Below are positions 1-64,000 of a stretch of DNA of 64,000 nt, piece by piece. The position numbers were made by a program, and so were the translations under genes. Below the pieces are notes generated by a model. It searched no databases, was not told the DNA's origin, and saw only the letters and a list, made by a program, of their open reading frames with translations. Every line of letters begins with the position of its first letter. Positions within the stretch are counted from its first letter, which is position 1. This DNA comes from Planctomycetaceae bacterium (GTDB taxonomy: Bacteria; Planctomycetota; Phycisphaerae; Sedimentisphaerales; UBA12454): the NCBI GenBank assembly GCA_021371795.1, contig JAJFVK010000019.1:310001-374000 (forward strand). The letters are read 5' to 3'.

Positions 1-442
1 AGCCATTGCTGTCCGGAGGATGCACGATGTAACGTCCGTTGTGCGGAGGATTATCATTATCATATAAAATAATTTCCCTGAATCTTGAACCACTGCGGTC
101 GCTCCAAACCCAAAGTGTAATAGCCAGATTGTTATGATCGCTAAAATCCAAAGTAGGGTCAAATACCATCTTTGGCTCAACATCTACATTTCCACTGCCC
201 CAAAGCGAAAACGCCATCTTCATTGAACCTATACCTTCATGCACTTCGCCCGGAGGCGATTGCTGCATCCAGCCGGTTACACGGTCATCGTACCAAACGC
301 CCGTAGGCCATGGTTCTACTACCGCCTCATTAATATCATCCATCGAATCAATCTGACCTATCGGTGTTGCCGCAAAGACGGGCATCAAAAAAACTGCCGT
401 AACAAGAAATGATATATAACAAAATATTTTCAATAACTTCAT
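1..442 (-). CDS. Secreted protein, C-terminus outside window (paralog of next gene)
   Basis: Read on the minus strand from an ATG at 442 behind a GGAG site; the frame stays open to the window edge, so the C-terminus is missing. The first ~24 residues (MKLLKIFCYISFLV.., ending FAA) form a Sec signal peptide. The mature part aligns with the neighbouring PEP-CTERM protein: DSMDD against DNMDN, GVWYDD against GLWHDE, GSMKM against GSMMI, and a shared REIILY block. It is therefore a tandem paralog and may also end in a sorting tail. Probable beta-sandwich surface protein; no enzyme motif seen. Function unknown. Confidence 0.75.
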   Translation of the reverse strand, partial: MKLLKIFCYISFLVTAVFLMPVFAATPIGQIDSMDDINEAVVEPWPTGVWYDDRVTGWMQQSPPGEVHEGIGSMKMAFSLWGSGNVDVEPKMVFDPTLDFSDHNNLAITLWVWSDRSGSRFREIILYDNDNPPHNGRYIVHPPDSNG

Positions 443-521
443 TTTTTTCTCCTATCGTATTCCAACTCCTATACCTTTACCTTGCGCGCATATACCGCCA
501 CCATTCCTGCTTAATAGAATC

Positions 522-552
522 CGGCGGCAGCGCGATTATCGTACCGCCGCCG
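522..552. other. GC-rich inverted repeat between tandem secreted-protein genes
   Basis: CGGCGGC (522-528) pairs with GCCGCCG (546-552) around a 17-nt loop, just downstream of the minus-strand PEP-CTERM gene. There is no T-tract on either strand, so termination is uncertain; it may be an mRNA-stabilising or processing hairpin. Confidence 0.3.
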
Positions 553-568
553 AATATTCAATTTGCAA

Positions 569-1243
569 TTAAGCTTTGCGTTTCTTCAGCATCGCCAGTG
601 CGCCAAGTGCAAGCAGCGACATAGTTGCCGGCTCTGGAACGAGCTGTAAACAATCAATGTAAACCGGTGTATTGGTCGGCATAATCTGATAGCTTCCTTC
701 TTCGCCCCATGGTCCTACATAACCCCAGCAGCTAACCCATATATCGATAGTATCGACATCGCTCCAATCAAACGTGCCTTGTGTTACGACAAAATCACTA
801 ATGTTCGCAACCACATACTGCCAGCCCACGGCTATTGTTTCTTCTCCATTAGCCACAGCGTAACGTGCCACAGCATCTCCTAAATTATTCGAATAGAGAA
901 TTATCTCGCGAACATGTTCAGGACCGGCCGTATTGCCCTTATACCAGCAAAATGTAATTGCCATATCCGGAGTAAGAGTCGGGAATATGATATTTGCACG
1001 AGGCACAACATCATACTGACCTCCATCGAAAACTGTATAGTCAATCATCATTGAACCTGTGGTGTCGCAAACAAAAGCAACATCAGTGTTCTGTTTCAGC
1101 AGAGGTGGATTATAGTTTCTCTCGTCATGCCACAGACCGCCATTACTCGCCAGAACATTGTCCATGTTATCTAATACTATCGCCTGTACCGCTGGTGCCA
1201 AAAATGCTGCCAACACAAAAATTAAAAACATTCTCATCTTCAT
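569..1243 (-). CDS. PEP-CTERM sorting-domain surface protein
   Basis: 224 aa from the ATG at 1243, chosen because GGAGG lies 7 nt upstream and a signal peptide (MKMRMFLIFVLAAFLAPAVQA) starts there; the longer frame has no ribosome site. The C-terminus VPEPATMSLLALGALAMLKKRKA is split here as VPEPAT, a hydrophobic stretch and a basic tail, the signal handled by exosortase for transfer to the cell surface. No exosortase lies in the window. The body is probably a beta-sandwich and resembles the incomplete gene at 1-442. It lies downstream of the LacI-type gene on the same strand, so a link to the sugar locus is likely. The ligand is unknown. Confidence 0.85.
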   Translation of the reverse strand: MKMRMFLIFVLAAFLAPAVQAIVLDNMDNVLASNGGLWHDERNYNPPLLKQNTDVAFVCDTTGSMMIDYTVFDGGQYDVVPRANIIFPTLTPDMAITFCWYKGNTAGPEHVREIILYSNNLGDAVARYAVANGEETIAVGWQYVVANISDFVVTQGTFDWSDVDTIDIWVSCWGYVGPWGEEGSYQIMPTNTPVYIDCLQLVPEPATMSLLALGALAMLKKRKA

Positions 1244-1406
1244 TGTTAAATCCTCCAAAATAAATAAGTGATAAAAATTTTCAAACAAACAACTCTTCTC
1301 TTTACGTTATACCACTTTTTTTCAACAACTCCTTTCTCCCGCCCTCTTGTCTGCCTTAATTCGGCAAACAATCCTTATTGTTTAGAAGACCCTATTCAAT
1401 TATAAA

Positions 1407-2477
1407 TCACAATCGGGCAACTGTGCCCATATCCTCATACTCTGCCGGAATTAATACGTGACGAATGTTGGTTTTAGGATTGAGCACAAATTCAGTGGCT
1501 AAGTCCACCATTGCCCGTCCCATTTCACTCCAGTTTACTACCATCGTGGAAATCGGCTCAAAACCCATCACGCCGGGGATTCTGTGCTGACCGTCATATC
1601 CAATGATGCTCATATCCTGCGGCACTTTGAGACCATGCTCCCGCAGAACTACACGTAAAACATGAGCAATCAGGTCATTGGCCGCAACAACGGCTGTCGG
1701 CATTGGTTTCAAAGCTATGACACGTTCAGCGAGTTCTCTCAAATCACTCATTACTTCTTCGTGCGTGCTTGGCGTATAATCATTTCTCGAACAGTCCTTG
1801 GCAATAATCAGACCATCAGTACTTAAACCCACGTTATTCATACCAATCATATAGCCATTTTGCCGCTGGTGTAAATTATATGTGCGTTGCGGATAATCCT
1901 CGTGTCTGCATACAAACGCAATGCGCTTGTGCCCTAATTCAGCAAGAACTTCTACTGCTCTTGATGCAGCGCCAATATTATCACTGTTGACTGTGCTCCA
2001 TTTTGAACCTGGTATATGGTTGTCGCCCACTACGACAGGTATATCGAATCCACGCAGAGCTTCATAAGTATCCGGTGCAATGCGTCCAAAAACTAATATG
2101 ACACTTACCGAACTTCGTGGAAATCTTTTTAAATCATTGGACGACCGAACGGTATAAAATCCCGAATATTGTCCCCTGTCCTGCAGCGAACTGCTGACTG
2201 AAGAAAAAATCGCATTGTAATTCCAAAGACCCTCAAAGCACGACAGACTAATTACTTTCTTATTCGATACTTTAACTTTCATTTTAAGAAGAATGCCGTC
2301 TTTCTCTTCTTTGCTAAGATAGCCGTGACTGAAACAGTAATTAAGAATGCGAGTGGCAGTAGCCAAAGATGTAGTTCCCCGGCCATAATCTCCCTTGAGT
2401 GTTCTCGAAACTGTTGCTGGTGAAACAGATAACTTTGTCGCAACATCTCTTACTCTCACTTTTGCATCCACCGGCAT
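1407..2477 (-). CDS. LacI/GalR-family transcriptional regulator
   Basis: 356 aa. The N-terminus has the LacI helix-turn-helix (VRVRDVATKLSVSPATVSRTL, about residues 7-27), followed by a periplasmic-binding-protein-like effector domain with the typical SIIGYDG block near residue 290. TTGGAGG lies 8 nt before the ATG. The hinge helix is atypical: the usual GYxPN block is replaced by a longer stretch (FSHGYLSKEEKDG). It is divergent from the GH130-symporter operon and probably controls it in response to an oligosaccharide or its breakdown product. Its own promoter, TTGACA-17-TAGTAT, is at 2526-2554. Confidence 0.9.
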   Translation of the reverse strand: MPVDAKVRVRDVATKLSVSPATVSRTLKGDYGRGTTSLATATRILNYCFSHGYLSKEEKDGILLKMKVKVSNKKVISLSCFEGLWNYNAIFSSVSSSLQDRGQYSGFYTVRSSNDLKRFPRSSVSVILVFGRIAPDTYEALRGFDIPVVVGDNHIPGSKWSTVNSDNIGAASRAVEVLAELGHKRIAFVCRHEDYPQRTYNLHQRQNGYMIGMNNVGLSTDGLIIAKDCSRNDYTPSTHEEVMSDLRELAERVIALKPMPTAVVAANDLIAHVLRVVLREHGLKVPQDMSIIGYDGQHRIPGVMGFEPISTMVVNWSEMGRAMVDLATEFVLNPKTNIRHVLIPAEYEDMGTVARL

Positions 2478-2525
2478 CTATTGGCCTCCAAATAATCGTT
2501 TTGATATGTATCTATTTGTCGCGGC

Positions 2526-2554
2526 ATACTAACACCGGCTCGGTCATTTGTCAA
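2526..2554 (-). promoter_or_regulatory. Promoter of the LacI-type regulator gene
   Basis: On the minus strand a perfect TTGACA (2549-2554) and TAGTAT (2526-2531) are separated by 17 bp, about 50 bp before the start codon. Confidence 0.65.
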
Positions 2555-2592
2555 TAACAATTTCATGCAACATTTGTAAATTTATATATATA

Positions 2593-2625
2593 TTGTCAGG
2601 TAAACAACTGACAAGCCACAGTGGC
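2593..2625. promoter_or_regulatory. Two adjacent dyads, candidate operators
   Basis: TTGTCAG (2593-2599) and CTGACAA (2608-2614) are perfect inverted halves spaced by 8 bp. Directly after is a perfect palindrome GCCAC-A-GTGGC (2615-2625). They lie between the divergent promoters, where a LacI-family or other regulator could act on both genes. Confidence 0.45.
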
Positions 2626-2706
2626 TTATTACAAACAAAATACCATAAAACATTACCACAAAAGCCTTTATATTAATAAACACTTTTACACATAAGCACC
2701 AAAAAC

Positions 2707-2726
2707 GTTTACTGATTTTAGTAAAC
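2707..2726. promoter_or_regulatory. GTTTACT-N6-AGTAAAC dyad, candidate operator
   Basis: Perfect 7-bp inverted repeat (2707-2713 and 2720-2726) ending 14 bp before the -35 box of the GH130 operon. The position suits an activator or a repressor; the LacI-family product of the divergent gene is the obvious candidate, but this is inference. Confidence 0.5.
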
Positions 2727-2740
2727 ATTCTTTATTTTCA

Positions 2741-2769
2741 TTGACATTCTGCAACTTGCGCTTCATAAT
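2741..2769 (+). promoter_or_regulatory. Promoter of the GH130-symporter operon
   Basis: TTGACA (2741-2746), 17-bp spacer, CATAAT (2764-2769). Transcription would begin near 2776, giving a leader of about 48 nt before the ATG at 2824. Confidence 0.7.
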
Positions 2770-2823
2770 GTGCCCCTATGTGCAACAATACAAATTTCAT
2801 ATATAAAAACGAATGGAGATTTA

Positions 2824-4029
2824 ATGCCGAATTGTTCTTCGCAACCAGAGATAATAAGACTTAATAATGGTGAACCAATCATAAGCCCTACCGCAAATTG
2901 GTGGGAAAGCGGTACAACTTTCAACCCCGGAGTAATTTATGTCGAAAGGTCGCCCAAAAACGATCCTATAATCCGCAAATTAATCGGCAGCGACAATCTT
3001 AACGACAATCGAATTAAAGACGGCATAGTCGCAGTGCACTATCGCTCCCGGCCATCTACTGAAACAGACCCCAAGCGGCCGTTCAGCAGGTCTTTTTCCG
3101 GTGTCGCAGTTTTTACGCCGGAACTGCAATCAATTTTCAGGCATACCAATCCGGTAATTTTCCCCGGCGAAGATGAAAATCTTTATGATTATGTCAGCGT
3201 TGAAGACGGAAGGCTGCATTGCATCGACGGTATTTATTATTATCTGTATTGCGGAGTCAGTCTTGTGCCTAATCCACAGTCAAAGTGGCCGATAAAAACA
3301 CGGATATGTCTGGCCAAATCCGACGACCTGCTTACATGGCAGAAACTCGGCCCCATACAAGGAGATGTCAACACAGATAATAGCAATAATAAAGACGGCG
3401 TTTTTTTCCCGGAAAAAATCGACGGCCATTATTTTATGCTCCACAGGCCGTGCTTTGATGATAATTACTCAAAATACGCTATCGCGCTGGCGATGAGCAG
3501 CAGTATTGAAGGGACATGGCAGGATTTAGGCACAATAAAACATGCAACCCAAAACGCTGAGTTGGCAAAACATATATGGGTTGGCGCCGGCTCGGTTCCA
3601 ATTTCTCTCGGAGATAAAAAATTCATTGTGATATATCATAAAGGCCATGTCCTTAACAGCGGCAGTAAATGGTATGACCTGCACGCAGACCTTTACAATT
3701 TTAATAATTTTGACCCATCCAGGCCTGCTGATATCATTGAAAGAGGTATGAACAGACTTATGGAACCCCAAACAAAATACGAATGCAAATCCACAAGTCA
3801 GGATGGCGTTTCCAATGTAGTTTTTACCTGCGGCAGTTATGAATATAATGGCGATATATACATACTTTACGGCGGAGCCGACTGCTGCACTTTAGCAGCC
3901 AAAGTTAATAAAAAGGAACTAATTGATTGTTTGCTGAACAGCCCGGAGTTTAAGGGATCTGGAGACCTCGGTACAGAAACCATTCCCAGTCCGGTCCCGG
4001 CTGCGTCCGCTTCAATGAAAATAATATAA
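2824..4029 (+). CDS. GH130-like glycoside phosphorylase/glycosidase
   Basis: 401 aa from the ATG at 2824, chosen for a TGGAG site 7 nt upstream; an in-frame GTG at 2770 overlaps the -10 box and is rejected. The five-bladed beta-propeller signatures of GH130 (beta-mannoside phosphorylases and hydrolases) are visible: VEDGR at 126-130 with the candidate catalytic Asp128, LHRP at 206-209, WVGAGSVP at 252-259, VIYHKG at 269-274, and a NVVFTCG....ILYGGAD block near the C-terminus. There is no signal peptide, so it acts in the cytoplasm. First gene of an operon with a symporter and a second GH130 gene. Phosphorylase or hydrolase cannot be decided from sequence. Confidence 0.8.
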   Translation: MPNCSSQPEIIRLNNGEPIISPTANWWESGTTFNPGVIYVERSPKNDPIIRKLIGSDNLNDNRIKDGIVAVHYRSRPSTETDPKRPFSRSFSGVAVFTPELQSIFRHTNPVIFPGEDENLYDYVSVEDGRLHCIDGIYYYLYCGVSLVPNPQSKWPIKTRICLAKSDDLLTWQKLGPIQGDVNTDNSNNKDGVFFPEKIDGHYFMLHRPCFDDNYSKYAIALAMSSSIEGTWQDLGTIKHATQNAELAKHIWVGAGSVPISLGDKKFIVIYHKGHVLNSGSKWYDLHADLYNFNNFDPSRPADIIERGMNRLMEPQTKYECKSTSQDGVSNVVFTCGSYEYNGDIYILYGGADCCTLAAKVNKKELIDCLLNSPEFKGSGDLGTETIPSPVPAASASMKII

Positions 4030-4094
4030 GTAGATTATTTTACTGTTGCAGATTATCCTAACTGTAGAATCGATTAAATACAGGAGCTTAAAAC

Positions 4095-5888
4095 TTGACG
4101 ATTCTTGATTACGGAATTATCGTTGCGTATCTGCTTTTCTCGCTGATTATCGGAATAGTCTATTCACGCAAAGCGTCCCAAAGCCCGGAACATTATTTTC
4201 TTGGCGGTCGTTCTATGCCATGGTGGATGATTAGCGTCTCGCTGATGGCAACAAGTTTCGCGTCCGACACGCCTTTGGTCGTTACCGAAATCACTCGACA
4301 ATTCGGCCTGCAGAGAATGTGGTGGGTCTTTGCCGCGGTGCTCACGTTAATCGTCGGTATATTTCTTTTCTCTCGTCTCTGGCGGAGGTCATCCGTTATT
4401 ACCGACGCCGAATTTTACGAGTTACGTTACGACGGCAACGCAGCCGCTTTTCTTCGCGGCTTTCGCGCATTTTATTCCGGAATCATACAAAACCTCATCG
4501 TAATCGCATGGGTTACGTTCGCTATGAGCAACATCATTACGATTATGACGCCGATGAATAAAGTCTGGGCAGTCGGCACCTGCATGGTTGTCGCGCTGAT
4601 TTACACTACGTTCTCCGGCTTTTACGGCGTTGTAATTACCGATGTCGTGCAGTTTTTTATCGCGACCGGCTCTATGATAATACTGGCGTTTATCGCCGTC
4701 TATAAAGCAGGCGGCCTGCACGTCGTACTTACCACCGTCGCCGCGACGCAGGGGTACGACAAAACGCTTTCAATTTTTCCTGATTTCAAACATTTCGATT
4801 TGGATATGCTCAAGCTGATGATTTACATTTTAGTTCTCTGGTGGGCGGATGCCGGCGGATATAATATGCAGAGAATGAGCGCGTGCAGAAATGAACGCGA
4901 TGCGGTGAAGGCTACGCTTTTCTACGCACTTTTCCAAACCATACGACCATGGATGTGGATACCTGTCGCTCTTGTTTCCATTGTTCTGTTTCCAAAACTG
5001 ACAGGCACACAAACTGATACGCAAGCCTACCCATTAGTCGCGAATACATATCTTGGTATGGGGTTAAAAGGGTTGCTCGTAGCTGGTTTTCTCGCCGCGT
5101 TTATGTCAACAATTACCACGCAGCTCAACTGGGGCGCTTCGTATATTATGACCGATGTCTATAAACGATTTGTCAAGAAAGACGCTTCACATCGTCAGTA
5201 TATGATTGTTACGAGAATCGTAGTGGTTGCGATGATGATTTGTGCCGCAAGTATAGTTCCCCTGCTGAAGTCGGTTACGGCGGCATGGGAATTCCTCGCA
5301 TTCCTGATGGCAGGCAGCGGAATAATCAGCGTTATCAGGTGGTTCTGGTGGCGTATAAACGCTTATACCGAAATCACCGCCCTGCTGCTCGGACTAATCG
5401 CGGGATTCATAAACCCATTTATTCCCGCCTCTGTCGTGGTGTTTGGTTATCCGTGGCCTGCGATGCCTTTCGAGATTAAGATTACGATATTTATTGTAAT
5501 TATCGTTTCGGTAAGTTTAGTGGTTACTTTTGTTACGCCCAAAGTATCTATACAAAAGCTTGAAGTGTTTTATCGCAGAGTTCGGCCTGGCGGTTTCTGG
5601 AGCGTTGTCAGCAAAGATATTCGCAATCTGCCGGGCAAAGCATTAAACGCCGGCACCTTCCTCGATATCATCGGCGGCATTCTGTTATGTTACGGCGTTT
5701 CACTTGGCATTGGTTATTGCCTCCTGATGAAATTCGGTAAAGCGGCTGCTTGTTTCGGATGCTCTTTAATCGGCGCGTTATGGGTATACAGATGGTTTAA
5801 AAAAGAAGTCAGAGAACTCGAAGAATGGGGTGGTTTAAGAAAGCACAATCTCGAAACCACGCAACAAAGTAATTCGGGAGCAAAATAG
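4095..5888 (+). CDS. Sodium:solute symporter (SSS family), sugar type
   Basis: 597 aa starting at a TTG with AGGAG 8 nt upstream. Typical SSS features: N-terminal membrane helix (ILDYGIIVAYLLFSLIIGI), YFLGGRSMPWWMISVSLMATSFASDTP region split as LGGRSMPWW and ATSFASDTP, QRMSACRNERDA loop, and about 14 membrane segments with an extended cytoplasmic C-terminus. Likely imports the oligosaccharide or sugar handled by the flanking GH130 enzymes, driven by sodium. Its stop overlaps the next start (TAGTG at 5886-5890), so translation is probably coupled. Confidence 0.9.
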   Translation: MTILDYGIIVAYLLFSLIIGIVYSRKASQSPEHYFLGGRSMPWWMISVSLMATSFASDTPLVVTEITRQFGLQRMWWVFAAVLTLIVGIFLFSRLWRRSSVITDAEFYELRYDGNAAAFLRGFRAFYSGIIQNLIVIAWVTFAMSNIITIMTPMNKVWAVGTCMVVALIYTTFSGFYGVVITDVVQFFIATGSMIILAFIAVYKAGGLHVVLTTVAATQGYDKTLSIFPDFKHFDLDMLKLMIYILVLWWADAGGYNMQRMSACRNERDAVKATLFYALFQTIRPWMWIPVALVSIVLFPKLTGTQTDTQAYPLVANTYLGMGLKGLLVAGFLAAFMSTITTQLNWGASYIMTDVYKRFVKKDASHRQYMIVTRIVVVAMMICAASIVPLLKSVTAAWEFLAFLMAGSGIISVIRWFWWRINAYTEITALLLGLIAGFINPFIPASVVVFGYPWPAMPFEIKITIFIVIIVSVSLVVTFVTPKVSIQKLEVFYRRVRPGGFWSVVSKDIRNLPGKALNAGTFLDIIGGILLCYGVSLGIGYCLLMKFGKAAACFGCSLIGALWVYRWFKKEVRELEEWGGLRKHNLETTQQSNSGAK

Positions 5889-6931
5889 TGGCTGATATAG
5901 CGAAAAGATTTAAGAATAATCCCATTCTCGTTCCCGATGCGGTTCGTCCGAGCCATGCGGGACTTAATGTTGAATGTCTGCTAAATCCTGGAGCTTTTGA
6001 ATATAACGGCAAAATATGGCTGCTGATGCGAGTCGCTGAAAGGCCTCCGCAGAAAGAAGACAAAATAAGCCTTCCTGTGATGGAGGATGGAAAAATCAAA
6101 ATTCTCGAATTTGACGAGGCAGATCCCCTTCTGAATTGTTCCGACCCAAGAGTAATCATATATAAAGGAAACGGCTATCTTACTACATTGTCGCATTTGA
6201 GACTGGCGCACAGCACGGATGGGAATAATTTTACCGTCGTTGACGACAAACCACTATTCGGGCAAGGCTGTCTTGAATCGTATGGCATTGAGGATTGCAG
6301 AGTTGCCAAAATAGAGGGAAAATACTATCTGACTTATACCGCTGTTTCAAATTACGGATACGGTGTCGGATTGATGAGCACATCTGACTGGACGAGCTTT
6401 AACAGACACGGTATGATAATTTCAGGCCCAAATAAAGACTGTGCCTTATTTGAGGAAAAGATAAACGGCAGATATTGCTGTCTGCACCGTCCGAATATGT
6501 CCATTCTCGGCGGAAATTATATCTGGCTTGCCGAGTCGAACGACCTGCAATACTGGGGCAGGCACAAATGCGCAGCTACAACGCGAGCCGGTATGTGGGA
6601 CAGCGAAAGAATTGGAGCAGGCGCTTCACCGATAAAAACGGACAAGGGATGGCTTGCGATTTATCACGGCGCAGATAAAAATCACAGATATTGTCTCGGA
6701 GCTTTATTACTCGACCTTAACGACCCATCGAAAGTTATCGCCCGGTCGCAGAAACCGATTATGGAGCCGACGACAGATTATGAAAAGAATGGCTTTTTTG
6801 GAAATGTGATTTTTACCAACGGCCATATCGTCAAAGGCGATACCGTTACGATGTACTACGGCGCTTCGGATGACGTTATATGCAAAGCCGAACTTTCAAT
6901 AAATGAGATTCTCGACTCGTTGAAAATTTAA
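5888..6931 (+). CDS. GH130-family glycosidase/phosphorylase
   Basis: 347 aa, GTG start overlapping the symporter stop, with GGGAG upstream. GH130 marks are clearer than in the first copy: GIEDCRV at 133-139 with catalytic-type Asp136, LHRP at 199-202, ERIGAGASP at 240-248, AIYHGAD at 257-263, GALLLDLNDPSKVI near 271-284, and YYGASDD near the end. Cytoplasmic. GH130 members phosphorolyse or hydrolyse beta-mannosides such as Man-GlcNAc, Man-Glc and mannobiose. Two divergent members in one operon suggest sequential attack on a mannose-containing oligosaccharide. Substrate not proven. Confidence 0.88.
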   Translation: MADIAKRFKNNPILVPDAVRPSHAGLNVECLLNPGAFEYNGKIWLLMRVAERPPQKEDKISLPVMEDGKIKILEFDEADPLLNCSDPRVIIYKGNGYLTTLSHLRLAHSTDGNNFTVVDDKPLFGQGCLESYGIEDCRVAKIEGKYYLTYTAVSNYGYGVGLMSTSDWTSFNRHGMIISGPNKDCALFEEKINGRYCCLHRPNMSILGGNYIWLAESNDLQYWGRHKCAATTRAGMWDSERIGAGASPIKTDKGWLAIYHGADKNHRYCLGALLLDLNDPSKVIARSQKPIMEPTTDYEKNGFFGNVIFTNGHIVKGDTVTMYYGASDDVICKAELSINEILDSLKI

Positions 6932-6943
6932 GGACATAATTTA

Positions 6944-9019
6944 ATGACTGCTAAATCTTTTGTGATATTGGCGATTATCGGCTTTTCGGCCTTTTCAGGC
7001 TGTTCTAATGCCGAAACGACCCGGCAGATAAACATTCCGAGAATAGACCAGATGCCGGACTTTCCGCAGCCTTATATTATGAGAGACTGGAGTAAGGTCG
7101 CAAAAGACTTTGATAAAATTATTTTCGATACCGAAAAAAAAGGCGAATTTCTGCCGCTTGCGAAATTTGAAACTCTGCAAAACAACGCAGATAAAAAAAT
7201 TCTTGTAATACCTTCTTATGTCTGCAGCGGCAGGAGCGGAACAGAGGCTATCGTTTGTCTCGGAGCCATCAGCAGCAGATTGATTGCAGGTTTGGACAAA
7301 AAACATATGGATATTTTTCCGAACTATTTCACAGACAGCCAGAAACTTTACCTGAATAGAATCAACGATAAAACCGGCCAAACTTTCTGGTATGAAATGT
7401 TTCCAAGTGTGCTGTTTTACAGGACATTTTACTTCTGTCCAGAATCTGAAATAATGCAAAAACAATTTTACCTCACCGCAGACCAGTGGCAAAAGGCCTG
7501 CGTTGCAATGGGAGGCAAAACAAACCCGCGGCAGATTCCGAATTTCGATTATACCGCCTTTGACTTTTCGACAATGACGCCGTTTGATAATAACGTGTGG
7601 AAAGAGGCTGATGCGGCCGCTGCGGCAGCGTGGATTGAATATATCGCTTATGTCAAAAGCCCGGATAATGAATCGAAAACAAAATATCTTAACGCCGCTA
7701 AATGGAGTATGGATTTTCTTGAGCAATCCAAAACAAACCCTTATTACGAAATTCTTATGCCGCTTGGGGCTTATACCGCCGCAAGAATGAATGCCCAAAC
7801 AGGCACAAATTATGACGTGGAAAAATTCGTCAACTGGTGTTTCGATGGAAGCAACTGGCGAAAATGGGGAGCAACAACAGGCAAATGGGGCAACGCTGAC
7901 TGCGCGGGCTTGATTGGAAGTGTATCAGACAACGATAATATGTACGGCTTTACAATGAACACTTTCGATGTCGCGGCCTCGCTTGTGCCGTTAGTCAGAT
8001 ACGATGAGAGATTCGCCAACGCCATCGGCAAATGGATGCTCAACGCCGCAAACAGCGCACGATTATTTTATCCCGACGGTCTGGATGCCAATCAGCAGAC
8101 AGATTACGAATGGTCTAAAATTAACGACCCGCAATCCTGTATCGCTTATGAAGGTCTTCGTCAGCGGTATCTTGAAATCGACAGGGTTGCCGGCGACCTT
8201 GAAACCGTCAAAGGCAAAATAACATCAGGAGACTACACAGCGGCCATCGGCACAAACAAAATTTACGAGTGCATAGAAGAGAATCAGCAGGATAATCTCG
8301 AACATATCTGGAAAGTGCAGATAAGCAAAGCGGACAGGCATATTCTAAACTTTGTTGGCAAGACTGACAACCTCGGCGATGGTGAAATTTTTCAGTTCAG
8401 CTATTCGCTGCAAATTGCAGGACGGTATGAGCCGTTGTTTGATTTCAATTCGCAAACGGATTCCTGCAAAACAGTTGAAGTTCCGACAAATCCGGAAACG
8501 TTTTATCTCAAAGTTACCGACACAAAAAAAACTGTCCCCTCGAGCAAATCCGACAGAATATACATTGATGATATCTGGATAGAATCACTTAGCGACAATG
8601 CTCCTTACGCGACTGGCGATGCCAAGAAAAACGGCTGGGCCAAAACAAACCTCGGAATATACGGCTCGGCTTATGTAGGAATATTCGGCGGCATTATCCA
8701 AAAAACAAACATAGAAGGCATCATTCGGCTTGACTGTCTGGCGACAGACTTCTATCACGCCCCTGCTTATCCGACTTATCTGTATTACAATCCTTTCCCG
8801 AAAGAGCAGAAAGTCGTTATCGAACTCGGAACAGAAACAAAAGATATTTATGAATCAATCAGCAATAAATTTATAAGTACATCTGTTACAGGAAAAACCT
8901 TTATCGGTTTGGCACCAAAATCCGCGGCAGTCATAGTTATATGTCCCGCTAATGGCAAAATTGAATATAAAGGTAAAACGACAATGGTTAATGGCATGCT
9001 TATTGATTATCAAAAATGA
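6944..9019 (+). CDS. Large lipoprotein, possible alpha/alpha-barrel carbohydrate-active protein
   Basis: 691 aa, AGGA site before the ATG. Type II signal with lipobox FSGC (Cys20), so it is anchored in a membrane facing outward. The middle (about 200-420) is rich in helices with Trp, Asp and Gly pairs (KWGATTGKWGNADCAG, DNDNMYGF), as in six-hairpin glycosidase folds. The last ~270 residues look like beta-sandwich modules. I recognise no named family. As the last gene of the GH130-symporter operon it probably binds or trims the polysaccharide outside the cell before import. Could be an undescribed glycoside hydrolase or lyase. Confidence 0.7.
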   Translation: MTAKSFVILAIIGFSAFSGCSNAETTRQINIPRIDQMPDFPQPYIMRDWSKVAKDFDKIIFDTEKKGEFLPLAKFETLQNNADKKILVIPSYVCSGRSGTEAIVCLGAISSRLIAGLDKKHMDIFPNYFTDSQKLYLNRINDKTGQTFWYEMFPSVLFYRTFYFCPESEIMQKQFYLTADQWQKACVAMGGKTNPRQIPNFDYTAFDFSTMTPFDNNVWKEADAAAAAAWIEYIAYVKSPDNESKTKYLNAAKWSMDFLEQSKTNPYYEILMPLGAYTAARMNAQTGTNYDVEKFVNWCFDGSNWRKWGATTGKWGNADCAGLIGSVSDNDNMYGFTMNTFDVAASLVPLVRYDERFANAIGKWMLNAANSARLFYPDGLDANQQTDYEWSKINDPQSCIAYEGLRQRYLEIDRVAGDLETVKGKITSGDYTAAIGTNKIYECIEENQQDNLEHIWKVQISKADRHILNFVGKTDNLGDGEIFQFSYSLQIAGRYEPLFDFNSQTDSCKTVEVPTNPETFYLKVTDTKKTVPSSKSDRIYIDDIWIESLSDNAPYATGDAKKNGWAKTNLGIYGSAYVGIFGGIIQKTNIEGIIRLDCLATDFYHAPAYPTYLYYNPFPKEQKVVIELGTETKDIYESISNKFISTSVTGKTFIGLAPKSAAVIVICPANGKIEYKGKTTMVNGMLIDYQK

Positions 9020-9054
9020 AAATTTTAGTAAGCGTTCACAGAATTTCAAACATT

Positions 9055-9098
9055 AATAATATAAAAATCAGGATTTATTTGTATTATTGTTTTGTTTT
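9055..9098 (+). terminator. Possible AT-rich terminator after the GH130 operon
   Basis: An imperfect AT-only stem (AATAATATAAAAATC against GATTTATTTGTATTATT) with a 3-nt loop is followed by GTTTTGTTTT. Low GC makes it weak, but position and T-rich tail fit the end of the operon. Confidence 0.35.
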
Positions 9099-9120
9099 AA
9101 ATCATTGAGCATGTCGTGTA

Positions 9121-9318
9121 TTACAGACAAAGCATAGTATGCCCCCACAGAACCAGTATGGCGGACTGAACGATAACAAAAGGCCATGAACCCATAATTT
9201 TGGCAACAAAATCAGCAACCTGCTGGCCGGGGGTCTTTTTTTCATCAACTATTTCATTAACATTTCTGATGGGTTTATGTTGATGAACAAAAGGCTCTGG
9301 AAAATGCAATTTACTCAT
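9121..9318 (-). pseudogene. DUF1003 membrane protein, C-terminally truncated
   Basis: 65 aa from the ATG at 9318 (AAGGAG upstream). The N-terminal half matches DUF1003: NVNEIVDEKKTPGQQVADFVAKIMGSW is the usual lead-in (here residues ~20-46), followed by the first membrane helix PFVIVQSAILVLWG. The family then needs a loop with FDPYPF and a second helix with MMSQNRQ; here the frame stops after 7 unrelated residues, and neither other frame restores them. About half the domain is gone. The healthy ribosome site suggests recent decay, or a short single-helix peptide kept in use. Confidence 0.6.
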
Positions 9319-9381
9319 TATCAATTCTCCTTAACAAGTAATAACAATGGGTTAATTAGCATAAATATAAAAATAGGCAAT

Positions 9382-9424
9382 AAAAAAGCCCGTATCAGAA
9401 AACCGAATGCGAGCTTTTGTTTTT
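9382..9424 (-). terminator. Rho-independent terminator of the sugar-acid operon
   Basis: Stem of AAAAGCCCGTATC (around 9385-9397) against GAATGCGAGCTTTT (9405-9418), with G-U pairs, A-tract and T-tract on both sides, so it can work in both directions. It lies just after the stop codon of the minus-strand kinase gene. Confidence 0.7.
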
Positions 9425-9437
9425 TAGTGCGTCACAT

Positions 9438-10517
9438 TTAACGCTGAATTCTGCCGCGAGAACCTTTAATAAAATTCTCAACCTGTTCGAGCGTTACCAT
9501 TGTCGTATCGCCCGGCGTTGTCGTCAGCAATGCACCGTGTGCCCAGCCGAGCTTCACAGCATCTTCGTAGCTTCTGCCGGTAAGCAGGCCGTAGAATAAC
9601 CCTGTCGCGAAACCATCGCCGCCACCGACACGGTCATAAACATTTAATTCACAAGTCGGCGCCTGATAAACCTTGCCATCTATCCACGCAACAGAACTCC
9701 ACGTATGATGGTTTGTGTTATGTTCTTCGCGAAGCGTCGTCGCGACCGCTTTTACGTTCGGGAACTGCTTTACAACTTCATCGATAACAGCAACGAAGAC
9801 TGACGAGTCAAGTTTTGACTGTTTAACCACATCAGGGCCTTTAACGCCAAGACCATCCTGCATATCCGATTCGTTGCCGACGAGTACGTCAACATTTTCC
9901 ACGATTCTACGCAGAACATTTTGAGCTTTTTCCTGCCCGCCGCGGAATTTCCACAGTTTTGCGCGATAATTAATATCGAAACTTGTAACAGCGCCTTTTG
10001 ACTTGGCATATTTCATCGCGTCAATAATGAATTCTGAAGTTGTATCTGAAAGAGCAGCGAAAATCCCGCCGCTGTGCAGCCAGCGAACACCGCCGGCGAA
10101 AATTTCGTCCCAATTCAAATCGCCCGGCTTGAGCATTGCCGCTGCTTCGATTGCGCGATTGTAATCAACCTCCGGAGTGCGAACGCCGTAAGCTCTGTCG
10201 CTGTAAACCAGCGCCATATTCGGCCCCTGCACGCCGTCACGCTCGAACCATTTATAAAACGGACGAACGCCCATTGCCTTAACGCGTTCCTGTATCAATC
10301 TGCCGAGACGATACTTTACCATAGCGGTCGCGATGCCGGTGTTCATCTCGAAACAGTCCGACAAGTTTGCGGCTACATTAAATTCTCCGCCGCTGACGTG
10401 TGCCTGGAAAGTCGTCGCTTTGTGGAATGGAATCATTCCGGGGTCGAGCCTGACAACCAACGCGCCTAACGAAAGAAAATCGAGTGCGCCTTTTTGCGGT
10501 ACAACTAATTTGCCCAT
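9438..10517 (-). CDS. kdgK: PfkB-family sugar kinase, 2-keto-3-deoxygluconate kinase type
   Basis: 359 aa. PfkB/ribokinase fold: GGEFNVAANLS (substrate-side motif near residue 43), a central TSFDINYRAKLW block typical of KDG kinases, NESD, and the C-terminal YDRVGGGDGFATGL signature holding the catalytic Asp, followed by TTTPGDTTMV, a common KdgK block. Phosphorylates 2-keto-3-deoxygluconate or a close sugar acid in the cytoplasm. It is the last gene of an operon with a LarA-like racemase and Gnd (44-nt gap) and is followed by a terminator. Exact substrate is inferred. Confidence 0.82.
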   Translation of the reverse strand: MGKLVVPQKGALDFLSLGALVVRLDPGMIPFHKATTFQAHVSGGEFNVAANLSDCFEMNTGIATAMVKYRLGRLIQERVKAMGVRPFYKWFERDGVQGPNMALVYSDRAYGVRTPEVDYNRAIEAAAMLKPGDLNWDEIFAGGVRWLHSGGIFAALSDTTSEFIIDAMKYAKSKGAVTSFDINYRAKLWKFRGGQEKAQNVLRRIVENVDVLVGNESDMQDGLGVKGPDVVKQSKLDSSVFVAVIDEVVKQFPNVKAVATTLREEHNTNHHTWSSVAWIDGKVYQAPTCELNVYDRVGGGDGFATGLFYGLLTGRSYEDAVKLGWAHGALLTTTPGDTTMVTLEQVENFIKGSRGRIQR

Positions 10518-10561
10518 ACCAAACCTTCCTTTAAATCAATTTTGGATATTATAGTTTCTGC

Positions 10562-12013
10562 TTAAACAATATAAGTTGATGCGCTGGTTGAGCCGCCTCG
10601 GCCTGTCCAGTTTGTGTGGAAAAACTGGCCGCGAGGTTTATCAACTCTTTCGTAAGTATGAGCGCCGAAATAATCTCTTTGAGCCTGCAGCAGATTTGCC
10701 GGCAGTCTTTCGGAACGATAGCCGTCAAAATACGCCAGAGCTGTGCTAATCGTCGGCATTGGTATTCCCAAATCTACCGCCGCGCGAACAACCCTTCGCC
10801 ATGAGAATTGCGATTTCTTAACTGCGCTCTTGAAGAATGGGTCGAGCAGCAGATTGGGCAGTTCTGGATTCTTTTTGAACGCGGCCTTAATTTTGCCGAG
10901 AAATGCCGAACGGATAATGCAGCCGCCCCGCCACATAAGAGCGATTCCGCCATAGTTTAGATTCCAGTTGTATTCTTTCGCCGCGGCTCTCATAAGCTGA
11001 TAGCCCTGTGCGTAACTGACAATTTTTGATGCGTAAAGTGCTTTGCGTAAATCGTCAATCATTTTCGCCTTGTCGCCTTTGAAAGGCTTGTTCGGACCGC
11101 CAAGAATTTTTGACGCTTCAACACGTTCTTCTTTTATCGCGGACAGACATCTTGCGAAAACCGCTTCGCCAATCAGTGTCAGCGGCTGGCCTGCGTCGAG
11201 AGCTGCGATTGCGGTCCATTTGCCAGTGCCTTTTTGGCCTGCGGTGTCGAGAATTAAATCTATAACAGCGTTGTTCTGTTCGTCTTTGTATCCGAGAATA
11301 TCTCTTGTAATTTCAATCAGGTAAGAATCAAGTTCGCCTTTGTTCCACTCGGTGAAGACTTCGTGCATTTCCTCGTTTGACATACCAAGTCCCTGCTTCA
11401 TCATCTGGTATGTTTCGCAAATCATCTGCATATCGCCGTATTCGATACCGTTATGAACCATCTTTACGAAATGGCCTGCGCCGTTTTCGCCGACCCAGTC
11501 ACAGCACGGTTCGCCGTCTTCAGTATGAGCTGAAATTTTCTGGAAAATCGGCTTCACAGCAGGCCAGGCGGCAGGTGAACCGCCGGGCATAATTGATGGG
11601 CCTTTCAGAGCGCCTTCTTCGCCGCCGGAGACGCCGGTGCCGATGTAAAGTTTGCCTTTGCTTTCAACATATTTTGTCCTGCGTGTAGTGTCAGGAAAAT
11701 GACTGTTTCCGCCGTCTATAATGATGTCGCCGTTTTCGAGGTGCGGCAGAACCAATTCGATGAAATCATCGACAGCCTGTCCGGCCTTTACCATCAGCAT
11801 AACTTTGCGAGGCGTTTTTAGGTTTGCGCAAAACTCTTCGATTGAATGACATCCGATTATGTTTTTGCCTTTCGCCCTGCCGTTCATAAAATCGTCAACT
11901 TTGGAAACCGTACGATTAAAACAAGCAACAGTGAATCCCTTGCTTTCCATATTCAAAATCAGGTTTTCACCCATTACCGCAAGACCAATTAAACCAATAT
12001 CCGCTTGTGACAT
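10562..12013 (-). CDS. gnd: 6-phosphogluconate dehydrogenase, decarboxylating
   Basis: 483 aa, the length of the long-chain (NADP-type) family. Rossmann start [38 protein letters not shown] substrate loop (split: [17 protein letters not shown]); catalytic Lys in [15 protein letters not shown]; helical C-terminus ending [14 protein letters not shown]. Oxidises 6-phosphogluconate to ribulose 5-phosphate, CO2 and a reduced nicotinamide. Middle gene of the operon, 17 nt after the racemase-like gene. Confidence 0.95.
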
Positions 12014-12030
12014 TTTGCATTACTCCTTAT

Positions 12031-13305
12031 TTATTGATTAAATCTGTTTTTATATGCCCAAAGGCCCATACCCGGATTGGATATGAAAAATATTTTTTCG
12101 CCGTCAGGCATTGTATTGTAACCATTTTGAAGATTCGCTGGGTTATACCTGTCCAGCATTTCATTTAAATCTGCATATTCGAAATTTACCGACTCAACTT
12201 CTTTTCTCGTCAGCTTGCCGGGGCAGTATGTTATCTTAAATCTGCCTTCGCTTGAGCCGTGAATGAGATGCGCCGCTGCGCTTAAGTTTGCTTTTAAATC
12301 GTCGTTATTCTTAACAGCCGCCAGTACTTTTTCCGTGCCGACATAGCCGTACTTCCTGATAAGCACGTCAATTTGTTTGTCTTCGCCGAATTCCTTTACG
12401 CCCGGCGCAAGCACAACTAATTGGCCGTTGTCAGCCATCGCCATTCGCGTTCTGTAAATGCTTTTATTGCCCAGCCAGGTGCTTTTATATTCGTGCGGGT
12501 CGAGATAGACCACGGCTTTTTTAATCGGCTCATCAAGCATTATGAAATTGACTTTTAACGAAAGTTCAGCCGCCCGATTGAAACATTCAATATCATCGCC
12601 GATGAATAATCCCCTTGTCTGCAATTTTCTTTGTGCGTCGGGAGCAAGAACCGTCTGAACGTAAACTATCGGCAGATGCTTTGAGAAATTATCCGATGCG
12701 TAATTGAAAACTTTTCGCACAGGATTGTCCGCCCTGCCCATAATCTTTTCCATATTACAGACTGCGCCGATGAAGTGACTTTTGTTAATGCCTTCCTGAC
12801 CGCCGGTGCCGACAAAAATATTTTTGTTATAATTCGCCATTCCCGCGACTTCGTGCGGCACAACCTGCCCAACAGACAAAATCAAATCAAAACCGCCCTC
12901 GACAAGAAGTTTATTTACCTGCGCAGGCCATTCATAATCGAGTTTGCCATCCGTTACTTTTTTAACAAACTCACCCGGCACATTTCCAAGCGTAACAATA
13001 TCTGTTCGCCAGTTATGTTTCCTGAAAAGATTCACAGGCGTCTGACCGTACATCGTTTTGATTTCTTCTTCGGTCATAGGCACGTGCGTACCGAGTGCCG
13101 GCAGAATATCTGTCAGCTTGTCGCCGTAATATTGATAAGCCATATATGTAAGCTCGCCTGCTCGCGAATACATTCGCGTTATATCCGGCCCAAGAACCAA
13201 TACTTTTTTTCTTGCTCCGATTTTATCTAACGCAGAAAAAAGATTTGCCTTAAGGTCTTCTGCCGCCAGACTGGCTTGCGGGTTTCCTGTACTGCAAAAT
13301 AACAT
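12031..13305 (-). CDS. LarA-family nickel-pincer racemase/epimerase homolog
   Basis: 424 aa, the LarA length. The N-terminal domain has LGPDITRMYSRAGEL in place of the SDPTRP block, then GTHVPMTEEE. The second domain has VGQVVPHEVAGMANYNKNIFVGTGG (here cited in parts: PHEVAG with the catalytic His and NK with the Lys that carries the nickel pincer cofactor), then INKSHF. LarA homologs racemise lactate or epimerise other 2-hydroxy acids. Co-transcription with gnd and a KDG-type kinase favours an aldonate such as gluconate over lactate. No larBCE cofactor genes lie in the window. Upstream AAGGAT is 13 nt from the ATG, so the start is not firm. Confidence 0.82.
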   Translation of the reverse strand: MLFCSTGNPQASLAAEDLKANLFSALDKIGARKKVLVLGPDITRMYSRAGELTYMAYQYYGDKLTDILPALGTHVPMTEEEIKTMYGQTPVNLFRKHNWRTDIVTLGNVPGEFVKKVTDGKLDYEWPAQVNKLLVEGGFDLILSVGQVVPHEVAGMANYNKNIFVGTGGQEGINKSHFIGAVCNMEKIMGRADNPVRKVFNYASDNFSKHLPIVYVQTVLAPDAQRKLQTRGLFIGDDIECFNRAAELSLKVNFIMLDEPIKKAVVYLDPHEYKSTWLGNKSIYRTRMAMADNGQLVVLAPGVKEFGEDKQIDVLIRKYGYVGTEKVLAAVKNNDDLKANLSAAAHLIHGSSEGRFKITYCPGKLTRKEVESVNFEYADLNEMLDRYNPANLQNGYNTMPDGEKIFFISNPGMGLWAYKNRFNQ

Positions 13306-13351
13306 AAAATATCGTAAATCCTTATTAAATAATCATTTATCTAACATTGAA

Positions 13352-13374
13352 ATTGGTTCATTTTTTGTACCAAT
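13352..13374. promoter_or_regulatory. ATTGGT-N11-ACCAAT dyad, candidate operator
   Basis: ATTGGT (13352-13357) and ACCAAT (13369-13374) lie at the expected transcription start of the larA-like operon. The halves resemble the TTGGT...ACCAA halves of GntR-family (FadR-type, such as UxuR/ExuR) operators, which suits a sugar-acid operon, though the 11-bp spacing is wider than usual. No GntR gene is in the window. Confidence 0.45.
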
Positions 13375-13376
13375 AT

Positions 13377-13405
13377 TTTATAGCATATAAACCGGCACAT
13401 TTCAA
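13377..13405 (-). promoter_or_regulatory. Promoter of the larA-gnd-kdgK operon
   Basis: Minus-strand TTGAAA (13400-13405), 17-bp spacer, TATAAA (13377-13382). Predicted start near 13370, inside the ATTGGT/ACCAAT dyad. Confidence 0.65.
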
Positions 13406-13524
13406 GTGTTTTTAAATCTTTACAAAAACAAAAAAAACGTTATATATAGAGTGTAATGGAAGTGACGGATTTTGTTTGGATATATCAATTTTCAATATTA
13501 AATCTTCAATCTTCAATTAGTTTC

Positions 13525-13596
13525 GCCGGTGTAGCTCAACGGTAGAGCGCGGCTTTCGTAAAGCCGAGGTTTTGGGTTCGAATCCCACCATCGGCT
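13525..13596 (+). tRNA. tRNA-Thr (anticodon CGU)
   Basis: Full cloverleaf: acceptor GCCGGTG/CATCGGC with one G-U, D-arm GCTC-AACGGTA-GAGC, anticodon arm CGGCT-TTCGTAA-AGCCG, TTCGAAT T-loop with GGG/CCC stem. Anticodon CGT reads ACG. No CCA is encoded; a T-run follows directly and may end transcription. Confidence 0.95.
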
Positions 13597-13650
13597 TTTT
13601 GTTGGCCACAGAGCTCACAGAGAACACAGAGATAAAAATAATGAATATGT

Positions 13651-13673
13651 AGGGTGGGCTTTAGCCCACGCGG
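13651..13673. repeat. Palindromic dispersed element GTGGGCT-TT-AGCCCAC-GCGG
   Basis: Perfect 7-bp stem (13654-13660 and 13663-13669) with a 2-nt loop, preceded by AGG and followed by GCGG. A closely matching element with the same layout lies inside the rhomboid gene at 48496-48515. Just before it is a CACAGAG-rich stretch (13606-13632) of the degenerate kind seen between genes in many environmental genomes. Confidence 0.6.
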
Positions 13674-13680
13674 ATAAAAA

Positions 13681-13944
13681 ATGATAAGCGACACACCACA
13701 AGAAGTTCTTGAAATCCAGTATGAGCTTTACCGCAAAATGAGTCCTGCGGAAAAATTCAGGATTGTTTGCGACGCTTACGATTTTGGCCAGTCGCTTGCA
13801 AAAGCGGGAATCAGAATGAGATATCCCAATGCGACAGAGAAGGAAGTTAAACAAATCTGGGCAAAAGAACATTTGGGTGAGGAACTTTACGACAGAGTTT
13901 ATGGAAAAACAGATGAGCACACCACAACAAGCCGAAGTTCTTAA
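13681..13944 (+). CDS. Small partner protein of a nucleotidyltransferase
   Basis: 87 aa, charged and mainly helical: MSPAEKFRIVCDAYDF, then AGIRMRYPNATEKEVKQIW and HLGEELYDRVYG. This layout is common in short proteins encoded directly before MNT-fold nucleotidyltransferases in cyanobacteria and planctomycetes (from memory of such pairs). No Shine-Dalgarno is seen; the palindromic repeat ends 12 nt before the ATG. It overlaps the next gene by 32 nt, so the two are probably translated together. Role unknown; may be an antitoxin or a specificity partner. Confidence 0.65.
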   Translation: MISDTPQEVLEIQYELYRKMSPAEKFRIVCDAYDFGQSLAKAGIRMRYPNATEKEVKQIWAKEHLGEELYDRVYGKTDEHTTTSRSS

Positions 13945-14497
13945 AATTCTCGCAGACATATTTGACGAGCTGAATATAAAATATGCGATTGGAGGCTCTG
14001 TCGCAAGTTCGATATTTGGTACGCCTCGTTTTACGCAGGATGCGGATATTACCGTACAACTTTCCATACCAGCTGCTGAATCGCTTTATGAAAAAGTAAG
14101 CGGTCATTTTTATATCAGTAAAGAAGCTATGTATCAGGCTGTAAATTCAAAAAGCAGCTTTAATATAATACATCTTGATGCGGTTTTTAAGATAGACATA
14201 TTTATTCCAAATAGTGAATTTGAAAACACCCTTATTGCACGAAGTCATAAGAATAAGATAGATGAATCTATTGCGAAAGAATTTTCATTAGTATCGCCTG
14301 AAGATGTTATCCTCTTAAAGCTTAAATGGTATAAAATGGCGGATTGCGCTTCAGACCGACAATGGTCGGATGTCAAAGGCGTTTTATCTGTACAAAAGAA
14401 TAAGATTGACTATGACTATCTAAAAATATGGGCAAATAAGTTAGGGCTTGCCAACCTTCTTGAAAAGGCAATATCAGAAGTTAAAACTAAGAGATAA
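13913..14497 (+). CDS. MNT-fold nucleotidyltransferase (AbiEii-like/DUF6036-like)
   Basis: 194 aa from the ATG at 13913 (an ATG at 13901 is also possible), overlapping the previous gene. The nucleotidyltransferase pattern GGSVASSIFGTPRFTQDADI gives the GG(S) loop at residues 27-29 and the DxD metal motif near 43-45; a third acidic residue is in FKIDIFI. The C-terminal half is helical (SPEDVILLKLKWYKMAD), as in AbiEii-like toxins and related housekeeping transferases. Such enzymes add nucleotides to RNA or proteins. Whether this pair is a toxin-antitoxin system is unproven. Confidence 0.75.
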   Translation: MSTPQQAEVLKILADIFDELNIKYAIGGSVASSIFGTPRFTQDADITVQLSIPAAESLYEKVSGHFYISKEAMYQAVNSKSSFNIIHLDAVFKIDIFIPNSEFENTLIARSHKNKIDESIAKEFSLVSPEDVILLKLKWYKMADCASDRQWSDVKGVLSVQKNKIDYDYLKIWANKLGLANLLEKAISEVKTKR

Positions 14498-14500
14498 TAA

Positions 14501-14932
14501 ATGAACGCAACCGATAAAGCACTGGCACTTCAAAAAGAAGGTTTCTCATGTTCACAGGCTGTATTGGCGGCGTTTTGCAACCAGTTCGGCGTTGATAAAA
14601 ATATCGCACTCAAAATCGGCAGTTCATTCGGCGGCGGGATGCACCTGAACCAAACCTGCGGCGCAGTTACAGGCGCGTTAATGGTTATCGGATTAAAGCA
14701 CGGCAGAATTAAAGCTGACGATATTGCCGCGAAAATGAAAAATATAGAAGTTGCGACCAAGTTCGCCAAAAAATTTAAAGAACGTCATAAAACATTAAGC
14801 TGTGCAGAATTATTAGGCTGCGATATCAGCACACCGGCGGGCTTGCAAAAGGCTAAAGACAATAATCTTATCAAACAATTCTGCCCGGACTATGTAAAAT
14901 CAGCCTGCGAAATCCTCGAAGAATTGCTTTAG
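14501..14932 (+). CDS. C_GCAxxG_C_C family protein
   Basis: 143 aa. It shows the family pattern: FSCSQAVLAAF with an N-terminal Cys, SSFGGGMHLNQTCGAVTGALM with the CGAxxG core, then single cysteines in LSCAELLGCD and near the end (FCPDYV, SACEIL). The spaced cysteines suggest metal or redox cofactor binding. The function of the family is unknown. It starts 3 nt after the nucleotidyltransferase stop and is probably co-transcribed. No signal peptide. Confidence 0.85.
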   Translation: MNATDKALALQKEGFSCSQAVLAAFCNQFGVDKNIALKIGSSFGGGMHLNQTCGAVTGALMVIGLKHGRIKADDIAAKMKNIEVATKFAKKFKERHKTLSCAELLGCDISTPAGLQKAKDNNLIKQFCPDYVKSACEILEELL

Positions 14933-14938
14933 CGAAAA

Positions 14939-16246
14939 CTAATTCGTCAAACCCGCGATGGCCGCGCCAATCAACGTAGCGTTATCGACATTGATAATGT
15001 CATAAGAAATCCCGCACTGATTTTCCAGATACTGTTTCAAATAATATTCCGTTCTGCTCTTGAGGCCTTTAAGATGATAGAACGTAGTGCCTTCGGCTAC
15101 AATGCAGAGCGGTTTATCGGGGCTTGTAGTGCAAGCTGATTTTACCGCCACAGCCGAAATATTTATGGCCGACAGTTTCGCTGCTCGTTCAATTATGCTG
15201 TCGCAAATATAATAAACCAATTGCATATCGCCGCCTTGTCCTTTTTTGCAGATACTCGCGAGTCTGTTATAGCCGTAAGGATAATACATAAACTCGTTTA
15301 TTTCTATCGTGCCGAGATTTTTCAGGTTCGCAATTTCGTCCGCTGTGTTTTTAGAGAATAAACCGTCATTTGCCGCGATTTGTAATGTTAAAAGACAGAG
15401 TGCACCAAGATAAGCGCCGGAAATAAATTTCTCAAACACGTGCACGCCGGGATTACTTGTCGATTTATCAAACGCCGTGTCAATTTCTCCCAACTGAAAT
15501 TTGCCGAAACCGCCGGACTCGCAGTTAATAATCTGGCTGTCGGACAGTTCAAGGTCGCTGCGTTTTTTTATGTTGCCGTTCTTTTCGATATAACAGCAAT
15601 TCGTTCCCGTACCGAGAATAAAACCAATGTAACCGCTGAACATTCTGTTTTTGTAGTTCACTCCGCTAAGCAGCGATGCGACGGTATCATTCAAAATGAT
15701 AGCCTGTTTGTCAGGAGACAAACCGATTCGCTGCAGGCCGCAATTCAAATTCTGGCCAATTGTCTGACCGAGCACCTGTTTAATCTTTATCTCTTTGGCG
15801 AAGCGCAGAAGTTTCCCGTCTTTGGTTGGCAGAATTTCTGTGGGATAGGAAAAGCAAAATCCTATTTTTGCTGATATATTAATGATATCCCTGATATAAT
15901 ACGCCATAGTATCGAAAAATTCTTCTTTGGTAACTTCTTTCTCGACGCCCGGCATTATGTGTTTTTGCAGGTTTTCAATAATTGGCTCTTTCTTTTCATT
16001 AAAACTGACTGAAGCACAACGAAAATTCGTGCCGCCTGCGTCTATAACTATAACAGACTTATCAACGGGAATATCATTTTTAACTTCGATAAAAGTCGGA
16101 ATCATATCGAGTGAACTTTTTTGGCCTTCCAACCCTTTCTGCATTTCATCGATAAATACTTTTACATTTTCATCGATATCAATGTCCTGATGAGCCATCT
16201 GATATTTTTTAAGAAACGCCAACGCTGTTTTTTTTGTCTCGTTCAT
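14939..16246 (-). CDS. Hexokinase of the eukaryotic-like type
   Basis: 435 aa from the ATG at 16246, which overlaps the galE stop (TAATG) behind GGAAGGA; the longer frame is rejected. Motifs follow the large hexokinase family rather than bacterial Glk/ROK: VIDAGGTNFRC (phosphate 1), GFCFSYPTE, ILNDTVASLLSG with the catalytic Asp, GFILGTGTNCCY (phosphate 2), and NPGVHVFEKFISGAYLG, which matches the NPGxxxxEKMxSGxYLG block of yeast and animal enzymes. Phosphorylates glucose or another hexose with ATP. With galE it would feed the Leloir and glycolytic pools. Last gene of a three-gene overlapping operon. Confidence 0.88.
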   Translation of the reverse strand: MNETKKTALAFLKKYQMAHQDIDIDENVKVFIDEMQKGLEGQKSSLDMIPTFIEVKNDIPVDKSVIVIDAGGTNFRCASVSFNEKKEPIIENLQKHIMPGVEKEVTKEEFFDTMAYYIRDIINISAKIGFCFSYPTEILPTKDGKLLRFAKEIKIKQVLGQTIGQNLNCGLQRIGLSPDKQAIILNDTVASLLSGVNYKNRMFSGYIGFILGTGTNCCYIEKNGNIKKRSDLELSDSQIINCESGGFGKFQLGEIDTAFDKSTSNPGVHVFEKFISGAYLGALCLLTLQIAANDGLFSKNTADEIANLKNLGTIEINEFMYYPYGYNRLASICKKGQGGDMQLVYYICDSIIERAAKLSAINISAVAVKSACTTSPDKPLCIVAEGTTFYHLKGLKSRTEYYLKQYLENQCGISYDIINVDNATLIGAAIAGLTN

Positions 16247-17229
16247 TATTTTTTGTATCCTTCCGGATTTCTGCTGTGCCATAACCAGGCGGTTTCGACA
16301 ATTTTTTCAAGCTGCGGATATTTTACCCGCCAGCCGAGCACACTTTTAGCTTTTGAAGCATTGGCGGTCAGCACGGCCGGGTCGCCTGCCCTGCGTGCAA
16401 CTTCGGTAACTTTTACGTTTTTGCCTGAAACTTTTTTTACTGTTTCGATAACTTCACGAACTGAATAACCTTTGCCGTTGCCGAGGTTGAAAACGAGTTC
16501 GGAATTGTTTTCGAGTTTTTCAAGTGCCAGAAGATGAGCCGTGCACAAATCTTCGATATGAATATAATCTCTTACGCACGTGCCGTCCGGCGTGGGATAA
16601 TCTGTGCCGAAAACCTTTATGTCTTCGCGTTTGCCCATAGCGGCCGCTATAACAAGCGGAATCAGGTGAGATTCAGGTTTGTGGTCTTCGCCGAGTGTAC
16701 CGTTTCCACCTGCGCCGCAGGCGTTGAAATACCGCAGAGCCGCGTAATTTAATCTTCCGGTCAAACTCTGGAAATGACACATACGCTCAACCGCCCATTT
16801 AGATTCGCCGTAAGGATTAATCGGCTCCTTTTGCAGGTCTTCGGTGATTGGCACCGTTTTTGGCATTCCGTAAGTCGCGGCTGTGCTGCTGAATACGAAT
16901 TTTTTAACACCGACTTTTTCCATCGCCGCCAAAAGCATACACGTGTTTGAAAAATTATTGCGATAATACTCAAGCGGCGCAGCACACGATTCGCCTACTT
17001 CGATAAAAGCCGCGAAGTGCATCACCGCGTCGATTTTTTTGTCTTTTAAAACTTTTGTAAGTAAATCGAAATCCGCCAGGTCGCCGACGATAAGCTCTGC
17101 GTTTTTAACCGCGTCTCTATGTCCCTTGCTTAAATTATCGAAAACAATCGGATTATGTCCGCTTGCTCCGAGCAGCGCCGTCATATTGCTGCCGATGTAT
17201 CCGGCTCCTCCGCAGACTAAAACATTCAT
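16246..17229 (-). CDS. galE: UDP-glucose 4-epimerase
   Basis: 327 aa. Extended SDR: NAD site CGGAGYIGSN near residues 7-15, catalytic Ser-Thr in FSSTAATYG, YGESKWAVE with the Tyr-Lys pair, and YFNACGA and RDYIHIEDL blocks typical of GalE. Interconverts UDP-glucose and UDP-galactose in the cytoplasm. It overlaps the lipoprotein gene upstream by 4 nt and the hexokinase start downstream, so the three genes are translationally linked. Confidence 0.95.
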   Translation of the reverse strand: MNVLVCGGAGYIGSNMTALLGASGHNPIVFDNLSKGHRDAVKNAELIVGDLADFDLLTKVLKDKKIDAVMHFAAFIEVGESCAAPLEYYRNNFSNTCMLLAAMEKVGVKKFVFSSTAATYGMPKTVPITEDLQKEPINPYGESKWAVERMCHFQSLTGRLNYAALRYFNACGAGGNGTLGEDHKPESHLIPLVIAAAMGKREDIKVFGTDYPTPDGTCVRDYIHIEDLCTAHLLALEKLENNSELVFNLGNGKGYSVREVIETVKKVSGKNVKVTEVARRAGDPAVLTANASKAKSVLGWRVKYPQLEKIVETAWLWHSRNPEGYKK

Positions 17230-17813
17230 ATCTTCTTCTTGCCTTTCACTAATGATGTTGCGATTTGTTTATCAATGCGTTTAAGAATAACCGACTCAAG
17301 ACCATAGTCTCTGCCGATATCTATCCAATCCATTTTCTCCCGCTGCTCTTCGTTGATTGCCAAATTCTGCTCGGTATCTCCACTGCTTGAGAACATAGAG
17401 TAAACTCTGCCGGCACTATCGATATCCTTTTCCGGAATAGAGAGCCTCTCGACTTTTACCTTGCAAACGATACATATTTCGCCCTGCTTGCCGGTAAAAC
17501 CCAATTCGGCGGTTCGCTGAATGCTGTGGAGACTTGCCATAGCGGTATTGTAGCCGCCAACGTTGTCTTTCCGCCATAATTCAAAAAATTGCGCGCCCGA
17601 CATCGGCCTTGTCGTCATAATCGCAAGATTGGCGTCGGCCTTGTCGATTACAAAGTTCATTCTGACAAGAGCCTGTTCTGACGCCTTCATCGCGGTATCG
17701 AGGTCTATACCTGACAGGCATTTAGGTTCGGGAGCAGCCTGATATTTTTGTGCGCATCCGTGTAGCAAAACAACAGCCGCCAACATAAGTAGAACCAAGC
17801 ATGATTTTCGCAT
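17226..17813 (-). CDS. Lipoprotein of unknown function
   Basis: 195 aa, AAAGGATT site before the ATG. Lipoprotein signal with lipobox LHGC (Cys20). The mature part has mixed alpha/beta content (ASEQALVRMNFVIDKADANLAIMTTRPM), resembling small envelope proteins with a conserved Cys-x-Val-Lys stretch; no named family recognised. First gene of the operon with galE and hexokinase (ATGA overlap), a place that fits envelope glycan work, but function cannot be assigned. Confidence 0.75.
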   Translation of the reverse strand: MRKSCLVLLMLAAVVLLHGCAQKYQAAPEPKCLSGIDLDTAMKASEQALVRMNFVIDKADANLAIMTTRPMSGAQFFELWRKDNVGGYNTAMASLHSIQRTAELGFTGKQGEICIVCKVKVERLSIPEKDIDSAGRVYSMFSSSGDTEQNLAINEEQREKMDWIDIGRDYGLESVILKRIDKQIATSLVKGKKKI

Positions 17814-17980
17814 ATTACAATCCTTTTAAATAAACGGTGGATTATAAACGGTATATGCCTTTCTCTCAAGCCGAAATTATTAAGGTTAAAGGTACAATTT
17901 TGACGAATAAAGCCTATCGCAATGAAACATTTGACGGTTTTTTACATACGAAACCTTGTTTATGGGACTTTTACAGGATT

Positions 17981-18916
17981 ATGTCAACACAGGTACAAAA
18001 TTTAAACGCTAAACTCGATGAGCAGTCATTTGGCAAGATAATACAGGCTTTTTTGAACTATATGACTGTCGAGGCCGGCCTGTGCAGCAATACCATTCTT
18101 GGTTATGGCCGGGATTTGCGGGATTTTGCGATTTTTTGCGATTCCAAAGATATCCAACACCCCGACGCAATCGTTACGAACAATCTATACGATTATTCAA
18201 AAAAACTCGCAAAACAAGGCAAGGCTGAAGCGTCTATAAACCGAGCGGTGGTTGCGATAAAGATGTTTCTGCGTTTTTGCATGTTGACAGGTCGTGTAAA
18301 AGATGATTTGACAATATTTATGGAAAGTCCGAAACTCTGGCAGAGACTGCCGGTGATATGCAGCAAAGACCAGGTCGGGAAATTAATGGATAGTCCGGAC
18401 GAAAAAGAACCATATCATCATCGCGATCATGCCCTGCTGGAATTGCTTTACGCAACTGGCACAAGAGCCAGTGAAGTCGCGGGTCTGAAAATCGGCGATG
18501 TAAATTTGAAAATCGGATACATACGATGCCTCGGCAAAGGGAACAAAGAGCGAATTGTACCTCTGAATAAATCTGCCGCCCACGCAATAGAAGAATACCT
18601 TACGGAATTACGTCCAAAACTCGAAAAGCCAATGAGCAAGGATTCGCTTTTTCTCTCACGAACAGGGAGAGCTTTGAGCAGAATTGAACTTTGGCGAATT
18701 GTGAAAAAATACGCACGCCTTTCCGGTTTGTCTCGTCAAATGACAACGCATACGCTGCGTCATTGCTTTGCGACGCATCTTTTAAGCGGCGGCGCAGACC
18801 TGCGAAGCGTTCAGGAAATGCTTGGCCATGTCGATATCGCCACTACACAGATTTATACGCACGTTGATCAGGACAGACTGCGGAGTATCCATAAAAAATT
18901 CCACCCGCGCGGATAA
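17981..18916 (+). CDS. xerD: Site-specific tyrosine recombinase XerD-like
   Basis: 311 aa from the ATG at 17981; the longer frame has an unrelated 48-residue head. N-terminal SAM-like DNA-binding domain (LNYMTVEAGLCSNTILGYGRDL), C-terminal catalytic domain with all six key residues: R162 (TGTRASE), K186 (GKGNKE), H257 and R260 (HTLRH), H283 (LGHVDIATTQ) and Y292 (IYTHV). Resolves chromosome dimers at dif with FtsK and a partner Xer protein. The standard Xer length and lack of integrase neighbours argue against a phage integrase. XerC is the alternative name. Confidence 0.85.
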   Translation: MSTQVQNLNAKLDEQSFGKIIQAFLNYMTVEAGLCSNTILGYGRDLRDFAIFCDSKDIQHPDAIVTNNLYDYSKKLAKQGKAEASINRAVVAIKMFLRFCMLTGRVKDDLTIFMESPKLWQRLPVICSKDQVGKLMDSPDEKEPYHHRDHALLELLYATGTRASEVAGLKIGDVNLKIGYIRCLGKGNKERIVPLNKSAAHAIEEYLTELRPKLEKPMSKDSLFLSRTGRALSRIELWRIVKKYARLSGLSRQMTTHTLRHCFATHLLSGGADLRSVQEMLGHVDIATTQIYTHVDQDRLRSIHKKFHPRG

Positions 18917-18949
18917 CTAAAATTAAAATTTCAAAATAAAAATGTAAAA

Positions 18950-20170
18950 TTATGGATTCGCCAGCGGAGATGTATTTTTTCTTCCCAGCGAAAACCACAC
19001 TGCAATCTGAATAATCCCTGCCGCTGCGACAATTATGCAGCCGAATACATACGGCCAGTGTCTTCCGAAATGGTCGCTGATTATTCCGCCGAGAATGGAG
19101 CCGCCTGCGTAACCTGCGCCGATAATGGTTTCGTGAATCGCCATTTTGCCGGAGCGGTTTCTTCCGCCCGCAACGCCGTAATATTGGTGCGAACTGTAAA
19201 TGGCAGCATAAGTAATGCCCGCAAGTCCTGACGCCAGAAGCTGAATAAAAACATTTCGTGAAAAAATAATCATCAGCAGGCTAATCACAATAAGCAGTTG
19301 TGAAACTGCATAAAAGCCTTTTTTGTAGTGCCACCAGTGGCTCCTGCCCATCAGGAAAAACACAACAACATTGAGCAGACACATCATCGAGACCGACCAG
19401 CCGTAAATCGACTCGCCGAATCCCAGTTCATATTTATAAAGAATGCCAAGCTGACTTCGATATATTCCGACACAGGTGTACATTGTCAGAAGCGCAACTC
19501 TTGAGACCCAAACAAACTGCATATTGAGAGGATTGAGCTGTTCGATAATTACATCGCCTGTTTTGCTGATTCTATTTTTGCCTCTTGGCGACGGCTTTGT
19601 CAGAAAATATACCGATGCAAGTCCGCCGAACATCATCACAAATGCCCCTGCAATCGGCATAAGATAATTCACTTCCATCAAATAACCGCCGACAATCGGC
19701 AGCAGCATATTCGCCATTCCCCACGTTACGTTGTACAGGCCGAACCTTTTAGTAAGCTCCGCGCCTTCGTGTCCTTTTGAAATCCAGCCCATTATCACCG
19801 GCCAGTAAAAAGCAGTGATAATTCCAATCATTGACATCAGAAAGACAAGCTGTGTTACCGGCCCGACAAATAATTTGCAGCTGAACCAGACGACCGCAAA
19901 AATTCCGCTCGTCACGAATATCTGCCCAATTGAACCGATTATAAGCACTTTCTTCGGCCGCAGCCGGTGAGCGATTACACCTGCCCAAATGCAGAAGAAA
20001 ACGTACACAGCCATCTGTGCCATAAAACAAAGCCCAACATCAGTATCGCTGCCGTGCAGAGACTTGACAATAAAAGGCATGGCAACCCAAATAAGCTGCT
20101 GGCAGGAACTCATAAAGAATGCCGCCAGGCACAGACACAGAAAATTCTTATCTTTGAACAGTTGACGCAT
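18950..20170 (-). CDS. MFS transporter
   Basis: 406 aa, about 12 membrane helices, with the loop 2-3 motif in reduced form (GVIAHRLRPKKVLIIGS). No family signature identifies the substrate. It starts 5 nt after DUF2905 and is the last gene of the operon GT39-type - polA - DUF2905 - MFS on the minus strand. It may export or import a small solute; assignment stops there. Confidence 0.8.
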   Translation of the reverse strand: MRQLFKDKNFLCLCLAAFFMSSCQQLIWVAMPFIVKSLHGSDTDVGLCFMAQMAVYVFFCIWAGVIAHRLRPKKVLIIGSIGQIFVTSGIFAVVWFSCKLFVGPVTQLVFLMSMIGIITAFYWPVIMGWISKGHEGAELTKRFGLYNVTWGMANMLLPIVGGYLMEVNYLMPIAGAFVMMFGGLASVYFLTKPSPRGKNRISKTGDVIIEQLNPLNMQFVWVSRVALLTMYTCVGIYRSQLGILYKYELGFGESIYGWSVSMMCLLNVVVFFLMGRSHWWHYKKGFYAVSQLLIVISLLMIIFSRNVFIQLLASGLAGITYAAIYSSHQYYGVAGGRNRSGKMAIHETIIGAGYAGGSILGGIISDHFGRHWPYVFGCIIVAAAGIIQIAVWFSLGRKNTSPLANP

Positions 20171-20175
20171 TTATT

Positions 20176-20406
20176 TTATTTTCTCAAAAGGTCGATGAGC
20201 CAAAAAACAAGTGTGAGTACTATTGATATGACAATACAAGAGGTTATTGGAAAATAAAATTTCCAGTTTTTCCCGCCCATTTCGATATCGCCCGGCAGTC
20301 GAAACATTCCCATTTTGCCCAGCACAAAAAACGTGATGCCAGCTAAAATCAGAACCGCACCGGTAAAGATTAGTATTTTCGCGATATTTTCAGGGAAATT
20401 TCCCAT
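20176..20406 (-). CDS. DUF2905 small membrane protein
   Basis: 76 aa, two membrane helices separated by the conserved stretch GKMGMFRLPGDIEMGGKNWKFYFPI, which is the DUF2905 signature (central part LPGDI). Function of the family is unknown. It sits between polA (16 nt) and the MFS gene (5 nt). Confidence 0.88.
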   Translation of the reverse strand: MGNFPENIAKILIFTGAVLILAGITFFVLGKMGMFRLPGDIEMGGKNWKFYFPITSCIVISIVLTLVFWLIDLLRK

Positions 20407-20422
20407 AACGTTTTAGCCTTTG

Positions 20423-23179
20423 TTACTCCATCCAGCTTTCGCCGATGGTTGCATCGACTTTCAGCGGCACATTAAGTTTTATCGCGCCGGTCATTTCATC
20501 GCTGAAAATTTTCGCGTACTTTTCCGCTTTGCCGCTGTCGGACTCAAAAACTAATTCGTCGTGAATTTGCAGAATCATTTTTGCTGAAAGCTCTTCCTGC
20601 TCTATTCGTTTTTGAATTGTAATCATCGCGATTTTTATCAAGTCCGCAGCAGAACCCTGCACGAGCGTATTAATTACAAGCCGTTGGGCCTGCGAAAGCA
20701 CATTGCCGTTCTTACTGTCAAGACCTGAAATTGTTCGCCTGCGTCCGCAAATTGTTTCCGCGTAACCTGTTTTTTGGGCGGTTTCAATCGCTTCTTTCTT
20801 AAACTGCTGAATAGAGCTGTATTTTGCGAAGTACTCGTCGATGAATTTTTTCGCTTCGCCGACGTTCATTCCTGTCGTCTTGCTTAGCCCGAAAGCACCC
20901 TGTCCGTAAATCAACCCGAAATTGACCGCCTTGCACCGCGACCGCATTTCAGATGTTACATCATTGATATCGACATTATAAATCTGTGAAGCGACGAAAC
21001 TGTGAATGTCCATATCGTTTGCGAACGCTTTTTTAAGCTCGGCGTCATTGCTGAAATGCGCGACCATTCTCAACTCAATCTGCGAATAGTCCAGACTGAT
21101 AATCTTGTCGCCTTTGTTGCCAGGTATAAACGCGCTGCGAATCTTTTTGCCGATTTCCGTCCTGATTGGAATATTCTGCAGATTCGGGTCGGACGAACTC
21201 AACCGGCCTGTGGCGGTTATCATCTGGTTGAAACTTGCATGTACTCTGCCGGTACGCGGATTTATGAGTGAGCCGAGTTTGTCGGTGTATGTATTTTTGA
21301 GTTTGCTTAACTGGCGATACTGAATAATCTCCGCAATAATCGGATGTTCGCCGGAAAGCTCATCAAGCACATCTGCATCTGTACTGAAACCTGTTTTGCC
21401 CTGCTTTGGCGGATTCAGGCCAAGACCATTGAAAAGCACATCCGCAAGCTGTTTTGGCGAATCAACGTTAAACTTTCTGCCGGCAAGTTTATAAATTTCT
21501 TCGCCTGCCTGCTCCAATTGACTGTCGATTTCATAAGATAAATTTTTCAGAATCGAGGTGTCAAGTTTAACGCCATTGAGTTCTATTTTTGTAAGAACAT
21601 CGACCAGCGGCATTTCAATTTCTTCGAAAAGTTTTTTTAATGTTGGCTCATCATTGAGTTTACTGTTGAGATACTGATAAAGCTGAAAAGTTATATCCGC
21701 GTCTTCACTGGAATAATCGCACGCTGTGGCGGCATCAACAATATCGAAGGTAAGCTGATTCTTGCCCTTGCCGATAAGGTCTGAAATAGGCACAGGCTGA
21801 TAATGCAAAAAGTCCATCGCCATATTATCCATCGAATGGCTTCTTCGCTCGGCGTCGAGAATATATGACGCCAACATTGTATCGAACGCAAGCCCTTTCA
21901 ACGACATATTGGAATTGTGCAGCACAATCATATCGTATTTAGCGTTTTGACAGACTTTTTTGATTTTTTCGTCCGCCAATATCGGCGCGAGTTTTTTCTG
22001 CACAACCGACAGGCCAAGCTGCTTTGACATCATCGGCCCTTTTACCGCGATATAGTAACCGCTGTGAGGCTGCCACGAAAAACTCATTCCGACAAGTTCC
22101 GCCCTGTGCGCAGAGACAGATGTGGTTTCGGTATCAACGGCAAAAATCTTTTGCATTTTCAGTTCATCGGCAAATTCGTCGAGCTTTTCAGGTGTATCTA
22201 TTAAATGATAATTGTGCTTGACCGTTTTTATTGTGTTATATTCGCCGGATGATGATGGTGCCGGCGTTTCTTCCTGTGAATCAAAAAGTGAACCTGCTGC
22301 CTGTGCGGGTCTTTCAGCGGGCTTTAAATTCAACTGCGTTATAAGTCTGTTAAACCCAAGTTCCATGAAAATTGCCGACAGTTTCGCTTCGTCAAATTTT
22401 CCCACCGTGAATTTTTCTTTGTCGATTTCAATCGGCATCCGGCAATTGATTGTTACAAGCTGTTTACTCAAAAACGCCAGTTCTTTAGAGTTTCGCAGAT
22501 TATCGCCTCGCTTGCTTTTGATTTCGTCGGCGTGTTCGTATAATTTTTCGAGCGAACCGTATTTAATTATCCAGTCGATTGCCGTTTTAGGGCCGACATC
22601 CGGCACTCCCGGCACGTTATCCGCTTTATCGCCCTGCAAGGCCAGCACATCGATAAACTGTTCAGGCTCAAGTCCTGTTTCTTTTTTGAATGCCGCCGCA
22701 TCTGTAACCGCATCGCTTCTTGCGTCATAAAGCCGAACGCCCTTATTGGCCAGCAGTTGGTTCATATCCTTGTCTTTAGAACAGATGTAAACATCCATTC
22801 CCTGCTCGGCGCCTTTTGCGGCAAGCGTACCTATTATATCGTCGGCCTCGAAAGTGCTCTGCCGGACAATCGGAATATTCATCGCCTCGAGAATCTGCTC
22901 TATGCGTTTAATCTGCATCGGCATATCTTCAGGCATTGGCTGCCTGTGCGCTTTGTATGCCTTGTAAATCTCCGCACGGAAACTCGGCTCCTTTGAGTCC
23001 ATCGCGACAACGAGCATATCAGGCTTTTTGTTCTCAAGCAGTTTGAGCAGAATAGTCGTGAAAATATAGACGGCCTTCGTCGGCTCGCCTTTTGGGCTGG
23101 TTAGCCTTTGATTCAACGGCGCGTAATATGCCGCATAAATATGTGAATGTCCGTCGATTATGTAAAGGTTTTTAGCCAT
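20423..23179 (-). CDS. polA: DNA polymerase I
   Basis: 918 aa with all three domains. 5'-3' exonuclease (residues 1-~290; DGHSHIYAAYYA, FEADDIIG, ALQGDKADNVPGVPDVGPKTA), 3'-5' exonuclease (~330-520) with intact DTET and the DYSSEDAD acidic motifs, so proofreading should be active, and the family A polymerase (~540-918) with SLDYSQIELRMVAHFS, RSRCKAVNFGLIYG and QIHDELVFE. Acts in gap repair and Okazaki fragment processing. It starts 2 nt after the membrane glycosyltransferase gene, an unusual operon partner. Confidence 0.97.
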   Translation of the reverse strand: MAKNLYIIDGHSHIYAAYYAPLNQRLTSPKGEPTKAVYIFTTILLKLLENKKPDMLVVAMDSKEPSFRAEIYKAYKAHRQPMPEDMPMQIKRIEQILEAMNIPIVRQSTFEADDIIGTLAAKGAEQGMDVYICSKDKDMNQLLANKGVRLYDARSDAVTDAAAFKKETGLEPEQFIDVLALQGDKADNVPGVPDVGPKTAIDWIIKYGSLEKLYEHADEIKSKRGDNLRNSKELAFLSKQLVTINCRMPIEIDKEKFTVGKFDEAKLSAIFMELGFNRLITQLNLKPAERPAQAAGSLFDSQEETPAPSSSGEYNTIKTVKHNYHLIDTPEKLDEFADELKMQKIFAVDTETTSVSAHRAELVGMSFSWQPHSGYYIAVKGPMMSKQLGLSVVQKKLAPILADEKIKKVCQNAKYDMIVLHNSNMSLKGLAFDTMLASYILDAERRSHSMDNMAMDFLHYQPVPISDLIGKGKNQLTFDIVDAATACDYSSEDADITFQLYQYLNSKLNDEPTLKKLFEEIEMPLVDVLTKIELNGVKLDTSILKNLSYEIDSQLEQAGEEIYKLAGRKFNVDSPKQLADVLFNGLGLNPPKQGKTGFSTDADVLDELSGEHPIIAEIIQYRQLSKLKNTYTDKLGSLINPRTGRVHASFNQMITATGRLSSSDPNLQNIPIRTEIGKKIRSAFIPGNKGDKIISLDYSQIELRMVAHFSNDAELKKAFANDMDIHSFVASQIYNVDINDVTSEMRSRCKAVNFGLIYGQGAFGLSKTTGMNVGEAKKFIDEYFAKYSSIQQFKKEAIETAQKTGYAETICGRRRTISGLDSKNGNVLSQAQRLVINTLVQGSAADLIKIAMITIQKRIEQEELSAKMILQIHDELVFESDSGKAEKYAKIFSDEMTGAIKLNVPLKVDATIGESWME

Positions 23180-23181
23180 TT

Positions 23182-24672
23182 TTAGTTCATTCTTTCGTAT
23201 ATTACCACTCTGTCCTCATACTTTTGCGTCGCGAAGTAGTGCTGACCTGGATATTCTCTGTTTTCGTTCATGGTATCAGGATAATCTATAACAACTCTTC
23301 GGTAATTTACAAAATTAATATTTTGAATTAAATACCGTTTGACTTCTATGTCCTTGCTGCAATTGGAGTATTTTCGCAGTATAACCCATTTGGCGTTTTT
23401 CGCCGGCTCAAGATTTTCTCCTGTAAGTCCGCCGACAACACGCATTTTCGTGTAGAATTTCACAGGCATATCACCATAATCAATCGCGACAGTATCGTTC
23501 GGCTCGCCGTGTTCGTTCAGATATTTGCAAATTCCTTCCATAGGCCCGTCAAAATCGTGCGTTATTTCATAAATATAATATCTGAATTGACCGGTCGCGA
23601 TTACCGCAATAATCGCCGCTGCCGCCAAAAGACTGTGCACACCTGCGGCCATATCGATTATCAAAGCCATTAGAATTATAAGTATCGGAATCGACGGCGC
23701 CATATATCGGAAAAACGGGAAAGGACTGACGATTAAAATCGTGAGCATATTGAAAATTATAAAGAAAATCGGCAGCGATATTTTTTCAAGCATTGCGTGC
23801 TTATCGGCGAAGAAAGCCCCTGTTTTGATTCTCTTGAAAATCAGCAAACCGGCCGCAAGCAGCAATAGCCACGGCGGGAACACATAATGCACAATATCTG
23901 AAATCATCAATACGATTGACAGATAAAAAGGCATCACGTTTGTTCCATACGCGACAGCGAAATTTATCCCCGTCAGCCAGATAATCCACGGGCCATTGAT
24001 GATTAAAACGGCTGCGATGACAATCAGCAAATCTTTTAGTCTGTTTCGACGAAAAATCATTGTGTGCAGAAGTGTCGTGCCGAATATGATGCCGATATTG
24101 ATATGCTGACTGTGAAACAGCAGCGTTGCAGACAGAACAAGCATTAGGCGGGAATATTTTTTTTGCTCCAGAAACATCGCATAAGCATACAGTGAAAGCA
24201 TTGAAAAAAATATCACCAGACTGTAATACCTGCATTGCCTGCACAGAATTAAAAATGCAACGCAAAACGTCAGCATCGTCGCACTAAGTAAGGCCTTTCG
24301 CTCTGAGCCCCACCACTTAAGCACAAAAAGATAAGTCAAATAAACCGATGCGATGCCGAACAACGCAAACGGCAGCCTGCTGGTAATCGTGGAAACACCG
24401 AAGACCGCGTAACATCCCGCGACTGTATAATAAGGCAGCCACATAAGCCTGTGCCAGATATAATTTTTGCCGTAGTCGCTGCCGAGTTCCTGCGAAAAGA
24501 AATTTTTGCCATCGTAGCCGCGAGGCACACCTTCGGTGAGAATTGTCTTGCTGACAAGCGCAGTCTCTGCTTCATCCTGCCATAGGTACTGATTGCCAAG
24601 ATTGGCAATGAGAAAAAAAGCTCCACACATTATGGCAAGCAAAATTATATTGGCCGAAAAACGATTAATCAT
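23182..24672 (-). CDS. Membrane glycosyltransferase-like protein (GT39/ArnT type)
   Basis: 496 aa, about 11 membrane helices. The first outer loop carries YLWQDEAETALVSKTIL with the Asp-Glu pair typical of GT-C enzymes that use polyprenyl-phosphate sugars, and the helical part has LPFALFGIASVYLTYLFVLKWWG as in the ArnT/PMT (PF13231) family. Would transfer a sugar to a lipid, glycan or protein at the outer membrane-facing side. First gene of the operon with polA. Sugar and acceptor unknown. Confidence 0.78.
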   Translation of the reverse strand: MINRFSANIILLAIMCGAFFLIANLGNQYLWQDEAETALVSKTILTEGVPRGYDGKNFFSQELGSDYGKNYIWHRLMWLPYYTVAGCYAVFGVSTITSRLPFALFGIASVYLTYLFVLKWWGSERKALLSATMLTFCVAFLILCRQCRYYSLVIFFSMLSLYAYAMFLEQKKYSRLMLVLSATLLFHSQHINIGIIFGTTLLHTMIFRRNRLKDLLIVIAAVLIINGPWIIWLTGINFAVAYGTNVMPFYLSIVLMISDIVHYVFPPWLLLLAAGLLIFKRIKTGAFFADKHAMLEKISLPIFFIIFNMLTILIVSPFPFFRYMAPSIPILIILMALIIDMAAGVHSLLAAAAIIAVIATGQFRYYIYEITHDFDGPMEGICKYLNEHGEPNDTVAIDYGDMPVKFYTKMRVVGGLTGENLEPAKNAKWVILRKYSNCSKDIEVKRYLIQNINFVNYRRVVIDYPDTMNENREYPGQHYFATQKYEDRVVIYERMN

Positions 24673-24749
24673 TATATATTATCCTGAAAAAAATCTTGCC
24701 TTATTATACTTAGTCAGGCAATTAAAGCAATTTGTTATCTTTTATTTGC

Positions 24750-24777
24750 TTGCGAAAATTAAATCTTCAATTATTAT
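24750..24777 (+). promoter_or_regulatory. Promoter giving a near-leaderless transcript
   Basis: TTGCGA (24750-24755), 16-bp spacer, TATTAT (24772-24777), then only 6 nt to the ATG at 24784. No ribosome site precedes the ATG. Confidence 0.45.
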
Positions 24778-24783
24778 ACAATT

Positions 24784-26271
24784 ATGGATTTGATTTGTGC
24801 TAAAACAGAGCAAACAGACGTAAATTCCCGGCGAATCGTAATAGCTTTATGCGTAATCGGCGGATTGCGAATTTTATTTTTCTGCTTAATATTTCCTTTT
24901 TTCAATGCAATTGATGAAAAAGAACATTTCGATTTAATTTACAAATATTCAAGAGGATCTTTACCTGGCCATTATAAAAACTTCAGCAGCAAGACAATTC
25001 AGGATGCGGTTATTTACGGCAGTCCGGAATACTTATCTACGGATACGAACAGTTGTCGGCCTTTGTGGCGTCAAGAGGATTTTGTTAATTCTGATATATA
25101 TGTTAAATTAATTGAAAAATATAAGAAAAAAATTAATTACGAAATTTCTTCACCTCCTGTTTATTATTTTTTAGCGGGAATGTGGTACAGGGCCGGTGAG
25201 ATTCTCGGCATTTCTGACGCTATGCTTGTTTTCTGGACAAGGCTGATAAATGTACCGGTTTTTATGGCTTTGATTTGGTTTTCCTGGCGATTGGCACAAA
25301 TATGCTTTTCCAATGTGCACCAGCAATTAGCCGTGCCGCTTTTACTTGCCTTCTTTCCGCAGGATGTTTTTTATACGCTTAGTTCCGATACATTGCCGCC
25401 GTTATTATTTGTTATTTTCTTTCTTATGGCGATCAGGATATATTTTGAAAATATGTCCCTGAAGTATCATTTTTTTGCAGGATTACTTGCCGCGGCATTG
25501 TTTTTGACCAGAATGCCAAATGCGGCGTTATTAATGCTCGTTTTGGTAATTATCATATTAAAAATAAAAAAGGAACGTACAAGTTTATGCTTTTTCCGCA
25601 TTGGTATTCTTCTTTCCGCATTCCTGGTACCTGTTTCAATATGGATGATTCGCAATTATTTTGTCTTCGGAGATTTGGCTGGTATACGGTATAAGGCGAA
25701 ATATTGGGGCTGGACACCAAAACCTTTCAACCAATTATGGAATCACCCTTTTTTTCTTGACGATGGTATAAGCCAATTTTTCACGTCATTAATTGAAACA
25801 TTCTGGCGAGGCGAATTAGCCTGGCACTGGAATTGTATATCTTCGAACATCGCAGACCAATTCTATATAAAATCATCAATCATATTTACTGCCATTTTTC
25901 TCTTTATATATATTTATAATTACAAGAAAAATACTGCAACTTATCATATTGTTATGGGGTTAAGTTTTCTTGTGATTGCAGCAGCGATATTTCTACAGGC
26001 TTTTGCTTCGATATTATATGATTACCATAATTGCCTGTCGCCATCCAGAGATAGACCTTATTTTGTCGCCGGAAGAGTTATCTCTTCTGTATTGGTGCCA
26101 TTCTTGCTGATTTACATAGATGGAATCTGGAAGTTATTCGGCAAGTTGGGCTCTAAAGCAGTAATGCTAATGATTGCTCTAATGGTTATCACGATAACCA
26201 TATCAGAGTTTTGGCTCACGAGACATGTTTTCACAAGTCCGTATAATTGGTTTGCACTTTTCAGAACTTAA
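24784..26271 (+). CDS. Multi-spanning membrane protein, DUF2142/GT-C-like
   Basis: 495 aa, around 11 membrane helices. After the first helix a loop reads FFNAIDEKEHFDLIYKYSRG, where the Asp-Glu-x-x-His pattern resembles DUF2142 and other GT-C-like proteins. A second large loop (residues ~60-125) is probably outside. The gene is visibly more AT-rich than its neighbours and uses many AAA, ATT and TTA codons, which may mark transfer. It converges on and overlaps by 4 nt the next minus-strand gene. Probably glycan assembly; exact role unknown. Confidence 0.65.
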   Translation: MDLICAKTEQTDVNSRRIVIALCVIGGLRILFFCLIFPFFNAIDEKEHFDLIYKYSRGSLPGHYKNFSSKTIQDAVIYGSPEYLSTDTNSCRPLWRQEDFVNSDIYVKLIEKYKKKINYEISSPPVYYFLAGMWYRAGEILGISDAMLVFWTRLINVPVFMALIWFSWRLAQICFSNVHQQLAVPLLLAFFPQDVFYTLSSDTLPPLLFVIFFLMAIRIYFENMSLKYHFFAGLLAAALFLTRMPNAALLMLVLVIIILKIKKERTSLCFFRIGILLSAFLVPVSIWMIRNYFVFGDLAGIRYKAKYWGWTPKPFNQLWNHPFFLDDGISQFFTSLIETFWRGELAWHWNCISSNIADQFYIKSSIIFTAIFLFIYIYNYKKNTATYHIVMGLSFLVIAAAIFLQAFASILYDYHNCLSPSRDRPYFVAGRVISSVLVPFLLIYIDGIWKLFGKLGSKAVMLMIALMVITITISEFWLTRHVFTSPYNWFALFRT

Positions 26272-27947
26272 TTTGCGTTTGCGTCTTTTGTTTCTGAAGA
26301 TTTGCGCATTAACTCTTCGATTCTTTTGAGCCCGTCTTTTGCCGCCTGCAAATCCGGTACGAGCCACAGGGCTTCTTTATATCGCCGCTGCGATTCAGCG
26401 TATCTGCCTTCGTTAGTCAGAGCAATGGCCATATTGATGTTCGCGTTTATATACATATTCCGAAGCATCGGATAATCGAATCTCGACACATTTACATTTC
26501 GTTCATCGTTTACATCATCCGGCAGAGGCGGCAGCAGCTTTTCATACATTTTAATCGCCAGTTTCCAGTCGCCTTTGTAAAGGCTTATCTTGGCCAACTC
26601 GTAATACATCGACGCGTTATCCGGCGAAATCTCCAGCGATTTTTTCAACATATCTTCGGCTACATCATACTCACCCTGCTTTCCCATCGCCACGCCGAGA
26701 AATCCATACGCCCACCAGTTTTTGTCCACCACATCTATCGCGTGCGAATATAGCGTATAATTATTCTGCCAAAACATATTTTGGATATAAGTTTTAATGC
26801 CGAGCGAAAAAAGCAGCAGCCCTGCGAATACTCCGTAAAATAGTTTTCGCGAGTTTATTTTTGCAGGCACATCGCAGACCAACCACGTAATTGCGATAAA
26901 CAAACCGATGTAAGGAATATAAGTGTATCGGTCAGCGTGCGACTGCATACCAACCTGAAACAAACCGATAACAGGAACAAGCGTCCCCATAAACCACAGC
27001 CAACCGATTGCAAGATATGGTTTGCTGCGAATTTTCTGCAGAGCAAAAATCGTTACAACCGCCAGAATCAATATCGCAGTAACCGTATGAGCCGGCGAGA
27101 TAGTCCCTTTTGGGTGCGGATAAAATATCGCCAGATTAAACGGCCAAAACATTTTTTCTATATATATTACATAAGAAGCGATGGCGTTTTCCAGCCGCCA
27201 GGTAAAAGGATAACGCATCATATCCTTTACTATACCCATCTGACGCTGAACCAAAAATGTAACAATACTCAAAATTCCCGAAAGTGCGAAAAATGGAATC
27301 TTTTCCGCAATAAGCAGTTTTAACTTTACATTCTTTAATCTTTGCAGCGGCCAATAATCCAGCAGCAGCAAAACGCACGGCAGTGTTACAAGCATCGGTT
27401 TTGAAAGCAATCCAAGCGTAAATGTAATGAGCGTTAAAACATAATATCTTTTAGATTTGTTCTGTACATAATGCCAATAAGCCAGCATTGTCAGTAACCA
27501 GAAGAAAGCACTCAAAACATCTTTTCTTTCGCTTGCCCAGGCAACTGATTCGACGTGCATCGGATGCAGCGCAAAAAGTGCCGCGACAAATGCGCTCGCC
27601 CATATTCGTTTTGTCATACTGCTCAAGACAAAGAATAGCAGAGCAGTGTTGGCCAGATGGAAAACAAGATTAGTTAAATGATGTCCGCCCGGATGCAGCT
27701 TATAAAGTTGGCAATCCAGCATGTGTGAAATAGAAGTCAGCGGATGGTAATTATTGGAGTGAATATTCGTAAACGCCCACACGATGTTGTTTATATTCAG
27801 GCCTGAAGTTATATGCGGATTGTCATAGATATACGAATCGTCGTCGAAACTGACAAAACTGTTATGAAGTATCGGTTCGTAAACGGCAAATGTGATAATC
27901 GCCAGTACGATGTAAATTAAATAGATGCGGTATTTTGTTTCCATCAT
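26268..27947 (-). CDS. TMTC-like membrane glycosyltransferase with C-terminal TPRs
   Basis: 559 aa. About 10-11 membrane helices in the first 380 residues with the recognisable blocks NSFVSFDDDSYIYDNPHI, NYHPLTSISHMLDCQLY, GGHHLTNLVFHLANT and LFALHPMHVESVAWASERKDVLS, which match bacterial O-mannosyl/O-GlcNAc transferase-like TPR proteins. The C-terminal 170 residues hold tetratricopeptide repeats (GVAMGKQGEYDVAEDMLKKSLEISPDNA). Likely protein glycosylation at the membrane. The third GT-C-like protein within 5 kb. Confidence 0.82.
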   Translation of the reverse strand: MMETKYRIYLIYIVLAIITFAVYEPILHNSFVSFDDDSYIYDNPHITSGLNINNIVWAFTNIHSNNYHPLTSISHMLDCQLYKLHPGGHHLTNLVFHLANTALLFFVLSSMTKRIWASAFVAALFALHPMHVESVAWASERKDVLSAFFWLLTMLAYWHYVQNKSKRYYVLTLITFTLGLLSKPMLVTLPCVLLLLDYWPLQRLKNVKLKLLIAEKIPFFALSGILSIVTFLVQRQMGIVKDMMRYPFTWRLENAIASYVIYIEKMFWPFNLAIFYPHPKGTISPAHTVTAILILAVVTIFALQKIRSKPYLAIGWLWFMGTLVPVIGLFQVGMQSHADRYTYIPYIGLFIAITWLVCDVPAKINSRKLFYGVFAGLLLFSLGIKTYIQNMFWQNNYTLYSHAIDVVDKNWWAYGFLGVAMGKQGEYDVAEDMLKKSLEISPDNASMYYELAKISLYKGDWKLAIKMYEKLLPPLPDDVNDERNVNVSRFDYPMLRNMYINANINMAIALTNEGRYAESQRRYKEALWLVPDLQAAKDGLKRIEELMRKSSETKDANAN

Positions 27948-28021
27948 AATTTAAAATCTATCCCGTAAGGGACACCTTAATTTTGCATTTTAAATTTTGA
28001 CTTTTAATTTTCATTAAAGAA

Positions 28022-28075
28022 AAGCCCCTTTGACACCGCTCTTACGCAAGTTATCAAGGGGCTTTGTTTTTTTTG
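28022..28075 (-). terminator. Strong bidirectional terminator after rho
   Basis: AAAGCCCCTTTGA (28022-28034) pairs with TCAAGGGGCTTT (28055-28066) around a 20-nt loop, with T-runs on both sides (8 T on the + strand, TTTTCTTT on the minus strand). Confidence 0.8.
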
Positions 28076-28086
28076 ACTAATCGGTA

Positions 28087-29661
28087 CTAATCGAGTTTCA
28101 TTGACATCAGGAACTCGGCATTCGTCTTGCATTTGGCCAGTCTGCTCTTTAGCAGTTCGACCGCTTCGACAGGATTAAGTTCGCTCAATACGCGTCTCAA
28201 TCTGTAAATCAGCTCAAGTTCTTTCTGGTCGAGCAGCAGTTCTTCGCGTCTCGTACCGCTCTTACTGATATCGATTGCAGGCCATACGCGTCGTTCGACA
28301 AGTCTTCTGTCTAAATGCAATTCCATATTGCCTGTCGCTTTGAACTCTTCGAAAATAACTTCGTCCATTTTCGAACCTGTGTCGACAAGAGCCGTTGCAA
28401 AAATCGAAAGTGAACCGCCTTCTTCAATATTTCTTGCAGCACCGAAGAACTTTTTCGGCATTTGCATCGCGTTGGCGTCAACACCACCAGTCAGAATCTT
28501 GCCTGAATGCGGCACTTCAGTATTATATGCTCTTGCAAGCCTTGTAATCGAGTCAAGCAGAATCACAACATCCTGGCCGTATTCGACCATACGTTTGGCC
28601 TTTTCGATAACCATTTCCGCAACTTGGCAGTGTCTTGATGCAGGCTCATCGAATGTCGAACTAATAACTTCAACATCGCGAGCGACTTTGCGTTCCATTT
28701 CCGTTACTTCTTCAGGACGCTCATCAATAAGCAGAACGATTAATTTTACTTCAGGATTATTTGTGCTGATGGAGTTTGCGATTTTCTGCATCAACACGGT
28801 TTTACCAGTACGCGGCGGAGCTACGATAAGACCACGCTGGCCCTTACCGACCGGCGTTACCATATCGATAATACGCATATTCAGTTCGTCACTGCGAGTT
28901 TCAAGGTAAAAACGCTTCTCTGGATGCAGCGGCGTCAAATCGCTGAAGTTCACCTTCTCAACGAGCTTGTCCGGCTCTTCAAAGTTAATCGCTTCAACGC
29001 GAAGAAGCGCGAAATATTTTTCCGAATCCTTTGGCGGACGAATCTGGCCGCTTACAACAGCGCCTGTTCGCAAGCCGAAACGTTTAATCTGTGACGGCGA
29101 TACATAAATATCGTCAGGACTTGAAAGATAATTGTACTCTGTATTACGGAGGAAGCCATAGCCATCGGGCAGAACTTCGAGAACGCCTTCGCCGTACATC
29201 AAACCGTTCGACTGGATTCTCTCTTTCAGGATTTTGAAAATCAACTCCTGCTTCTTCATTCCTGTATATTCATTAACGCCTTCACGTTTGCAAACTTCAT
29301 GAAGTTCAGATACTGTCATTTTCTGCAGGTCTGTTATGTGAAGATTGCCGCGTTTGATGCGTTCGTATTTTGCATGGGTAGATTCGTAATCACTCTTCTC
29401 CTGGTCGCTCTGGCTCTGATTGCTTTGACCGTTTGCGACGGCCGGAGTCTGTGGTTGCGTTGTCTGTGGCTGAGAAGGAGCAGGAGCTTGCGGCTGTGTC
29501 TGCTGCGCCGCCTGCGGCTGAACCGAGGGTTCTTCCTGCGGCACCGGAGGTGCGTCAACTGTCTGCTTTGCAGATTCTACCGGTTGAGACTCTGCATCGT
29601 TCCTCTTCGTATATTTACGTCTGCGTGGATTTCTGTCATCTGGTTTTTCCGATTTGGCCAT
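28087..29661 (-). CDS. rho: Transcription termination factor Rho with long disordered N-terminus
   Basis: 524 aa, about 100 longer than E. coli Rho. Residues 1-95 are a basic start ([11 protein letters not shown]) followed by a Pro-Gln-rich low-complexity stretch. Then the Rho N-domain ([21 protein letters not shown]), the RNA-binding cold-shock-like domain ([15 protein letters not shown]), and the ATPase with Walker A APPRTGKT, Walker [16 protein letters not shown] and the Q/R-loop block. AGGAAGGAG precedes the ATG. Hexameric helicase ending transcription. In other phyla such N-terminal insertions affect RNA binding and condensate formation. Confidence 0.96.
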
Positions 29662-29957
29662 TTTAGCTCCTTCCTAAAATTTTTGACCTTTTAAATTCGA
29701 CTAAAATTTTAGAATTTTGTGTATAAATAAATTTTCTTTGGCAAAACTTTACGATTTAGAACAACCTGTCAACATAGACGGTCGATGCGATTTGCCTTTA
29801 ACCTATGTAATTATACCAATTGGTATTATTACTCGCGCGTTGCGAGATTTGCCAACTTCTTTGCCGGCTTCGCCTTACCCGCGGAGAACAACACGAATAA
29901 TTAACATCCATAGTAGTACGTGAATACCCGCCGATGTACTATAATACAAAAAAACGC
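29662..29957. other. Gene-free stretch between rho and coaE with palindromes
   Basis: Upstream region of rho. It holds a perfect 14-bp palindrome ATACCAATTGGTAT (29813-29826) and CTAAAATTTTAG close to the rho start. A TTGACA on the minus strand lies near 29765-29770, but its -10 box is poor. No protein-coding signal is convincing; a 68-residue + strand frame lacks a ribosome site. Confidence 0.5.
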
Positions 29958-30566
29958 TCATTCCTTGGAAATTAAAGCGGGAAAAATCTCGCTGATTTGT
30001 TTTGTCAGCTCCGAAAGGTCTTCGTTATTATTAACTATATAATGCGATATTTTTCGCTTCTTGTCCAGAGAAATTTGGAATTTTTCTCGTTTTTTTAACA
30101 AATTTTCGTCTAAATGGCCTCTTTTAGCCGCTCTTTTGAACCTTAATTGTTCATCACAAGCCACAAAGACGAGTTTATCACACCTGTTTTCCCATCCGAC
30201 TTCTATAAGCAACGGAACATCCAATACTATCGCTTTTATCTTTTCATCCATCTGACATTTTTCGATAAGCGTTTCGGTAATTTGCATTACTCGCGGATGT
30301 ATAATATTGTTTATCGTGCCGACAGCAGCAGGACTATTAAAAGCCGCTTCAGCCAGTTTGGTTTTATCTACGTTACCTGCCGAATCAAAAACCCCATCGC
30401 TGAAAGCCTCACGAATCTCTTTCTTGACATCATCGGCTAAAAGCAGGTCTTTTGCTATCCTGTCGGCGTCTATAACAGCACAGCCCAATGTCTCAAATTG
30501 CTTTGCAACAGTGCTTTTACCAGACGAAATACCGCCGAGTATTCCTATTATTGGTTTTTTATCCAT
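29958..30566 (-). CDS. coaE: Dephospho-CoA kinase
   Basis: 202 aa from the ATG at 30566, where the family begins (KPIIGILGGISSGKST, a P-loop at residues ~6-16); the longer frame adds an unrelated head. Also present: AVIDADRIAKDLL, IIHPRVM, and VLDVPLLIEVGWE. Phosphorylates dephospho-CoA in the last step of CoA synthesis. It lies 52 nt after the tRNA-Leu gene on the same strand and may share its transcript. No Shine-Dalgarno is visible. Confidence 0.92.
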   Translation of the reverse strand: MDKKPIIGILGGISSGKSTVAKQFETLGCAVIDADRIAKDLLLADDVKKEIREAFSDGVFDSAGNVDKTKLAEAAFNSPAAVGTINNIIHPRVMQITETLIEKCQMDEKIKAIVLDVPLLIEVGWENRCDKLVFVACDEQLRFKRAAKRGHLDENLLKKREKFQISLDKKRKISHYIVNNNEDLSELTKQISEIFPALISKE

Positions 30567-30590
30567 AGTGAAATTAGGTGAAGTTCTGTG

Positions 30591-30615
30591 TAGGGGCGAA
30601 CTTATATGTCCGCCC
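30591..30615. repeat. Dispersed hairpin element TAGGGGCGAAC...GTCCGCCC
   Basis: GGGCGAAC (30594-30601) pairs with GTCCGCCC (30608-30615) with one mismatch and a 6-nt loop. It follows TGTA and lies between tRNA-Leu and coaE. The form TGTAGGGGCGA...CGCCC is a commonly seen intergenic repeat in environmental bacterial genomes (recalled, not searched). Confidence 0.5.
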
Positions 30616-30618
30616 AAA

Positions 30619-30702
30619 TGCCCAGGAGAGGATTTGAACCTCTATGAGCCGAAGCTCGCTAGCCCCTCAAGCTAGTGCGTCTGCCAGTTCCGCCACCTGG
30701 GC
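30619..30702 (-). tRNA. tRNA-Leu (anticodon GAG)
   Basis: Minus strand. Acceptor GCCCAGG/CCTGGGC with discriminator A, anticodon arm CTAGC-TTGAGGG-GCTAG with anticodon GAG reading CTC, long variable arm (GAGCTTCGGCTC), T-arm with TTCAAAT loop. 84 nt; CCA not encoded. Confidence 0.95.
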
Positions 30703-30813
30703 AATAGACGAATAATAATACGAAAAAAATCCCGTTTGGCAAGCTAAAATTTGGTATAAATTTAAACTTGTATTTTGATATATTTGTGTCTAAATTCACA
30801 TTGGGAGTTCAAT

Positions 30814-31569
30814 ATGAAAAAAATCTTAGTGGTATTCGTACTTTTGTTGGCTGCCGGATGTACGCCGCAGACCGATAGAATAACCCAAACATCGACCATA
30901 GACGCCTTACTGGCGGGTGCGTATGATGGTCAAATAGAATGCCGGCAATTGCTAAACTATGGCGATTTCGGGATTGGAACATTCGACAGGCTTGATGGCG
31001 AAATGGCGGTTTTGGACGGCAAAATTTACCAGATTAAATCCGATGGCAAAGTTTACATCCCCGCCATTTCGGCCAAGACGCCGTTTGCGTCAGTGTGTGA
31101 ATTCAAAACAGATTCGCAATTTAATTTAAAATCAGGAAATTTCAAAACTGCCGAGTCGATGATTGACGAAAATTTTCCAAATCAGAATCAGTTTTTGGCC
31201 GTTAAAATTACCGGAACATTCAAATATATGAAAACCCGCAGCGTACCGGCTCAAAACAAACCGTATCCGCCGCTTGTGGAAGTCGCCAAAACGCAGCCGG
31301 TGTTTGAGATGAACGATGTTGCCGGAACAATAGTCGGATTCAGGTCGCCGCCGTTTGTCAAAGGAATTAACGTCAGCGGTTATCATTTTCATTTTTTGAG
31401 CAAAGATTTTACACAAGGCGGCCATATCCTCGACTTTGAAATCGCCGACGGCAAATGTCAAATTGACAAGTGCAATGAATTGCTTTTGATTCTGCCAGAA
31501 GATGATGCCCTGCAAAACATCGATTTGTCAAAAGATAAATCACAGGAATTGCAAAAGGTTGAAAAATAA
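30814..31569 (+). CDS. budA: Acetolactate decarboxylase, lipoprotein form
   Basis: 251 aa from the ATG at 30814 with GGGAG upstream. Lipoprotein signal with lipobox AAGC (Cys16). The rest is alpha-acetolactate decarboxylase: zinc ligands H191, H193 (YHFHF) and H204 (GGHILDF), spaced as in AlsD/BudA, with Glu in LDGEMAVLDGK and Arg142 in TRSVPAQNKPYPPL. It converts acetolactate to acetoin. Most bacterial enzymes are cytoplasmic; a membrane-anchored exported form acts outside the cytoplasm, perhaps on leaked acetolactate. Single gene, followed by a terminator. Confidence 0.88.
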   Translation: MKKILVVFVLLLAAGCTPQTDRITQTSTIDALLAGAYDGQIECRQLLNYGDFGIGTFDRLDGEMAVLDGKIYQIKSDGKVYIPAISAKTPFASVCEFKTDSQFNLKSGNFKTAESMIDENFPNQNQFLAVKITGTFKYMKTRSVPAQNKPYPPLVEVAKTQPVFEMNDVAGTIVGFRSPPFVKGINVSGYHFHFLSKDFTQGGHILDFEIADGKCQIDKCNELLLILPEDDALQNIDLSKDKSQELQKVEK

Positions 31570-31571
31570 AA

Positions 31572-31597
31572 AACCGGCGAATTGTTTATCGCCGGTT
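31572..31597. terminator. Terminator between convergent genes
   Basis: AACCGGCGA (31572-31580) pairs perfectly with TCGCCGGTT (31589-31597), loop 8 nt. The T-run is on the minus-strand side (TTTTTTATTTTT), so it mainly serves the minus-strand gene ending at 31610. Confidence 0.75.
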
Positions 31598-31609
31598 GAA
31601 ATCAATTGC

Positions 31610-32041
31610 TTATTGTTCGCCGCCTTCTGGGCCGTCCGGAGGTGGACCATCAGGACCGCCTGGCGGAGGACCGTTCGGGTCATCGCCACGATGTCGCTCA
31701 CGTCCGCCCTGCCGACGCTGCATCTCTTTGTAAGATGTTACGGTTACCCATTTTTCGCCGTTTTGCTCTGCGACTGTGCCTTCAACAAAGACCCTCTTAT
31801 TTGCTAACTTTGCAAGTTCAAGGCCTTTGGCGTCGAGTACAATGTTCCAACTGTTTCTTCTGTTCTCGATTTTAATCGCAGTAACAGTGCCGCTGTCATT
31901 GAGCGTAACCTGAACCATGCCTCTGACGGCGTTCGGGTCGAAATGCGGCCTTTGCGGCCTATTCGGGTCAGCCTGTGAAATGCTGACAAAAGCAAACCCG
32001 ATAGCTGCAATCATTAAAAATAACGCAACTTTGTTTTTCAT
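31610..32041 (-). CDS. Small exported protein, paralog of the next gene
   Basis: 143 aa from the ATG at 32041, with GGAG upstream. Signal peptide MKNKVALFLMIAAIGFAFVSISQA. The mature part starts with RPQRPHFDPNAVRGMVQVT, shared with the neighbour, followed by a small beta-fold (TAIKIENRRNSWNIVLDAKGLELAKLANKRVFVEGTVAEQ, like an OB-type bridging fold), and ends in a Gly-Pro-Asp-rich tail. No named family. Envelope or periplasm; function unknown. Confidence 0.75.
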   Translation of the reverse strand: MKNKVALFLMIAAIGFAFVSISQADPNRPQRPHFDPNAVRGMVQVTLNDSGTVTAIKIENRRNSWNIVLDAKGLELAKLANKRVFVEGTVAEQNGEKWVTVTSYKEMQRRQGGRERHRGDDPNGPPPGGPDGPPPDGPEGGEQ

Positions 32042-32130
32042 ACTTAAACTCCTTAAATAAAATTCTGTTCTTGTTCTGTACGGTCTGCACATATAGACGC
32101 TTTGAAGAATTTAAATATTGCATAAATAAA

Positions 32131-32159
32131 AAAGCCGATGGGAAATTGCCATCGGCTTT
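32131..32159. terminator. Terminator between the two paralogs
   Basis: AAAGCCGATGG (32131-32141) pairs with CCATCGGCTTT (32149-32159), 7-nt loop, A-run upstream giving a T-run on the minus strand (TTTTTTATTTATG). Confidence 0.75.
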
Positions 32160-32182
32160 AGTGCGCTTTTATATTTCAACAA

Positions 32183-32584
32183 TTATTTTTGGGCACCTGG
32201 TGCGTTGGGGCGTCTGCGAATCTGATTAGGATCGGCAGGTCTTGCCCGTTTAATTTCCTGAATGGTTTCAACTGTCAGCCATTGTACACCATCTTTGGTC
32301 TCTTTTTTACCGGTAACTCTGACAAATTTATCTGCCATCGCTGCGAGTTCTTTGCCTTTTTCATCCAAAACAACGTTAAAATCGCCGTTTCTTCTGCCCT
32401 TTATTTTCACCGATGTTACAGCGCCATTGGCGTCTTGTGTTACTTCAACTTTTCCGACAATAGCATTCGGGTCAAAATGCGGCCTTTGAGGTCTTACAGG
32501 CTTGTTTGGCTCCGCCGCCTTGGCAAAGCCTGCAAATCCAAGTAATATGGCAACCATTACAGACATAATAATCGTTTTTTTCAT
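32183..32584 (-). CDS. Small exported protein, paralog of 31610-32041
   Basis: 133 aa. Signal peptide ending FAKAA; mature N-terminus RPQRPHFDPNAIVGKVEVT nearly repeats the neighbour. Then a small beta-domain (VTSVKIKGRRNGDFNVVLDEKGKELAAMADKFVRVTGKK) and a basic Pro-rich tail instead of the acidic one of its paralog. Each copy has its own terminator, so they are separate units. Function unknown. Confidence 0.75.
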   Translation of the reverse strand: MKKTIIMSVMVAILLGFAGFAKAAEPNKPVRPQRPHFDPNAIVGKVEVTQDANGAVTSVKIKGRRNGDFNVVLDEKGKELAAMADKFVRVTGKKETKDGVQWLTVETIQEIKRARPADPNQIRRRPNAPGAQK

Positions 32585-32722
32585 TTTTTTCTTCCTTTAC
32601 TAAATTACCTATTTTAATTTTTCATTATTCATTAATAACATTTATAGTACATCGTCAACTTACACCTTTTTTCTATAACTAATCTGGCGTTTCGTCAATC
32701 CATAAAATTGCATTAAAAAAAT

Positions 32723-32747
32723 AAACCCCGACAAGCCATCGGGGTTT
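32723..32747 (-). terminator. Terminator of carB
   Basis: AAACCCCGA (32723-32731) with TCGGGGTTT (32739-32747), 7-nt loop; the minus strand continues into ATTTTTTTAATGC, a good T-run. Confidence 0.8.
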
Positions 32748-32778
32748 TATTTAAACAAAACGGTTTTTATGTGCAGTT

Positions 32779-35700
32779 TTACTTAATTTCCGCGTGATAT
32801 TCCTGCAATGATTTGATAGCACCTTTGCCTTTTTGTATCGCTTCAACGCCCTTGGCAGCAGCAACAGCGGCCGCGATGGTCGTTATATACGGAGTTTTAT
32901 ACTTAATCGCAGCCTTGCGAAGATATGAATCATCATACTGGCTGCTTTTGCCTGCCGGGGTATTAATCAGAAGCTGAATTTCGCCATTTGTTATCGCATC
33001 AACAATATTCGGTCTGCCTTCCTGCATTTTGAAAATCGACACAGCTTCGATGCCGTTTTCCTGCAGAGATTTGCAAGTGCCTGAAGTTGAAACAATTTTG
33101 AAACCTAACTTCGCAAATTTTTTCGCCACACCAATGACCGCTTTTTTATCGGCATCGTTAACAGTAATCAGTACAGTGCCTTTTGTCGGCAGCGTTGATT
33201 TCGCAGCATCTTCAGCTTTGTAAAATGCAAGCCCGAAAGATTCAGCCATCCCCAAAACTTCGCCTGTCGAACGCATTTCAGGCCCAAGCAGCGGGTCGAC
33301 TTCCGGGAACATATTAAACGGAAATACCGATTCTTTAACGCCGAAGTGGGCGAATTTTTTCGGCTTCAATTTCATATCGCTGATTTTTTTGCCGAGCGAC
33401 AATTGCGTCGCCAGTCTTGCCATTTGTATTCCGCAGACTTTAGACACAAGCGGCACAGTTCGCGACGCTCGCGGATTTGCCTCAAGAACATAAACCTTAT
33501 CTTCGGCAATAGCGTACTGAATGTTCATAAGACCGACAACATTTAATTCTATCGCAATCTTTTTTGTATAATCGTAAATTGTATCGAGATGCTTTTGCGG
33601 GATGCTTATAGGCGGAATCACACAAGCTGAATCACCACTGTGAATACCGGCAAGCTCAATGTGCTCCATAACCGCCGGCACAAAAGCGTCGCCGCCGTCA
33701 GCCAGAGCGTCCGCTTCGCATTCGATGGCATTGCTCAAAAATTTATCGATGAGCAGCGGCCTTTCAGGCGTTACACCGACCGCCGCATCGACATATTTTT
33801 TCAACATTTCGTCGTCGTGAATAACTTCCATTCCTCGACCGCCCAGAACATAAGACGGACGAATCATCAGCGGGTATCCGATTTCCTTTGCCGCTTTCAA
33901 CGCATCGTCAAACGTACTTGCCATCGCGGATTGGGGCATTGGAATATTCAGGTTTTCCATTTGCTTGCGGAACATATCGCGGTCTTCGGCAAGGTCGATG
34001 CTCTGCACGCTTGTACCGATAATTTTAACGCCTGCCTTCTCAAGCTCGCCCGCTATATTCAATGGTGTCTGTCCGCCAAACTGGCAAATAACACCGACAG
34101 GTTTTTCTTTTTCATAAATACTTAACACATCTTCAACTGTCAACGGCTCAAAATACAATTTGTCCGAAGTGTCATAATCGGTAGAAACAGTCTCCGGATT
34201 GCAGTTGACCATAATGGTTTCATAGCCTGCTTCACGAAGCGCCATCGCCGCGTGAACACAACAATAGTCAAATTCGATGCCCTGCCCGATTCTGTTCGGC
34301 CCGCCGCCGAGAACCATAATCTTCTTACTATTACTGCTGACAGATACCGTATCTTTTGCGTTATAGCTTGAATAATAATACGCCGCGTTTTCAACGCCGC
34401 TGACCGGAACTGCGTGCCAGCCTTCAACAACGCCGATTGCGTTTCTCTGCTTGCGGATTTTCTCTTCGGCAACGCCCAACAATTTCGCAAGGTATTTATC
34501 CGCGAAGCCGTCTTTCTTGGCTTTTTCGAGCAATTCATCAGGCAGTTGTTTGCCTTTGTATTTAAGAACCTCTTCTTCACGCTCGACAAGCTCTTTCATT
34601 TGCGTAATGAAATATGGCTTAATATATGTCTTGCAATAAAGCTCCTGCACATCAGCGCCTTTTCGCAGCGCTTCGTACATAATAAACTGCCGTTCACTTG
34701 TCGGTTCTTTGAGCATATCCATAAGTTCCGGCAGCGATTTTTTGTTGAAATTTTTCGCAAAGCCAAGTCCGTATCTGCCGGTTTCAAGAGATCGAATTGC
34801 TTTCTGTAACGCTTCTTTATAATTCTTGCCGATGCTCATTACTTCGCCGACCGCGCGCATCTGTGTGCCGAGTTTATCCTGCACACCTTTGAATTTCTCA
34901 AATCCCCATCGCGAGAATTTCACGACAACATAATCGCCGCTTGGCGTGTATTTTTCAAGAGACCCGTCTCTCCAGTATGGAATTTCATCAAGCGTAAGAC
35001 CGCCTGCCAGCATAGCTGAAACCAACGCAATTGGGAATCCTGTCGCTTTGGATGCCAGAGCACTCGACCGGCTTGTTCTTGGATTAATTTCAATAATAAC
35101 TACTCTGCCGGTTTTCGGGTCGTGAGCGAATTGAACGTTTGTTCCGCCAATGACCTCAATTGCCTGGACGATATCATACGAATATTTCTGCAATTTCTTC
35201 TGAAGTTTTTCATCGATTGTCAGCATCGGAGCGGTGCAGTATGAATCGCCTGTATGAACGCCCATTGCATCAACGTTTTCGATGAAGCAAACTGTAATCA
35301 TCTGATTCTTGGAGTCGCGGACGACTTCCAACTCGAGTTCTTCCCATCCGAGCACGGATTCTTCGATAAGAATCTGACCGACAAGGCTTGCCGCGATACC
35401 GCGGGCTGCAACAATGCGAAGTTCCTCAATATTATAAACCAAACCGCCGCCGGTGCCGCCCATTGTGTATGCGGGACGAACAACAACCGGATAGCCGAGC
35501 TTTTCCGCAATTTTCTCCGCTTCTTCAACTGTATAGGCAGGGTCGCTTTTCGGCATATCGATACCGAGCTTTGCCATTGTGTTTTTGAATGCGATTCTGT
35601 CTTCGCCTCTTTCTATTGCGTCAACGTTCACGCCGATGACTTTGACATTATATTTTTCAAGAACGCCTGCCTTTGCAAGTTCGGAAACAAGGTTCAAACC

Positions 35701-35991
35701 GCTTTGTCCGCCAAGATTCGGCAGCAGCGCATCAGGCCGTTCTTTTTTGATGATTTCAGTCATTGAATCGAGCGTTAATGGCTCAATGTATGTGATATCT
35801 GCCATCCCGGGGTCGGTCATAATCGTGGCAGGATTGGAATTTACAAGTAATATCTTGTAACCCAGCTTTCGAAGCGCCTTGCACGCCTGTGTGCCTGAAT
35901 AATCGAATTCGCAGGCCTGACCAATCACGATTGGACCAGAACCTATTATCATTACTTTACTTATATCTTTTCTTCCCGGCATAGTATCCAT
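32779..35991 (-). CDS. carB: Carbamoyl-phosphate synthase large subunit
   Basis: 1070 aa. Two homologous ATP-grasp halves (starting [22 protein letters not shown] and [22 protein letters not shown], each quoted in part of a longer block), with biotin-carboxylase-like repeats, and a C-terminal MGS-like regulatory domain (~940-1070; [20 protein letters not shown]). Makes carbamoyl phosphate from bicarbonate, ammonia (from CarA glutaminase) and two ATP, for pyrimidines and arginine. carA is not adjacent, so the genes are split. Own terminator downstream; divergent from mscL. Confidence 0.97.
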   Translation of the reverse strand: [1070 protein letters not shown]

Positions 35992-36114
35992 CCCTGAAAA
36001 AAATACATATTTGTAGTGCTATCAGACAATTTTGTGGAAATTATATACACTTTTGTCGCTTGTTAAAGTAAAAAATCAAAATTTTAGCACTATAAGCACA
36101 GATGAAGAAATGTA

Positions 36115-36142
36115 TTGCATTATTTAATGTATGGCATAATAT
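36115..36142 (+). promoter_or_regulatory. Promoter of mscL, near-leaderless
   Basis: TTGCAT (36115-36120), 16-bp spacer, TAATAT (36137-36142), 7 nt before the ATG at 36150. This makes the upstream ATG at 36102 unusable. Confidence 0.5.
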
Positions 36143-36149
36143 TCAGATT

Positions 36150-36515
36150 ATGAAGATTTGGCAGGAATTTAAACAGTTCGCGATTAAAGGCAACGCCATC
36201 GATATGGCAGTCGCAATCATCATCGGCACATCTTTTAATAAGGTTGTAAACTCTTTAGTCAACGATGTAATTATGCCGCCGATAGGTTTTGTTCTCGGCG
36301 GTGTTGATTTCAAGAATCTTCAGGTTATCCTAAAACCAGAGACGCTGACAGCTGCTAACGACAAACTGCCGGCCGTGGCATTACGTTATGGTATGTTCAT
36401 CAATACACTCATAGATTTTCTCATAGTCGCTTTTACAATGTTTATGGTAGTTAAACTAATGAACAAAATCCTAACCGCACGCGCCAAAAATATTTCCAAA
36501 GAAGAAAAGAAATAG
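36150..36515 (+). CDS. mscL: Large-conductance mechanosensitive channel
   Basis: 121 aa from the ATG at 36150 (family start: [28 protein letters not shown], quoted as [10 protein letters not shown] and DMAVAIIIG). Two membrane helices with the pore-lining first helix, a short periplasmic loop, [15 protein letters not shown] second helix and a charged C-terminal helix ending SKEEKK. Opens under membrane tension to release solutes after osmotic downshock. No Shine-Dalgarno; see the promoter entry. Confidence 0.95.
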
Positions 36516-36617
36516 CTTTATTCGACAAATGCATATAATAAACATTTAATATCTAATTAACACATAAAGATTATTAGTCTGTAATTGACACAATTGTACA
36601 AACAAATGTTTTCCTTA

Positions 36618-36647
36618 TTGACATTTTCTGCCATTCATATGTAAAAT
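36618..36647 (+). promoter_or_regulatory. Promoter of the PEP-CTERM gene at 36873
   Basis: TTGACA (36618-36623), 18-bp spacer, TAAAAT (36642-36647). It leaves a leader of about 215 nt. Confidence 0.55.
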
Positions 36648-36737
36648 AACGCCCGGTATTCATTTCACAGAGAGAGCGGCAACGTAAGTTAAAGTGCGAT
36701 GTAAGGCTTCTATTACTTAAGTTTTCTTTCATTTTAA

Positions 36738-36840
36738 TTTTTACGAGAAAGTGTGAGAGATGATACATAGGAGAAAAAGACAAAATCAGCAGTTTGAGGA
36801 ATTCACGTTTTATTCTGCCTGTCCTATCCCTCTCGTAAAA
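36738..36840 (+). other. Long-range structured leader
   Basis: TTTTACGAGA (36739-36748) is the exact reverse complement of TCTCGTAAAA (36831-36840). Inside, ATAGGA (about 36767-36772) pairs with TCCTAT (about 36823-36828). The base of this structure lies 24 nt before the ribosome site of the PEP-CTERM gene. It could be an RNA control element; no known riboswitch consensus was recognised. Confidence 0.45.
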
Positions 36841-36872
36841 TATATATAGTTTTAATTTATGGAGGAAAGAGT

Positions 36873-37964
36873 ATGCGAAGAAAAATTATTTTATGTTTGT
36901 GTGGTGTTGTAATTTTGTCGTGCAGTATTTCTGCATCGGCAGCGCAGTGGCAGCCATGGTATGATATCCAGCACAATTTCATACTTCGCCCTGGCGGTTC
37001 GATCGTACCAAAAGTTATATGGTATGAGTTTGAACACACATGGGCGGTCGATAACGCCAGTCCCGCACCGTATGATTTCGATGTCAATCCTCTCGCACAG
37101 CCGGCTAATTTTGCCCGTTTCGGCACAGATCGAGGCAAACGAAATGGCGATGTCATTAACTCCGGAGGAGCAAAAGTAAATAAGGATACGTTCAACGTTC
37201 CTCAAGGAGGCGGCGTGGGATCTGGCAGCATTACCTCGAATGATCCTGGTTCCACAGGCAGAGCAAATTCATCAGTAACTGTCAACCCGTTTGTCGCAGG
37301 CGGAAATGTAACTGGCAATGTGCATGTTTGGGGCGATGCGACAGCAAACGGTACGGGCTCGGAAAGAGGCGCCTATGGTTTCAGCTACTCCGGTGTTACC
37401 GCACAAGGCGGAAGAGCCTTAAAAAATGGACGAATCGCATGGAATCCCGTCTTTAGGGCGGCTGTATCCGGTTCGGCAGGCGGAGCTACATGGGGAACAG
37501 ACCCAATCAATATTACCGTGCATGATTTGGTAACCGATGAAACGCTTATTGAGACGTTACTATTTATCGAGTGCGAACTGAACGGAATGAACGATGAAAT
37601 TGACTGGAGCAACGGGATGTTGTCATTGGATGCAACCGATGCGGTATTTCACATCGACATCAGCAGCCAATACACTGTCCAACGGGGATATTTAGATTTG
37701 GCTGTTGAAAACGGTGTTATCACCACGTCTTCTGATGGCGGTATTTTTGATGGTATATTACCGTCAATTGGTGGTTCTGGAACTTTTGATGTGGCTTTGA
37801 GCAGTGAAATGATATTGGACTATGATATGGGCGAATTCGACGGCCACGACCTTGATGTTACACTTGATTGGTGCGGAACAGGTGCGGCGATTGTGCCGGA
37901 ACCGGCAACTATTATGATGCTTAGTACTGGCGGATTTGCATTTGTACGAAAACGCAGAGCTTAA
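36873..37964 (+). CDS. PEP-CTERM surface protein
   Basis: 363 aa, GGAGG site before the ATG. Signal peptide ending SASA; C-terminal VPEPATIMML, glycine-containing hydrophobic stretch and RKRRA tail. The body (residues 25-335) is Gly, Ser and Asn rich with beta-sandwich character and no cysteine pairs after the signal. Single gene with promoter, long leader and strong terminator, which suggests high and regulated expression. Probably surface-exposed; ligand unknown. Confidence 0.85.
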   Translation: MRRKIILCLCGVVILSCSISASAAQWQPWYDIQHNFILRPGGSIVPKVIWYEFEHTWAVDNASPAPYDFDVNPLAQPANFARFGTDRGKRNGDVINSGGAKVNKDTFNVPQGGGVGSGSITSNDPGSTGRANSSVTVNPFVAGGNVTGNVHVWGDATANGTGSERGAYGFSYSGVTAQGGRALKNGRIAWNPVFRAAVSGSAGGATWGTDPINITVHDLVTDETLIETLLFIECELNGMNDEIDWSNGMLSLDATDAVFHIDISSQYTVQRGYLDLAVENGVITTSSDGGIFDGILPSIGGSGTFDVALSSEMILDYDMGEFDGHDLDVTLDWCGTGAAIVPEPATIMMLSTGGFAFVRKRRA

Positions 37965-37991
37965 GCAAATGTAACTTTTTGTAGCTAACTA

Positions 37992-38028
37992 AAGGCTGCG
38001 AATGTTTTTTGAAAACACTCGCAGCCTT
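37992..38028 (+). terminator. Strong terminator after the PEP-CTERM gene
   Basis: AAGGCTGCGA (37992-38001) with TCGCAGCCTT (38019-38028), extended inward by TGTTTT/AAAACA after one mismatch, 3-nt loop; followed by ATTTGTTT. Confidence 0.88.
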
Positions 38029-38034
38029 ATTTGT

Positions 38035-38063
38035 TTGCATTTTTTATCTGCCAACCTTATCAT
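38035..38063 (+). promoter_or_regulatory. Promoter of the GH1 gene, near-leaderless
   Basis: TTGCAT (38035-38040), 17-bp spacer, TATCAT (38058-38063), 7 nt before the ATG at 38071. It directly follows the terminator of the previous gene. Confidence 0.55.
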
Positions 38064-38070
38064 TTTCGAA

Positions 38071-39441
38071 ATGGAAAATGAAAAAAGTACATCGTTCCCG
38101 AACAACTTTATATGGGCGGCGGCATCCGCAAGTTATCAAATCGAAGGCGCCTTCAATAAAGACGGCAAAGGCCTGTCCGTATGGGATACATTCTGCAAAC
38201 AGCCGGGCAAGGTTTACTCCGGCAACACCGGAGATATCGCCTGCGACCACTATAACAGGTTCGAAGAAGACTGCAAAATAATGAAGGACATCGGCTTAAA
38301 GGCTTATCGGCTTTCAATCTCCTGGCCAAGAGTCCTGCCCGACGGCATCGGCAAAGTAAACGAAAAAGGCCTTGAGTTTTACGACAAGCTGATTGATAAA
38401 CTCCTCGAATACGGCATTGAACCGTGGGTAACACTTTTCCATTGGGATTATCCGCAGAGTTTGTTTGAAAAAGGCGGCTGGCTAAATCCGCAAAGCCCGG
38501 ATTGGTTCGCAGAATATACAAAGGTTGTGATTGACAGACTTTCAAACCGCGTCAGCAAATGGATTCCGCAAAACGAACCGCAGTGTTTTATTGATTTGGG
38601 ACATCGCACGGGCTATCACGCGCCGGGATTGAAGCTCGAATTGCCGCAACTGCTGCTCGCTGCGCATAATTCACTGCTCGCGCACGGCAAATCGGTACAG
38701 ATAATCCGTGCAAACGCAAAATTAAAACCGTCAATCGGCACCGCATTGGTTGGCCTGCCGGCAATTCCAACCAGTGAAAATTTCATCAATGTCGAGGTTA
38801 CCAAAAGAGCAATGTTCTCTGTATTCGACAACTCGCTTATGAATAACTCATGGTTTGCAGACCCTGTGCTGCTGGGCAAATACCCTGAAGACGGCCTGAA
38901 AAAATTCGCGGAAGAAATGCCGAAGTTCCGCGATGATGATATGAAGACGATTTTTCAGCCGCTCGATTTTATCGGCTTAAATATCTATCGTGGATGGAAA
39001 GTTCGTCCATCGTTAAAAACAGGGGCAGAAATTGTGCCTGCTCCGGAAGGTTTCCCATTGACGACAATGGATTGGGAAGTTACGCCGGAGGCACTGTATT
39101 GGGGCCCGAAATTTTTCTACGAAAGATATAAACTGCCGATAGTCATTACCGAAAACGGAATGGCAAATTGCGATTGGATTTATGAAGATGGCAAAGTCCA
39201 TGACCCGCAGCGAATTGATTTCGTTACAAAGCATCTCAAGCAGTACAAACGCGCGATAGACGAAGGCATCCCGTGCAAAGGTTATTTCCATTGGTGTCTT
39301 ACGGATAATTTCGAATGGGCGTATGGCTACAGCAAACGTTTTGGACTTGTCTATGTTGATTACCAAACCCAAAAACGCACGCTGAAAGATTCGGCGCATT
39401 GGTATAAAGATATAATTGCGACAAACGGAGCAAATTTGTGA
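38071..39441 (+). CDS. GH1 beta-glucosidase
   Basis: 456 aa from the ATG at 38071; the longer frame begins inside the upstream terminator. GH1 TIM barrel: N-terminal FIWAAASASYQIEGA, CDHYNRFEED, YRLSISWPRVLP, acid/base Glu169 in the PQNEP motif, nucleophile Glu in VITENGMA, and the C-terminal GYFHWCLTDNFEWAYGYSKRFGL block (quoted in part: WCLTDNFEWA). No signal peptide, so intracellular. Hydrolyses beta-glucosides or related oligosaccharides. Overlaps the next gene by 4 nt. Confidence 0.94.
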   Translation: MENEKSTSFPNNFIWAAASASYQIEGAFNKDGKGLSVWDTFCKQPGKVYSGNTGDIACDHYNRFEEDCKIMKDIGLKAYRLSISWPRVLPDGIGKVNEKGLEFYDKLIDKLLEYGIEPWVTLFHWDYPQSLFEKGGWLNPQSPDWFAEYTKVVIDRLSNRVSKWIPQNEPQCFIDLGHRTGYHAPGLKLELPQLLLAAHNSLLAHGKSVQIIRANAKLKPSIGTALVGLPAIPTSENFINVEVTKRAMFSVFDNSLMNNSWFADPVLLGKYPEDGLKKFAEEMPKFRDDDMKTIFQPLDFIGLNIYRGWKVRPSLKTGAEIVPAPEGFPLTTMDWEVTPEALYWGPKFFYERYKLPIVITENGMANCDWIYEDGKVHDPQRIDFVTKHLKQYKRAIDEGIPCKGYFHWCLTDNFEWAYGYSKRFGLVYVDYQTQKRTLKDSAHWYKDIIATNGANL

Positions 39442-39920
39442 AGATAAACAAGTATATTATTATTACTTCTTTGGCACTTTGCGAAATATTATTTTGCAGC
39501 GGATGTGCGGACTCTAATGACGTTCCAGATACTTTCGTTGATGGCACAACATTTTTTCAAACATCTATTAAATTAGTTGATATTAATGGAACACCTTTAG
39601 TAAATATGAATACATTTTTAACTTTTTACCCAAAAGAAACTCCTCAAAAGATCGATCAATCAAAAATCGCACCTACTAACGAGACAGGCTTTGTTCAATT
39701 AAAAGCCAATGCAAATTGGGGTTATAGCTACAATTCTAAGCAAGAACATGATTCAGGCCCCCCTGATATGAAGCCTCGAATAGCGTATTTATGGTATCAG
39801 GATTCAAAAAACAATTGGCAAAAAATGGAATTGAATATTAAACCAACGCAAATAACTTCAAAAAAAGATGCCAGTCATATTGATCTCGGAACCGTTTGTA
39901 TTGGGACAAACTTGAAATGA
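39438..39920 (+). CDS. Small lipoprotein
   Basis: 160 aa, GTG start overlapping the GH1 stop. Lipoprotein signal with lipobox CSGC (Cys23). The mature part has a beta-sandwich look (FFQTSIKLVDINGTPLVNMNTFLTFYPKE) with TNETGFVQLKANANWGY, like carboxypeptidase-regulatory or transthyretin-type domains that carry a variable turn. AT-rich compared with GH1. No family assigned; overlap with GH1 and DUF952 genes suggests one transcript. Confidence 0.65.
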   Translation: MKINKYIIITSLALCEILFCSGCADSNDVPDTFVDGTTFFQTSIKLVDINGTPLVNMNTFLTFYPKETPQKIDQSKIAPTNETGFVQLKANANWGYSYNSKQEHDSGPPDMKPRIAYLWYQDSKNNWQKMELNIKPTQITSKKDASHIDLGTVCIGTNLK

Positions 39921-40252
39921 TTTATCACATCGCAAAAAAATCGGACTGGTCGGCCTGTGCAAATAAAGCTCCGTACAAACCGGCTGATTTTGACAAAGAT
40001 GGTTTTGTTCACTGCTCTGACGACCATCAGGTTGAAAGGGTTGCGAACTGGATGTTTAAAGGCCAAAAGGATTTGGTACTGCTGAAAATAGACCCGACAA
40101 AATTAAACGCTCGTACAATCTACGAAAGCCCGCAGGGAACAGACGAAAAGTTCCCGCACATCTATGGCCCAATTAATCTCGATGCAGTCGTAAGCGTTTT
40201 GTCATTGCCCTGCGATTCAACAGGCAAATTCAATTTCAATAGTATAGTGTAA
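39917..40252 (+). CDS. DUF952 family protein
   Basis: 111 aa from the ATG at 39917, which overlaps the previous stop as ATGA. DUF952 motifs: IYHIAKKSDW, DGFVHCSDDHQV (the HCS block) and FPHIYGPINLDAVV. The fold is related to ADP-ribosyl/phosphotransferase-like proteins; the molecular role of most members is unknown. The stop codon lies inside the TATAGTGTAA repeat element. Confidence 0.88.
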   Translation: MIYHIAKKSDWSACANKAPYKPADFDKDGFVHCSDDHQVERVANWMFKGQKDLVLLKIDPTKLNARTIYESPQGTDEKFPHIYGPINLDAVVSVLSLPCDSTGKFNFNSIV

Positions 40253-40272
40253 ATTCGTGTCCATTCGTGGTT
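40243..40272 (+). repeat. Intergenic repeat TATAGTGTAAATTCGTGT...TTCGTGGTT, copy 1
   Basis: TATAGTGTAAATTCGTGT at 40243-40260, then CCA, then TTCGTGGTT to 40272. The same phrase occurs at 40853-40882. It supplies the stop codon of the DUF952 gene and the first bases of the -35 box of cobO. Confidence 0.65.
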
Positions 40273-40299
40273 GACCTTTTGCATTCATTTCCTTATCAT
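40271..40299 (+). promoter_or_regulatory. Promoter of cobO, near-leaderless
   Basis: TTGACC (40271-40276), 17-bp spacer, TATCAT (40294-40299), 6 nt before the ATG at 40306. Confidence 0.55.
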
Positions 40300-40305
40300 A
40301 TTCCC

Positions 40306-40848
40306 ATGCTTTCAAAAGGATTAGTACAAATTTATACCGGCACCGGTAAAGGCAAGACAACTGCCTCGTTTGGCCTTGCGCTTCGAGCCGCGGGCTGGGG
40401 TAATAAGGTTATAATCTATCAATTCCTTAAACCGGCATCTCTGAAACTCGGCGAACGCAAAGCCGTTGCGAAAAGTCAACTGGCGATTAAGATTGTTCCA
40501 TTAAAAATCGAATGGAATATGAAAAAATCCCTCGACGACGGCAAAACCATCGAGAAAACAAGGCAGCAAATCGCCCTGCTGTTCGAAAAAATTCAAACAC
40601 AAGCGAAAAACAGAGAATATGATATAATTATCCTCGATGAAATTGTGTTCTGCCTGACAGCTAAACTTGTTGCTTTAGACTTAATAAAGGATTTGATTAA
40701 ATCAAAGGCAAAGCAGGTGGAATTAATTCTAACCGGCCAAGGAGCAACAAAAGAATTGATAAAGTTGGCCGATTTGGTTACGGAGATGAAATTGATTAAA
40801 CATCCATTTGAAAAAAAAATCAACGCCCGTAAAGGGATAGAGTTTTAA
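40306..40848 (+). CDS. cobO: Cob(I)yrinic acid a,c-diamide adenosyltransferase
   Basis: 180 aa from the ATG at 40306, where the family starts (GLVQIYTGTGKGKTTASFG, P-loop GTGKGKT). Also RAAGWGNKVIIYQFLKP and DIIILDEIVFCL, as in CobO/BtuR. Adenosylates the cobalt of corrinoids using ATP. It fits the BtuFDC-type uptake operon 2 kb downstream: imported cobalamin would be made into adenosylcobalamin here. It is preceded by its own promoter inside a repeat. Confidence 0.92.
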   Translation: MLSKGLVQIYTGTGKGKTTASFGLALRAAGWGNKVIIYQFLKPASLKLGERKAVAKSQLAIKIVPLKIEWNMKKSLDDGKTIEKTRQQIALLFEKIQTQAKNREYDIIILDEIVFCLTAKLVALDLIKDLIKSKAKQVELILTGQGATKELIKLADLVTEMKLIKHPFEKKINARKGIEF

Positions 40849-40852
40849 AATT

Positions 40853-40882
40853 TATAGTGTAAATTCGTGTTTTTTCGTGGTT
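40853..40882 (+). repeat. Intergenic repeat TATAGTGTAAATTCGTGT...TTCGTGGTT, copy 2
   Basis: TATAGTGTAAATTCGTGT (40853-40870), TT, TTTCGTGGTT to about 40882, 10 nt before the ispD start. Same order and strand as copy 1. Confidence 0.65.
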
Positions 40883-40892
40883 AATAATAGGC

Positions 40893-41660
40893 TTGAAAAT
40901 GAACATAGCTGTCATAATTTGCGCTGCGGGAAGCAGCAAACGGTTTGTCGAAAAGCAGAAGCATAATCTCGAAGCGGCAAAGAAAAAGCAGTTTTCAGAT
41001 GTTGCCGGCCGCCCTGCGTTTTTGCGCAGCATTGAATTTTTCGCCGGCCGCGACGATGTTAAGCAAATCATAATGACAATCCCTGCCGAAGATGAAGAAC
41101 TTTTCAAAATCACACATGGCGCAAACATCAGCTTCCACGGCGTAAAACTCTGTCTTGGCGGCAGTGAGCGTTTCGAGTCCGTGGCAAAGGCACTTGCGAT
41201 GGTGAAAGACGATATCGATTTTGTCGCCGTTCACGATGCTGTCAGGTGCTGCCTGACGGAACAATGGGTAAATGACGTTTTTGCAAAAGCCAAAGAGACC
41301 GGCACGGCAATGCTGGCCAGCCCTGTCGTTGCGACACTCAAGAAAGTTGAAAACGAACAGATACTCCAGACCGTTGACCGCAGCGGATTATATGAGGCAC
41401 AAACTCCGCAGGTTTTCAGGAAGGATATGCTTTTAAAAGCGTACGCGAATCTTGAAAAACTTGATAAGTCTAAAATTAGCGATGATTCCCAGCTTGTCGA
41501 GGCTATGGGGGAAAAGGTTTCGATAGTTAAGACGGATTTTTCAAATCTCAAGATAACGACAAAAGCAGATATCGCGATAGCCGAGGCGATTATAAAATCC
41601 CGCACACAGGATAAACCCAAAGGCTATGTCGGCCCTTACGGCAACGAAGCACAGTGGTAA
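40893..41660 (+). CDS. ispD: 2-C-methyl-D-erythritol 4-phosphate cytidylyltransferase
   Basis: 255 aa. N-terminal CTP-binding AVIICAAGSSKRF with downstream Lys-rich KKKQF, FVAVHDAVRC, LYEAQTPQVFR and the C-terminal TDFSNLKITTKADIAIAE; all are IspD marks. The segment between AAGSSKR and KKQ is longer than usual. Makes CDP-methylerythritol in the MEP isoprenoid pathway, together with ispG at 46447. Confidence 0.93.
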   Translation: MKMNIAVIICAAGSSKRFVEKQKHNLEAAKKKQFSDVAGRPAFLRSIEFFAGRDDVKQIIMTIPAEDEELFKITHGANISFHGVKLCLGGSERFESVAKALAMVKDDIDFVAVHDAVRCCLTEQWVNDVFAKAKETGTAMLASPVVATLKKVENEQILQTVDRSGLYEAQTPQVFRKDMLLKAYANLEKLDKSKISDDSQLVEAMGEKVSIVKTDFSNLKITTKADIAIAEAIIKSRTQDKPKGYVGPYGNEAQW

Positions 41661-41688
41661 AATACTATATTTTCGAAGGAGAATTCAA

Positions 41689-42123
41689 ATGGCAAACAAA
41701 ACAGATTTAATAGCTTATTGCGGGCTTAATTGTGGGCAGTGTCCGGGATATACGCAGATACCCGCTAATCTGGCAAAGAATTTAAAAAAAGAACTTACAA
41801 AAGGTAAATTCGATAAGGTATCGGATTTCCTGGCTAAAATGCCCGGCTTTGAAGGCTTCAAATATTATCAGCAGGGATTTGAATTACTTGAATCGATTAC
41901 AAAACTTCGCTGCCCCGGCTGCCGAAAAGGCGGCGGCTCACCAAAATGCAAAATCAGAATTTGCGCAAAGAAAAATAAATATAAGGGTTGTTGGCAGTGC
42001 TTGAAATTTGAGGATTGCGGTAAGTTCGTAACATTGCAGGAAGACAATCAGAAAACTTATCTGAAGAACTTGCGAAAATTAAAAAAGACCGGACTTGAGA
42101 AATTTGTTAAAAACAAAATCTAA
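41689..42123 (+). CDS. DUF3795 cysteine-rich protein
   Basis: 144 aa from the ATG at 41689 with AAGGAG 6 nt upstream. Begins LIAYCGLNCGQCPGY, the DUF3795 hallmark, followed by RCPGCRKGGGSPKCKIRICAKK and CWQCLKFEDC: eleven cysteines, several as CxxC, which suggests zinc or iron-sulfur binding. Cytoplasmic. Function of the family unknown. Confidence 0.88.
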   Translation: MANKTDLIAYCGLNCGQCPGYTQIPANLAKNLKKELTKGKFDKVSDFLAKMPGFEGFKYYQQGFELLESITKLRCPGCRKGGGSPKCKIRICAKKNKYKGCWQCLKFEDCGKFVTLQEDNQKTYLKNLRKLKKTGLEKFVKNKI

Positions 42124-42347
42124 TACCACAGGTATTTTTCAATCGCGCGTTGAACGGTTCGTAAACCATCGTGCCTGCTTCGCCAAGCCGCGAATCACAA
42201 TTGCACAATTATTTAAAATCGTCGGTGTTACAAGCTGACAGGTGTGTAATCGCGGTCGTAATTAGTGATTTTTGATACTGCGGTGAAAACAAAAGACAGG
42301 AAACCCAACAGCACCATAACCAGGATTCACAATGATACGGATATAGA

Positions 42348-42375
42348 ATTATGCCCGTCGTAAGACGGGCATAAT
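42348..42375 (-). terminator. Perfect hairpin with GTAA loop after the zinc-ribbon gene
   Basis: ATTATGCCCGTC (42348-42359) and GACGGGCATAAT (42364-42375) form a 12-bp perfect stem with a GTAA loop. There is no T-run, so it may be a protein- or Rho-assisted terminator, or an mRNA end stabiliser. The 42124-42347 stretch before it shows no other feature. Confidence 0.5.
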
Positions 42376-42387
42376 TAGCGGGCCAAA

Positions 42388-42555
42388 TTAACCGTTTTTC
42401 TTTTTAGAATAGCAGTTTCTGCAAAATACAGGTCTGCCTTCTTTAGGCTGGAAAGGAACTTCACATTCTTGTGAACATTCAGCACATACAGCTTTGTACA
42501 TCTGGCGTGGTCCGAAACTTTTACCGCCCTGACCACCTCTGTTAAAATCTCTCAC
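42388..42555 (-). CDS. Small CxxC-x17-CxxC zinc-ribbon protein
   Basis: 55 aa, GTG start at 42555 with GGAGA 6 nt upstream. After a Gly-rich basic head (RDFNRGGQGGKSFGPRQ) comes MYKAVCAECSQECEVPF, then RPVFCRNCYSKKKNG. CAEC and CRNC are exactly 17 residues apart, the defining layout of the CxxC-x17-CxxC family, which is common in planctomycetes and candidate phyla. Likely binds zinc and, given the basic head, nucleic acid. Function unknown. Confidence 0.85.
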   Translation of the reverse strand: MRDFNRGGQGGKSFGPRQMYKAVCAECSQECEVPFQPKEGRPVFCRNCYSKKKNG

Positions 42556-42679
42556 GTGACTTCTCCGAAAAAAACTAAACTACATAATCTTTCACCTGCC
42601 CAGAGCAGGTAAATATAGGGTCTAATATATACCATAAATCTTTTGTTTTGCAAGCAATAAATATAAATTATTTAACGAC

Positions 42680-43666
42680 TTACAAATTGCGATTAGCCGG
42701 ACTTCTAACCAGCAGCCAGACGAAAAACGGCCCCCCCAGCAGCGAGGTAATCACGCCGACCGGAATTTCCGCCGGCGAAATCAGCGTTCTTGCGAAAGTA
42801 TCGCACAAAGTCAGAAATGCACCGCCGAAAACTAATGATGCGGCAATCAAATACTTATGGTCATGTCCGATAATAAGTCTGCAAATATGCGGAGCCATCA
42901 GGCCGACAAAACCAATCGGCCCACAATAAGCCACGACGACCGCAACCATAATTGACGTCGCGAAAAAAATCAGCTTCCGCGATTTTTGAACATTCACTCC
43001 GCGGGCGATTGCGATTTCATCGCTGATACTCATAAGATTCAGATTTAAATTCTGCGTCAAAATAATTATCACACCCATGAGTGTAAACAGCAGAAAAATC
43101 ATCGGCGTTTGACCGCCTGCGACATCGATACTTCCCATCAGCCAGCGGACAACACGAAACGACTGCGTAAAGTCGCTGATGTACTGCAGAAACAAAATCA
43201 GACTTGAAAAGAAAAAGTTTACCGCCACGCCGGCCAAAAGCATTGTGCCGACAGAAAACCCTTTCCTGACTTTCGTAAATCCATACACAAGAAAAACAGC
43301 CGCCAGCGAGCCAATAAATGAAAACAATATTCCGCCGTAAGGCAGTTTCAGCGATGCCGCAAACAGCACGTATATCGCCGCACCAAACGCAGCACCTGAC
43401 GATATACCCAGCGTAAAAGGCGTCGCAAGCGGGTTTCTGAACATCGCCTGAAGTGCCACGCCACAGCAGGCCAGTGCTGCCCCTGCCAAAAACGCGGTTA
43501 AAACTCGCGGCAGACGCAGCGAATAAAAAATCTGCGACTCGGTCGTAGTCTGCTTCAAATCGCTCAACGCTGAAAACGGAATACGCACAGAGCCGATAAA
43601 TGGCGATACAGCCAAAACAGCCAGTGCGAAAACACAAATCAGAAAAAATGTAAATTTTTTATTCAT
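42680..43666 (-). CDS. btuC: FecCD/BtuC-family ABC transporter permease
   Basis: 328 aa, about 10 membrane helices. RLPRVLTAFLAGAALACCGVALQAMFRNPLATPFTLGISSGAAFGA (quoted in part: GAALACCGVALQ, RNPLATP) and GPIGFVGLMAPHICRLIIG are the hallmarks of corrinoid/ferric-siderophore permeases. Forms the channel of a BtuCD-like importer. Overlaps the ATPase gene by 8 nt. The nearby cobO favours cobalamin, but iron chelates cannot be excluded. Confidence 0.9.
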   Translation of the reverse strand: MNKKFTFFLICVFALAVLAVSPFIGSVRIPFSALSDLKQTTTESQIFYSLRLPRVLTAFLAGAALACCGVALQAMFRNPLATPFTLGISSGAAFGAAIYVLFAASLKLPYGGILFSFIGSLAAVFLVYGFTKVRKGFSVGTMLLAGVAVNFFFSSLILFLQYISDFTQSFRVVRWLMGSIDVAGGQTPMIFLLFTLMGVIIILTQNLNLNLMSISDEIAIARGVNVQKSRKLIFFATSIMVAVVVAYCGPIGFVGLMAPHICRLIIGHDHKYLIAASLVFGGAFLTLCDTFARTLISPAEIPVGVITSLLGGPFFVWLLVRSPANRNL

Positions 43667-44453
43667 TCAAAACTTTATCAGGAACAATTAATTTTTGACC
43701 TGTTGACGGATGCAGGACAAAACTGAATTTTTTGGAATATATATCTTCGAGAATTTTCTCGTTCATAATCTCGGCCGGTTTCCCCTGAAAGACAATCCGA
43801 CCGTCGCGCAAAGCTATTATCGTATCCGCACAAAGCACAGCAGAATTTAAATCGTGCGTTACACAAACAAGCGTTGTGCCGAAAGTCTTATTAATTTTCA
43901 TCAGCAGACTGTGAATATCGAACTGATGTTTATAGTCGAGATATGTCGCCGGCTCATCGAGCAGGAAAATTTCAGCCTGCTGCGCCAAAGCGGCCGCGAT
44001 ACTGACCTGCTGACGTTCTCCGCCGCTCAATGTCGCCATCACCCTGTCGGCAAAAGCGGTTGTTTGAGTCATTTCCATCGCGTCTTTTACAATTTTTTCA
44101 TCCTGCGGACCAATAACCGAAAACGGGCTTAAATGCGGGTAACGTGCCATTAAAATGAATTGCCGAACGGTAAACTGAATATCAGCCGGCAGGGACTGCG
44201 GAACATAAGTCAACACCGCGGCGAGCTTTTTTTGCGGATATTCTTTTATGTCTCTGCTTTTTATTTTTATCGTACCGGTGTAATCATCGATAATCCTGCA
44301 AAGACACCGAAGCAGCGTAGTTTTGCCCGCGCCGTTGGGACCGACAATAAAAAGCCGTTGTCCTGCAAATGCGGAAAAGGAAATTTTGTCCAAAATCCGT
44401 TTGCCCGCGACTTCAAAGCTTAAATCTGTTGTGTCAATTACTGTTTGGTTCAT
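43659..44453 (-). CDS. btuD: ABC transporter ATP-binding protein (BtuD/FhuC type)
   Basis: 264 aa. Walker A GPNGAGKTT, Q-loop in TYVPQSL, signature LSGGERQQVSIAAAL, Walker B EIFLLDEPATYLD and switch His in VCVTHDLN. Powers the permease encoded next to it. Overlaps btuF by 20 nt upstream and the permease by 8 nt downstream. Confidence 0.93.
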   Translation of the reverse strand: MNQTVIDTTDLSFEVAGKRILDKISFSAFAGQRLFIVGPNGAGKTTLLRCLCRIIDDYTGTIKIKSRDIKEYPQKKLAAVLTYVPQSLPADIQFTVRQFILMARYPHLSPFSVIGPQDEKIVKDAMEMTQTTAFADRVMATLSGGERQQVSIAAALAQQAEIFLLDEPATYLDYKHQFDIHSLLMKINKTFGTTLVCVTHDLNSAVLCADTIIALRDGRIVFQGKPAEIMNEKILEDIYSKKFSFVLHPSTGQKLIVPDKVLNE

Positions 44454-45342
44454 TCGGATTTATTATATGCGCAATCTTCTCTAATGTCAGTATAAATCTT
44501 GGCCCCGGAATTGCCGTGTAATCTTCCGTGAAAACATAAACCGCGTTGTTTTTCGCCGCGTCAATCTGACTGAAATTCTTCCATTGCCGCTTTGTAATTT
44601 CCGCATCAATCGGCTTAGTCTCCACCGGCCCGATATCGATAATAATCTGCGGATTCATCGCGATTACCGATTCCCAACTGATAACCGGAAACGGAACTTT
44701 GCCGTCATAAATATTTTTCCCGCCTGCATATTCAATCATCTGGCTGTAAAAACCGTCATTACCCGCGATCGTAATATGCTGCGGCTTCGAACACGGGTCT
44801 TGAGAGTAATCATGCCCAAGACTTATCATTACCCGCGGCGGAGATTGATTTCGTACAGCGTTTTGAATCAGCAGGATTTTATTTTTTATATTGCTGACAA
44901 TTTCGTTTGCCCGGACGGTTTTGCCGCACCGCTGCCCTATGATGTTAATGGAATCAAGAATTTCATTGATAGTGTCGTGTTTGACGATGAGCGTTTCAAT
45001 CCCCAGCGAATCAAAGCGGGTTTTGTAGTCCGCCATTTCATCGACCATAATCACAAGGTCGGGCTTGAGAGCGACAATCGCCTCGAAGTTCGGATTCATC
45101 AGTGCGCCGACACGCTGGATCTGCTTCGCCGCCGGCGGGTAATTGCAGAATTCAGACGTACCGACAATCTTATCGCCCAATCCCAGTGCGAATAAAATTT
45201 CAGTTATATTCGGCGCGAGCGAAACAATTCTATTGCAGGAATTGCTCTGTGGAATAGATTTGGCATTATTCGTTAAAACCGCAAAAAAGGCAGCGGCAAA
45301 ACAAACCAAAACTATAATAAATATAATATATCGCAGTTTCAT
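44434..45342 (-). CDS. btuF: Periplasmic corrinoid/iron-chelate binding protein (BtuF type)
   Basis: 302 aa from the ATG at 45342; a TTG five codons earlier is possible. N-terminal membrane-type signal (LRYIIFIIVLVCFAAAFFAVL) without a clear lipobox. Class III binding protein: RIVSLAPNITEILFALGLGDKIVGTSEFCNYPP, with the TEILFALGL and NYPP blocks typical of BtuF-like proteins, a long helix, and VPFPVISWESVIAMNPQIIID. Delivers ligand to the permease. No cobalamin riboswitch fits in the 21 nt before it. Confidence 0.88.
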   Translation of the reverse strand: MKLRYIIFIIVLVCFAAAFFAVLTNNAKSIPQSNSCNRIVSLAPNITEILFALGLGDKIVGTSEFCNYPPAAKQIQRVGALMNPNFEAIVALKPDLVIMVDEMADYKTRFDSLGIETLIVKHDTINEILDSINIIGQRCGKTVRANEIVSNIKNKILLIQNAVRNQSPPRVMISLGHDYSQDPCSKPQHITIAGNDGFYSQMIEYAGGKNIYDGKVPFPVISWESVIAMNPQIIIDIGPVETKPIDAEITKRQWKNFSQIDAAKNNAVYVFTEDYTAIPGPRFILTLEKIAHIINPNEPNSN

Positions 45343-45363
45343 TTTATTGGGAAACAATCAAGT

Positions 45364-46371
45364 TTAGTTGTGTTTTTCGTTATCGTTCTTTTTCAGGATT
45401 TTTTTAACAACCATATCAAAATCAGAAATATAGTTGTTATCTCTCTCGACCCTATATTTATCGAATTCCTGATGTGCTTTTAAGGCGGCTTGTTCAGCAC
45501 TGACTTTGCCGGAATTTTTAAGGAGTTGGCGTTCACTGACTTTCAGAAACTCATCAAGTTTGACAATCCAGTCAGCCATCTTCATTAACCGCCCTCTGCT
45601 TGCCTGAAGTTCCGCAAAATCCAGATACATCGAAACAATAAGATTTAGCTGCTTGAGTTCGTCCTCGGAAAGGTAGTTTTTGGCGATTGTAATATCACCG
45701 GCAGTAATATAGCGGCCCTTAAATCCTGTAAGCCCCATCAATGGTTTTTTGCTGTCTGCGCGTTTTGCAATAATTTCCGCCGCGGTATGGCCGTGAACTG
45801 CATAATGAATCTTATTCTGTACAGTCGCAAAAAAATCATGTGTAAGTTTATCATCCTTGCGGTAATCAATCGCCGTGATGTAAATATCTGTAATTTTTTG
45901 ATAAAAGTTGCGTTCACTGCTGCGAATGTCTCGGATTCGCTGGAGCAACTCCTCAAAATAACGACTCCGACCACCCTGTTGCTTCAACCGTTCGTCGTCA
46001 AGTGTAAAACCTTTGACTATGTATTCTCGCAGCCGCTGCGTGGCCCAAATGCGAAATTGCGTGCCTCGTGTTGATTTTACACGATAACCAACAGAAATAA
46101 TGGCATCGAGATTATAATGCTTTACATCATAATTTTTGCTATCAGAGGCAGTTACCGAGTATTCCTCGGTAACTGATTTTTCGTCCAATTCCCCCTCATT
46201 AAAGGTATTTTTCAGGTGTAACCCTATATTGTCAGTACTGCATTCAAAAAGTGAGGCCATCTGCTTTTGGGTCAGCCAGACAGTTTCCTTTTCAACCCTG
46301 ACCTGCAGCTTCGACTGACCGTCATCAGTAGTATAAATAATTATATTTGGTTGTTTTTCGTCTTTTTTCAT
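45364..46371 (-). CDS. rhuM: RhuM family protein
   Basis: 335 aa, the usual RhuM length. N-terminal WLTQKQMASLFECSTDNIGLHLKNTFNEGEL (quoted in part: LTQKQMASLF) is a winged-helix-like segment, followed by HYNLDAIISVGYRVKSTRGTQFRIWATQRLREYIVKGF and a C-terminal helical domain with HGHTAAEII. Named for a Salmonella pathogenicity-island gene; the biochemical role is unknown. Often scattered in accessory DNA. It stands just upstream of the btu genes on the same strand, 21 nt from btuF, and might contribute read-through transcription. Confidence 0.9.
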   Translation of the reverse strand: MKKDEKQPNIIIYTTDDGQSKLQVRVEKETVWLTQKQMASLFECSTDNIGLHLKNTFNEGELDEKSVTEEYSVTASDSKNYDVKHYNLDAIISVGYRVKSTRGTQFRIWATQRLREYIVKGFTLDDERLKQQGGRSRYFEELLQRIRDIRSSERNFYQKITDIYITAIDYRKDDKLTHDFFATVQNKIHYAVHGHTAAEIIAKRADSKKPLMGLTGFKGRYITAGDITIAKNYLSEDELKQLNLIVSMYLDFAELQASRGRLMKMADWIVKLDEFLKVSERQLLKNSGKVSAEQAALKAHQEFDKYRVERDNNYISDFDMVVKKILKKNDNEKHN

Positions 46372-46409
46372 TTCTCTGAAAGCATATAGATTAGTGCCGG
46401 TATTTTAAT

Positions 46410-46438
46410 TTGCCAGCGGACATAAAACAAGTTAGAAT
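46410..46438 (+). promoter_or_regulatory. Promoter of ispG, near-leaderless
   Basis: TTGCCA (46410-46415), 17-bp spacer, TAGAAT (46433-46438), 8 nt before the ATG at 46447. Confidence 0.5.
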
Positions 46439-46446
46439 CTGGAAAT

Positions 46447-47508
46447 ATGATAAAAAGACGCACAACAACAACGGTAACGGTTAAGACTGTCAAAATCGGC
46501 AGCAAACACCCTGTCGCCATCCAGTCTATGATAAAAAAGGCAACCACAGACATCGCGGGCTGTTTGAAACAGATAAATGCTCTGGCGGCCGCAGGCGCGG
46601 ACTTGGTAAGATTGGCTGTCCCCACAAAGCCGGACAGTATCGCGTTTGCCAAAATTGTGCAAAAGTCGAAAATTCCGCTCGTCGCCGATATTCACTTCTC
46701 GCCCGAAAGAGCAATCGAGGCTATCGAAGGCGGCGCAGCAAAAATCCGACTCAACCCCGGCAATATCAAAAGCAAAGAAGACATCAACAGAATCATCGAC
46801 TGCGCAAAGGCTCACAAAATCGCGATGCGTATCGGCATAAACGAAGCGAGCATCCGCGATTTGAAACACGACATACCATACAAACAGCGAACCGCATTAA
46901 TGATTAAGGAAATGGCAGGCTATATCCGTCATTTTGAATCCCGCGGTTTTGACAATATGGTTTTGAGCGTCAAGAGTTCGGATGTGCTTCGGACAATTGA
47001 ATCGAATAAAGCAATCGCGGAGAAATTCAAATACCCGATACATCTGGGTTTAACTCACGCAGGCCTTGCCGAAGACGCAATCATCCCCGCTTCGGTAGCA
47101 TTAGGCACTCTTTTGCAGCAAGGCATAGGCGATACGATTAGAATCAGTATTGCGGGCGACCCTGTCGGCGAAATTGAAATCGCAAAGAAAATTCTTACTT
47201 CGCTTGAACTTTACAAAAGAAATGAACCGGAACTAATCGTCTGTCCGACTTGCGGAAGGTGTCAGTGGGATTTGGTAAGTTTCGCGCAGGATGTGAAAAA
47301 ATATCTTGCGACAATTCACAAACCGATAAGAGTCGCGGTGATGGGTTGCGTTGTAAACGGCCCCGGCGAAGCGGCAGACGCTGATGTCGCAGTTTGTGCA
47401 GCCGCAGATAAAGGCTTTATCTATAAAAACGGCGAAAAAATAGGCGCAGCAAGCAGGAGCAAACTTTTCGCGGCTTTGAAAAAGGAAATTGCGAAAATCG
47501 GTTATTAG
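46447..47508 (+). CDS. ispG: 4-hydroxy-3-methylbut-2-enyl-diphosphate synthase
   Basis: 353 aa. TIM barrel with VPTKPDSIAF, PLVADIHF, KIRLNPGN and HLGLTHAG, and a C-terminal iron-sulfur domain with CPTCGRCQWD and VMGCVVNGPGEAADADV that supply the [4Fe-4S] cysteines and the conserved Glu. Converts MEcPP to HMBPP in the MEP pathway, with a ferredoxin or flavodoxin as electron donor. Short bacterial type, without the insert found in plants and Chlamydiae. Confidence 0.95.
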   Translation: MIKRRTTTTVTVKTVKIGSKHPVAIQSMIKKATTDIAGCLKQINALAAAGADLVRLAVPTKPDSIAFAKIVQKSKIPLVADIHFSPERAIEAIEGGAAKIRLNPGNIKSKEDINRIIDCAKAHKIAMRIGINEASIRDLKHDIPYKQRTALMIKEMAGYIRHFESRGFDNMVLSVKSSDVLRTIESNKAIAEKFKYPIHLGLTHAGLAEDAIIPASVALGTLLQQGIGDTIRISIAGDPVGEIEIAKKILTSLELYKRNEPELIVCPTCGRCQWDLVSFAQDVKKYLATIHKPIRVAVMGCVVNGPGEAADADVAVCAAADKGFIYKNGEKIGAASRSKLFAALKKEIAKIGY

Positions 47509-47584
47509 TGATTTGCCTTGCCAATACCTTGGCAGAGTTGTTTGATATTTTATTTTTTAAGGCAGGTATTAGAAAGGAGAAGTT

Positions 47585-47956
47585 ATGGGAATTCACAATC
47601 GAAGATCAGCTTCAAGACGTAGCAAAAAGGCTAAAGTAGTCGAGCCAGACAAACGTCCGAATAGTATCGGCAAACGTCGTTGCGTAAAGAACATCAATGA
47701 AGACGATTGTTACTTTATTATTGAGGACGAAATCCTTCACAAACAGCAACAGCATAGTGCACACCCTAAACTTATTGCTTTTCAGCGCATCAAGTTTGAA
47801 GCGGATAACCAGATTGAGTATCGACTCGGATATTACATGGTCGGAGTAAAGCCGGGTGCGAAAGGTCGATGGGTCTGGGGGCAGTTCTGTCTTATGATAC
47901 CGGAGAAAGATCTCAAGAAAATCCTGAAGAAAGCACAAAAAAAAGGATGGTTCTAA
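47585..47956 (+). CDS. Small basic protein, unknown
   Basis: 123 aa, clear AAAGGAGA site 6 nt before the ATG. Strongly basic head (NRRSASRRSKKAKVV) then a compact domain with a CYFIIEDEILHKQQQHSAHPKLIAFQRIKFE core and a conserved-looking YRLGYYMVGVKPGAKGRWVWGQF strand pair (quoted in part: YYMVG, RWVWGQF), ending in Lys-rich helix. No membrane segment. Possibly nucleic-acid binding. I recognise no family. Confidence 0.65.
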   Translation: MGIHNRRSASRRSKKAKVVEPDKRPNSIGKRRCVKNINEDDCYFIIEDEILHKQQQHSAHPKLIAFQRIKFEADNQIEYRLGYYMVGVKPGAKGRWVWGQFCLMIPEKDLKKILKKAQKKGWF

Positions 47957-48063
47957 CCAATCAAATGTGGAATACGCGGCAAGCCTTACCTCTGATTTGT
48001 GTTGTTCGGTAATAGAAACGCCGATAATGAAATATGAAAAGACTGTTTTAGTTATAGTGTTAT

Positions 48064-48258
48064 ATGGCTTTTATACGAATACCAGGAATACCGGGTAAAA
48101 TATTTCAGCCTGACTATATCGGGCCGAGGAAGCATAACTGTCCGGATTGTTTCTTTTGCCAGATGTGCAGTGACGACAGATGCGATGCGTGCCTGAAAAA
48201 CAAAAGAAACAAAAAGCGAAAATGCAAAAAATGTAAAACTCGAAGCACTAAATACTAA
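48064..48258 (+). CDS. Small cysteine-rich protein
   Basis: 64 aa. Seven of its eight cysteines cluster as NCPDCFFCQMCSDDRCDAC, then CKKC near a Lys-rich tail: a metal-binding knuckle plus basic surface. The start has no Shine-Dalgarno; TATAGT (48053-48058) lies 5 nt before the ATG, suggesting a leaderless transcript. Function unknown. Confidence 0.5.
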   Translation: MAFIRIPGIPGKIFQPDYIGPRKHNCPDCFFCQMCSDDRCDACLKNKRNKKRKCKKCKTRSTKY

Positions 48259-48309
48259 ACAATTTCAAAATGAAAATTCTCAAATGTTCAAAAACACAAA
48301 TCGCACCTA

Positions 48310-49443
48310 CTAATGTTTCGGAATCTTCACCGGTCTTTTGCACAGCGGGCACTTGCCAATTTTACCGGCGTATTGAATCGGCATTTTCAGTTTTTTACCG
48401 CACTCACAAGAAAAGCGTATAATGCCGACAGGAGCTTCCTGCGGTCGTGTATGCACTGAAACCTTTGGCACTGGAGCGGCAGGTGTTTGCGTGATGTGGA
48501 CTCCAGTCCACGCGGCATTCTCCGGCTGCAAAAACTCGCCAAGTTCCGGCGGCAATTCGGAAGACTGTTTGAAAAACGCATCGGCGGGTAATACAGGTAT
48601 TTCTATTTTAGGTGCAGTTTTTATTTCTTCCTGAACCTGCTGCTCTTGCATAAAATCGCCGGCAATGGCGCGATTCCAGTTTTGTACTTTAGGTTTAGCG
48701 GCTTGCTTTCTGTCTTCGAGCATCTGCAACAGCGATATTTCATAGCGTTCCATTTTGATGAAGTTTGTTTTCAGCATTACAATCGCAATCGCAACCCCTG
48801 CTGCGAAACCGCCTATGTGTGCGAAATACGCGACGTTGCTGTGGCCGATAAATGCGCCGAAAATATCAAACGCGAACCACAGTAAAATAATCGCGTAACT
48901 TGGAACATCGAATTGCCGCCAGTAAATTAATGTTATCGTACAAAAGCACGTGATCTCATTTGTCGGAAAGAACACAAGATACATTCCGACAATACCATTA
49001 ATAGCGCCGCTTGCGCCGAGCATCGGCATATTGCCTGAAAAAAGCAGGTACGACACACCTGCGCAAAGCCCCACAAAAATATAAATCGGCAGATAAATTA
49101 GATTGCCTATTTTAGAGCAGACAGAATTGCCAAAAATCCAGAGAAACAGCAGATTTCCAGCAATATGAAATATATCGCCGTGCAGCCATATATGCGTAAA
49201 CAGTTGCTTAAACGACCAGCCGTCAAGCATATAGTCATCGTAAGGAACTTTAATGCTTTCGATTGAATTTACATCCTCTTGCGTCAGAGTGTACTTATCG
49301 CCGACAATCTGCTCAATTTTCTCACGGCGCTGCCGATTTTGGGGAATCTGCCATGCAAAGACTGCAATGATAGATATTATCAAGAGCCAGTTGAGAAACG
49401 GCAGCTTGTCCTGCGGCACGTCAACCTTCCACGGTATTATCAT
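48310..49443 (-). CDS. Rhomboid intramembrane serine protease with zinc ribbon
   Basis: 377 aa, AAAGGAGG site. Six membrane helices; catalytic Ser145 in the GASG motif and His208 in FAHIGGFAAG, with HIAGNLLFLWIFG in the N-terminal part. Residues 250-340 are a Pro/Glu-rich cytoplasmic linker; the last 35 residues are a zinc ribbon (CECGKKLKMP...CPLCKRPVKIPKH). Cleaves membrane proteins within the bilayer. The zinc ribbon tail is not part of standard rhomboids and may pick substrates. The linker region contains a palindromic repeat (see 48496). Confidence 0.9.
   Translation of the reverse strand: MIIPWKVDVPQDKLPFLNWLLIISIIAVFAWQIPQNRQRREKIEQIVGDKYTLTQEDVNSIESIKVPYDDYMLDGWSFKQLFTHIWLHGDIFHIAGNLLFLWIFGNSVCSKIGNLIYLPIYIFVGLCAGVSYLLFSGNMPMLGASGAINGIVGMYLVFFPTNEITCFCTITLIYWRQFDVPSYAIILLWFAFDIFGAFIGHSNVAYFAHIGGFAAGVAIAIVMLKTNFIKMERYEISLLQMLEDRKQAAKPKVQNWNRAIAGDFMQEQQVQEEIKTAPKIEIPVLPADAFFKQSSELPPELGEFLQPENAAWTGVHITQTPAAPVPKVSVHTRPQEAPVGIIRFSCECGKKLKMPIQYAGKIGKCPLCKRPVKIPKH
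48496..48515. repeat. Palindromic element inside the rhomboid gene
   Basis: GTGGACT-CC-AGTCCAC followed by GCGG: same stem length, loop length and trailing GCGG as the intergenic element at 13654-13673. It is read in frame as WTGVHIT in the linker before the zinc ribbon. Confidence 0.55.
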
Positions 49444-49475
49444 CTTGTTGGAATCCTCCTTTGGTTTCCGCTTTT

Positions 49476-49504
49476 ATAGTACTGTTTTACACTGAATATT
49501 GCAA
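49476..49504 (-). promoter_or_regulatory. Promoter of the rhomboid gene
   Basis: Minus-strand TTGCAA (49499-49504), 17-bp spacer, TACTAT (49476-49481). It lies 10 bp from the divergent aroF promoter. Confidence 0.6.
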
Positions 49505-49513
49505 GTAAAATCG

Positions 49514-49541
49514 TTGAAATGTGTCAAAAATTAGCTATACT
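49514..49541 (+). promoter_or_regulatory. Promoter of the DAHP synthase gene
   Basis: TTGAAA (49514-49519), 16-bp spacer, TATACT (49536-49541); about 27 nt lie between the -10 box and the ATG at 49569. Confidence 0.65.
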
Positions 49542-49568
49542 GGAAGTTTATATATTTTTTGAGCTAAT

Positions 49569-50612
49569 ATGGAACTGACAGACAATCTAAATATTAAAGG
49601 TTTTAAGCCGCTCATAACGCCGGACGATTTGAAGAAAAAACTTCCGCTCTCGGACGAAACAGCGCACCTTGTCGCTCAAAGCAGGAAAATCATCCAGTCG
49701 ATTTTGACCGGCGAAGACAAAAGGCGAATCGTAATAACCGGCCCCTGCTCGCTGCACGATAAAAAAGCAACTTTTGATTACGCACAAAAACTAAAAAAAC
49801 TTCAGGATGCGTTCGCAAATAAACTGTTGATTGTAATGCGGACATATTTTGAAAAACCGCGCACGACACTCGGCTGGAAAGGTATGCTCTACGACCCCGG
49901 CCTTGACGGCTCATACGAGATTGAAGAAGGAATTTGTCGCGCACGTGAAATATTGCTCGAAATCGGCAAAATTGGTCTGCCGTGCGCTACTGAATTTCTC
50001 GACCCGATTGTGCCGCAGTACTTTGCTGATTTAATTTCATGGGCGGCGATTGGCGCGCGAACCGCCGAGTCGCAGATTCACCGCCAGATGGCAAGCGGTT
50101 TATCTATGCCGATTGGTTTTAAAAATTCAACGGATGGAAATCTTTCTGCCGCTGTTGACGCTGTGAAAGCCGCAGCGAGTCCCCATTCATTTTTGGGAAT
50201 CGGACGCAACGGTCAGGTTATAATCGCTGAAACCACTGGAAATAAATTCGGCCATATAGTTATGCGAGGCGGCACCGACGGCCCGAATTACACCGCCGAG
50301 TATGTCGCTTTCGCGGGCGTTATGCTCCAAAAGGCGGGAATATCAAACGGCGTTATCATTGATTGCAGCCACGCAAATTCAAACAAGGATTACAGGCTCC
50401 AGCGTAATGCGTTAATTGATGTAGCGATGCAGATGAAAACCGGAACGAAATTAATCAGCGGCGTTATGCTCGAAAGTTTCATTACCGAGGGCAGCCAAAG
50501 GCCGGACAAAGTCGAGAAACTTGTTTACGGCAAATCGCTTACCGACGGCTGCATAGGCTGGGACGAAACACAGGAACTCGTCAGCGTTTTCGCCGACGCC
50601 GTTAAATCATAA
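49569..50612 (+). CDS. aroF: 3-deoxy-7-phosphoheptulonate (DAHP) synthase, class I
   Basis: 347 aa, the AroFGH length. Motifs: GPCSLHD, RTYFEKPRTTLGWKG, PCATEFLDPIVPQYFADLISWAAIGARTAESQ (quoted in part: TEFLDP, IGARTAESQ), GFKNSTDG, MRGGTDGPNY and DCSHANSNKD, which hold the metal and PEP ligands. Condenses PEP with erythrose 4-phosphate, the first step of aromatic amino acid synthesis. The N-terminal extension fits a feedback-regulated type, but which amino acid inhibits cannot be told. Its end overlaps the convergent cysK by 6 nt. Confidence 0.95.
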   Translation: MELTDNLNIKGFKPLITPDDLKKKLPLSDETAHLVAQSRKIIQSILTGEDKRRIVITGPCSLHDKKATFDYAQKLKKLQDAFANKLLIVMRTYFEKPRTTLGWKGMLYDPGLDGSYEIEEGICRAREILLEIGKIGLPCATEFLDPIVPQYFADLISWAAIGARTAESQIHRQMASGLSMPIGFKNSTDGNLSAAVDAVKAAASPHSFLGIGRNGQVIIAETTGNKFGHIVMRGGTDGPNYTAEYVAFAGVMLQKAGISNGVIIDCSHANSNKDYRLQRNALIDVAMQMKTGTKLISGVMLESFITEGSQRPDKVEKLVYGKSLTDGCIGWDETQELVSVFADAVKS

Positions 50613-51494
50613 CAAAGCGGTGCTGAAATATCTTTCCGCTCTGTCCGGAAGGACAGTTGCGATGTTGCCTTTATATTTTTTTGCAAGCTGACGCGCAGCC
50701 CACACATTTGCGCCGGATGAAATTCCGACAAGCAGGCCGAATGAATTGCCTAACTGCCTTGTTGTCTCGATAGCGTCTTCATCCGTAACTTCAACCACTT
50801 CGTCAACGATTGAGACATCGAGCACCGCTGGTATGAAACCGTCTCCAATCCCCTGAATCTGGTGCAGTCCCGGCTCGTGCCCAAGCAATGCGCTTACATT
50901 TTTTGGTTCAACGGCTACTATTTTTATGTCTTTCCTGTGTTCTTTAAGGAATTTTCCGATACCCTGTAATGTGCCTCCGCTGCCTACGCCTGCGACAAAA
51001 CAGTTTACATCGCCGCTCATTTGCCGCCAGAGTTCGACTGCCGTCTGTTCATAGTGGACTCGCGGATTGTCAGGATTTTCAAATTGCTGCGGAACAAATA
51101 TGTGTTTATCCTCTGCGGCCATTTGTTTTACTTTTTCTACCGCTCCGCCGATGCTCTTTTTTGCAGGAGTAAGAATAAGCTCTGCTCCAAGCGCTTTTAT
51201 AAGTTTCTTGCGTTCTTCGCTCATATTCTCCGGCATTACGATGATGACTTTGTAGCCTTTAAGCCTGCCGACAAGCGCGATGCCAATGCCGGTGTTTCCG
51301 CTGGTAGGTTCGACAATGATGGAATTTGCTTTTAGCCTGCCGTCGCGTTCTGCCCCTTCGAGCATGGCCAGCGCCACCCTGTCTTTTATACTTCCGCCGG
51401 GATTAAGAAACTCCGCCTTAGCATAAATAGTTTCGCCTTTAAGCCTGATTAACGGCGTGTTGCCAATTAGGTCAAGAATATTGTCCGTAAGCAT
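50607..51494 (-). CDS. cysK: Cysteine synthase (O-acetylserine sulfhydrylase)
   Basis: 295 aa. Fold II PLP enzyme: PLP Lys in NPGGSIKDRVAL, PTSGNTGIG, GVGSGGTLQGIGKFLK (phosphate loop) and LLVGISSGAN. Makes cysteine from O-acetylserine and sulfide. Slightly shorter than E. coli CysK (323). CysM-like activity cannot be excluded. AAGGAAT precedes the ATG. Confidence 0.93.
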   Translation of the reverse strand: MLTDNILDLIGNTPLIRLKGETIYAKAEFLNPGGSIKDRVALAMLEGAERDGRLKANSIIVEPTSGNTGIGIALVGRLKGYKVIIVMPENMSEERKKLIKALGAELILTPAKKSIGGAVEKVKQMAAEDKHIFVPQQFENPDNPRVHYEQTAVELWRQMSGDVNCFVAGVGSGGTLQGIGKFLKEHRKDIKIVAVEPKNVSALLGHEPGLHQIQGIGDGFIPAVLDVSIVDEVVEVTDEDAIETTRQLGNSFGLLVGISSGANVWAARQLAKKYKGNIATVLPDRAERYFSTALL

Positions 51495-51605
51495 AGGTAT
51501 TCCTTGTCTGCTGCCTGATATTCTGTTCTAAATACCGAATTTTAATCCGAAAGAATATCTCTTTTTACATTAATCGTCAATGGCCTTTTCCGCTGTAAAC
51601 AATTC

Positions 51606-51633
51606 TTGCAGTTTAACAGATTTAGGGTATATT
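51606..51633 (+). promoter_or_regulatory. Promoter of the signal peptidase gene
   Basis: TTGCAG (51606-51611), 16-bp spacer, TATATT (51628-51633), 26 nt before the ATG at 51660. Confidence 0.5.
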
Positions 51634-51659
51634 TACTTTTTTATTTTTTAAGGTTAAAT

Positions 51660-53141
51660 ATGACAGAATCGAAAAAAAGTAAGACCGCCGAATCGATTGC
51701 GAATACTTTTGAATGGATTATCACCGCTTTTGTGCTGGCGTTTGTGTTCAGGGCGTTTGTGCTCGAGGCGTTCCGCATTCCAACCGGCAGTATGGCCGAC
51801 ACGCTAATGGGCGATCATTTCCGTATGCGATGCACTCAATGCGGTTATAAATATGAGTATAATTTCAATCCTTACGTTCAGCAGCGTTATGCTTTAGCCG
51901 GCGGATATTACAAACCTTATCCCCTGCCCAGATGCCCAAGCTGCGGATATTACGAAAGCCCTGATATGATGGCCGTTAAGTCCAACGGCGACAGAATACT
52001 CGTCTTCAAGAGTCTGTATCAATTTGTCGAGCCAAAGCGATGGGACGTGTTTGTCTTCAAGAACCCCACTGAGCCGAAGATTAATTACATTAAAAGACTC
52101 ATCGGCAAACCCGGCGAAACAGTCGAGGTAATCGACGGCGACGTATATATCGATGGCAAGCTTGCTCGCAGACCTGCGAAAGTCCGGCAGGAGCATTGGA
52201 TGCCGGTCTACAATAATAATTTTCAGCCGATACAGCCGCTCGAAGGCAGATTCAATGAACATGGCTGGCAGCAGCCTTTCACGAACGAGCCAAATTCACA
52301 ATGGCAATGGCAGACTGCCCAACCGTTGGAGTTTACACTGGCCACCGATGCGGACAAAATCAATACAATGTTTTATGATACTCAAAAAGGAAATGATTTC
52401 CGCGCAACCTATGCTTATGACAATCCGGGAGCGTATCCGTATATGCCGTTTTGCAGCGATTTGATGATGAAATTAGCTGTCAAACAAAGCAGTACCGGCG
52501 TAATGGGAATCGCCCTTTCAAAGTATAAGACCTCATACAAGGCGTCGCTTGATTCAGACGGTACGATGAGAATTGTGAAAATCGCTGAAGATGGAAACGC
52601 TGTCGAGCTTGCAAAAAAACAAATCTCCGTTGCGTTTACGGATAAATATGTCCCTGTCAGCTTTTCAGATTCAGACCATTTGCTTGCGTTTGAAGTCGCC
52701 GGCGAAAAACTTGTGTTCGACCTCGGAACAGAGCCGAATGATGCCGGTCCGCGATTTGCTGAAATTGCGCCGACGGCGGCTTTCTTCGGCAGCGGAAATT
52801 TGACTATCAATGATGTACAGCTTTACCGTGACATTTATTATATGAGCAATGCTGGAACACAGCCTGTTCTTCGTGCCGGCGAAGGAAATCCTTTCACACT
52901 CGGTCAGGACGAATTTTTCGCGTGCGGCGATAACAGTCCCGACAGTTACGACTCAAGACTCTGGTCGTCTGAAGGAATCGGCAACAATGGCATTTCGTAT
53001 CGGATGGGCATTGTGCCGAGAGATTATCTGGTAGGAAAAGCGTTTTTTGTTTATTGGCCGGGCGGTTTTAGACCGGGAAATTTCAAACTCGCGATTATCC
53101 CCAATGTCGGCCGTATGCGATTTATTTATGGCGGTGAATAA
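51660..53141 (+). CDS. lepB: Signal peptidase I with zinc ribbon and large insertion
   Basis: 493 aa from the ATG at 51660 (AAGG site); usual bacterial length is about 180-330. One N-terminal membrane helix (18-36), catalytic Ser44 in FRIPTGSM, Lys145 in NYIKRLIGKPGE, and the box E sequence CGDNSPDSYDSRLW near the end, so the core is complete. Between Ser and Lys is a zinc-ribbon-like insert with Cys58, Cys61, Cys92 and Cys95. Between the Lys domain and box E is an extra ~220 residues with beta-sandwich character (KLVFDLGTEPNDAGPRF). Removes signal peptides on the outer face of the membrane. Confidence 0.93.
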   Translation: MTESKKSKTAESIANTFEWIITAFVLAFVFRAFVLEAFRIPTGSMADTLMGDHFRMRCTQCGYKYEYNFNPYVQQRYALAGGYYKPYPLPRCPSCGYYESPDMMAVKSNGDRILVFKSLYQFVEPKRWDVFVFKNPTEPKINYIKRLIGKPGETVEVIDGDVYIDGKLARRPAKVRQEHWMPVYNNNFQPIQPLEGRFNEHGWQQPFTNEPNSQWQWQTAQPLEFTLATDADKINTMFYDTQKGNDFRATYAYDNPGAYPYMPFCSDLMMKLAVKQSSTGVMGIALSKYKTSYKASLDSDGTMRIVKIAEDGNAVELAKKQISVAFTDKYVPVSFSDSDHLLAFEVAGEKLVFDLGTEPNDAGPRFAEIAPTAAFFGSGNLTINDVQLYRDIYYMSNAGTQPVLRAGEGNPFTLGQDEFFACGDNSPDSYDSRLWSSEGIGNNGISYRMGIVPRDYLVGKAFFVYWPGGFRPGNFKLAIIPNVGRMRFIYGGE

Positions 53142-53143
53142 TT

Positions 53144-54778
53144 TTACGCGGTGTGAACAACTTCTGCCTGCGTTATATATTTGCACAGTACCTTGATTAA
53201 CAGACCGCAATCTATCGGCTTGGCGATAAAATCGTCGCTGCCTGCCTGACGGCATTGCTGTTCATCTTCGTGCATAAGGCTGGCGGTCATTGCTATAATT
53301 GGTATTTTGAATCCCATACTATGCAGTTTTTTTGTTACCTCGAATCCTTTCATATTAGGCAGCTGCATATCCATTAGAATCAAATCGAATTTTTCAGTTT
53401 GAACAGCTTCTATCGCCTGTAAACCGTCTGCTGTAACACTGACGGTAAATCCGAGTTTTTCAAGTGTGCGCCGCAAAAATAACTGATTCGCGGGGCTGTC
53501 TTCAACGACCAGAATTTCCCCGGAAAACTTCCCATTATATTCTTTAATTACATCGTGACTGGATGCTTTGCGGCATGTATGAACGACATCGGCAGGTATC
53601 GACAATATAAATGTAGAGCCTTTTCCTTCTTCGCTTGTGAATTTTATACTGCCGCCGAGGAGTTTGGCAAGCTGGCGTGTCACTGCCAGTCCCAGGCCTG
53701 TTCCGCCGTATTTGCGTGTCATACTGCCGTCGGCTTGCGTAAAGACCTCAAATATAGCATCGTGTTTGTCTGCCGGAATTCCAATACCTGTATCAGTTAC
53801 GCGGAACTCGATAAAGGATTTTTCATTGTCCGCAAAAGATTCCACTGCTATATCAATTTTCCCCTGCTCTGTAAATTTGATTGCGTTGCTGACAAGGTTA
53901 ATCAGGCACTGACGCAGTTTCAGTGAGTCAGTTTTGATTAGAGGCGGTACATTTTGCTCACATACTACATTAAACTCAAGGTTTTTGGCGGTCGCTTCAG
54001 GCCTCATCAGCGATTCGATATTCGCGATTAATTCCTGGACATCGCATTCTGTTTTTTCAACTTTCATCCTGCCGGCTTCAATTCTTGAAAAATCAAGAAT
54101 ATCATTAATTAGCAGGAGAAGCCTTTTAGCGCTGTCGAGAATCAGTTTGACATAACTTTTCTGCACGTCGCCGAGCGGCTCTTCGGCGAGTACTTCGCCA
54201 AACCCGATAATCGCATTCATCGGCGTTCTTATTTCATGGCTTATATTGGCAAGAAACTGGCTTTTCGCAACATTGGCTTTTTCCGCCTCCTGCGCCAGTA
54301 TATTTGCTTTTATTGTTGTTTGCATCAGTTGGGCGTTCGTTTGCTCAAGCTCGTTTTTGGCTTCTATCAGGCTCGCCTTGGATTTTTTTCTCTCAATGGC
54401 ATATCGTATGGTTTTGACAAGAGTGTATTCAAGACCGCTGCCTTTGACTAAATAGTCTTCTGCACCTGCGCGAATTGCCTCCAGGCCCGCATCATCATCA
54501 TCAAAACCTGTAAGCACGACTATCGGAACATTCGGCACAGCCGCGGAAACTTTTTCAACAATTTCCGTGCCCCTGCAATCCGACAAATTCATGTCTTCCA
54601 GAATTATATCGTAAGTTCCGGACTGCATCTTGCCCAGTGCTTCCGATAAGGACGCAGCGGTATCGATGTTGAATCTGACGCTTCCTTGTGACTGAACAAG
54701 GACGAGTTTGACTAATCTGCGGTCAAGCTCATCATCATCGACAAGTAAAACTTTCACTATATTCTCTTGCTGGGTCAT
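53144..54778 (-). CDS. Hybrid histidine kinase REC-HisKA-HATPase-REC
   Basis: 544 aa. N-terminal receiver (KVLLVDDDELD; phospho-Asp in IILEDMNLSD), coiled coil (~130-165), HisKA with His in FLANISHEIRTPMNAIIGF, HATPase (NLVSNAIKFTEQGK, DTGIGIP, KYGGTGLGLAV), and a C-terminal receiver (EILVVEDSPANQLFL, LILMDMQLPNMKG). No membrane segment or sensor domain, so its input is the N-terminal receiver. It overlaps the upstream receiver gene by 44 nt and ends the H-NOX gene run, which suggests it takes phosphate from the H-NOX-linked kinase. Confidence 0.92.
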   Translation of the reverse strand: MTQQENIVKVLLVDDDELDRRLVKLVLVQSQGSVRFNIDTAASLSEALGKMQSGTYDIILEDMNLSDCRGTEIVEKVSAAVPNVPIVVLTGFDDDDAGLEAIRAGAEDYLVKGSGLEYTLVKTIRYAIERKKSKASLIEAKNELEQTNAQLMQTTIKANILAQEAEKANVAKSQFLANISHEIRTPMNAIIGFGEVLAEEPLGDVQKSYVKLILDSAKRLLLLINDILDFSRIEAGRMKVEKTECDVQELIANIESLMRPEATAKNLEFNVVCEQNVPPLIKTDSLKLRQCLINLVSNAIKFTEQGKIDIAVESFADNEKSFIEFRVTDTGIGIPADKHDAIFEVFTQADGSMTRKYGGTGLGLAVTRQLAKLLGGSIKFTSEEGKGSTFILSIPADVVHTCRKASSHDVIKEYNGKFSGEILVVEDSPANQLFLRRTLEKLGFTVSVTADGLQAIEAVQTEKFDLILMDMQLPNMKGFEVTKKLHSMGFKIPIIAMTASLMHEDEQQCRQAGSDDFIAKPIDCGLLIKVLCKYITQAEVVHTA

Positions 54779-55208
54779 GTACCACTCTTTTGCAAACTGT
54801 AAACCAATAATCGCTTAATTTTTGAATTACTTCCTGGAAATCCGGAAGATTAACGGGTTTTTTGATATAGCCTGCCGCCTGAAGCCTGAAACTTTCGAGG
54901 ATGTCTCTATCCGCATCGCTTGTTGTCAGTATCACAACAGGGACGACTTCCAGAATGTTGTCAGATTTTATCAGACGAAGGAATTCTCGCCCGCCCATAC
55001 CAGGCATATTCAGGTCGAGCAAAATCAAATCGGGCATTAAAGCTTGTTCCTCTTTTATTTTCTGAAGATAGGCCAAAGCGTCCTCACCGCAGTTAAATAC
55101 AAGAGGCATATTGGTTATTTTCTGCTCTCTCAGCGAGGTCTTGATGAGCTTTTGGTCGCCCGGGTCATCCTCAACCAACATAATTGTTACTGCTTTGTAA
55201 ATTTCCAT
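54735..55208 (-). CDS. Single-domain response regulator (Rcp1 type)
   Basis: 157 aa receiver: MLVEDDPGDQKLIK, phospho-Asp in LILLDLNMPGMGG, Thr-Ser in ILTTSDA, Lys in GYIKKPVN. The ~20-residue tail overlaps the next gene. No output domain. Paired with the similar receiver 40 nt upstream; the two differ enough to have separate partners. Confidence 0.92.
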   Translation of the reverse strand: MEIYKAVTIMLVEDDPGDQKLIKTSLREQKITNMPLVFNCGEDALAYLQKIKEEQALMPDLILLDLNMPGMGGREFLRLIKSDNILEVVPVVILTTSDADRDILESFRLQAAGYIKKPVNLPDFQEVIQKLSDYWFTVCKRVVHDPAREYSESFTCR

Positions 55209-55247
55209 TTTTGCTCCAATATTTCAAAAAGTTGTTAAACTAATTTG

Positions 55248-55679
55248 CTATATCACACTTGAAACTGGGTACCAGTACTGCACTATTGTTTCGAATACCG
55301 AATTATATTCCTGCAATGACGCCATTTTATGTATATAGCCCGCCGCGTGCAGTTTGTAACATTCATCCACATCGTTTTGCTGGTCTGACGAAGACAGCAC
55401 CACTATCGGAATAGACTCAAAATCTTCACTGGCTTTTATTTCTTTCAGAAAGCCTTTGCCGCCCAGTCCGAGCATATTCAAATCAAGCAGAATCAAACCT
55501 GGCCGCGGAAATTTCGCCGGATTATCCAGCGTCTTCTGCAAATATTTTAAAGCGTATTCGGCATTGGGTACCATTTTAAGATCTACATTGTACCCGCAGT
55601 TCATCAGCGCGTTTTTGACCAGAACCTGATCTGCCGAATCGTTTTCGATTAACAGCACTTTTATTAGTTTATTTTCCAT
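55248..55679 (-). CDS. Single-domain response regulator (Rcp1 type)
   Basis: 143 aa from the ATG at 55679 with GGGGA upstream. VLLIENDSADQVLV acidic patch (END instead of EDD), phospho-Asp in LILLDLNMLGLGG, VVLSSSDQ and Lys in GYIHKM. The long loop typical of Rcp1/CheY-like receivers that serve phytochrome-like kinases is present. Lies between the HNOBA kinase and the second receiver. Confidence 0.9.
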   Translation of the reverse strand: MENKLIKVLLIENDSADQVLVKNALMNCGYNVDLKMVPNAEYALKYLQKTLDNPAKFPRPGLILLDLNMLGLGGKGFLKEIKASEDFESIPIVVLSSSDQQNDVDECYKLHAAGYIHKMASLQEYNSVFETIVQYWYPVSSVI

Positions 55680-55878
55680 ATATTCCCCTTTCATACTTTC
55701 ACGCACGAAACTATTGATCTCCATCGCATACAATTTCGCACATATACATATTTATACTGAACATCCTTCCACCGCACTGGCAGGTGTCAGTTTCTTTTTA
55801 CTGTCATTTATCACAATATCATATCCATATCCCAAATCCATATATGCGATTCCTCTGCTCATTATGGCCGGATTCCGC

Positions 55879-57615
55879 CTATACAGTTGACTTTTCTTCG
55901 GCACTTACTGCATCTGACTTAACCTGATTTTTGGAGTCAATAACATCATATTCTACATTGTTGCCGACAGCAGGCACCGTAAACCAGAAAGTCGAGCCTT
56001 TGCCGTATTCGGATTCAGCGCCGATTTTCCCGCCGTGGCGTTCGGCGATTTTTTTGCACACGGCAAGACCGATGCCCGTACCCTCGTATTCGTTTCTCGT
56101 ATGCAAACGCTTGAACATCGCGAATATCGAGGTCAAATATTCCGGCTTGATTCCGATTCCATTATCGGACACTTCGATTCTAACCATTCCGTCTGCGTCC
56201 GGTTTGCTGGCGATAGTTATTTTCGGCGTTCTGTCCTTCGGCTGGTATTTTATGCCGTTGGCGATAATATTTTGCAGCATTTGACGTATTTGACCTGGGT
56301 CTGCGTTAACACAAGGCAGCGACGCGGGAACTTCTACGATTACGTTTTTCTCCTGCAGAACAACCGACAGTTCGAACTGCCGCAATTGTGTTATAATTTC
56401 GTTCAGGTCAACAGCCTGCGGCGGAAGTTTCCTTGTACTTGCACGCGAGTAAGCCAGCAGCCCCTCAATCATCATATTCATTCGGGTTGCGCCGTCTATC
56501 ATAAACTTCAGGTTTTCAGAGTCATCGGCATCAAGTTTGTCTTTCAATGATTTTTCCAAAATACTGCCGAACGCCGTGATTTTCCGCAGCGGCTCACGCA
56601 AATCGTGCGAAGCTATATAAACAAAATTTTTCATTTCCTCGTTTGCCTCTTTGAGTTTGACCATTGAACTCTCAAGCTCTGCGTTAAGATGTTTCACCTT
56701 TTCTTCATCTTTCTTGCGATCGGTTATATCCATGAAAGCCTCAAGAAGCACTTCCTCGTTGCCGATTTTCAGAGGTACTGCGGTTTTTATGATAGGTATT
56801 GTTTGTCCTTGCTTTGTTATTAATTTTCTTTCAGAATGATCAAGCGTTTGTCCGCAATCCAGAATCGGACATTTATTTATTTCCGCCGGACATAACGTAC
56901 GATGGCACAGACTGCCGACAAGTTCTTCCTTGTCAAAGCCTGTCAGTTTCATCACGGCATTATTTACTCTTCGAATTATTTTGTCTTTTCCGACAACAAG
57001 AACGCCGAAAGGCATTGCGTCTAACATATCCTGCAGAATCTGTTGCGAGCGTCTTATCTCTTCTTCCGCCTTTTTACGTTCGGTTATTTCATTTTCAAGA
57101 ACAGCATTAACCGACTCCAATCGCCGTTTTGCAGTCTCGATTTCTCTGTTTTTGTTTTTTAAGGCACTTGCCGCGGAAGCAGCTTCCTTGAGGGAGAAAA
57201 ATGTTTCCCCTCGAGCTACCAGTAGGTCAATAAGATGGTCATGCTCTGGAAAATCGTCCATGGAAAACAATGACAGGTCCTCGTTAGTTTTCGCATTCGG
57301 CGTTGCCAACAGAACAAAGCCGTCACCGGAACGCAGCCATCGACCAATTAAAGGGGTTTCGTTATTGTTATTAAGAAGTAAAAATTCGCGGGATTCGTCC
57401 ACTTTTGTTTGCAGAATTACCGTAGATATTTCTTCAGAACAATTTTTTAATTTAAGCAGGTCAGATATTCTTATGCCGACTGCTTCAGGCCTATGTTTTA
57501 GGATTGCACTGCTCGCCCACATTATCGTCATATTTTCGTCCGTCACAAGAATGAACGGCACTATGCCCGACAATGACTCTAAACTAATTTCCGTAATGGC
57601 AGCATCCTGTTTCAT
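55879..57615 (-). CDS. HNOBA-PAS sensor histidine kinase, partner of H-NOX
   Basis: 578 aa from the ATG at 57615, overlapping the H-NOX stop as ATGA. Residues ~1-140 match the HNOBA (haem-NO-binding-associated) domain: VPFILVTDENMTIMWASS, GRWLRSGDGFVLLATP and a LIDLLVARGETFF end. Then a coiled coil, a PAS domain with the cysteine-rich CHRTLCPAEINKCPILDCGQ stretch (5 Cys), a second coiled coil, HisKA with His in FVYIASHDLREPLRK, and HATPase (NIIANGIKYQP, DNGIGIKP, GTGIGLAV). Cytoplasmic. The H-NOX protein should control its autophosphorylation. Confidence 0.92.
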   Translation of the reverse strand: MKQDAAITEISLESLSGIVPFILVTDENMTIMWASSAILKHRPEAVGIRISDLLKLKNCSEEISTVILQTKVDESREFLLLNNNNETPLIGRWLRSGDGFVLLATPNAKTNEDLSLFSMDDFPEHDHLIDLLVARGETFFSLKEAASAASALKNKNREIETAKRRLESVNAVLENEITERKKAEEEIRRSQQILQDMLDAMPFGVLVVGKDKIIRRVNNAVMKLTGFDKEELVGSLCHRTLCPAEINKCPILDCGQTLDHSERKLITKQGQTIPIIKTAVPLKIGNEEVLLEAFMDITDRKKDEEKVKHLNAELESSMVKLKEANEEMKNFVYIASHDLREPLRKITAFGSILEKSLKDKLDADDSENLKFMIDGATRMNMMIEGLLAYSRASTRKLPPQAVDLNEIITQLRQFELSVVLQEKNVIVEVPASLPCVNADPGQIRQMLQNIIANGIKYQPKDRTPKITIASKPDADGMVRIEVSDNGIGIKPEYLTSIFAMFKRLHTRNEYEGTGIGLAVCKKIAERHGGKIGAESEYGKGSTFWFTVPAVGNNVEYDVIDSKNQVKSDAVSAEEKSTV

Positions 57616-58154
57616 GGGAAGCTTATCTCCATAGTACATCGGTTGTCCCCCTTGTACATGCAGGCCGTTTCACGAACCTCAAGCTGCTGGCCAAAGAGTA
57701 TTCCCACGCCGAGAATCAGTCCGCGAAGCACGGCGCACAGCCGACGTCCGGATGAGTAATGCATAAGCAATCGACCGTCCGGCAGTTCCTCATAGTCAAA
57801 CTTGGGAGGCAACGCACCTAAAACACTTCTGGTAACATGTTCGTGAACTCGACCCATATTAAGAAGAAATTCACGAGGCGACAAACCTGCCATCTGAAAA
57901 TACGTGGGGTAGTACTTTTTCAGAACATTCGGCACCATAAACTTTCCATACTCGACCATCACTGTTTCCAATGGCAGGCCGGAAACCTCTGATGCAGCCT
58001 TGATCAAAGCTATTGTCATCTCATCAGGATAGTCAAGGCTGACAGCAAAGAATGGCTCCTCGCAGCCGGCAATCGACTTGACTTTTTCCCATGCCGGCTC
58101 TCCATATTTATTCTCAACCATTTCTTGAATGCCCTTATTGATAATACCTTTCAT
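57612..58154 (-). CDS. hnoX: H-NOX haem nitric-oxide sensor
   Basis: 180 aa, the full H-NOX domain. MKGIINKGIQEMVENKYGE start, proximal haem ligand His104 in GRVHEHV, and the YxSxR propionate-binding motif as Y133-S-S-G-R137, each two residues later than in the reference proteins (His102, Tyr131-Arg135). AAGGAAGG site. Binds haem and senses NO (and, in anaerobes with a distal Tyr, O2). Followed with overlap by the HNOBA kinase. Rests on a ~270-nt upstream region with TATAGT as a possible -10 box. Confidence 0.93.
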   Translation of the reverse strand: MKGIINKGIQEMVENKYGEPAWEKVKSIAGCEEPFFAVSLDYPDEMTIALIKAASEVSGLPLETVMVEYGKFMVPNVLKKYYPTYFQMAGLSPREFLLNMGRVHEHVTRSVLGALPPKFDYEELPDGRLLMHYSSGRRLCAVLRGLILGVGILFGQQLEVRETACMYKGDNRCTMEISFP

Positions 58155-58430
58155 AACGACCTTCCTTAATCCAGGATTTCCAACTTATTCCCACTCAGCT
58201 TCGCCGCCAGTCCTACATTCGATATTTTGATCTGCATACTTTTTTATAAACCAATTGTTATTAAAACACTTACAGACACTATAGTTAACATTATTAAATC
58301 GTCATAAAAAGGGATGCTGTTGATGAAATTCTATGAAAATGAGAACTGTGGGATATATTTAGCAAAAAAGCAAAATTTATCGGACGCAAACTCGGCTGAT
58401 TTTTTTTAAATGAATTATGGACTTGAATTG

Positions 58431-58913
58431 TTACTTTTGCGCTTTTTCCAGTTCGCTAAGATACGCAAGTGTTTTTTCAAGTTTGTCGGTCAGGTGCTTG
58501 AGTTTGAGCATTGTCCGGACTCTCGTCAGTAGTTCGAATTTATTCACCGGCTTGCTCAAAAAATCGTCAGTTCCGGATTCAATCGCCCTTTCGATATCGC
58601 CCATTTCGCTAAGGGCAGTAACCATAATCACCGGCAAATCCGCTGTAGCCGGATTGTTCTTGATTCTTCGGCAGACTTCAAAACCGCTCATCTTCGGCAT
58701 CATAACGTCCAGCAGAACCAAATCAGGCTTGTTTTCCTTGATAATTTCCAGCGCAATAATGCCGTCCTGTGCTGGTATCGTCTTACATTCAATGTCTTCC
58801 AAATACGCCTGTATCAATTCCAAATTCTGCTCGTTGTCGTCAACTACCAGAATTTTCGCGATTTCTTTTCCACTGTCGTTCATATTTTTTTTCGCCGTAC
58901 TTTTACCAGACAT
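58431..58913 (-). CDS. Response regulator (receiver plus C-terminal coiled coil)
   Basis: 160 aa from the ATG at 58913 with AAGGAAA upstream. Receiver with ILVVDDNEQNLELI, phospho-Asp in LVLLDVMMPKMSG, VTALSE and Lys in FLSKPVN, then a 30-residue coiled coil. This PleD/DivK-like receiver layout has no enzymatic output. Encoded on the same strand as H-NOX, 276 nt upstream, so probably a separate unit. Confidence 0.9.
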   Translation of the reverse strand: MSGKSTAKKNMNDSGKEIAKILVVDDNEQNLELIQAYLEDIECKTIPAQDGIIALEIIKENKPDLVLLDVMMPKMSGFEVCRRIKNNPATADLPVIMVTALSEMGDIERAIESGTDDFLSKPVNKFELLTRVRTMLKLKHLTDKLEKTLAYLSELEKAQK

Positions 58914-58929
58914 AGTATAATATTTCCTT

Positions 58930-59187
58930 TTATCCGCCGTTCTGTTCAACAAAATCTCTTACCTCCGGCCGGAGGTAAATTGTTTCGATATCAACGATTT
59001 CTTTTACTGCCCTTGCGCAATTTAACGCGTTCTCATAAATATTAGAATCGGTATCCATAAAAAACATATACCCATTCTTCAATTTGCACAATCCCGCTCC
59101 CCCGCCACCCATAGAATCTTTACGTATCTTAACACTGTTGTTCTCCAACAGCTCCACTAAATCGTCAAGTATAGCTTTATTTTCCAT
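58930..59187 (-). CDS. Small protein, unknown
   Basis: 85 aa. Short helical start (NKAILDDLVELLENNSVKIRKDS), Gly-rich turn GGGGAG, then CKLKNGYMFFMDTDSNIYENALNC and a Tyr-Leu-rich end. Ends 17 nt before the response-regulator gene on the same strand, so probably an operon. Resembles small partner proteins of signalling systems but no family recognised. Confidence 0.6.
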   Translation of the reverse strand: MENKAILDDLVELLENNSVKIRKDSMGGGGAGLCKLKNGYMFFMDTDSNIYENALNCARAVKEIVDIETIYLRPEVRDFVEQNGG

Positions 59188-59301
59188 ACTTTTAAGGAAT
59201 TTCGTCCATAATGTCGATATCTACAATGGGTTAATATACCGTAATAGCAGTATTTTTTAAAGTATTTTTTATAATTAATATAAAGTGCCCACGGCACATA
59301 A

Positions 59302-60084
59302 ATGGAGTCTATATTGGCACCGATTATCGCAAAACGCAGATCCCTTAACAAAGAAATAAGCGAACAACTGCTGCAGAAAAAGGAATTGGAAGCCCGCCTT
59401 ACACGTTTGCAGACGCTTGCCAACCTCGGCACACTTACGGCTATGATTGCACACGAAATAAATAATATCCTTATGCCGTTAAGCAATTACGCCAACGTCG
59501 CCTTGAGCAATCCGAACGATAAAGCGCTTACCGAAAAGGCATTGCAAAAGACAGTCCACAACAGCGCAAGAGCGTCTGAAATCCTCGACAGCATAATGGC
59601 CATCGTCAACGGCGAAGCCGCCGAAAAACGCGTCTGCCGATTCAAACAGCTCGTCAGCGAAGTATTCTCCTGCATCAGCAGAGATTTCGAAAAGGACTGC
59701 ATCAAAGTCGTAAAAGAAATACCGGACGATTTAGACGTTTCCGTCGTACCGGTGCAGATGCAGCAGGTAATGATGAACCTGATAATCAACGCCCGCGAGG
59801 CAATGCTGCCAAGAGGCGGAGCTTTAACTATAACAGCCAGACAGGAAAACAATTCTGTTATTATTGAAATCACAGACACAGGAAGCGGAATTTCAGCCGA
59901 AGATATGGAAAAAATCTTCCAGCCTTTCTTCACGACCAAAACGCCGACATCACCTGCCGCGCGAGCAGGCGCCGGACTTGGCCTGCATTTCTGTAAAGAG
60001 ATTGTCGAATCGCACGATGGCACAATTAGCGTAGAATCAAACGCAGGCAAAGGTACAAAGTTCTCTATCACACTTCCAAAATAA
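59302..60084 (+). CDS. Soluble histidine kinase
   Basis: 260 aa. N-terminal coiled coil (1-45), HisKA with His in MIAHEINNILMPLSNY (the HEINN form typical of NtrB-like kinases), HATPase with NLIINAREAM, TDTGSGIS, PFFTTKTP and GAGLGLHFCKEI. No sensor or membrane domain: input must come through the coiled coil or a partner. Divergent from the 85-aa gene. TATAAT (59270-59275) is a possible -10 box; GTGCC-CAC-GGCAC (59285-59297) is a perfect hairpin just before the ATG and could hide the start. Confidence 0.92.
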   Translation: MESILAPIIAKRRSLNKEISEQLLQKKELEARLTRLQTLANLGTLTAMIAHEINNILMPLSNYANVALSNPNDKALTEKALQKTVHNSARASEILDSIMAIVNGEAAEKRVCRFKQLVSEVFSCISRDFEKDCIKVVKEIPDDLDVSVVPVQMQQVMMNLIINAREAMLPRGGALTITARQENNSVIIEITDTGSGISAEDMEKIFQPFFTTKTPTSPAARAGAGLGLHFCKEIVESHDGTISVESNAGKGTKFSITLPK

Positions 60085-60625
60085 ACGCAATTTCGTGTTC
60101 ACCTGTGTTACGAAAATACACGACTTATGGCTGTTTTTACTCAAAATAAGAATGCGCACGTTTTGAACAGTTTCTCTTCTAACCGTCTGCCAAATATCAG
60201 ATTAACGTTTTTTTCAGTTTTTCAATTTTTTATCAAAAACAGTGTTTAATACGCGCAAGTATTCGGCAAAACGTCAAAAAAACACTCAAAATCCTTCTCA
60301 AAAATCAAAAAATTCGAAAATTAGCCAAATCAGCGCAAGTATTCGCTTGCGCAAAATTTCAAACATACTATTAGTAGTAGTCAGCAGCCAGCAGCAAATA
60401 GAAATTGCGCGTTCTTATCGCAAAATTACGCAAGGCGCAAGTTTCACAAACAAAAAAAATTACTAAATCACGGTAAAATGCACTGAAATCAACTGGAACG
60501 ATAATAAATGTCAGTGAAATCGTCAGAAATAACAGAAATGGAAAATCGGTGTTTTGAAAACTTGCAGAGTTTTACGAAGAACACAGAACTTAGAACTCAG
60601 AACATAGAATACGGAATTAACTGGC

Positions 60626-60656
60626 GGCAGACAAGCGTTACGTGGGAATTTTAAAT
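60626..60656 (+). repeat. Imperfect 31-nt direct repeat, copy 1
   Basis: GGCAGACAAGCGTTACGTGG plus GAATTTTAAAT; matches the copy at 60742-60772 at most positions. The 85 bp between the copies contains GTACCGGACACC and a CTGCC-TAC-GGCAG palindrome. Confidence 0.5.
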
Positions 60657-60741
60657 TCTTAATGCTTAATTTTTAATTAAAAAAAGGACTGCCCTATTAA
60701 TATCTAAAATGTACCGGACACCTTTATTTCTTCCTGCCTAC

Positions 60742-60772
60742 GGCAGACAAGCATTTCGCGGGAATCTAAATT
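60742..60772 (+). repeat. Imperfect 31-nt direct repeat, copy 2
   Basis: GGCAGACAAGCATTTCGCGG plus GAATCTAAATT, preceded by CTGCCTAC that makes a small palindrome with its first bases. Confidence 0.5.
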
Positions 60773-60845
60773 AATTGGTGGCTGTCCCTAATTATTCTCT
60801 AATTATTCTAATAGGTCGGCTACTCGTAAGTATTATAAGTATTTT

Positions 60846-61640
60846 CTATATTAACGCCAATGCTGATATGCACTGGTCAACAACATTACTAAAATATACT
60901 TTCATACTGTTCGCAACTATTTTAATTTCATCTTCAGTAAAATTGATCTCATCATCTTCTCTTAAATTTGTTTTGATACTTCTGGGATCCGCATCCTTAA
61001 TTTGGTCTAGTGCCTTTTTGTTCATGATCCCAGCGGAATGTACTAAAACATGTCTGCAATGCTGAGCTAAAATAATATTATTTGTATTTAAATCTTTTGG
61101 TATTTCGAAATCAAAATAATTATTGAATTCTCTAAAAATACTTTTCATGTCTTGAAAATTTATTTCTTTTCTTTTTACAAGCAATTCAGCAACTTTTTTG
61201 GGGGACAAGTCAAAATTTAGATCTATCAATTCACCGATCGTAATTTTAATATCGTCCTTGTCTTTGCTTTTTATAGCTTGAGAAAAATTTTTCAATTTGT
61301 GGGACAAGGATATTATAAATAAATCTTCTACAGCAGAAGCAAAATATGAAACTAATAATACAATACATTGATTAAACATTTTTTGATAATGAATCGCTAA
61401 AGAATCATGCTGCCTAATATCTTTTAGTATTTTATATTGATTATTAATAGTTTGGAGTTTGGGAGAATTTGGTGAAAACTTTTCTAAAGCATCTTTAGCT
61501 GTTTGAAGGCTTTTTAACCCTATTCCTTGGACAAGTTCATCGAATTTCATTAAATCGAATACTGATTCAATATTATCATCAAATGATTTACTTACTATTT
61601 TTATATTTTCTTTAATCATTTTTAAACGGGTTTGATTCAA
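60846..61640 (-). CDS. HEPN-like protein, candidate RNase effector
   Basis: 264 aa from a TTG at 61640 or 257 aa from the ATG at 61619; neither has a clear ribosome site. All-helical, AT-rich. The C-terminal half has QHCRHVLVHSAGI, where R-H-V-L-V-H fits the R-x4-6-H catalytic motif of HEPN RNases and the RN-x-x-x-H of RiboL-PSP/MAE_28990-type HEPN domains; SYFASAVEDLF earlier also fits that family. It lies 76 nt after the DUF262/HNH gene on the same strand, so both probably form one module. Function inferred only. Confidence 0.55.
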   Translation of the reverse strand: MNQTRLKMIKENIKIVSKSFDDNIESVFDLMKFDELVQGIGLKSLQTAKDALEKFSPNSPKLQTINNQYKILKDIRQHDSLAIHYQKMFNQCIVLLVSYFASAVEDLFIISLSHKLKNFSQAIKSKDKDDIKITIGELIDLNFDLSPKKVAELLVKRKEINFQDMKSIFREFNNYFDFEIPKDLNTNNIILAQHCRHVLVHSAGIMNKKALDQIKDADPRSIKTNLREDDEINFTEDEIKIVANSMKVYFSNVVDQCISALALI

Positions 61641-61716
61641 AATTATTTTAATTTACACATAATACCAAAACACAAAATCCAAAAATATAGCTGGAAATAA
61701 TTGTTCAAATTAGTTT

Positions 61717-63300
61717 TTATTTTATCAATTCACGTACTTTTCCAAGAAGAAGTTTTGCTCTATCAGTTAAAAATTGATCAAAATTTAAGTCTAATGAATT
61801 TTCCGGGCATAAGGCGTGGATCATTATATCTTTTAATGTAGTATTAGGAATTAATGTTTTATATTCGTTCGGTGCTTTGTCTTTTATTTTTTGGTTGTCT
61901 GCATTGCTAAGAAAGCAGAAATTTGCTAAACAGTTGATTTTATTTTGTGGCGTACCCAATCTTTTTAAATATTTATTTGGGAAAATGTGATGAAATTCAT
62001 TCCGGTTTGCTTTTTTAAGAACTTCTTCTAGATCAACATTTGCACCAGAAATAAACGATTTAGGTGAAAATTGTGATAGTAGCAAAATGAATGATTTGGT
62101 GTTTACAGAAGATACGTTAAAACGACTATTTAAAAAAAATGATTCGTCAATATTTACATTAAATTCTTTAAGTTTATAATCTGGATTTGCTTTTAATTTC
62201 TGAAACTCTGCAATATCGGTTTCATGCCTTTTATTAACGCCCGCAGAATATCTTTGAGAAAATATTGACCTCCAAAACCACCTTAAAATTTCTCGTCTTT
62301 GACTGTCAGTCATTGTCATTCCAGCTATTTTATTTGAGGCAAAGAATGTGGTTAGTCCAACCATCATTGAAGCAAATGGCATACAAGCCAGCGAAGATAC
62401 TTTGACTTCTTTTTTTAAGAAGTCTATGCTACTCTTAATGCCATTCTCTACTTCCAAGAATTTATTCCTAACATCTTCCCCTTGCATTCTCAGGATAGCT
62501 GATGGAGAAGCTTCATTTACTATAACCCCACTACAACATTTAAGCTGTAAATCTTGATCATTTGAAAAATCACCAAAACCAAATGGTGAAATTTGTTCCA
62601 CCAGAATATTAAATTTTTCTTGTAAATCGAAATCTTCTGACCAACTCCATGCAGTTAATAATTGGTATATATCCAATTCTGTGCCAGCCCTGTTAATTCT
62701 TTCAAATACAATTGCCACCTTATTTCTATCGTCCGTCTCGAGAGATTGTACTTGAATCAATGCTTCTTTAAACTTTTCTTGTACTTTATCAATCTTTGCA
62801 ATTTTTTCACCAACAAAATTACTTGTTGCTCTGCGATATTCCGCAGAATCAAACATTGTCTTCATTGGAAAATGACGTTTAACATCAACTTCCGAATCTC
62901 TTAAAGCAAAAAAAAGACTATCTTGAAGATTCTCGTCAACATCTACGTCAAAATATATATCTATCCATTCGTTTTCAGTATTATCAATGGATGGTTTTAA
63001 CTCTGTTTGAAAAACACTAAATAGTGAAGTCAATCTTTGCTGACCATCTAACACATAGTTAACGGGGTAGTCTTTTTTAGGTTCAGGTAAAACAAAATGG
63101 CCAAGACTTTTTTCGGATTTCAACCTATTATCAGTGCACCATAAAAAAATGGTACCTATAGGAAATCCTTTGTAAATACTATCTATTAAGAAAGCTACCT
63201 GATCTGGTAACCATACATATCCTCTTTGAAATGCTGGAATTCTAATGTCCCCTGACGAAATACGATCAATAATTTTTCTTATTGTTAATGGTTCTGCCAT
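61717..63300 (-). CDS. DUF262 protein with C-terminal HNH/DUF1524-like nuclease (GmrSD-like)
   Basis: 527 aa from the ATG at 63300 with AAAGGA upstream. DUF262 (ParB/Srx-like NTPase-nuclease) block: IRIPAFQRGYVW at 19-30, SIYKGFPIGTIFLW at 41-54, LDGQQRLTSL at 84-93. The C-terminal ~100 residues carry NEFHHIFPNKYL, then NCLANFCFLSNADNQKIKDKAP, an HNH-like arrangement as in DUF1524 of GmrD. Single-chain GmrSD proteins cut modified (glucosylated hydroxymethylated) phage DNA with NTP use. Visibly AT-richer than the flanking chromosome. Next to a HEPN-like gene. Confidence 0.85.
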   Translation of the reverse strand: MAEPLTIRKIIDRISSGDIRIPAFQRGYVWLPDQVAFLIDSIYKGFPIGTIFLWCTDNRLKSEKSLGHFVLPEPKKDYPVNYVLDGQQRLTSLFSVFQTELKPSIDNTENEWIDIYFDVDVDENLQDSLFFALRDSEVDVKRHFPMKTMFDSAEYRRATSNFVGEKIAKIDKVQEKFKEALIQVQSLETDDRNKVAIVFERINRAGTELDIYQLLTAWSWSEDFDLQEKFNILVEQISPFGFGDFSNDQDLQLKCCSGVIVNEASPSAILRMQGEDVRNKFLEVENGIKSSIDFLKKEVKVSSLACMPFASMMVGLTTFFASNKIAGMTMTDSQRREILRWFWRSIFSQRYSAGVNKRHETDIAEFQKLKANPDYKLKEFNVNIDESFFLNSRFNVSSVNTKSFILLLSQFSPKSFISGANVDLEEVLKKANRNEFHHIFPNKYLKRLGTPQNKINCLANFCFLSNADNQKIKDKAPNEYKTLIPNTTLKDIMIHALCPENSLDLNFDQFLTDRAKLLLGKVRELIK

Positions 63301-63335
63301 TTTATTTCCTTTATAATTATATTTTTTATTTCTTC

Positions 63336-63470
63336 TCAATCTTCAATGTTTACTGTACCCGCTCTCGGAATATTCATTGACGGATTCAATACTCCCCCGG
63401 CACAGGTCCGGGGGCTAAATAAACTGATGATTCCTCGTGATGGCAAAAATAATACCGCCACGTTTTTCAT
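63336..63470 (-). CDS. Possible 44-aa leader ORF
   Basis: ATG at 63470 with GGGAG 7 nt upstream, behind a TTGAAA-17-TACAAT promoter. It ends 35 nt before the DUF262 gene. The sequence (MKNVAVLFLPSRGIISLF...) has no homolog that I recognise and contains the GC-rich hairpin at 63394-63414, so it may be a translated repeat rather than a true protein. Confidence 0.35.
   Translation of the reverse strand: MKNVAVLFLPSRGIISLFSPRTCAGGVLNPSMNIPRAGTVNIED
63394..63414. other. GC-rich hairpin CCCCCGG-N7-CCGGGGG
   Basis: Perfect 7-bp all-GC stem (63394-63400, 63408-63414) in an AT-rich region, inside the leader of the DUF262 transcript. No T-run follows on the minus strand. Could be an attenuator or a dispersed element. 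Confidence 0.55.
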
Positions 63471-63500
63471 TTTCGCTCCCGTAAAAAAATATATATAGAT

Positions 63501-63529
63501 ATTGTATGGGCTTTTTTGTTGTTTTTCAA
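63501..63529 (-). promoter_or_regulatory. Promoter of the DUF262-HEPN unit
   Basis: Minus-strand TTGAAA (63524-63529), 17-bp spacer, TACAAT (63501-63506). Predicted leader of about 190 nt before the DUF262 gene. Confidence 0.6.
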
Positions 63530-63631
63530 AGCGAAAATGTAAGGAATTGAATTTTTTGTTGGAAACCACCTACGGCGGGAATGACACAGGGCATTTAATG
63601 TTGAAGATTTTTTGAAATTTCTGTTTTATAA

Positions 63632-63709
63632 CCCTGCCAAAGTTCCCTCTGATTTTTCTTTGCAGGGCAGAAAAATCCAGAAGAATCGGGAATTGAAATG
63701 ATGGCAGGG
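63632..63709. other. Long imperfect hairpin, candidate structured RNA
   Basis: Nested stems: CCCTGCCA (63632-63639) with TGGCAGGG (63702-63709); TTCCC (63643-63647) with GGGAA (63688-63692); GATTTTTCT (63651-63659) with AGAAAAATC (63669-63677) around a 9-nt loop. About 78 nt in all, in the gene-free stretch 63530-63821. Confidence 0.5.
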
Positions 63710-63763
63710 CTAACCAGATATGTCATTTTTGTAAAATAACTAAATTTTCTATGTTACCTAAAC

Positions 63764-63795
63764 TATCGGCCGATATACTACTTACGTACATGTAC
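63764..63795 (+). promoter_or_regulatory. Two perfect palindromes before the last gene
   Basis: TATCGGCCGATA (63764-63775) overlaps a possible -10 box TATACT (63774-63779), and GTACATGTAC lies at 63786-63795. Such sites fit a TetR-like repressor. TACTAT (63810-63815) is another -10 candidate, 6 nt before the ATG at 63822. Confidence 0.45.
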
Positions 63796-63821
63796 ATTAA
63801 TAACAGAGATACTATCGCGAT

Positions 63822-64000
63822 ATGAAAAGCAATGTTTATAAGTTGATTATTCACAAAGAGTTAAGAATAAGGCTCTTTGTGTGTTTATTGATATTGGCGG
63901 TCTGCAATCTACTGGGGGGTTGCAGCCCTGCCGAGCGGCGCGATGAAATTGACAAAAAAGCAGAAAAAATTCTTGCCGAAAAGCAGTTCGAAGCGACCGG
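63822..64000 (+). CDS. Lipoprotein, C-terminus outside window
   Basis: ATG at 63822; frame open to the window edge (59 full codons). A basic start, a membrane stretch (LRIRLFVCLLILAVCNLL) and lipobox LGGC give a lipoprotein, here with Cys near residue 34. The mature start SPAERRDEIDKKAEKILAEKQFEAT is charged and helical, as at the N-termini of outer-membrane efflux (TolC-family) lipoproteins in planctomycetes; that is a guess. No Shine-Dalgarno is seen. Confidence 0.6.
   Translation, partial: MKSNVYKLIIHKELRIRLFVCLLILAVCNLLGGCSPAERRDEIDKKAEKILAEKQFEAT

Follow-up and report, generated by a model that had tools for sequence, protein, structure and literature searches.

A palindrome in the linker of a rhomboid-family protein is, on balance, probably an old and no longer mobile copy of the genome's GTAG-tagged REP that entered this disordered linker in antisense orientation without breaking the frame. 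It lies in a window of 64,000 nucleotides from a Planctomycetaceae bacterium (Table 1), and its origin is argued from sequence comparison, with a prior for aged REP copies that is an estimate and not a measurement. Against the observed background of a REP family, its clade of REP-associated tyrosine transposases (RAYTs) and translated REP copies in other genes of the same bacterial family, we infer that the rhomboid copy arose by insertion.

Table 1. Positions of the features discussed, in the window and in related genomes.
Feature	Location	Position	Strand	Description
REP-like 25-mer, rhomboid linker	Window	48491..48515	+	GTGAT (tag decayed or absent), arm GTGGACT, loop CC, arm AGTCCAC, GCGG
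Tag position of the rhomboid copy	Window	48491..48495		GTGAT
Rhomboid palindrome GTGGACTCCAGTCCACGCGG	Window	48496..48515	+	
Rhomboid-family protein	Window	48310..49443	-	ORF, 377 aa; Pfam PF01694 Rhomboid, E 3.1e-30
tRNA-Thr(CGT) gene	Window	13525..13596	+	Just upstream of the intact REP
CACAGAG...ACAGAG-like text	Window	13597..13640		After the tRNA-Thr gene
Intact GTAG REP GTAGGGTGGGCTTTAGCCCACGCGG	Window	13649..13673	+	Intergenic; 0 mismatches
Look-alike intergenic palindrome GTGGGCTTTAGCCCACGCGG	Window	13654..13673	+	
Translated REP, 516-aa membrane protein	G000:C1 (window's genome)	27081..27105		
Translated REP, MurF	G009			
Translated REP, YgiQ	G009			
Translated REP, MnmE	G002			
Translated REP, 1-phosphofructokinase-like PfkB protein	G007			
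Three palindromes, PfkB-like gene	G007 (L161)	1500..1524; 1993..2017; ~2157..2183		Frame open through all three

Both palindromes of the window, in the rhomboid gene and in the intergenic space, were found where the initial annotation had placed them. The likeness in stem, loop and trailing GCGG on which it had based the repeat stood up, but the unit is really a 25-mer that includes a 5' GTAGG tag, with the consensus GTAGG, arm GTGGGCT, loop TY, arm AGCCCAC and GCGG. The pattern GTGGRCTNNAGYCCACGCGG has three matches in the window at up to three mismatches, one of them the reverse reading of the intergenic palindrome, against 0.04 expected from shuffles. Compared with the consensus GTAGGGTGGGCTTYAGCCCACGCGG, the rhomboid 25-mer is identical at 19 of 25 positions and keeps a perfect 7-bp stem. 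Of its six mismatches, the tag accounts for three and the loop for one, and the stem differs by a single compensated pair; the second-nearest place in the window has nine mismatches. The rhomboid copy thus has the short GC-rich hairpin stem of a GTAG-tagged REP and, at the tag position, GTGAT instead of the 5' GTAG. The in-frame WTGVHIT that had been read within the linker was borne out as part of AAWTGVHIT, antisense to the REP orientation and in the frame (xAWAKAHPT) in which the REPs of MnmE and the 516-aa protein are also read antisense. Judged by eye, four codons differ from the REP, each of them non-synonymously, and the third codon position holds only one of the six differences. The C-terminal zinc-ribbon-like segment of the protein owes its name to the initial annotation and has no family match behind it.

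The intergenic element belongs to a dispersed family. The window's genome comprises 2.85 Mb in 28 contigs (98% complete), and the palindrome core was found there at 15 places, directly preceded by GTAGG or GTAGT at 14 of them and by GTGAT at the rhomboid copy, which is also the only one in this genome with an A-T stem change. The expectation of further genomic copies was thereby confirmed: the intergenic REP of the window and 13 others combine GTAG with a hairpin, are dispersed and mostly intergenic, and were probably spread as mobile elements. At up to three mismatches, the full 25-mer is found 117 times, spread over 6 of the 13 family genomes (14 in the window's own; 40, 13, 41, 7 and 2 in the others), and a reversed control pattern not at all; at 36 of 40 places inspected by eye, GTAG lies within 6 nt. 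The exact 25-mer with a TTTA loop recurs in 41 stretches of GTDB genomes, from Planctomycetota MAGs (GWC2_45_44, GWF2_42_9, GWF2_41_51, HGW-Planctomycetes-1, UR.bin163 and AUK274 among them) together with several Pseudomonas, one Nevskiaceae MAG and one uncultured bacterium. Its presence in both Planctomycetota and Pseudomonas or Nevskiaceae (L246, L253, L256, L258, L259, L268, L281) may reflect horizontal spread or convergence. The text between the tRNA-Thr gene and the intact REP may be another dispersed repeat, and somewhat similar ACAGATTACGCAGATT-like text adjoins REPs in L024 and L030.

A transposase accompanies these elements in relatives. In genome G009 (C88), a 180-aa gene between two REP copies encodes a RAYT (NCBIfam REP_Tyr_transpos NF047646, E 4.9e-54, over its cut-off). 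At a threshold of E 1e-10, 47 of the order's 161 genomes have a homologue of it. Inspection by eye of 30 homologue loci, some with cut flanks, revealed GTAG-type tagged hairpins on both sides at 19, on one side at 8 and on neither at 3. This combination of RAYT gene and flanking tagged hairpins identifies the element as a GTAG REP with its RAYT, of the same type as those reported in Di Nocera et al. 2013 (PMC3733652). The TTTA-loop REP itself stands at 3 of the 30 loci, two of them having exchanged a G-C pair for A-T, and GTAGGATGGGCTTTAGCCCATGCGG flanks the RAYT in L305 with a near copy in L309; REP lineages thus ordinarily differ by paired changes in the stem. A search at E 1e-10 or better found no RAYT of the G009 clade in the window's genome, and none of its eight more distant Y1 transposase matches has the REP core within 1.5-kb flanks. 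The REPtron arrangement of a RAYT flanked by cognate REPs was therefore seen in relatives and not in the window's genome, and since no RAYT of the clade was found in this 98%-complete genome, its REP copies are probably relics.

This picture agrees with what has been published. Passages of Di Nocera et al. describe GTAG REPs as dispersed short hairpins with a GTAG tag and RAYT genes flanked by REPs, place some of them entirely within ORFs of known proteins, and name Planctomycetes and Verrucomicrobia among the hosts (PMC3733652). The elements reported here resemble them in tag, hairpin, dispersal, RAYT flanking and intragenic copies, a likeness drawn from those descriptions, and the rhomboid copy differs from them in having no tag. 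The RAYT step is well established in other bacteria: in the work on REPtrons, single-stranded hairpins with a GTAG tag are bound and cut by TnpA-REP proteins, whose activity is affected by the GTAG motif and whose cleavage is lowered by mismatches in the stem (PMC8266576). The RAYT loci of the family share with those REPtrons an HuH tyrosine transposase with GTAG hairpins beside it, whereas the RAYTs here come from an uncultured order of Planctomycetota, are predicted from sequence, and belong to a clade not found in the window's genome. The initial annotation had likened the rhomboid palindrome to the palindromic elements of Rickettsia. The likeness holds in that both are palindromes translated within genes, but GTAG REPs with their transposases are the better comparison: in the passages of PMC3733652 that treat Rickettsia, RPE-4 and RPE-6 are placed in the CGTC super-family and equated with intragenic R. 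conorii REPs of CGTC type, and RPE-1 is longer, whereas the family studied here consists of GTAG REPs 25 nt in length that have a transposase of their own. Membership in the Rickettsia-type classes, as defined there, was ruled out on these grounds. Translated intragenic GTAG REPs, the Rickettsia link included, are thus already on record in that source, and a literature search over titles and abstract openings found no description of the particular insertions reported here.

Translated REPs were recognized in five genes of the family. Among the 117 REP places, 110 are distinct in the loci examined for ORF overlap, and 5 of these 110 lie well inside long ORFs judged real (Table 1); the 516-aa membrane protein has no family match. 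REP-spanning ORFs such as those of L001, L002, L030, L071, L079, L185, L207 and L213 were judged spurious or mis-started and not counted, and L217 (MraW/RsmH-like) was set aside with its REP at the extreme C-terminus and a masked stretch in the gene. At the REP, MnmE has seven extra residues relative to 1xzp and a difference of only three relative to 9hip, and the PfkB protein has eight extra residues relative to both 2abq and 2jgv. MurF is longer by only about three residues net, whether compared with the E. coli protein (1gg4) or with several members of the family that have no REP, so that the REP has replaced some native loop residues. The proposal that such a palindrome is tolerated when translated accordingly holds for MurF, MnmE, YgiQ and the 1-phosphofructokinase-like protein.

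Two of these genes could be followed across species. Of 13 murF genes, one (G009) carries the REP, one (G008) a worn copy with 6 of 25 mismatches in which the left half is kept and the stem broken, and one (G007, L286) both halves of this REP at the corresponding position, their arms separated by a much longer loop of over 20 nt; nine have none and one (L293) was unscanned. Comparison of these genes indicates that the MurF insert is kept in related species. The long loop in L286 looks like the outcome of an insertion into the hairpin loop or of a copying event inside it. For YgiQ, a radical SAM protein, eight orthologues (L234-L241; two short matches were left out) were compared over the codon region after YQ. 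This loop holds the GTGGGC REP in G009; in G007, G012, G010 and, imperfectly, G004 it holds a second type of palindrome, also GC-rich (TTAGCCCC...GGGG), and it has no insert in three of the eight, including the window's genome. On these alignments, it is a shared insertion site, occupied in different species of one bacterial family by palindromes from two REP-like families. The G007 PfkB-like gene likewise combines one GTGGGC REP with two palindromes of the TTAGCCCCC...GGGGG type. The second type is dispersed and adjoins several other Y1 transposase genes; TTAGCCCC...GGGGT was noted beside those of L113, L122, L123, L125, L128, L130, L131, L133 and L135, in some cases on either flank. This arrangement looks like another REP and transposase system, one that lacks the GTAG tag.

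For the rhomboid itself, homologues were sought in the 13 family genomes and in 161 genomes of the order. The best are about 45-60% identical, and none has an alignable linker; scans of GTDB contigs and viral contigs with the rhomboid returned no relative. With no alignable linker and hence no empty site in any homologue, the insertion cannot be demonstrated, and with the tag also absent, the rhomboid copy is not established as one of the tolerated REPs. Linkers were parsed at 29 of 31 loci, two unparsable ones being left out; the GTGG palindrome is confined to the window's own gene, and a few other linkers contain unrelated short inverted repeats. This distribution and the weak hairpin make it very improbable that the palindrome is kept because its hairpin or sequence has a function in the rhomboid gene or its transcript, such as binding a protein or directing RNA decay, an explanation that would account for a stem that is perfect despite one pair differing from the REP consensus.

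Coincidence, whereby ordinary linker codons happen to form a REP-like 7-2-7 palindrome followed by GCGG, is a serious possibility that we place somewhat short of even. The window holds eight perfect stems of at least 7 bp with a 2-nt loop, the hairpin energy of the rhomboid palindrome is unremarkable (z -1.6 versus -3.4 for the intact REP), and the GTAG tag, present in 14 of the 14 other copies in the genome, is missing. The ACT/AGT-CC version of the palindrome is single-copy in the window's genome, and the bare ACT/AGT 16-mer with its A-T stem variant stands at background frequency in the order, at 2 of 161 genomes for both it and the reversed control pattern. One of those two genomes (G118) carries a truly tagged ACT/AGT REP; as this is the sole tagged example in 161 genomes, an ACT/AGT subfamily as the source of the rhomboid copy was not established. 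Against coincidence, a perfect 7-bp stem with at most six mismatches over the 25 positions arose only 12 times in 4314 simulated 2.85-Mb coding genomes with the codon usage of the window, or 0.0028 sites per genome; this null superseded a second-order Markov one with zero events in 20 genomes. Because the pattern was picked after the rhomboid site had been seen, the true odds are weaker than this rate, which favours a worn REP without proving it.

A worn REP also finds support in the 14 true REPs of the same genome and the many in its family, in the RAYT between two of these REPs in G009 and its hairpin-flanked homologues, in REPs carried inside several genes, some in the same antisense frame, and in paired stem changes between lineages, as in GTAGGATGGGCTTTAGCCCATGCGG and the tagged REP of G118. 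Besides the missing tag, it has to contend with the non-synonymous differences, which would be unusual had a translated insert simply drifted, and with the aged murF copy of G008, which also has six mismatches and decayed in the opposite way.

If the rhomboid palindrome is such a worn REP, its history may be outlined as follows. A RAYT would recognise single-stranded GTAG with its hairpin and spread REPs around the genome. A copy pasted into a gene would add about eight codons, as long as the overall change in length leaves the frame intact; four of the six reading frames of the REP consensus are free of stops by eye, so that there is room for a REP in a loop or linker that tolerates one. Copies bringing no stop in the frame of the gene could survive inside variable loops, where the tag, no longer under any maintenance, would later disappear. 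The rhomboid linker would have tolerated about eight extra residues, initially AWAKAHPT-like and now AWTGVHIT. A broader reading, which we hold only tentatively and consider less likely than not, is that the REPs spread by RAYTs in this Planctomycetota order have repeatedly supplied short in-frame peptides to core enzymes, at loops that are preferred targets. Such insertions would have been passed on and reshaped as species diverged, with the rhomboid linker as an older product and one ygiQ loop reached in separate lineages by REP-like palindromes of two unrelated families.

REPs are usually regarded as intergenic, and the rhomboid copy by itself adds little. The family as a whole presents translated REPs in graded states, fresh-looking in mnmE and the 1-phosphofructokinase-like gene, shared and remodelled in murF, slightly worn in ygiQ and perhaps nearly erased in the rhomboid. 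Such a graded series would make it possible to test how protein sequence arises from selfish DNA.
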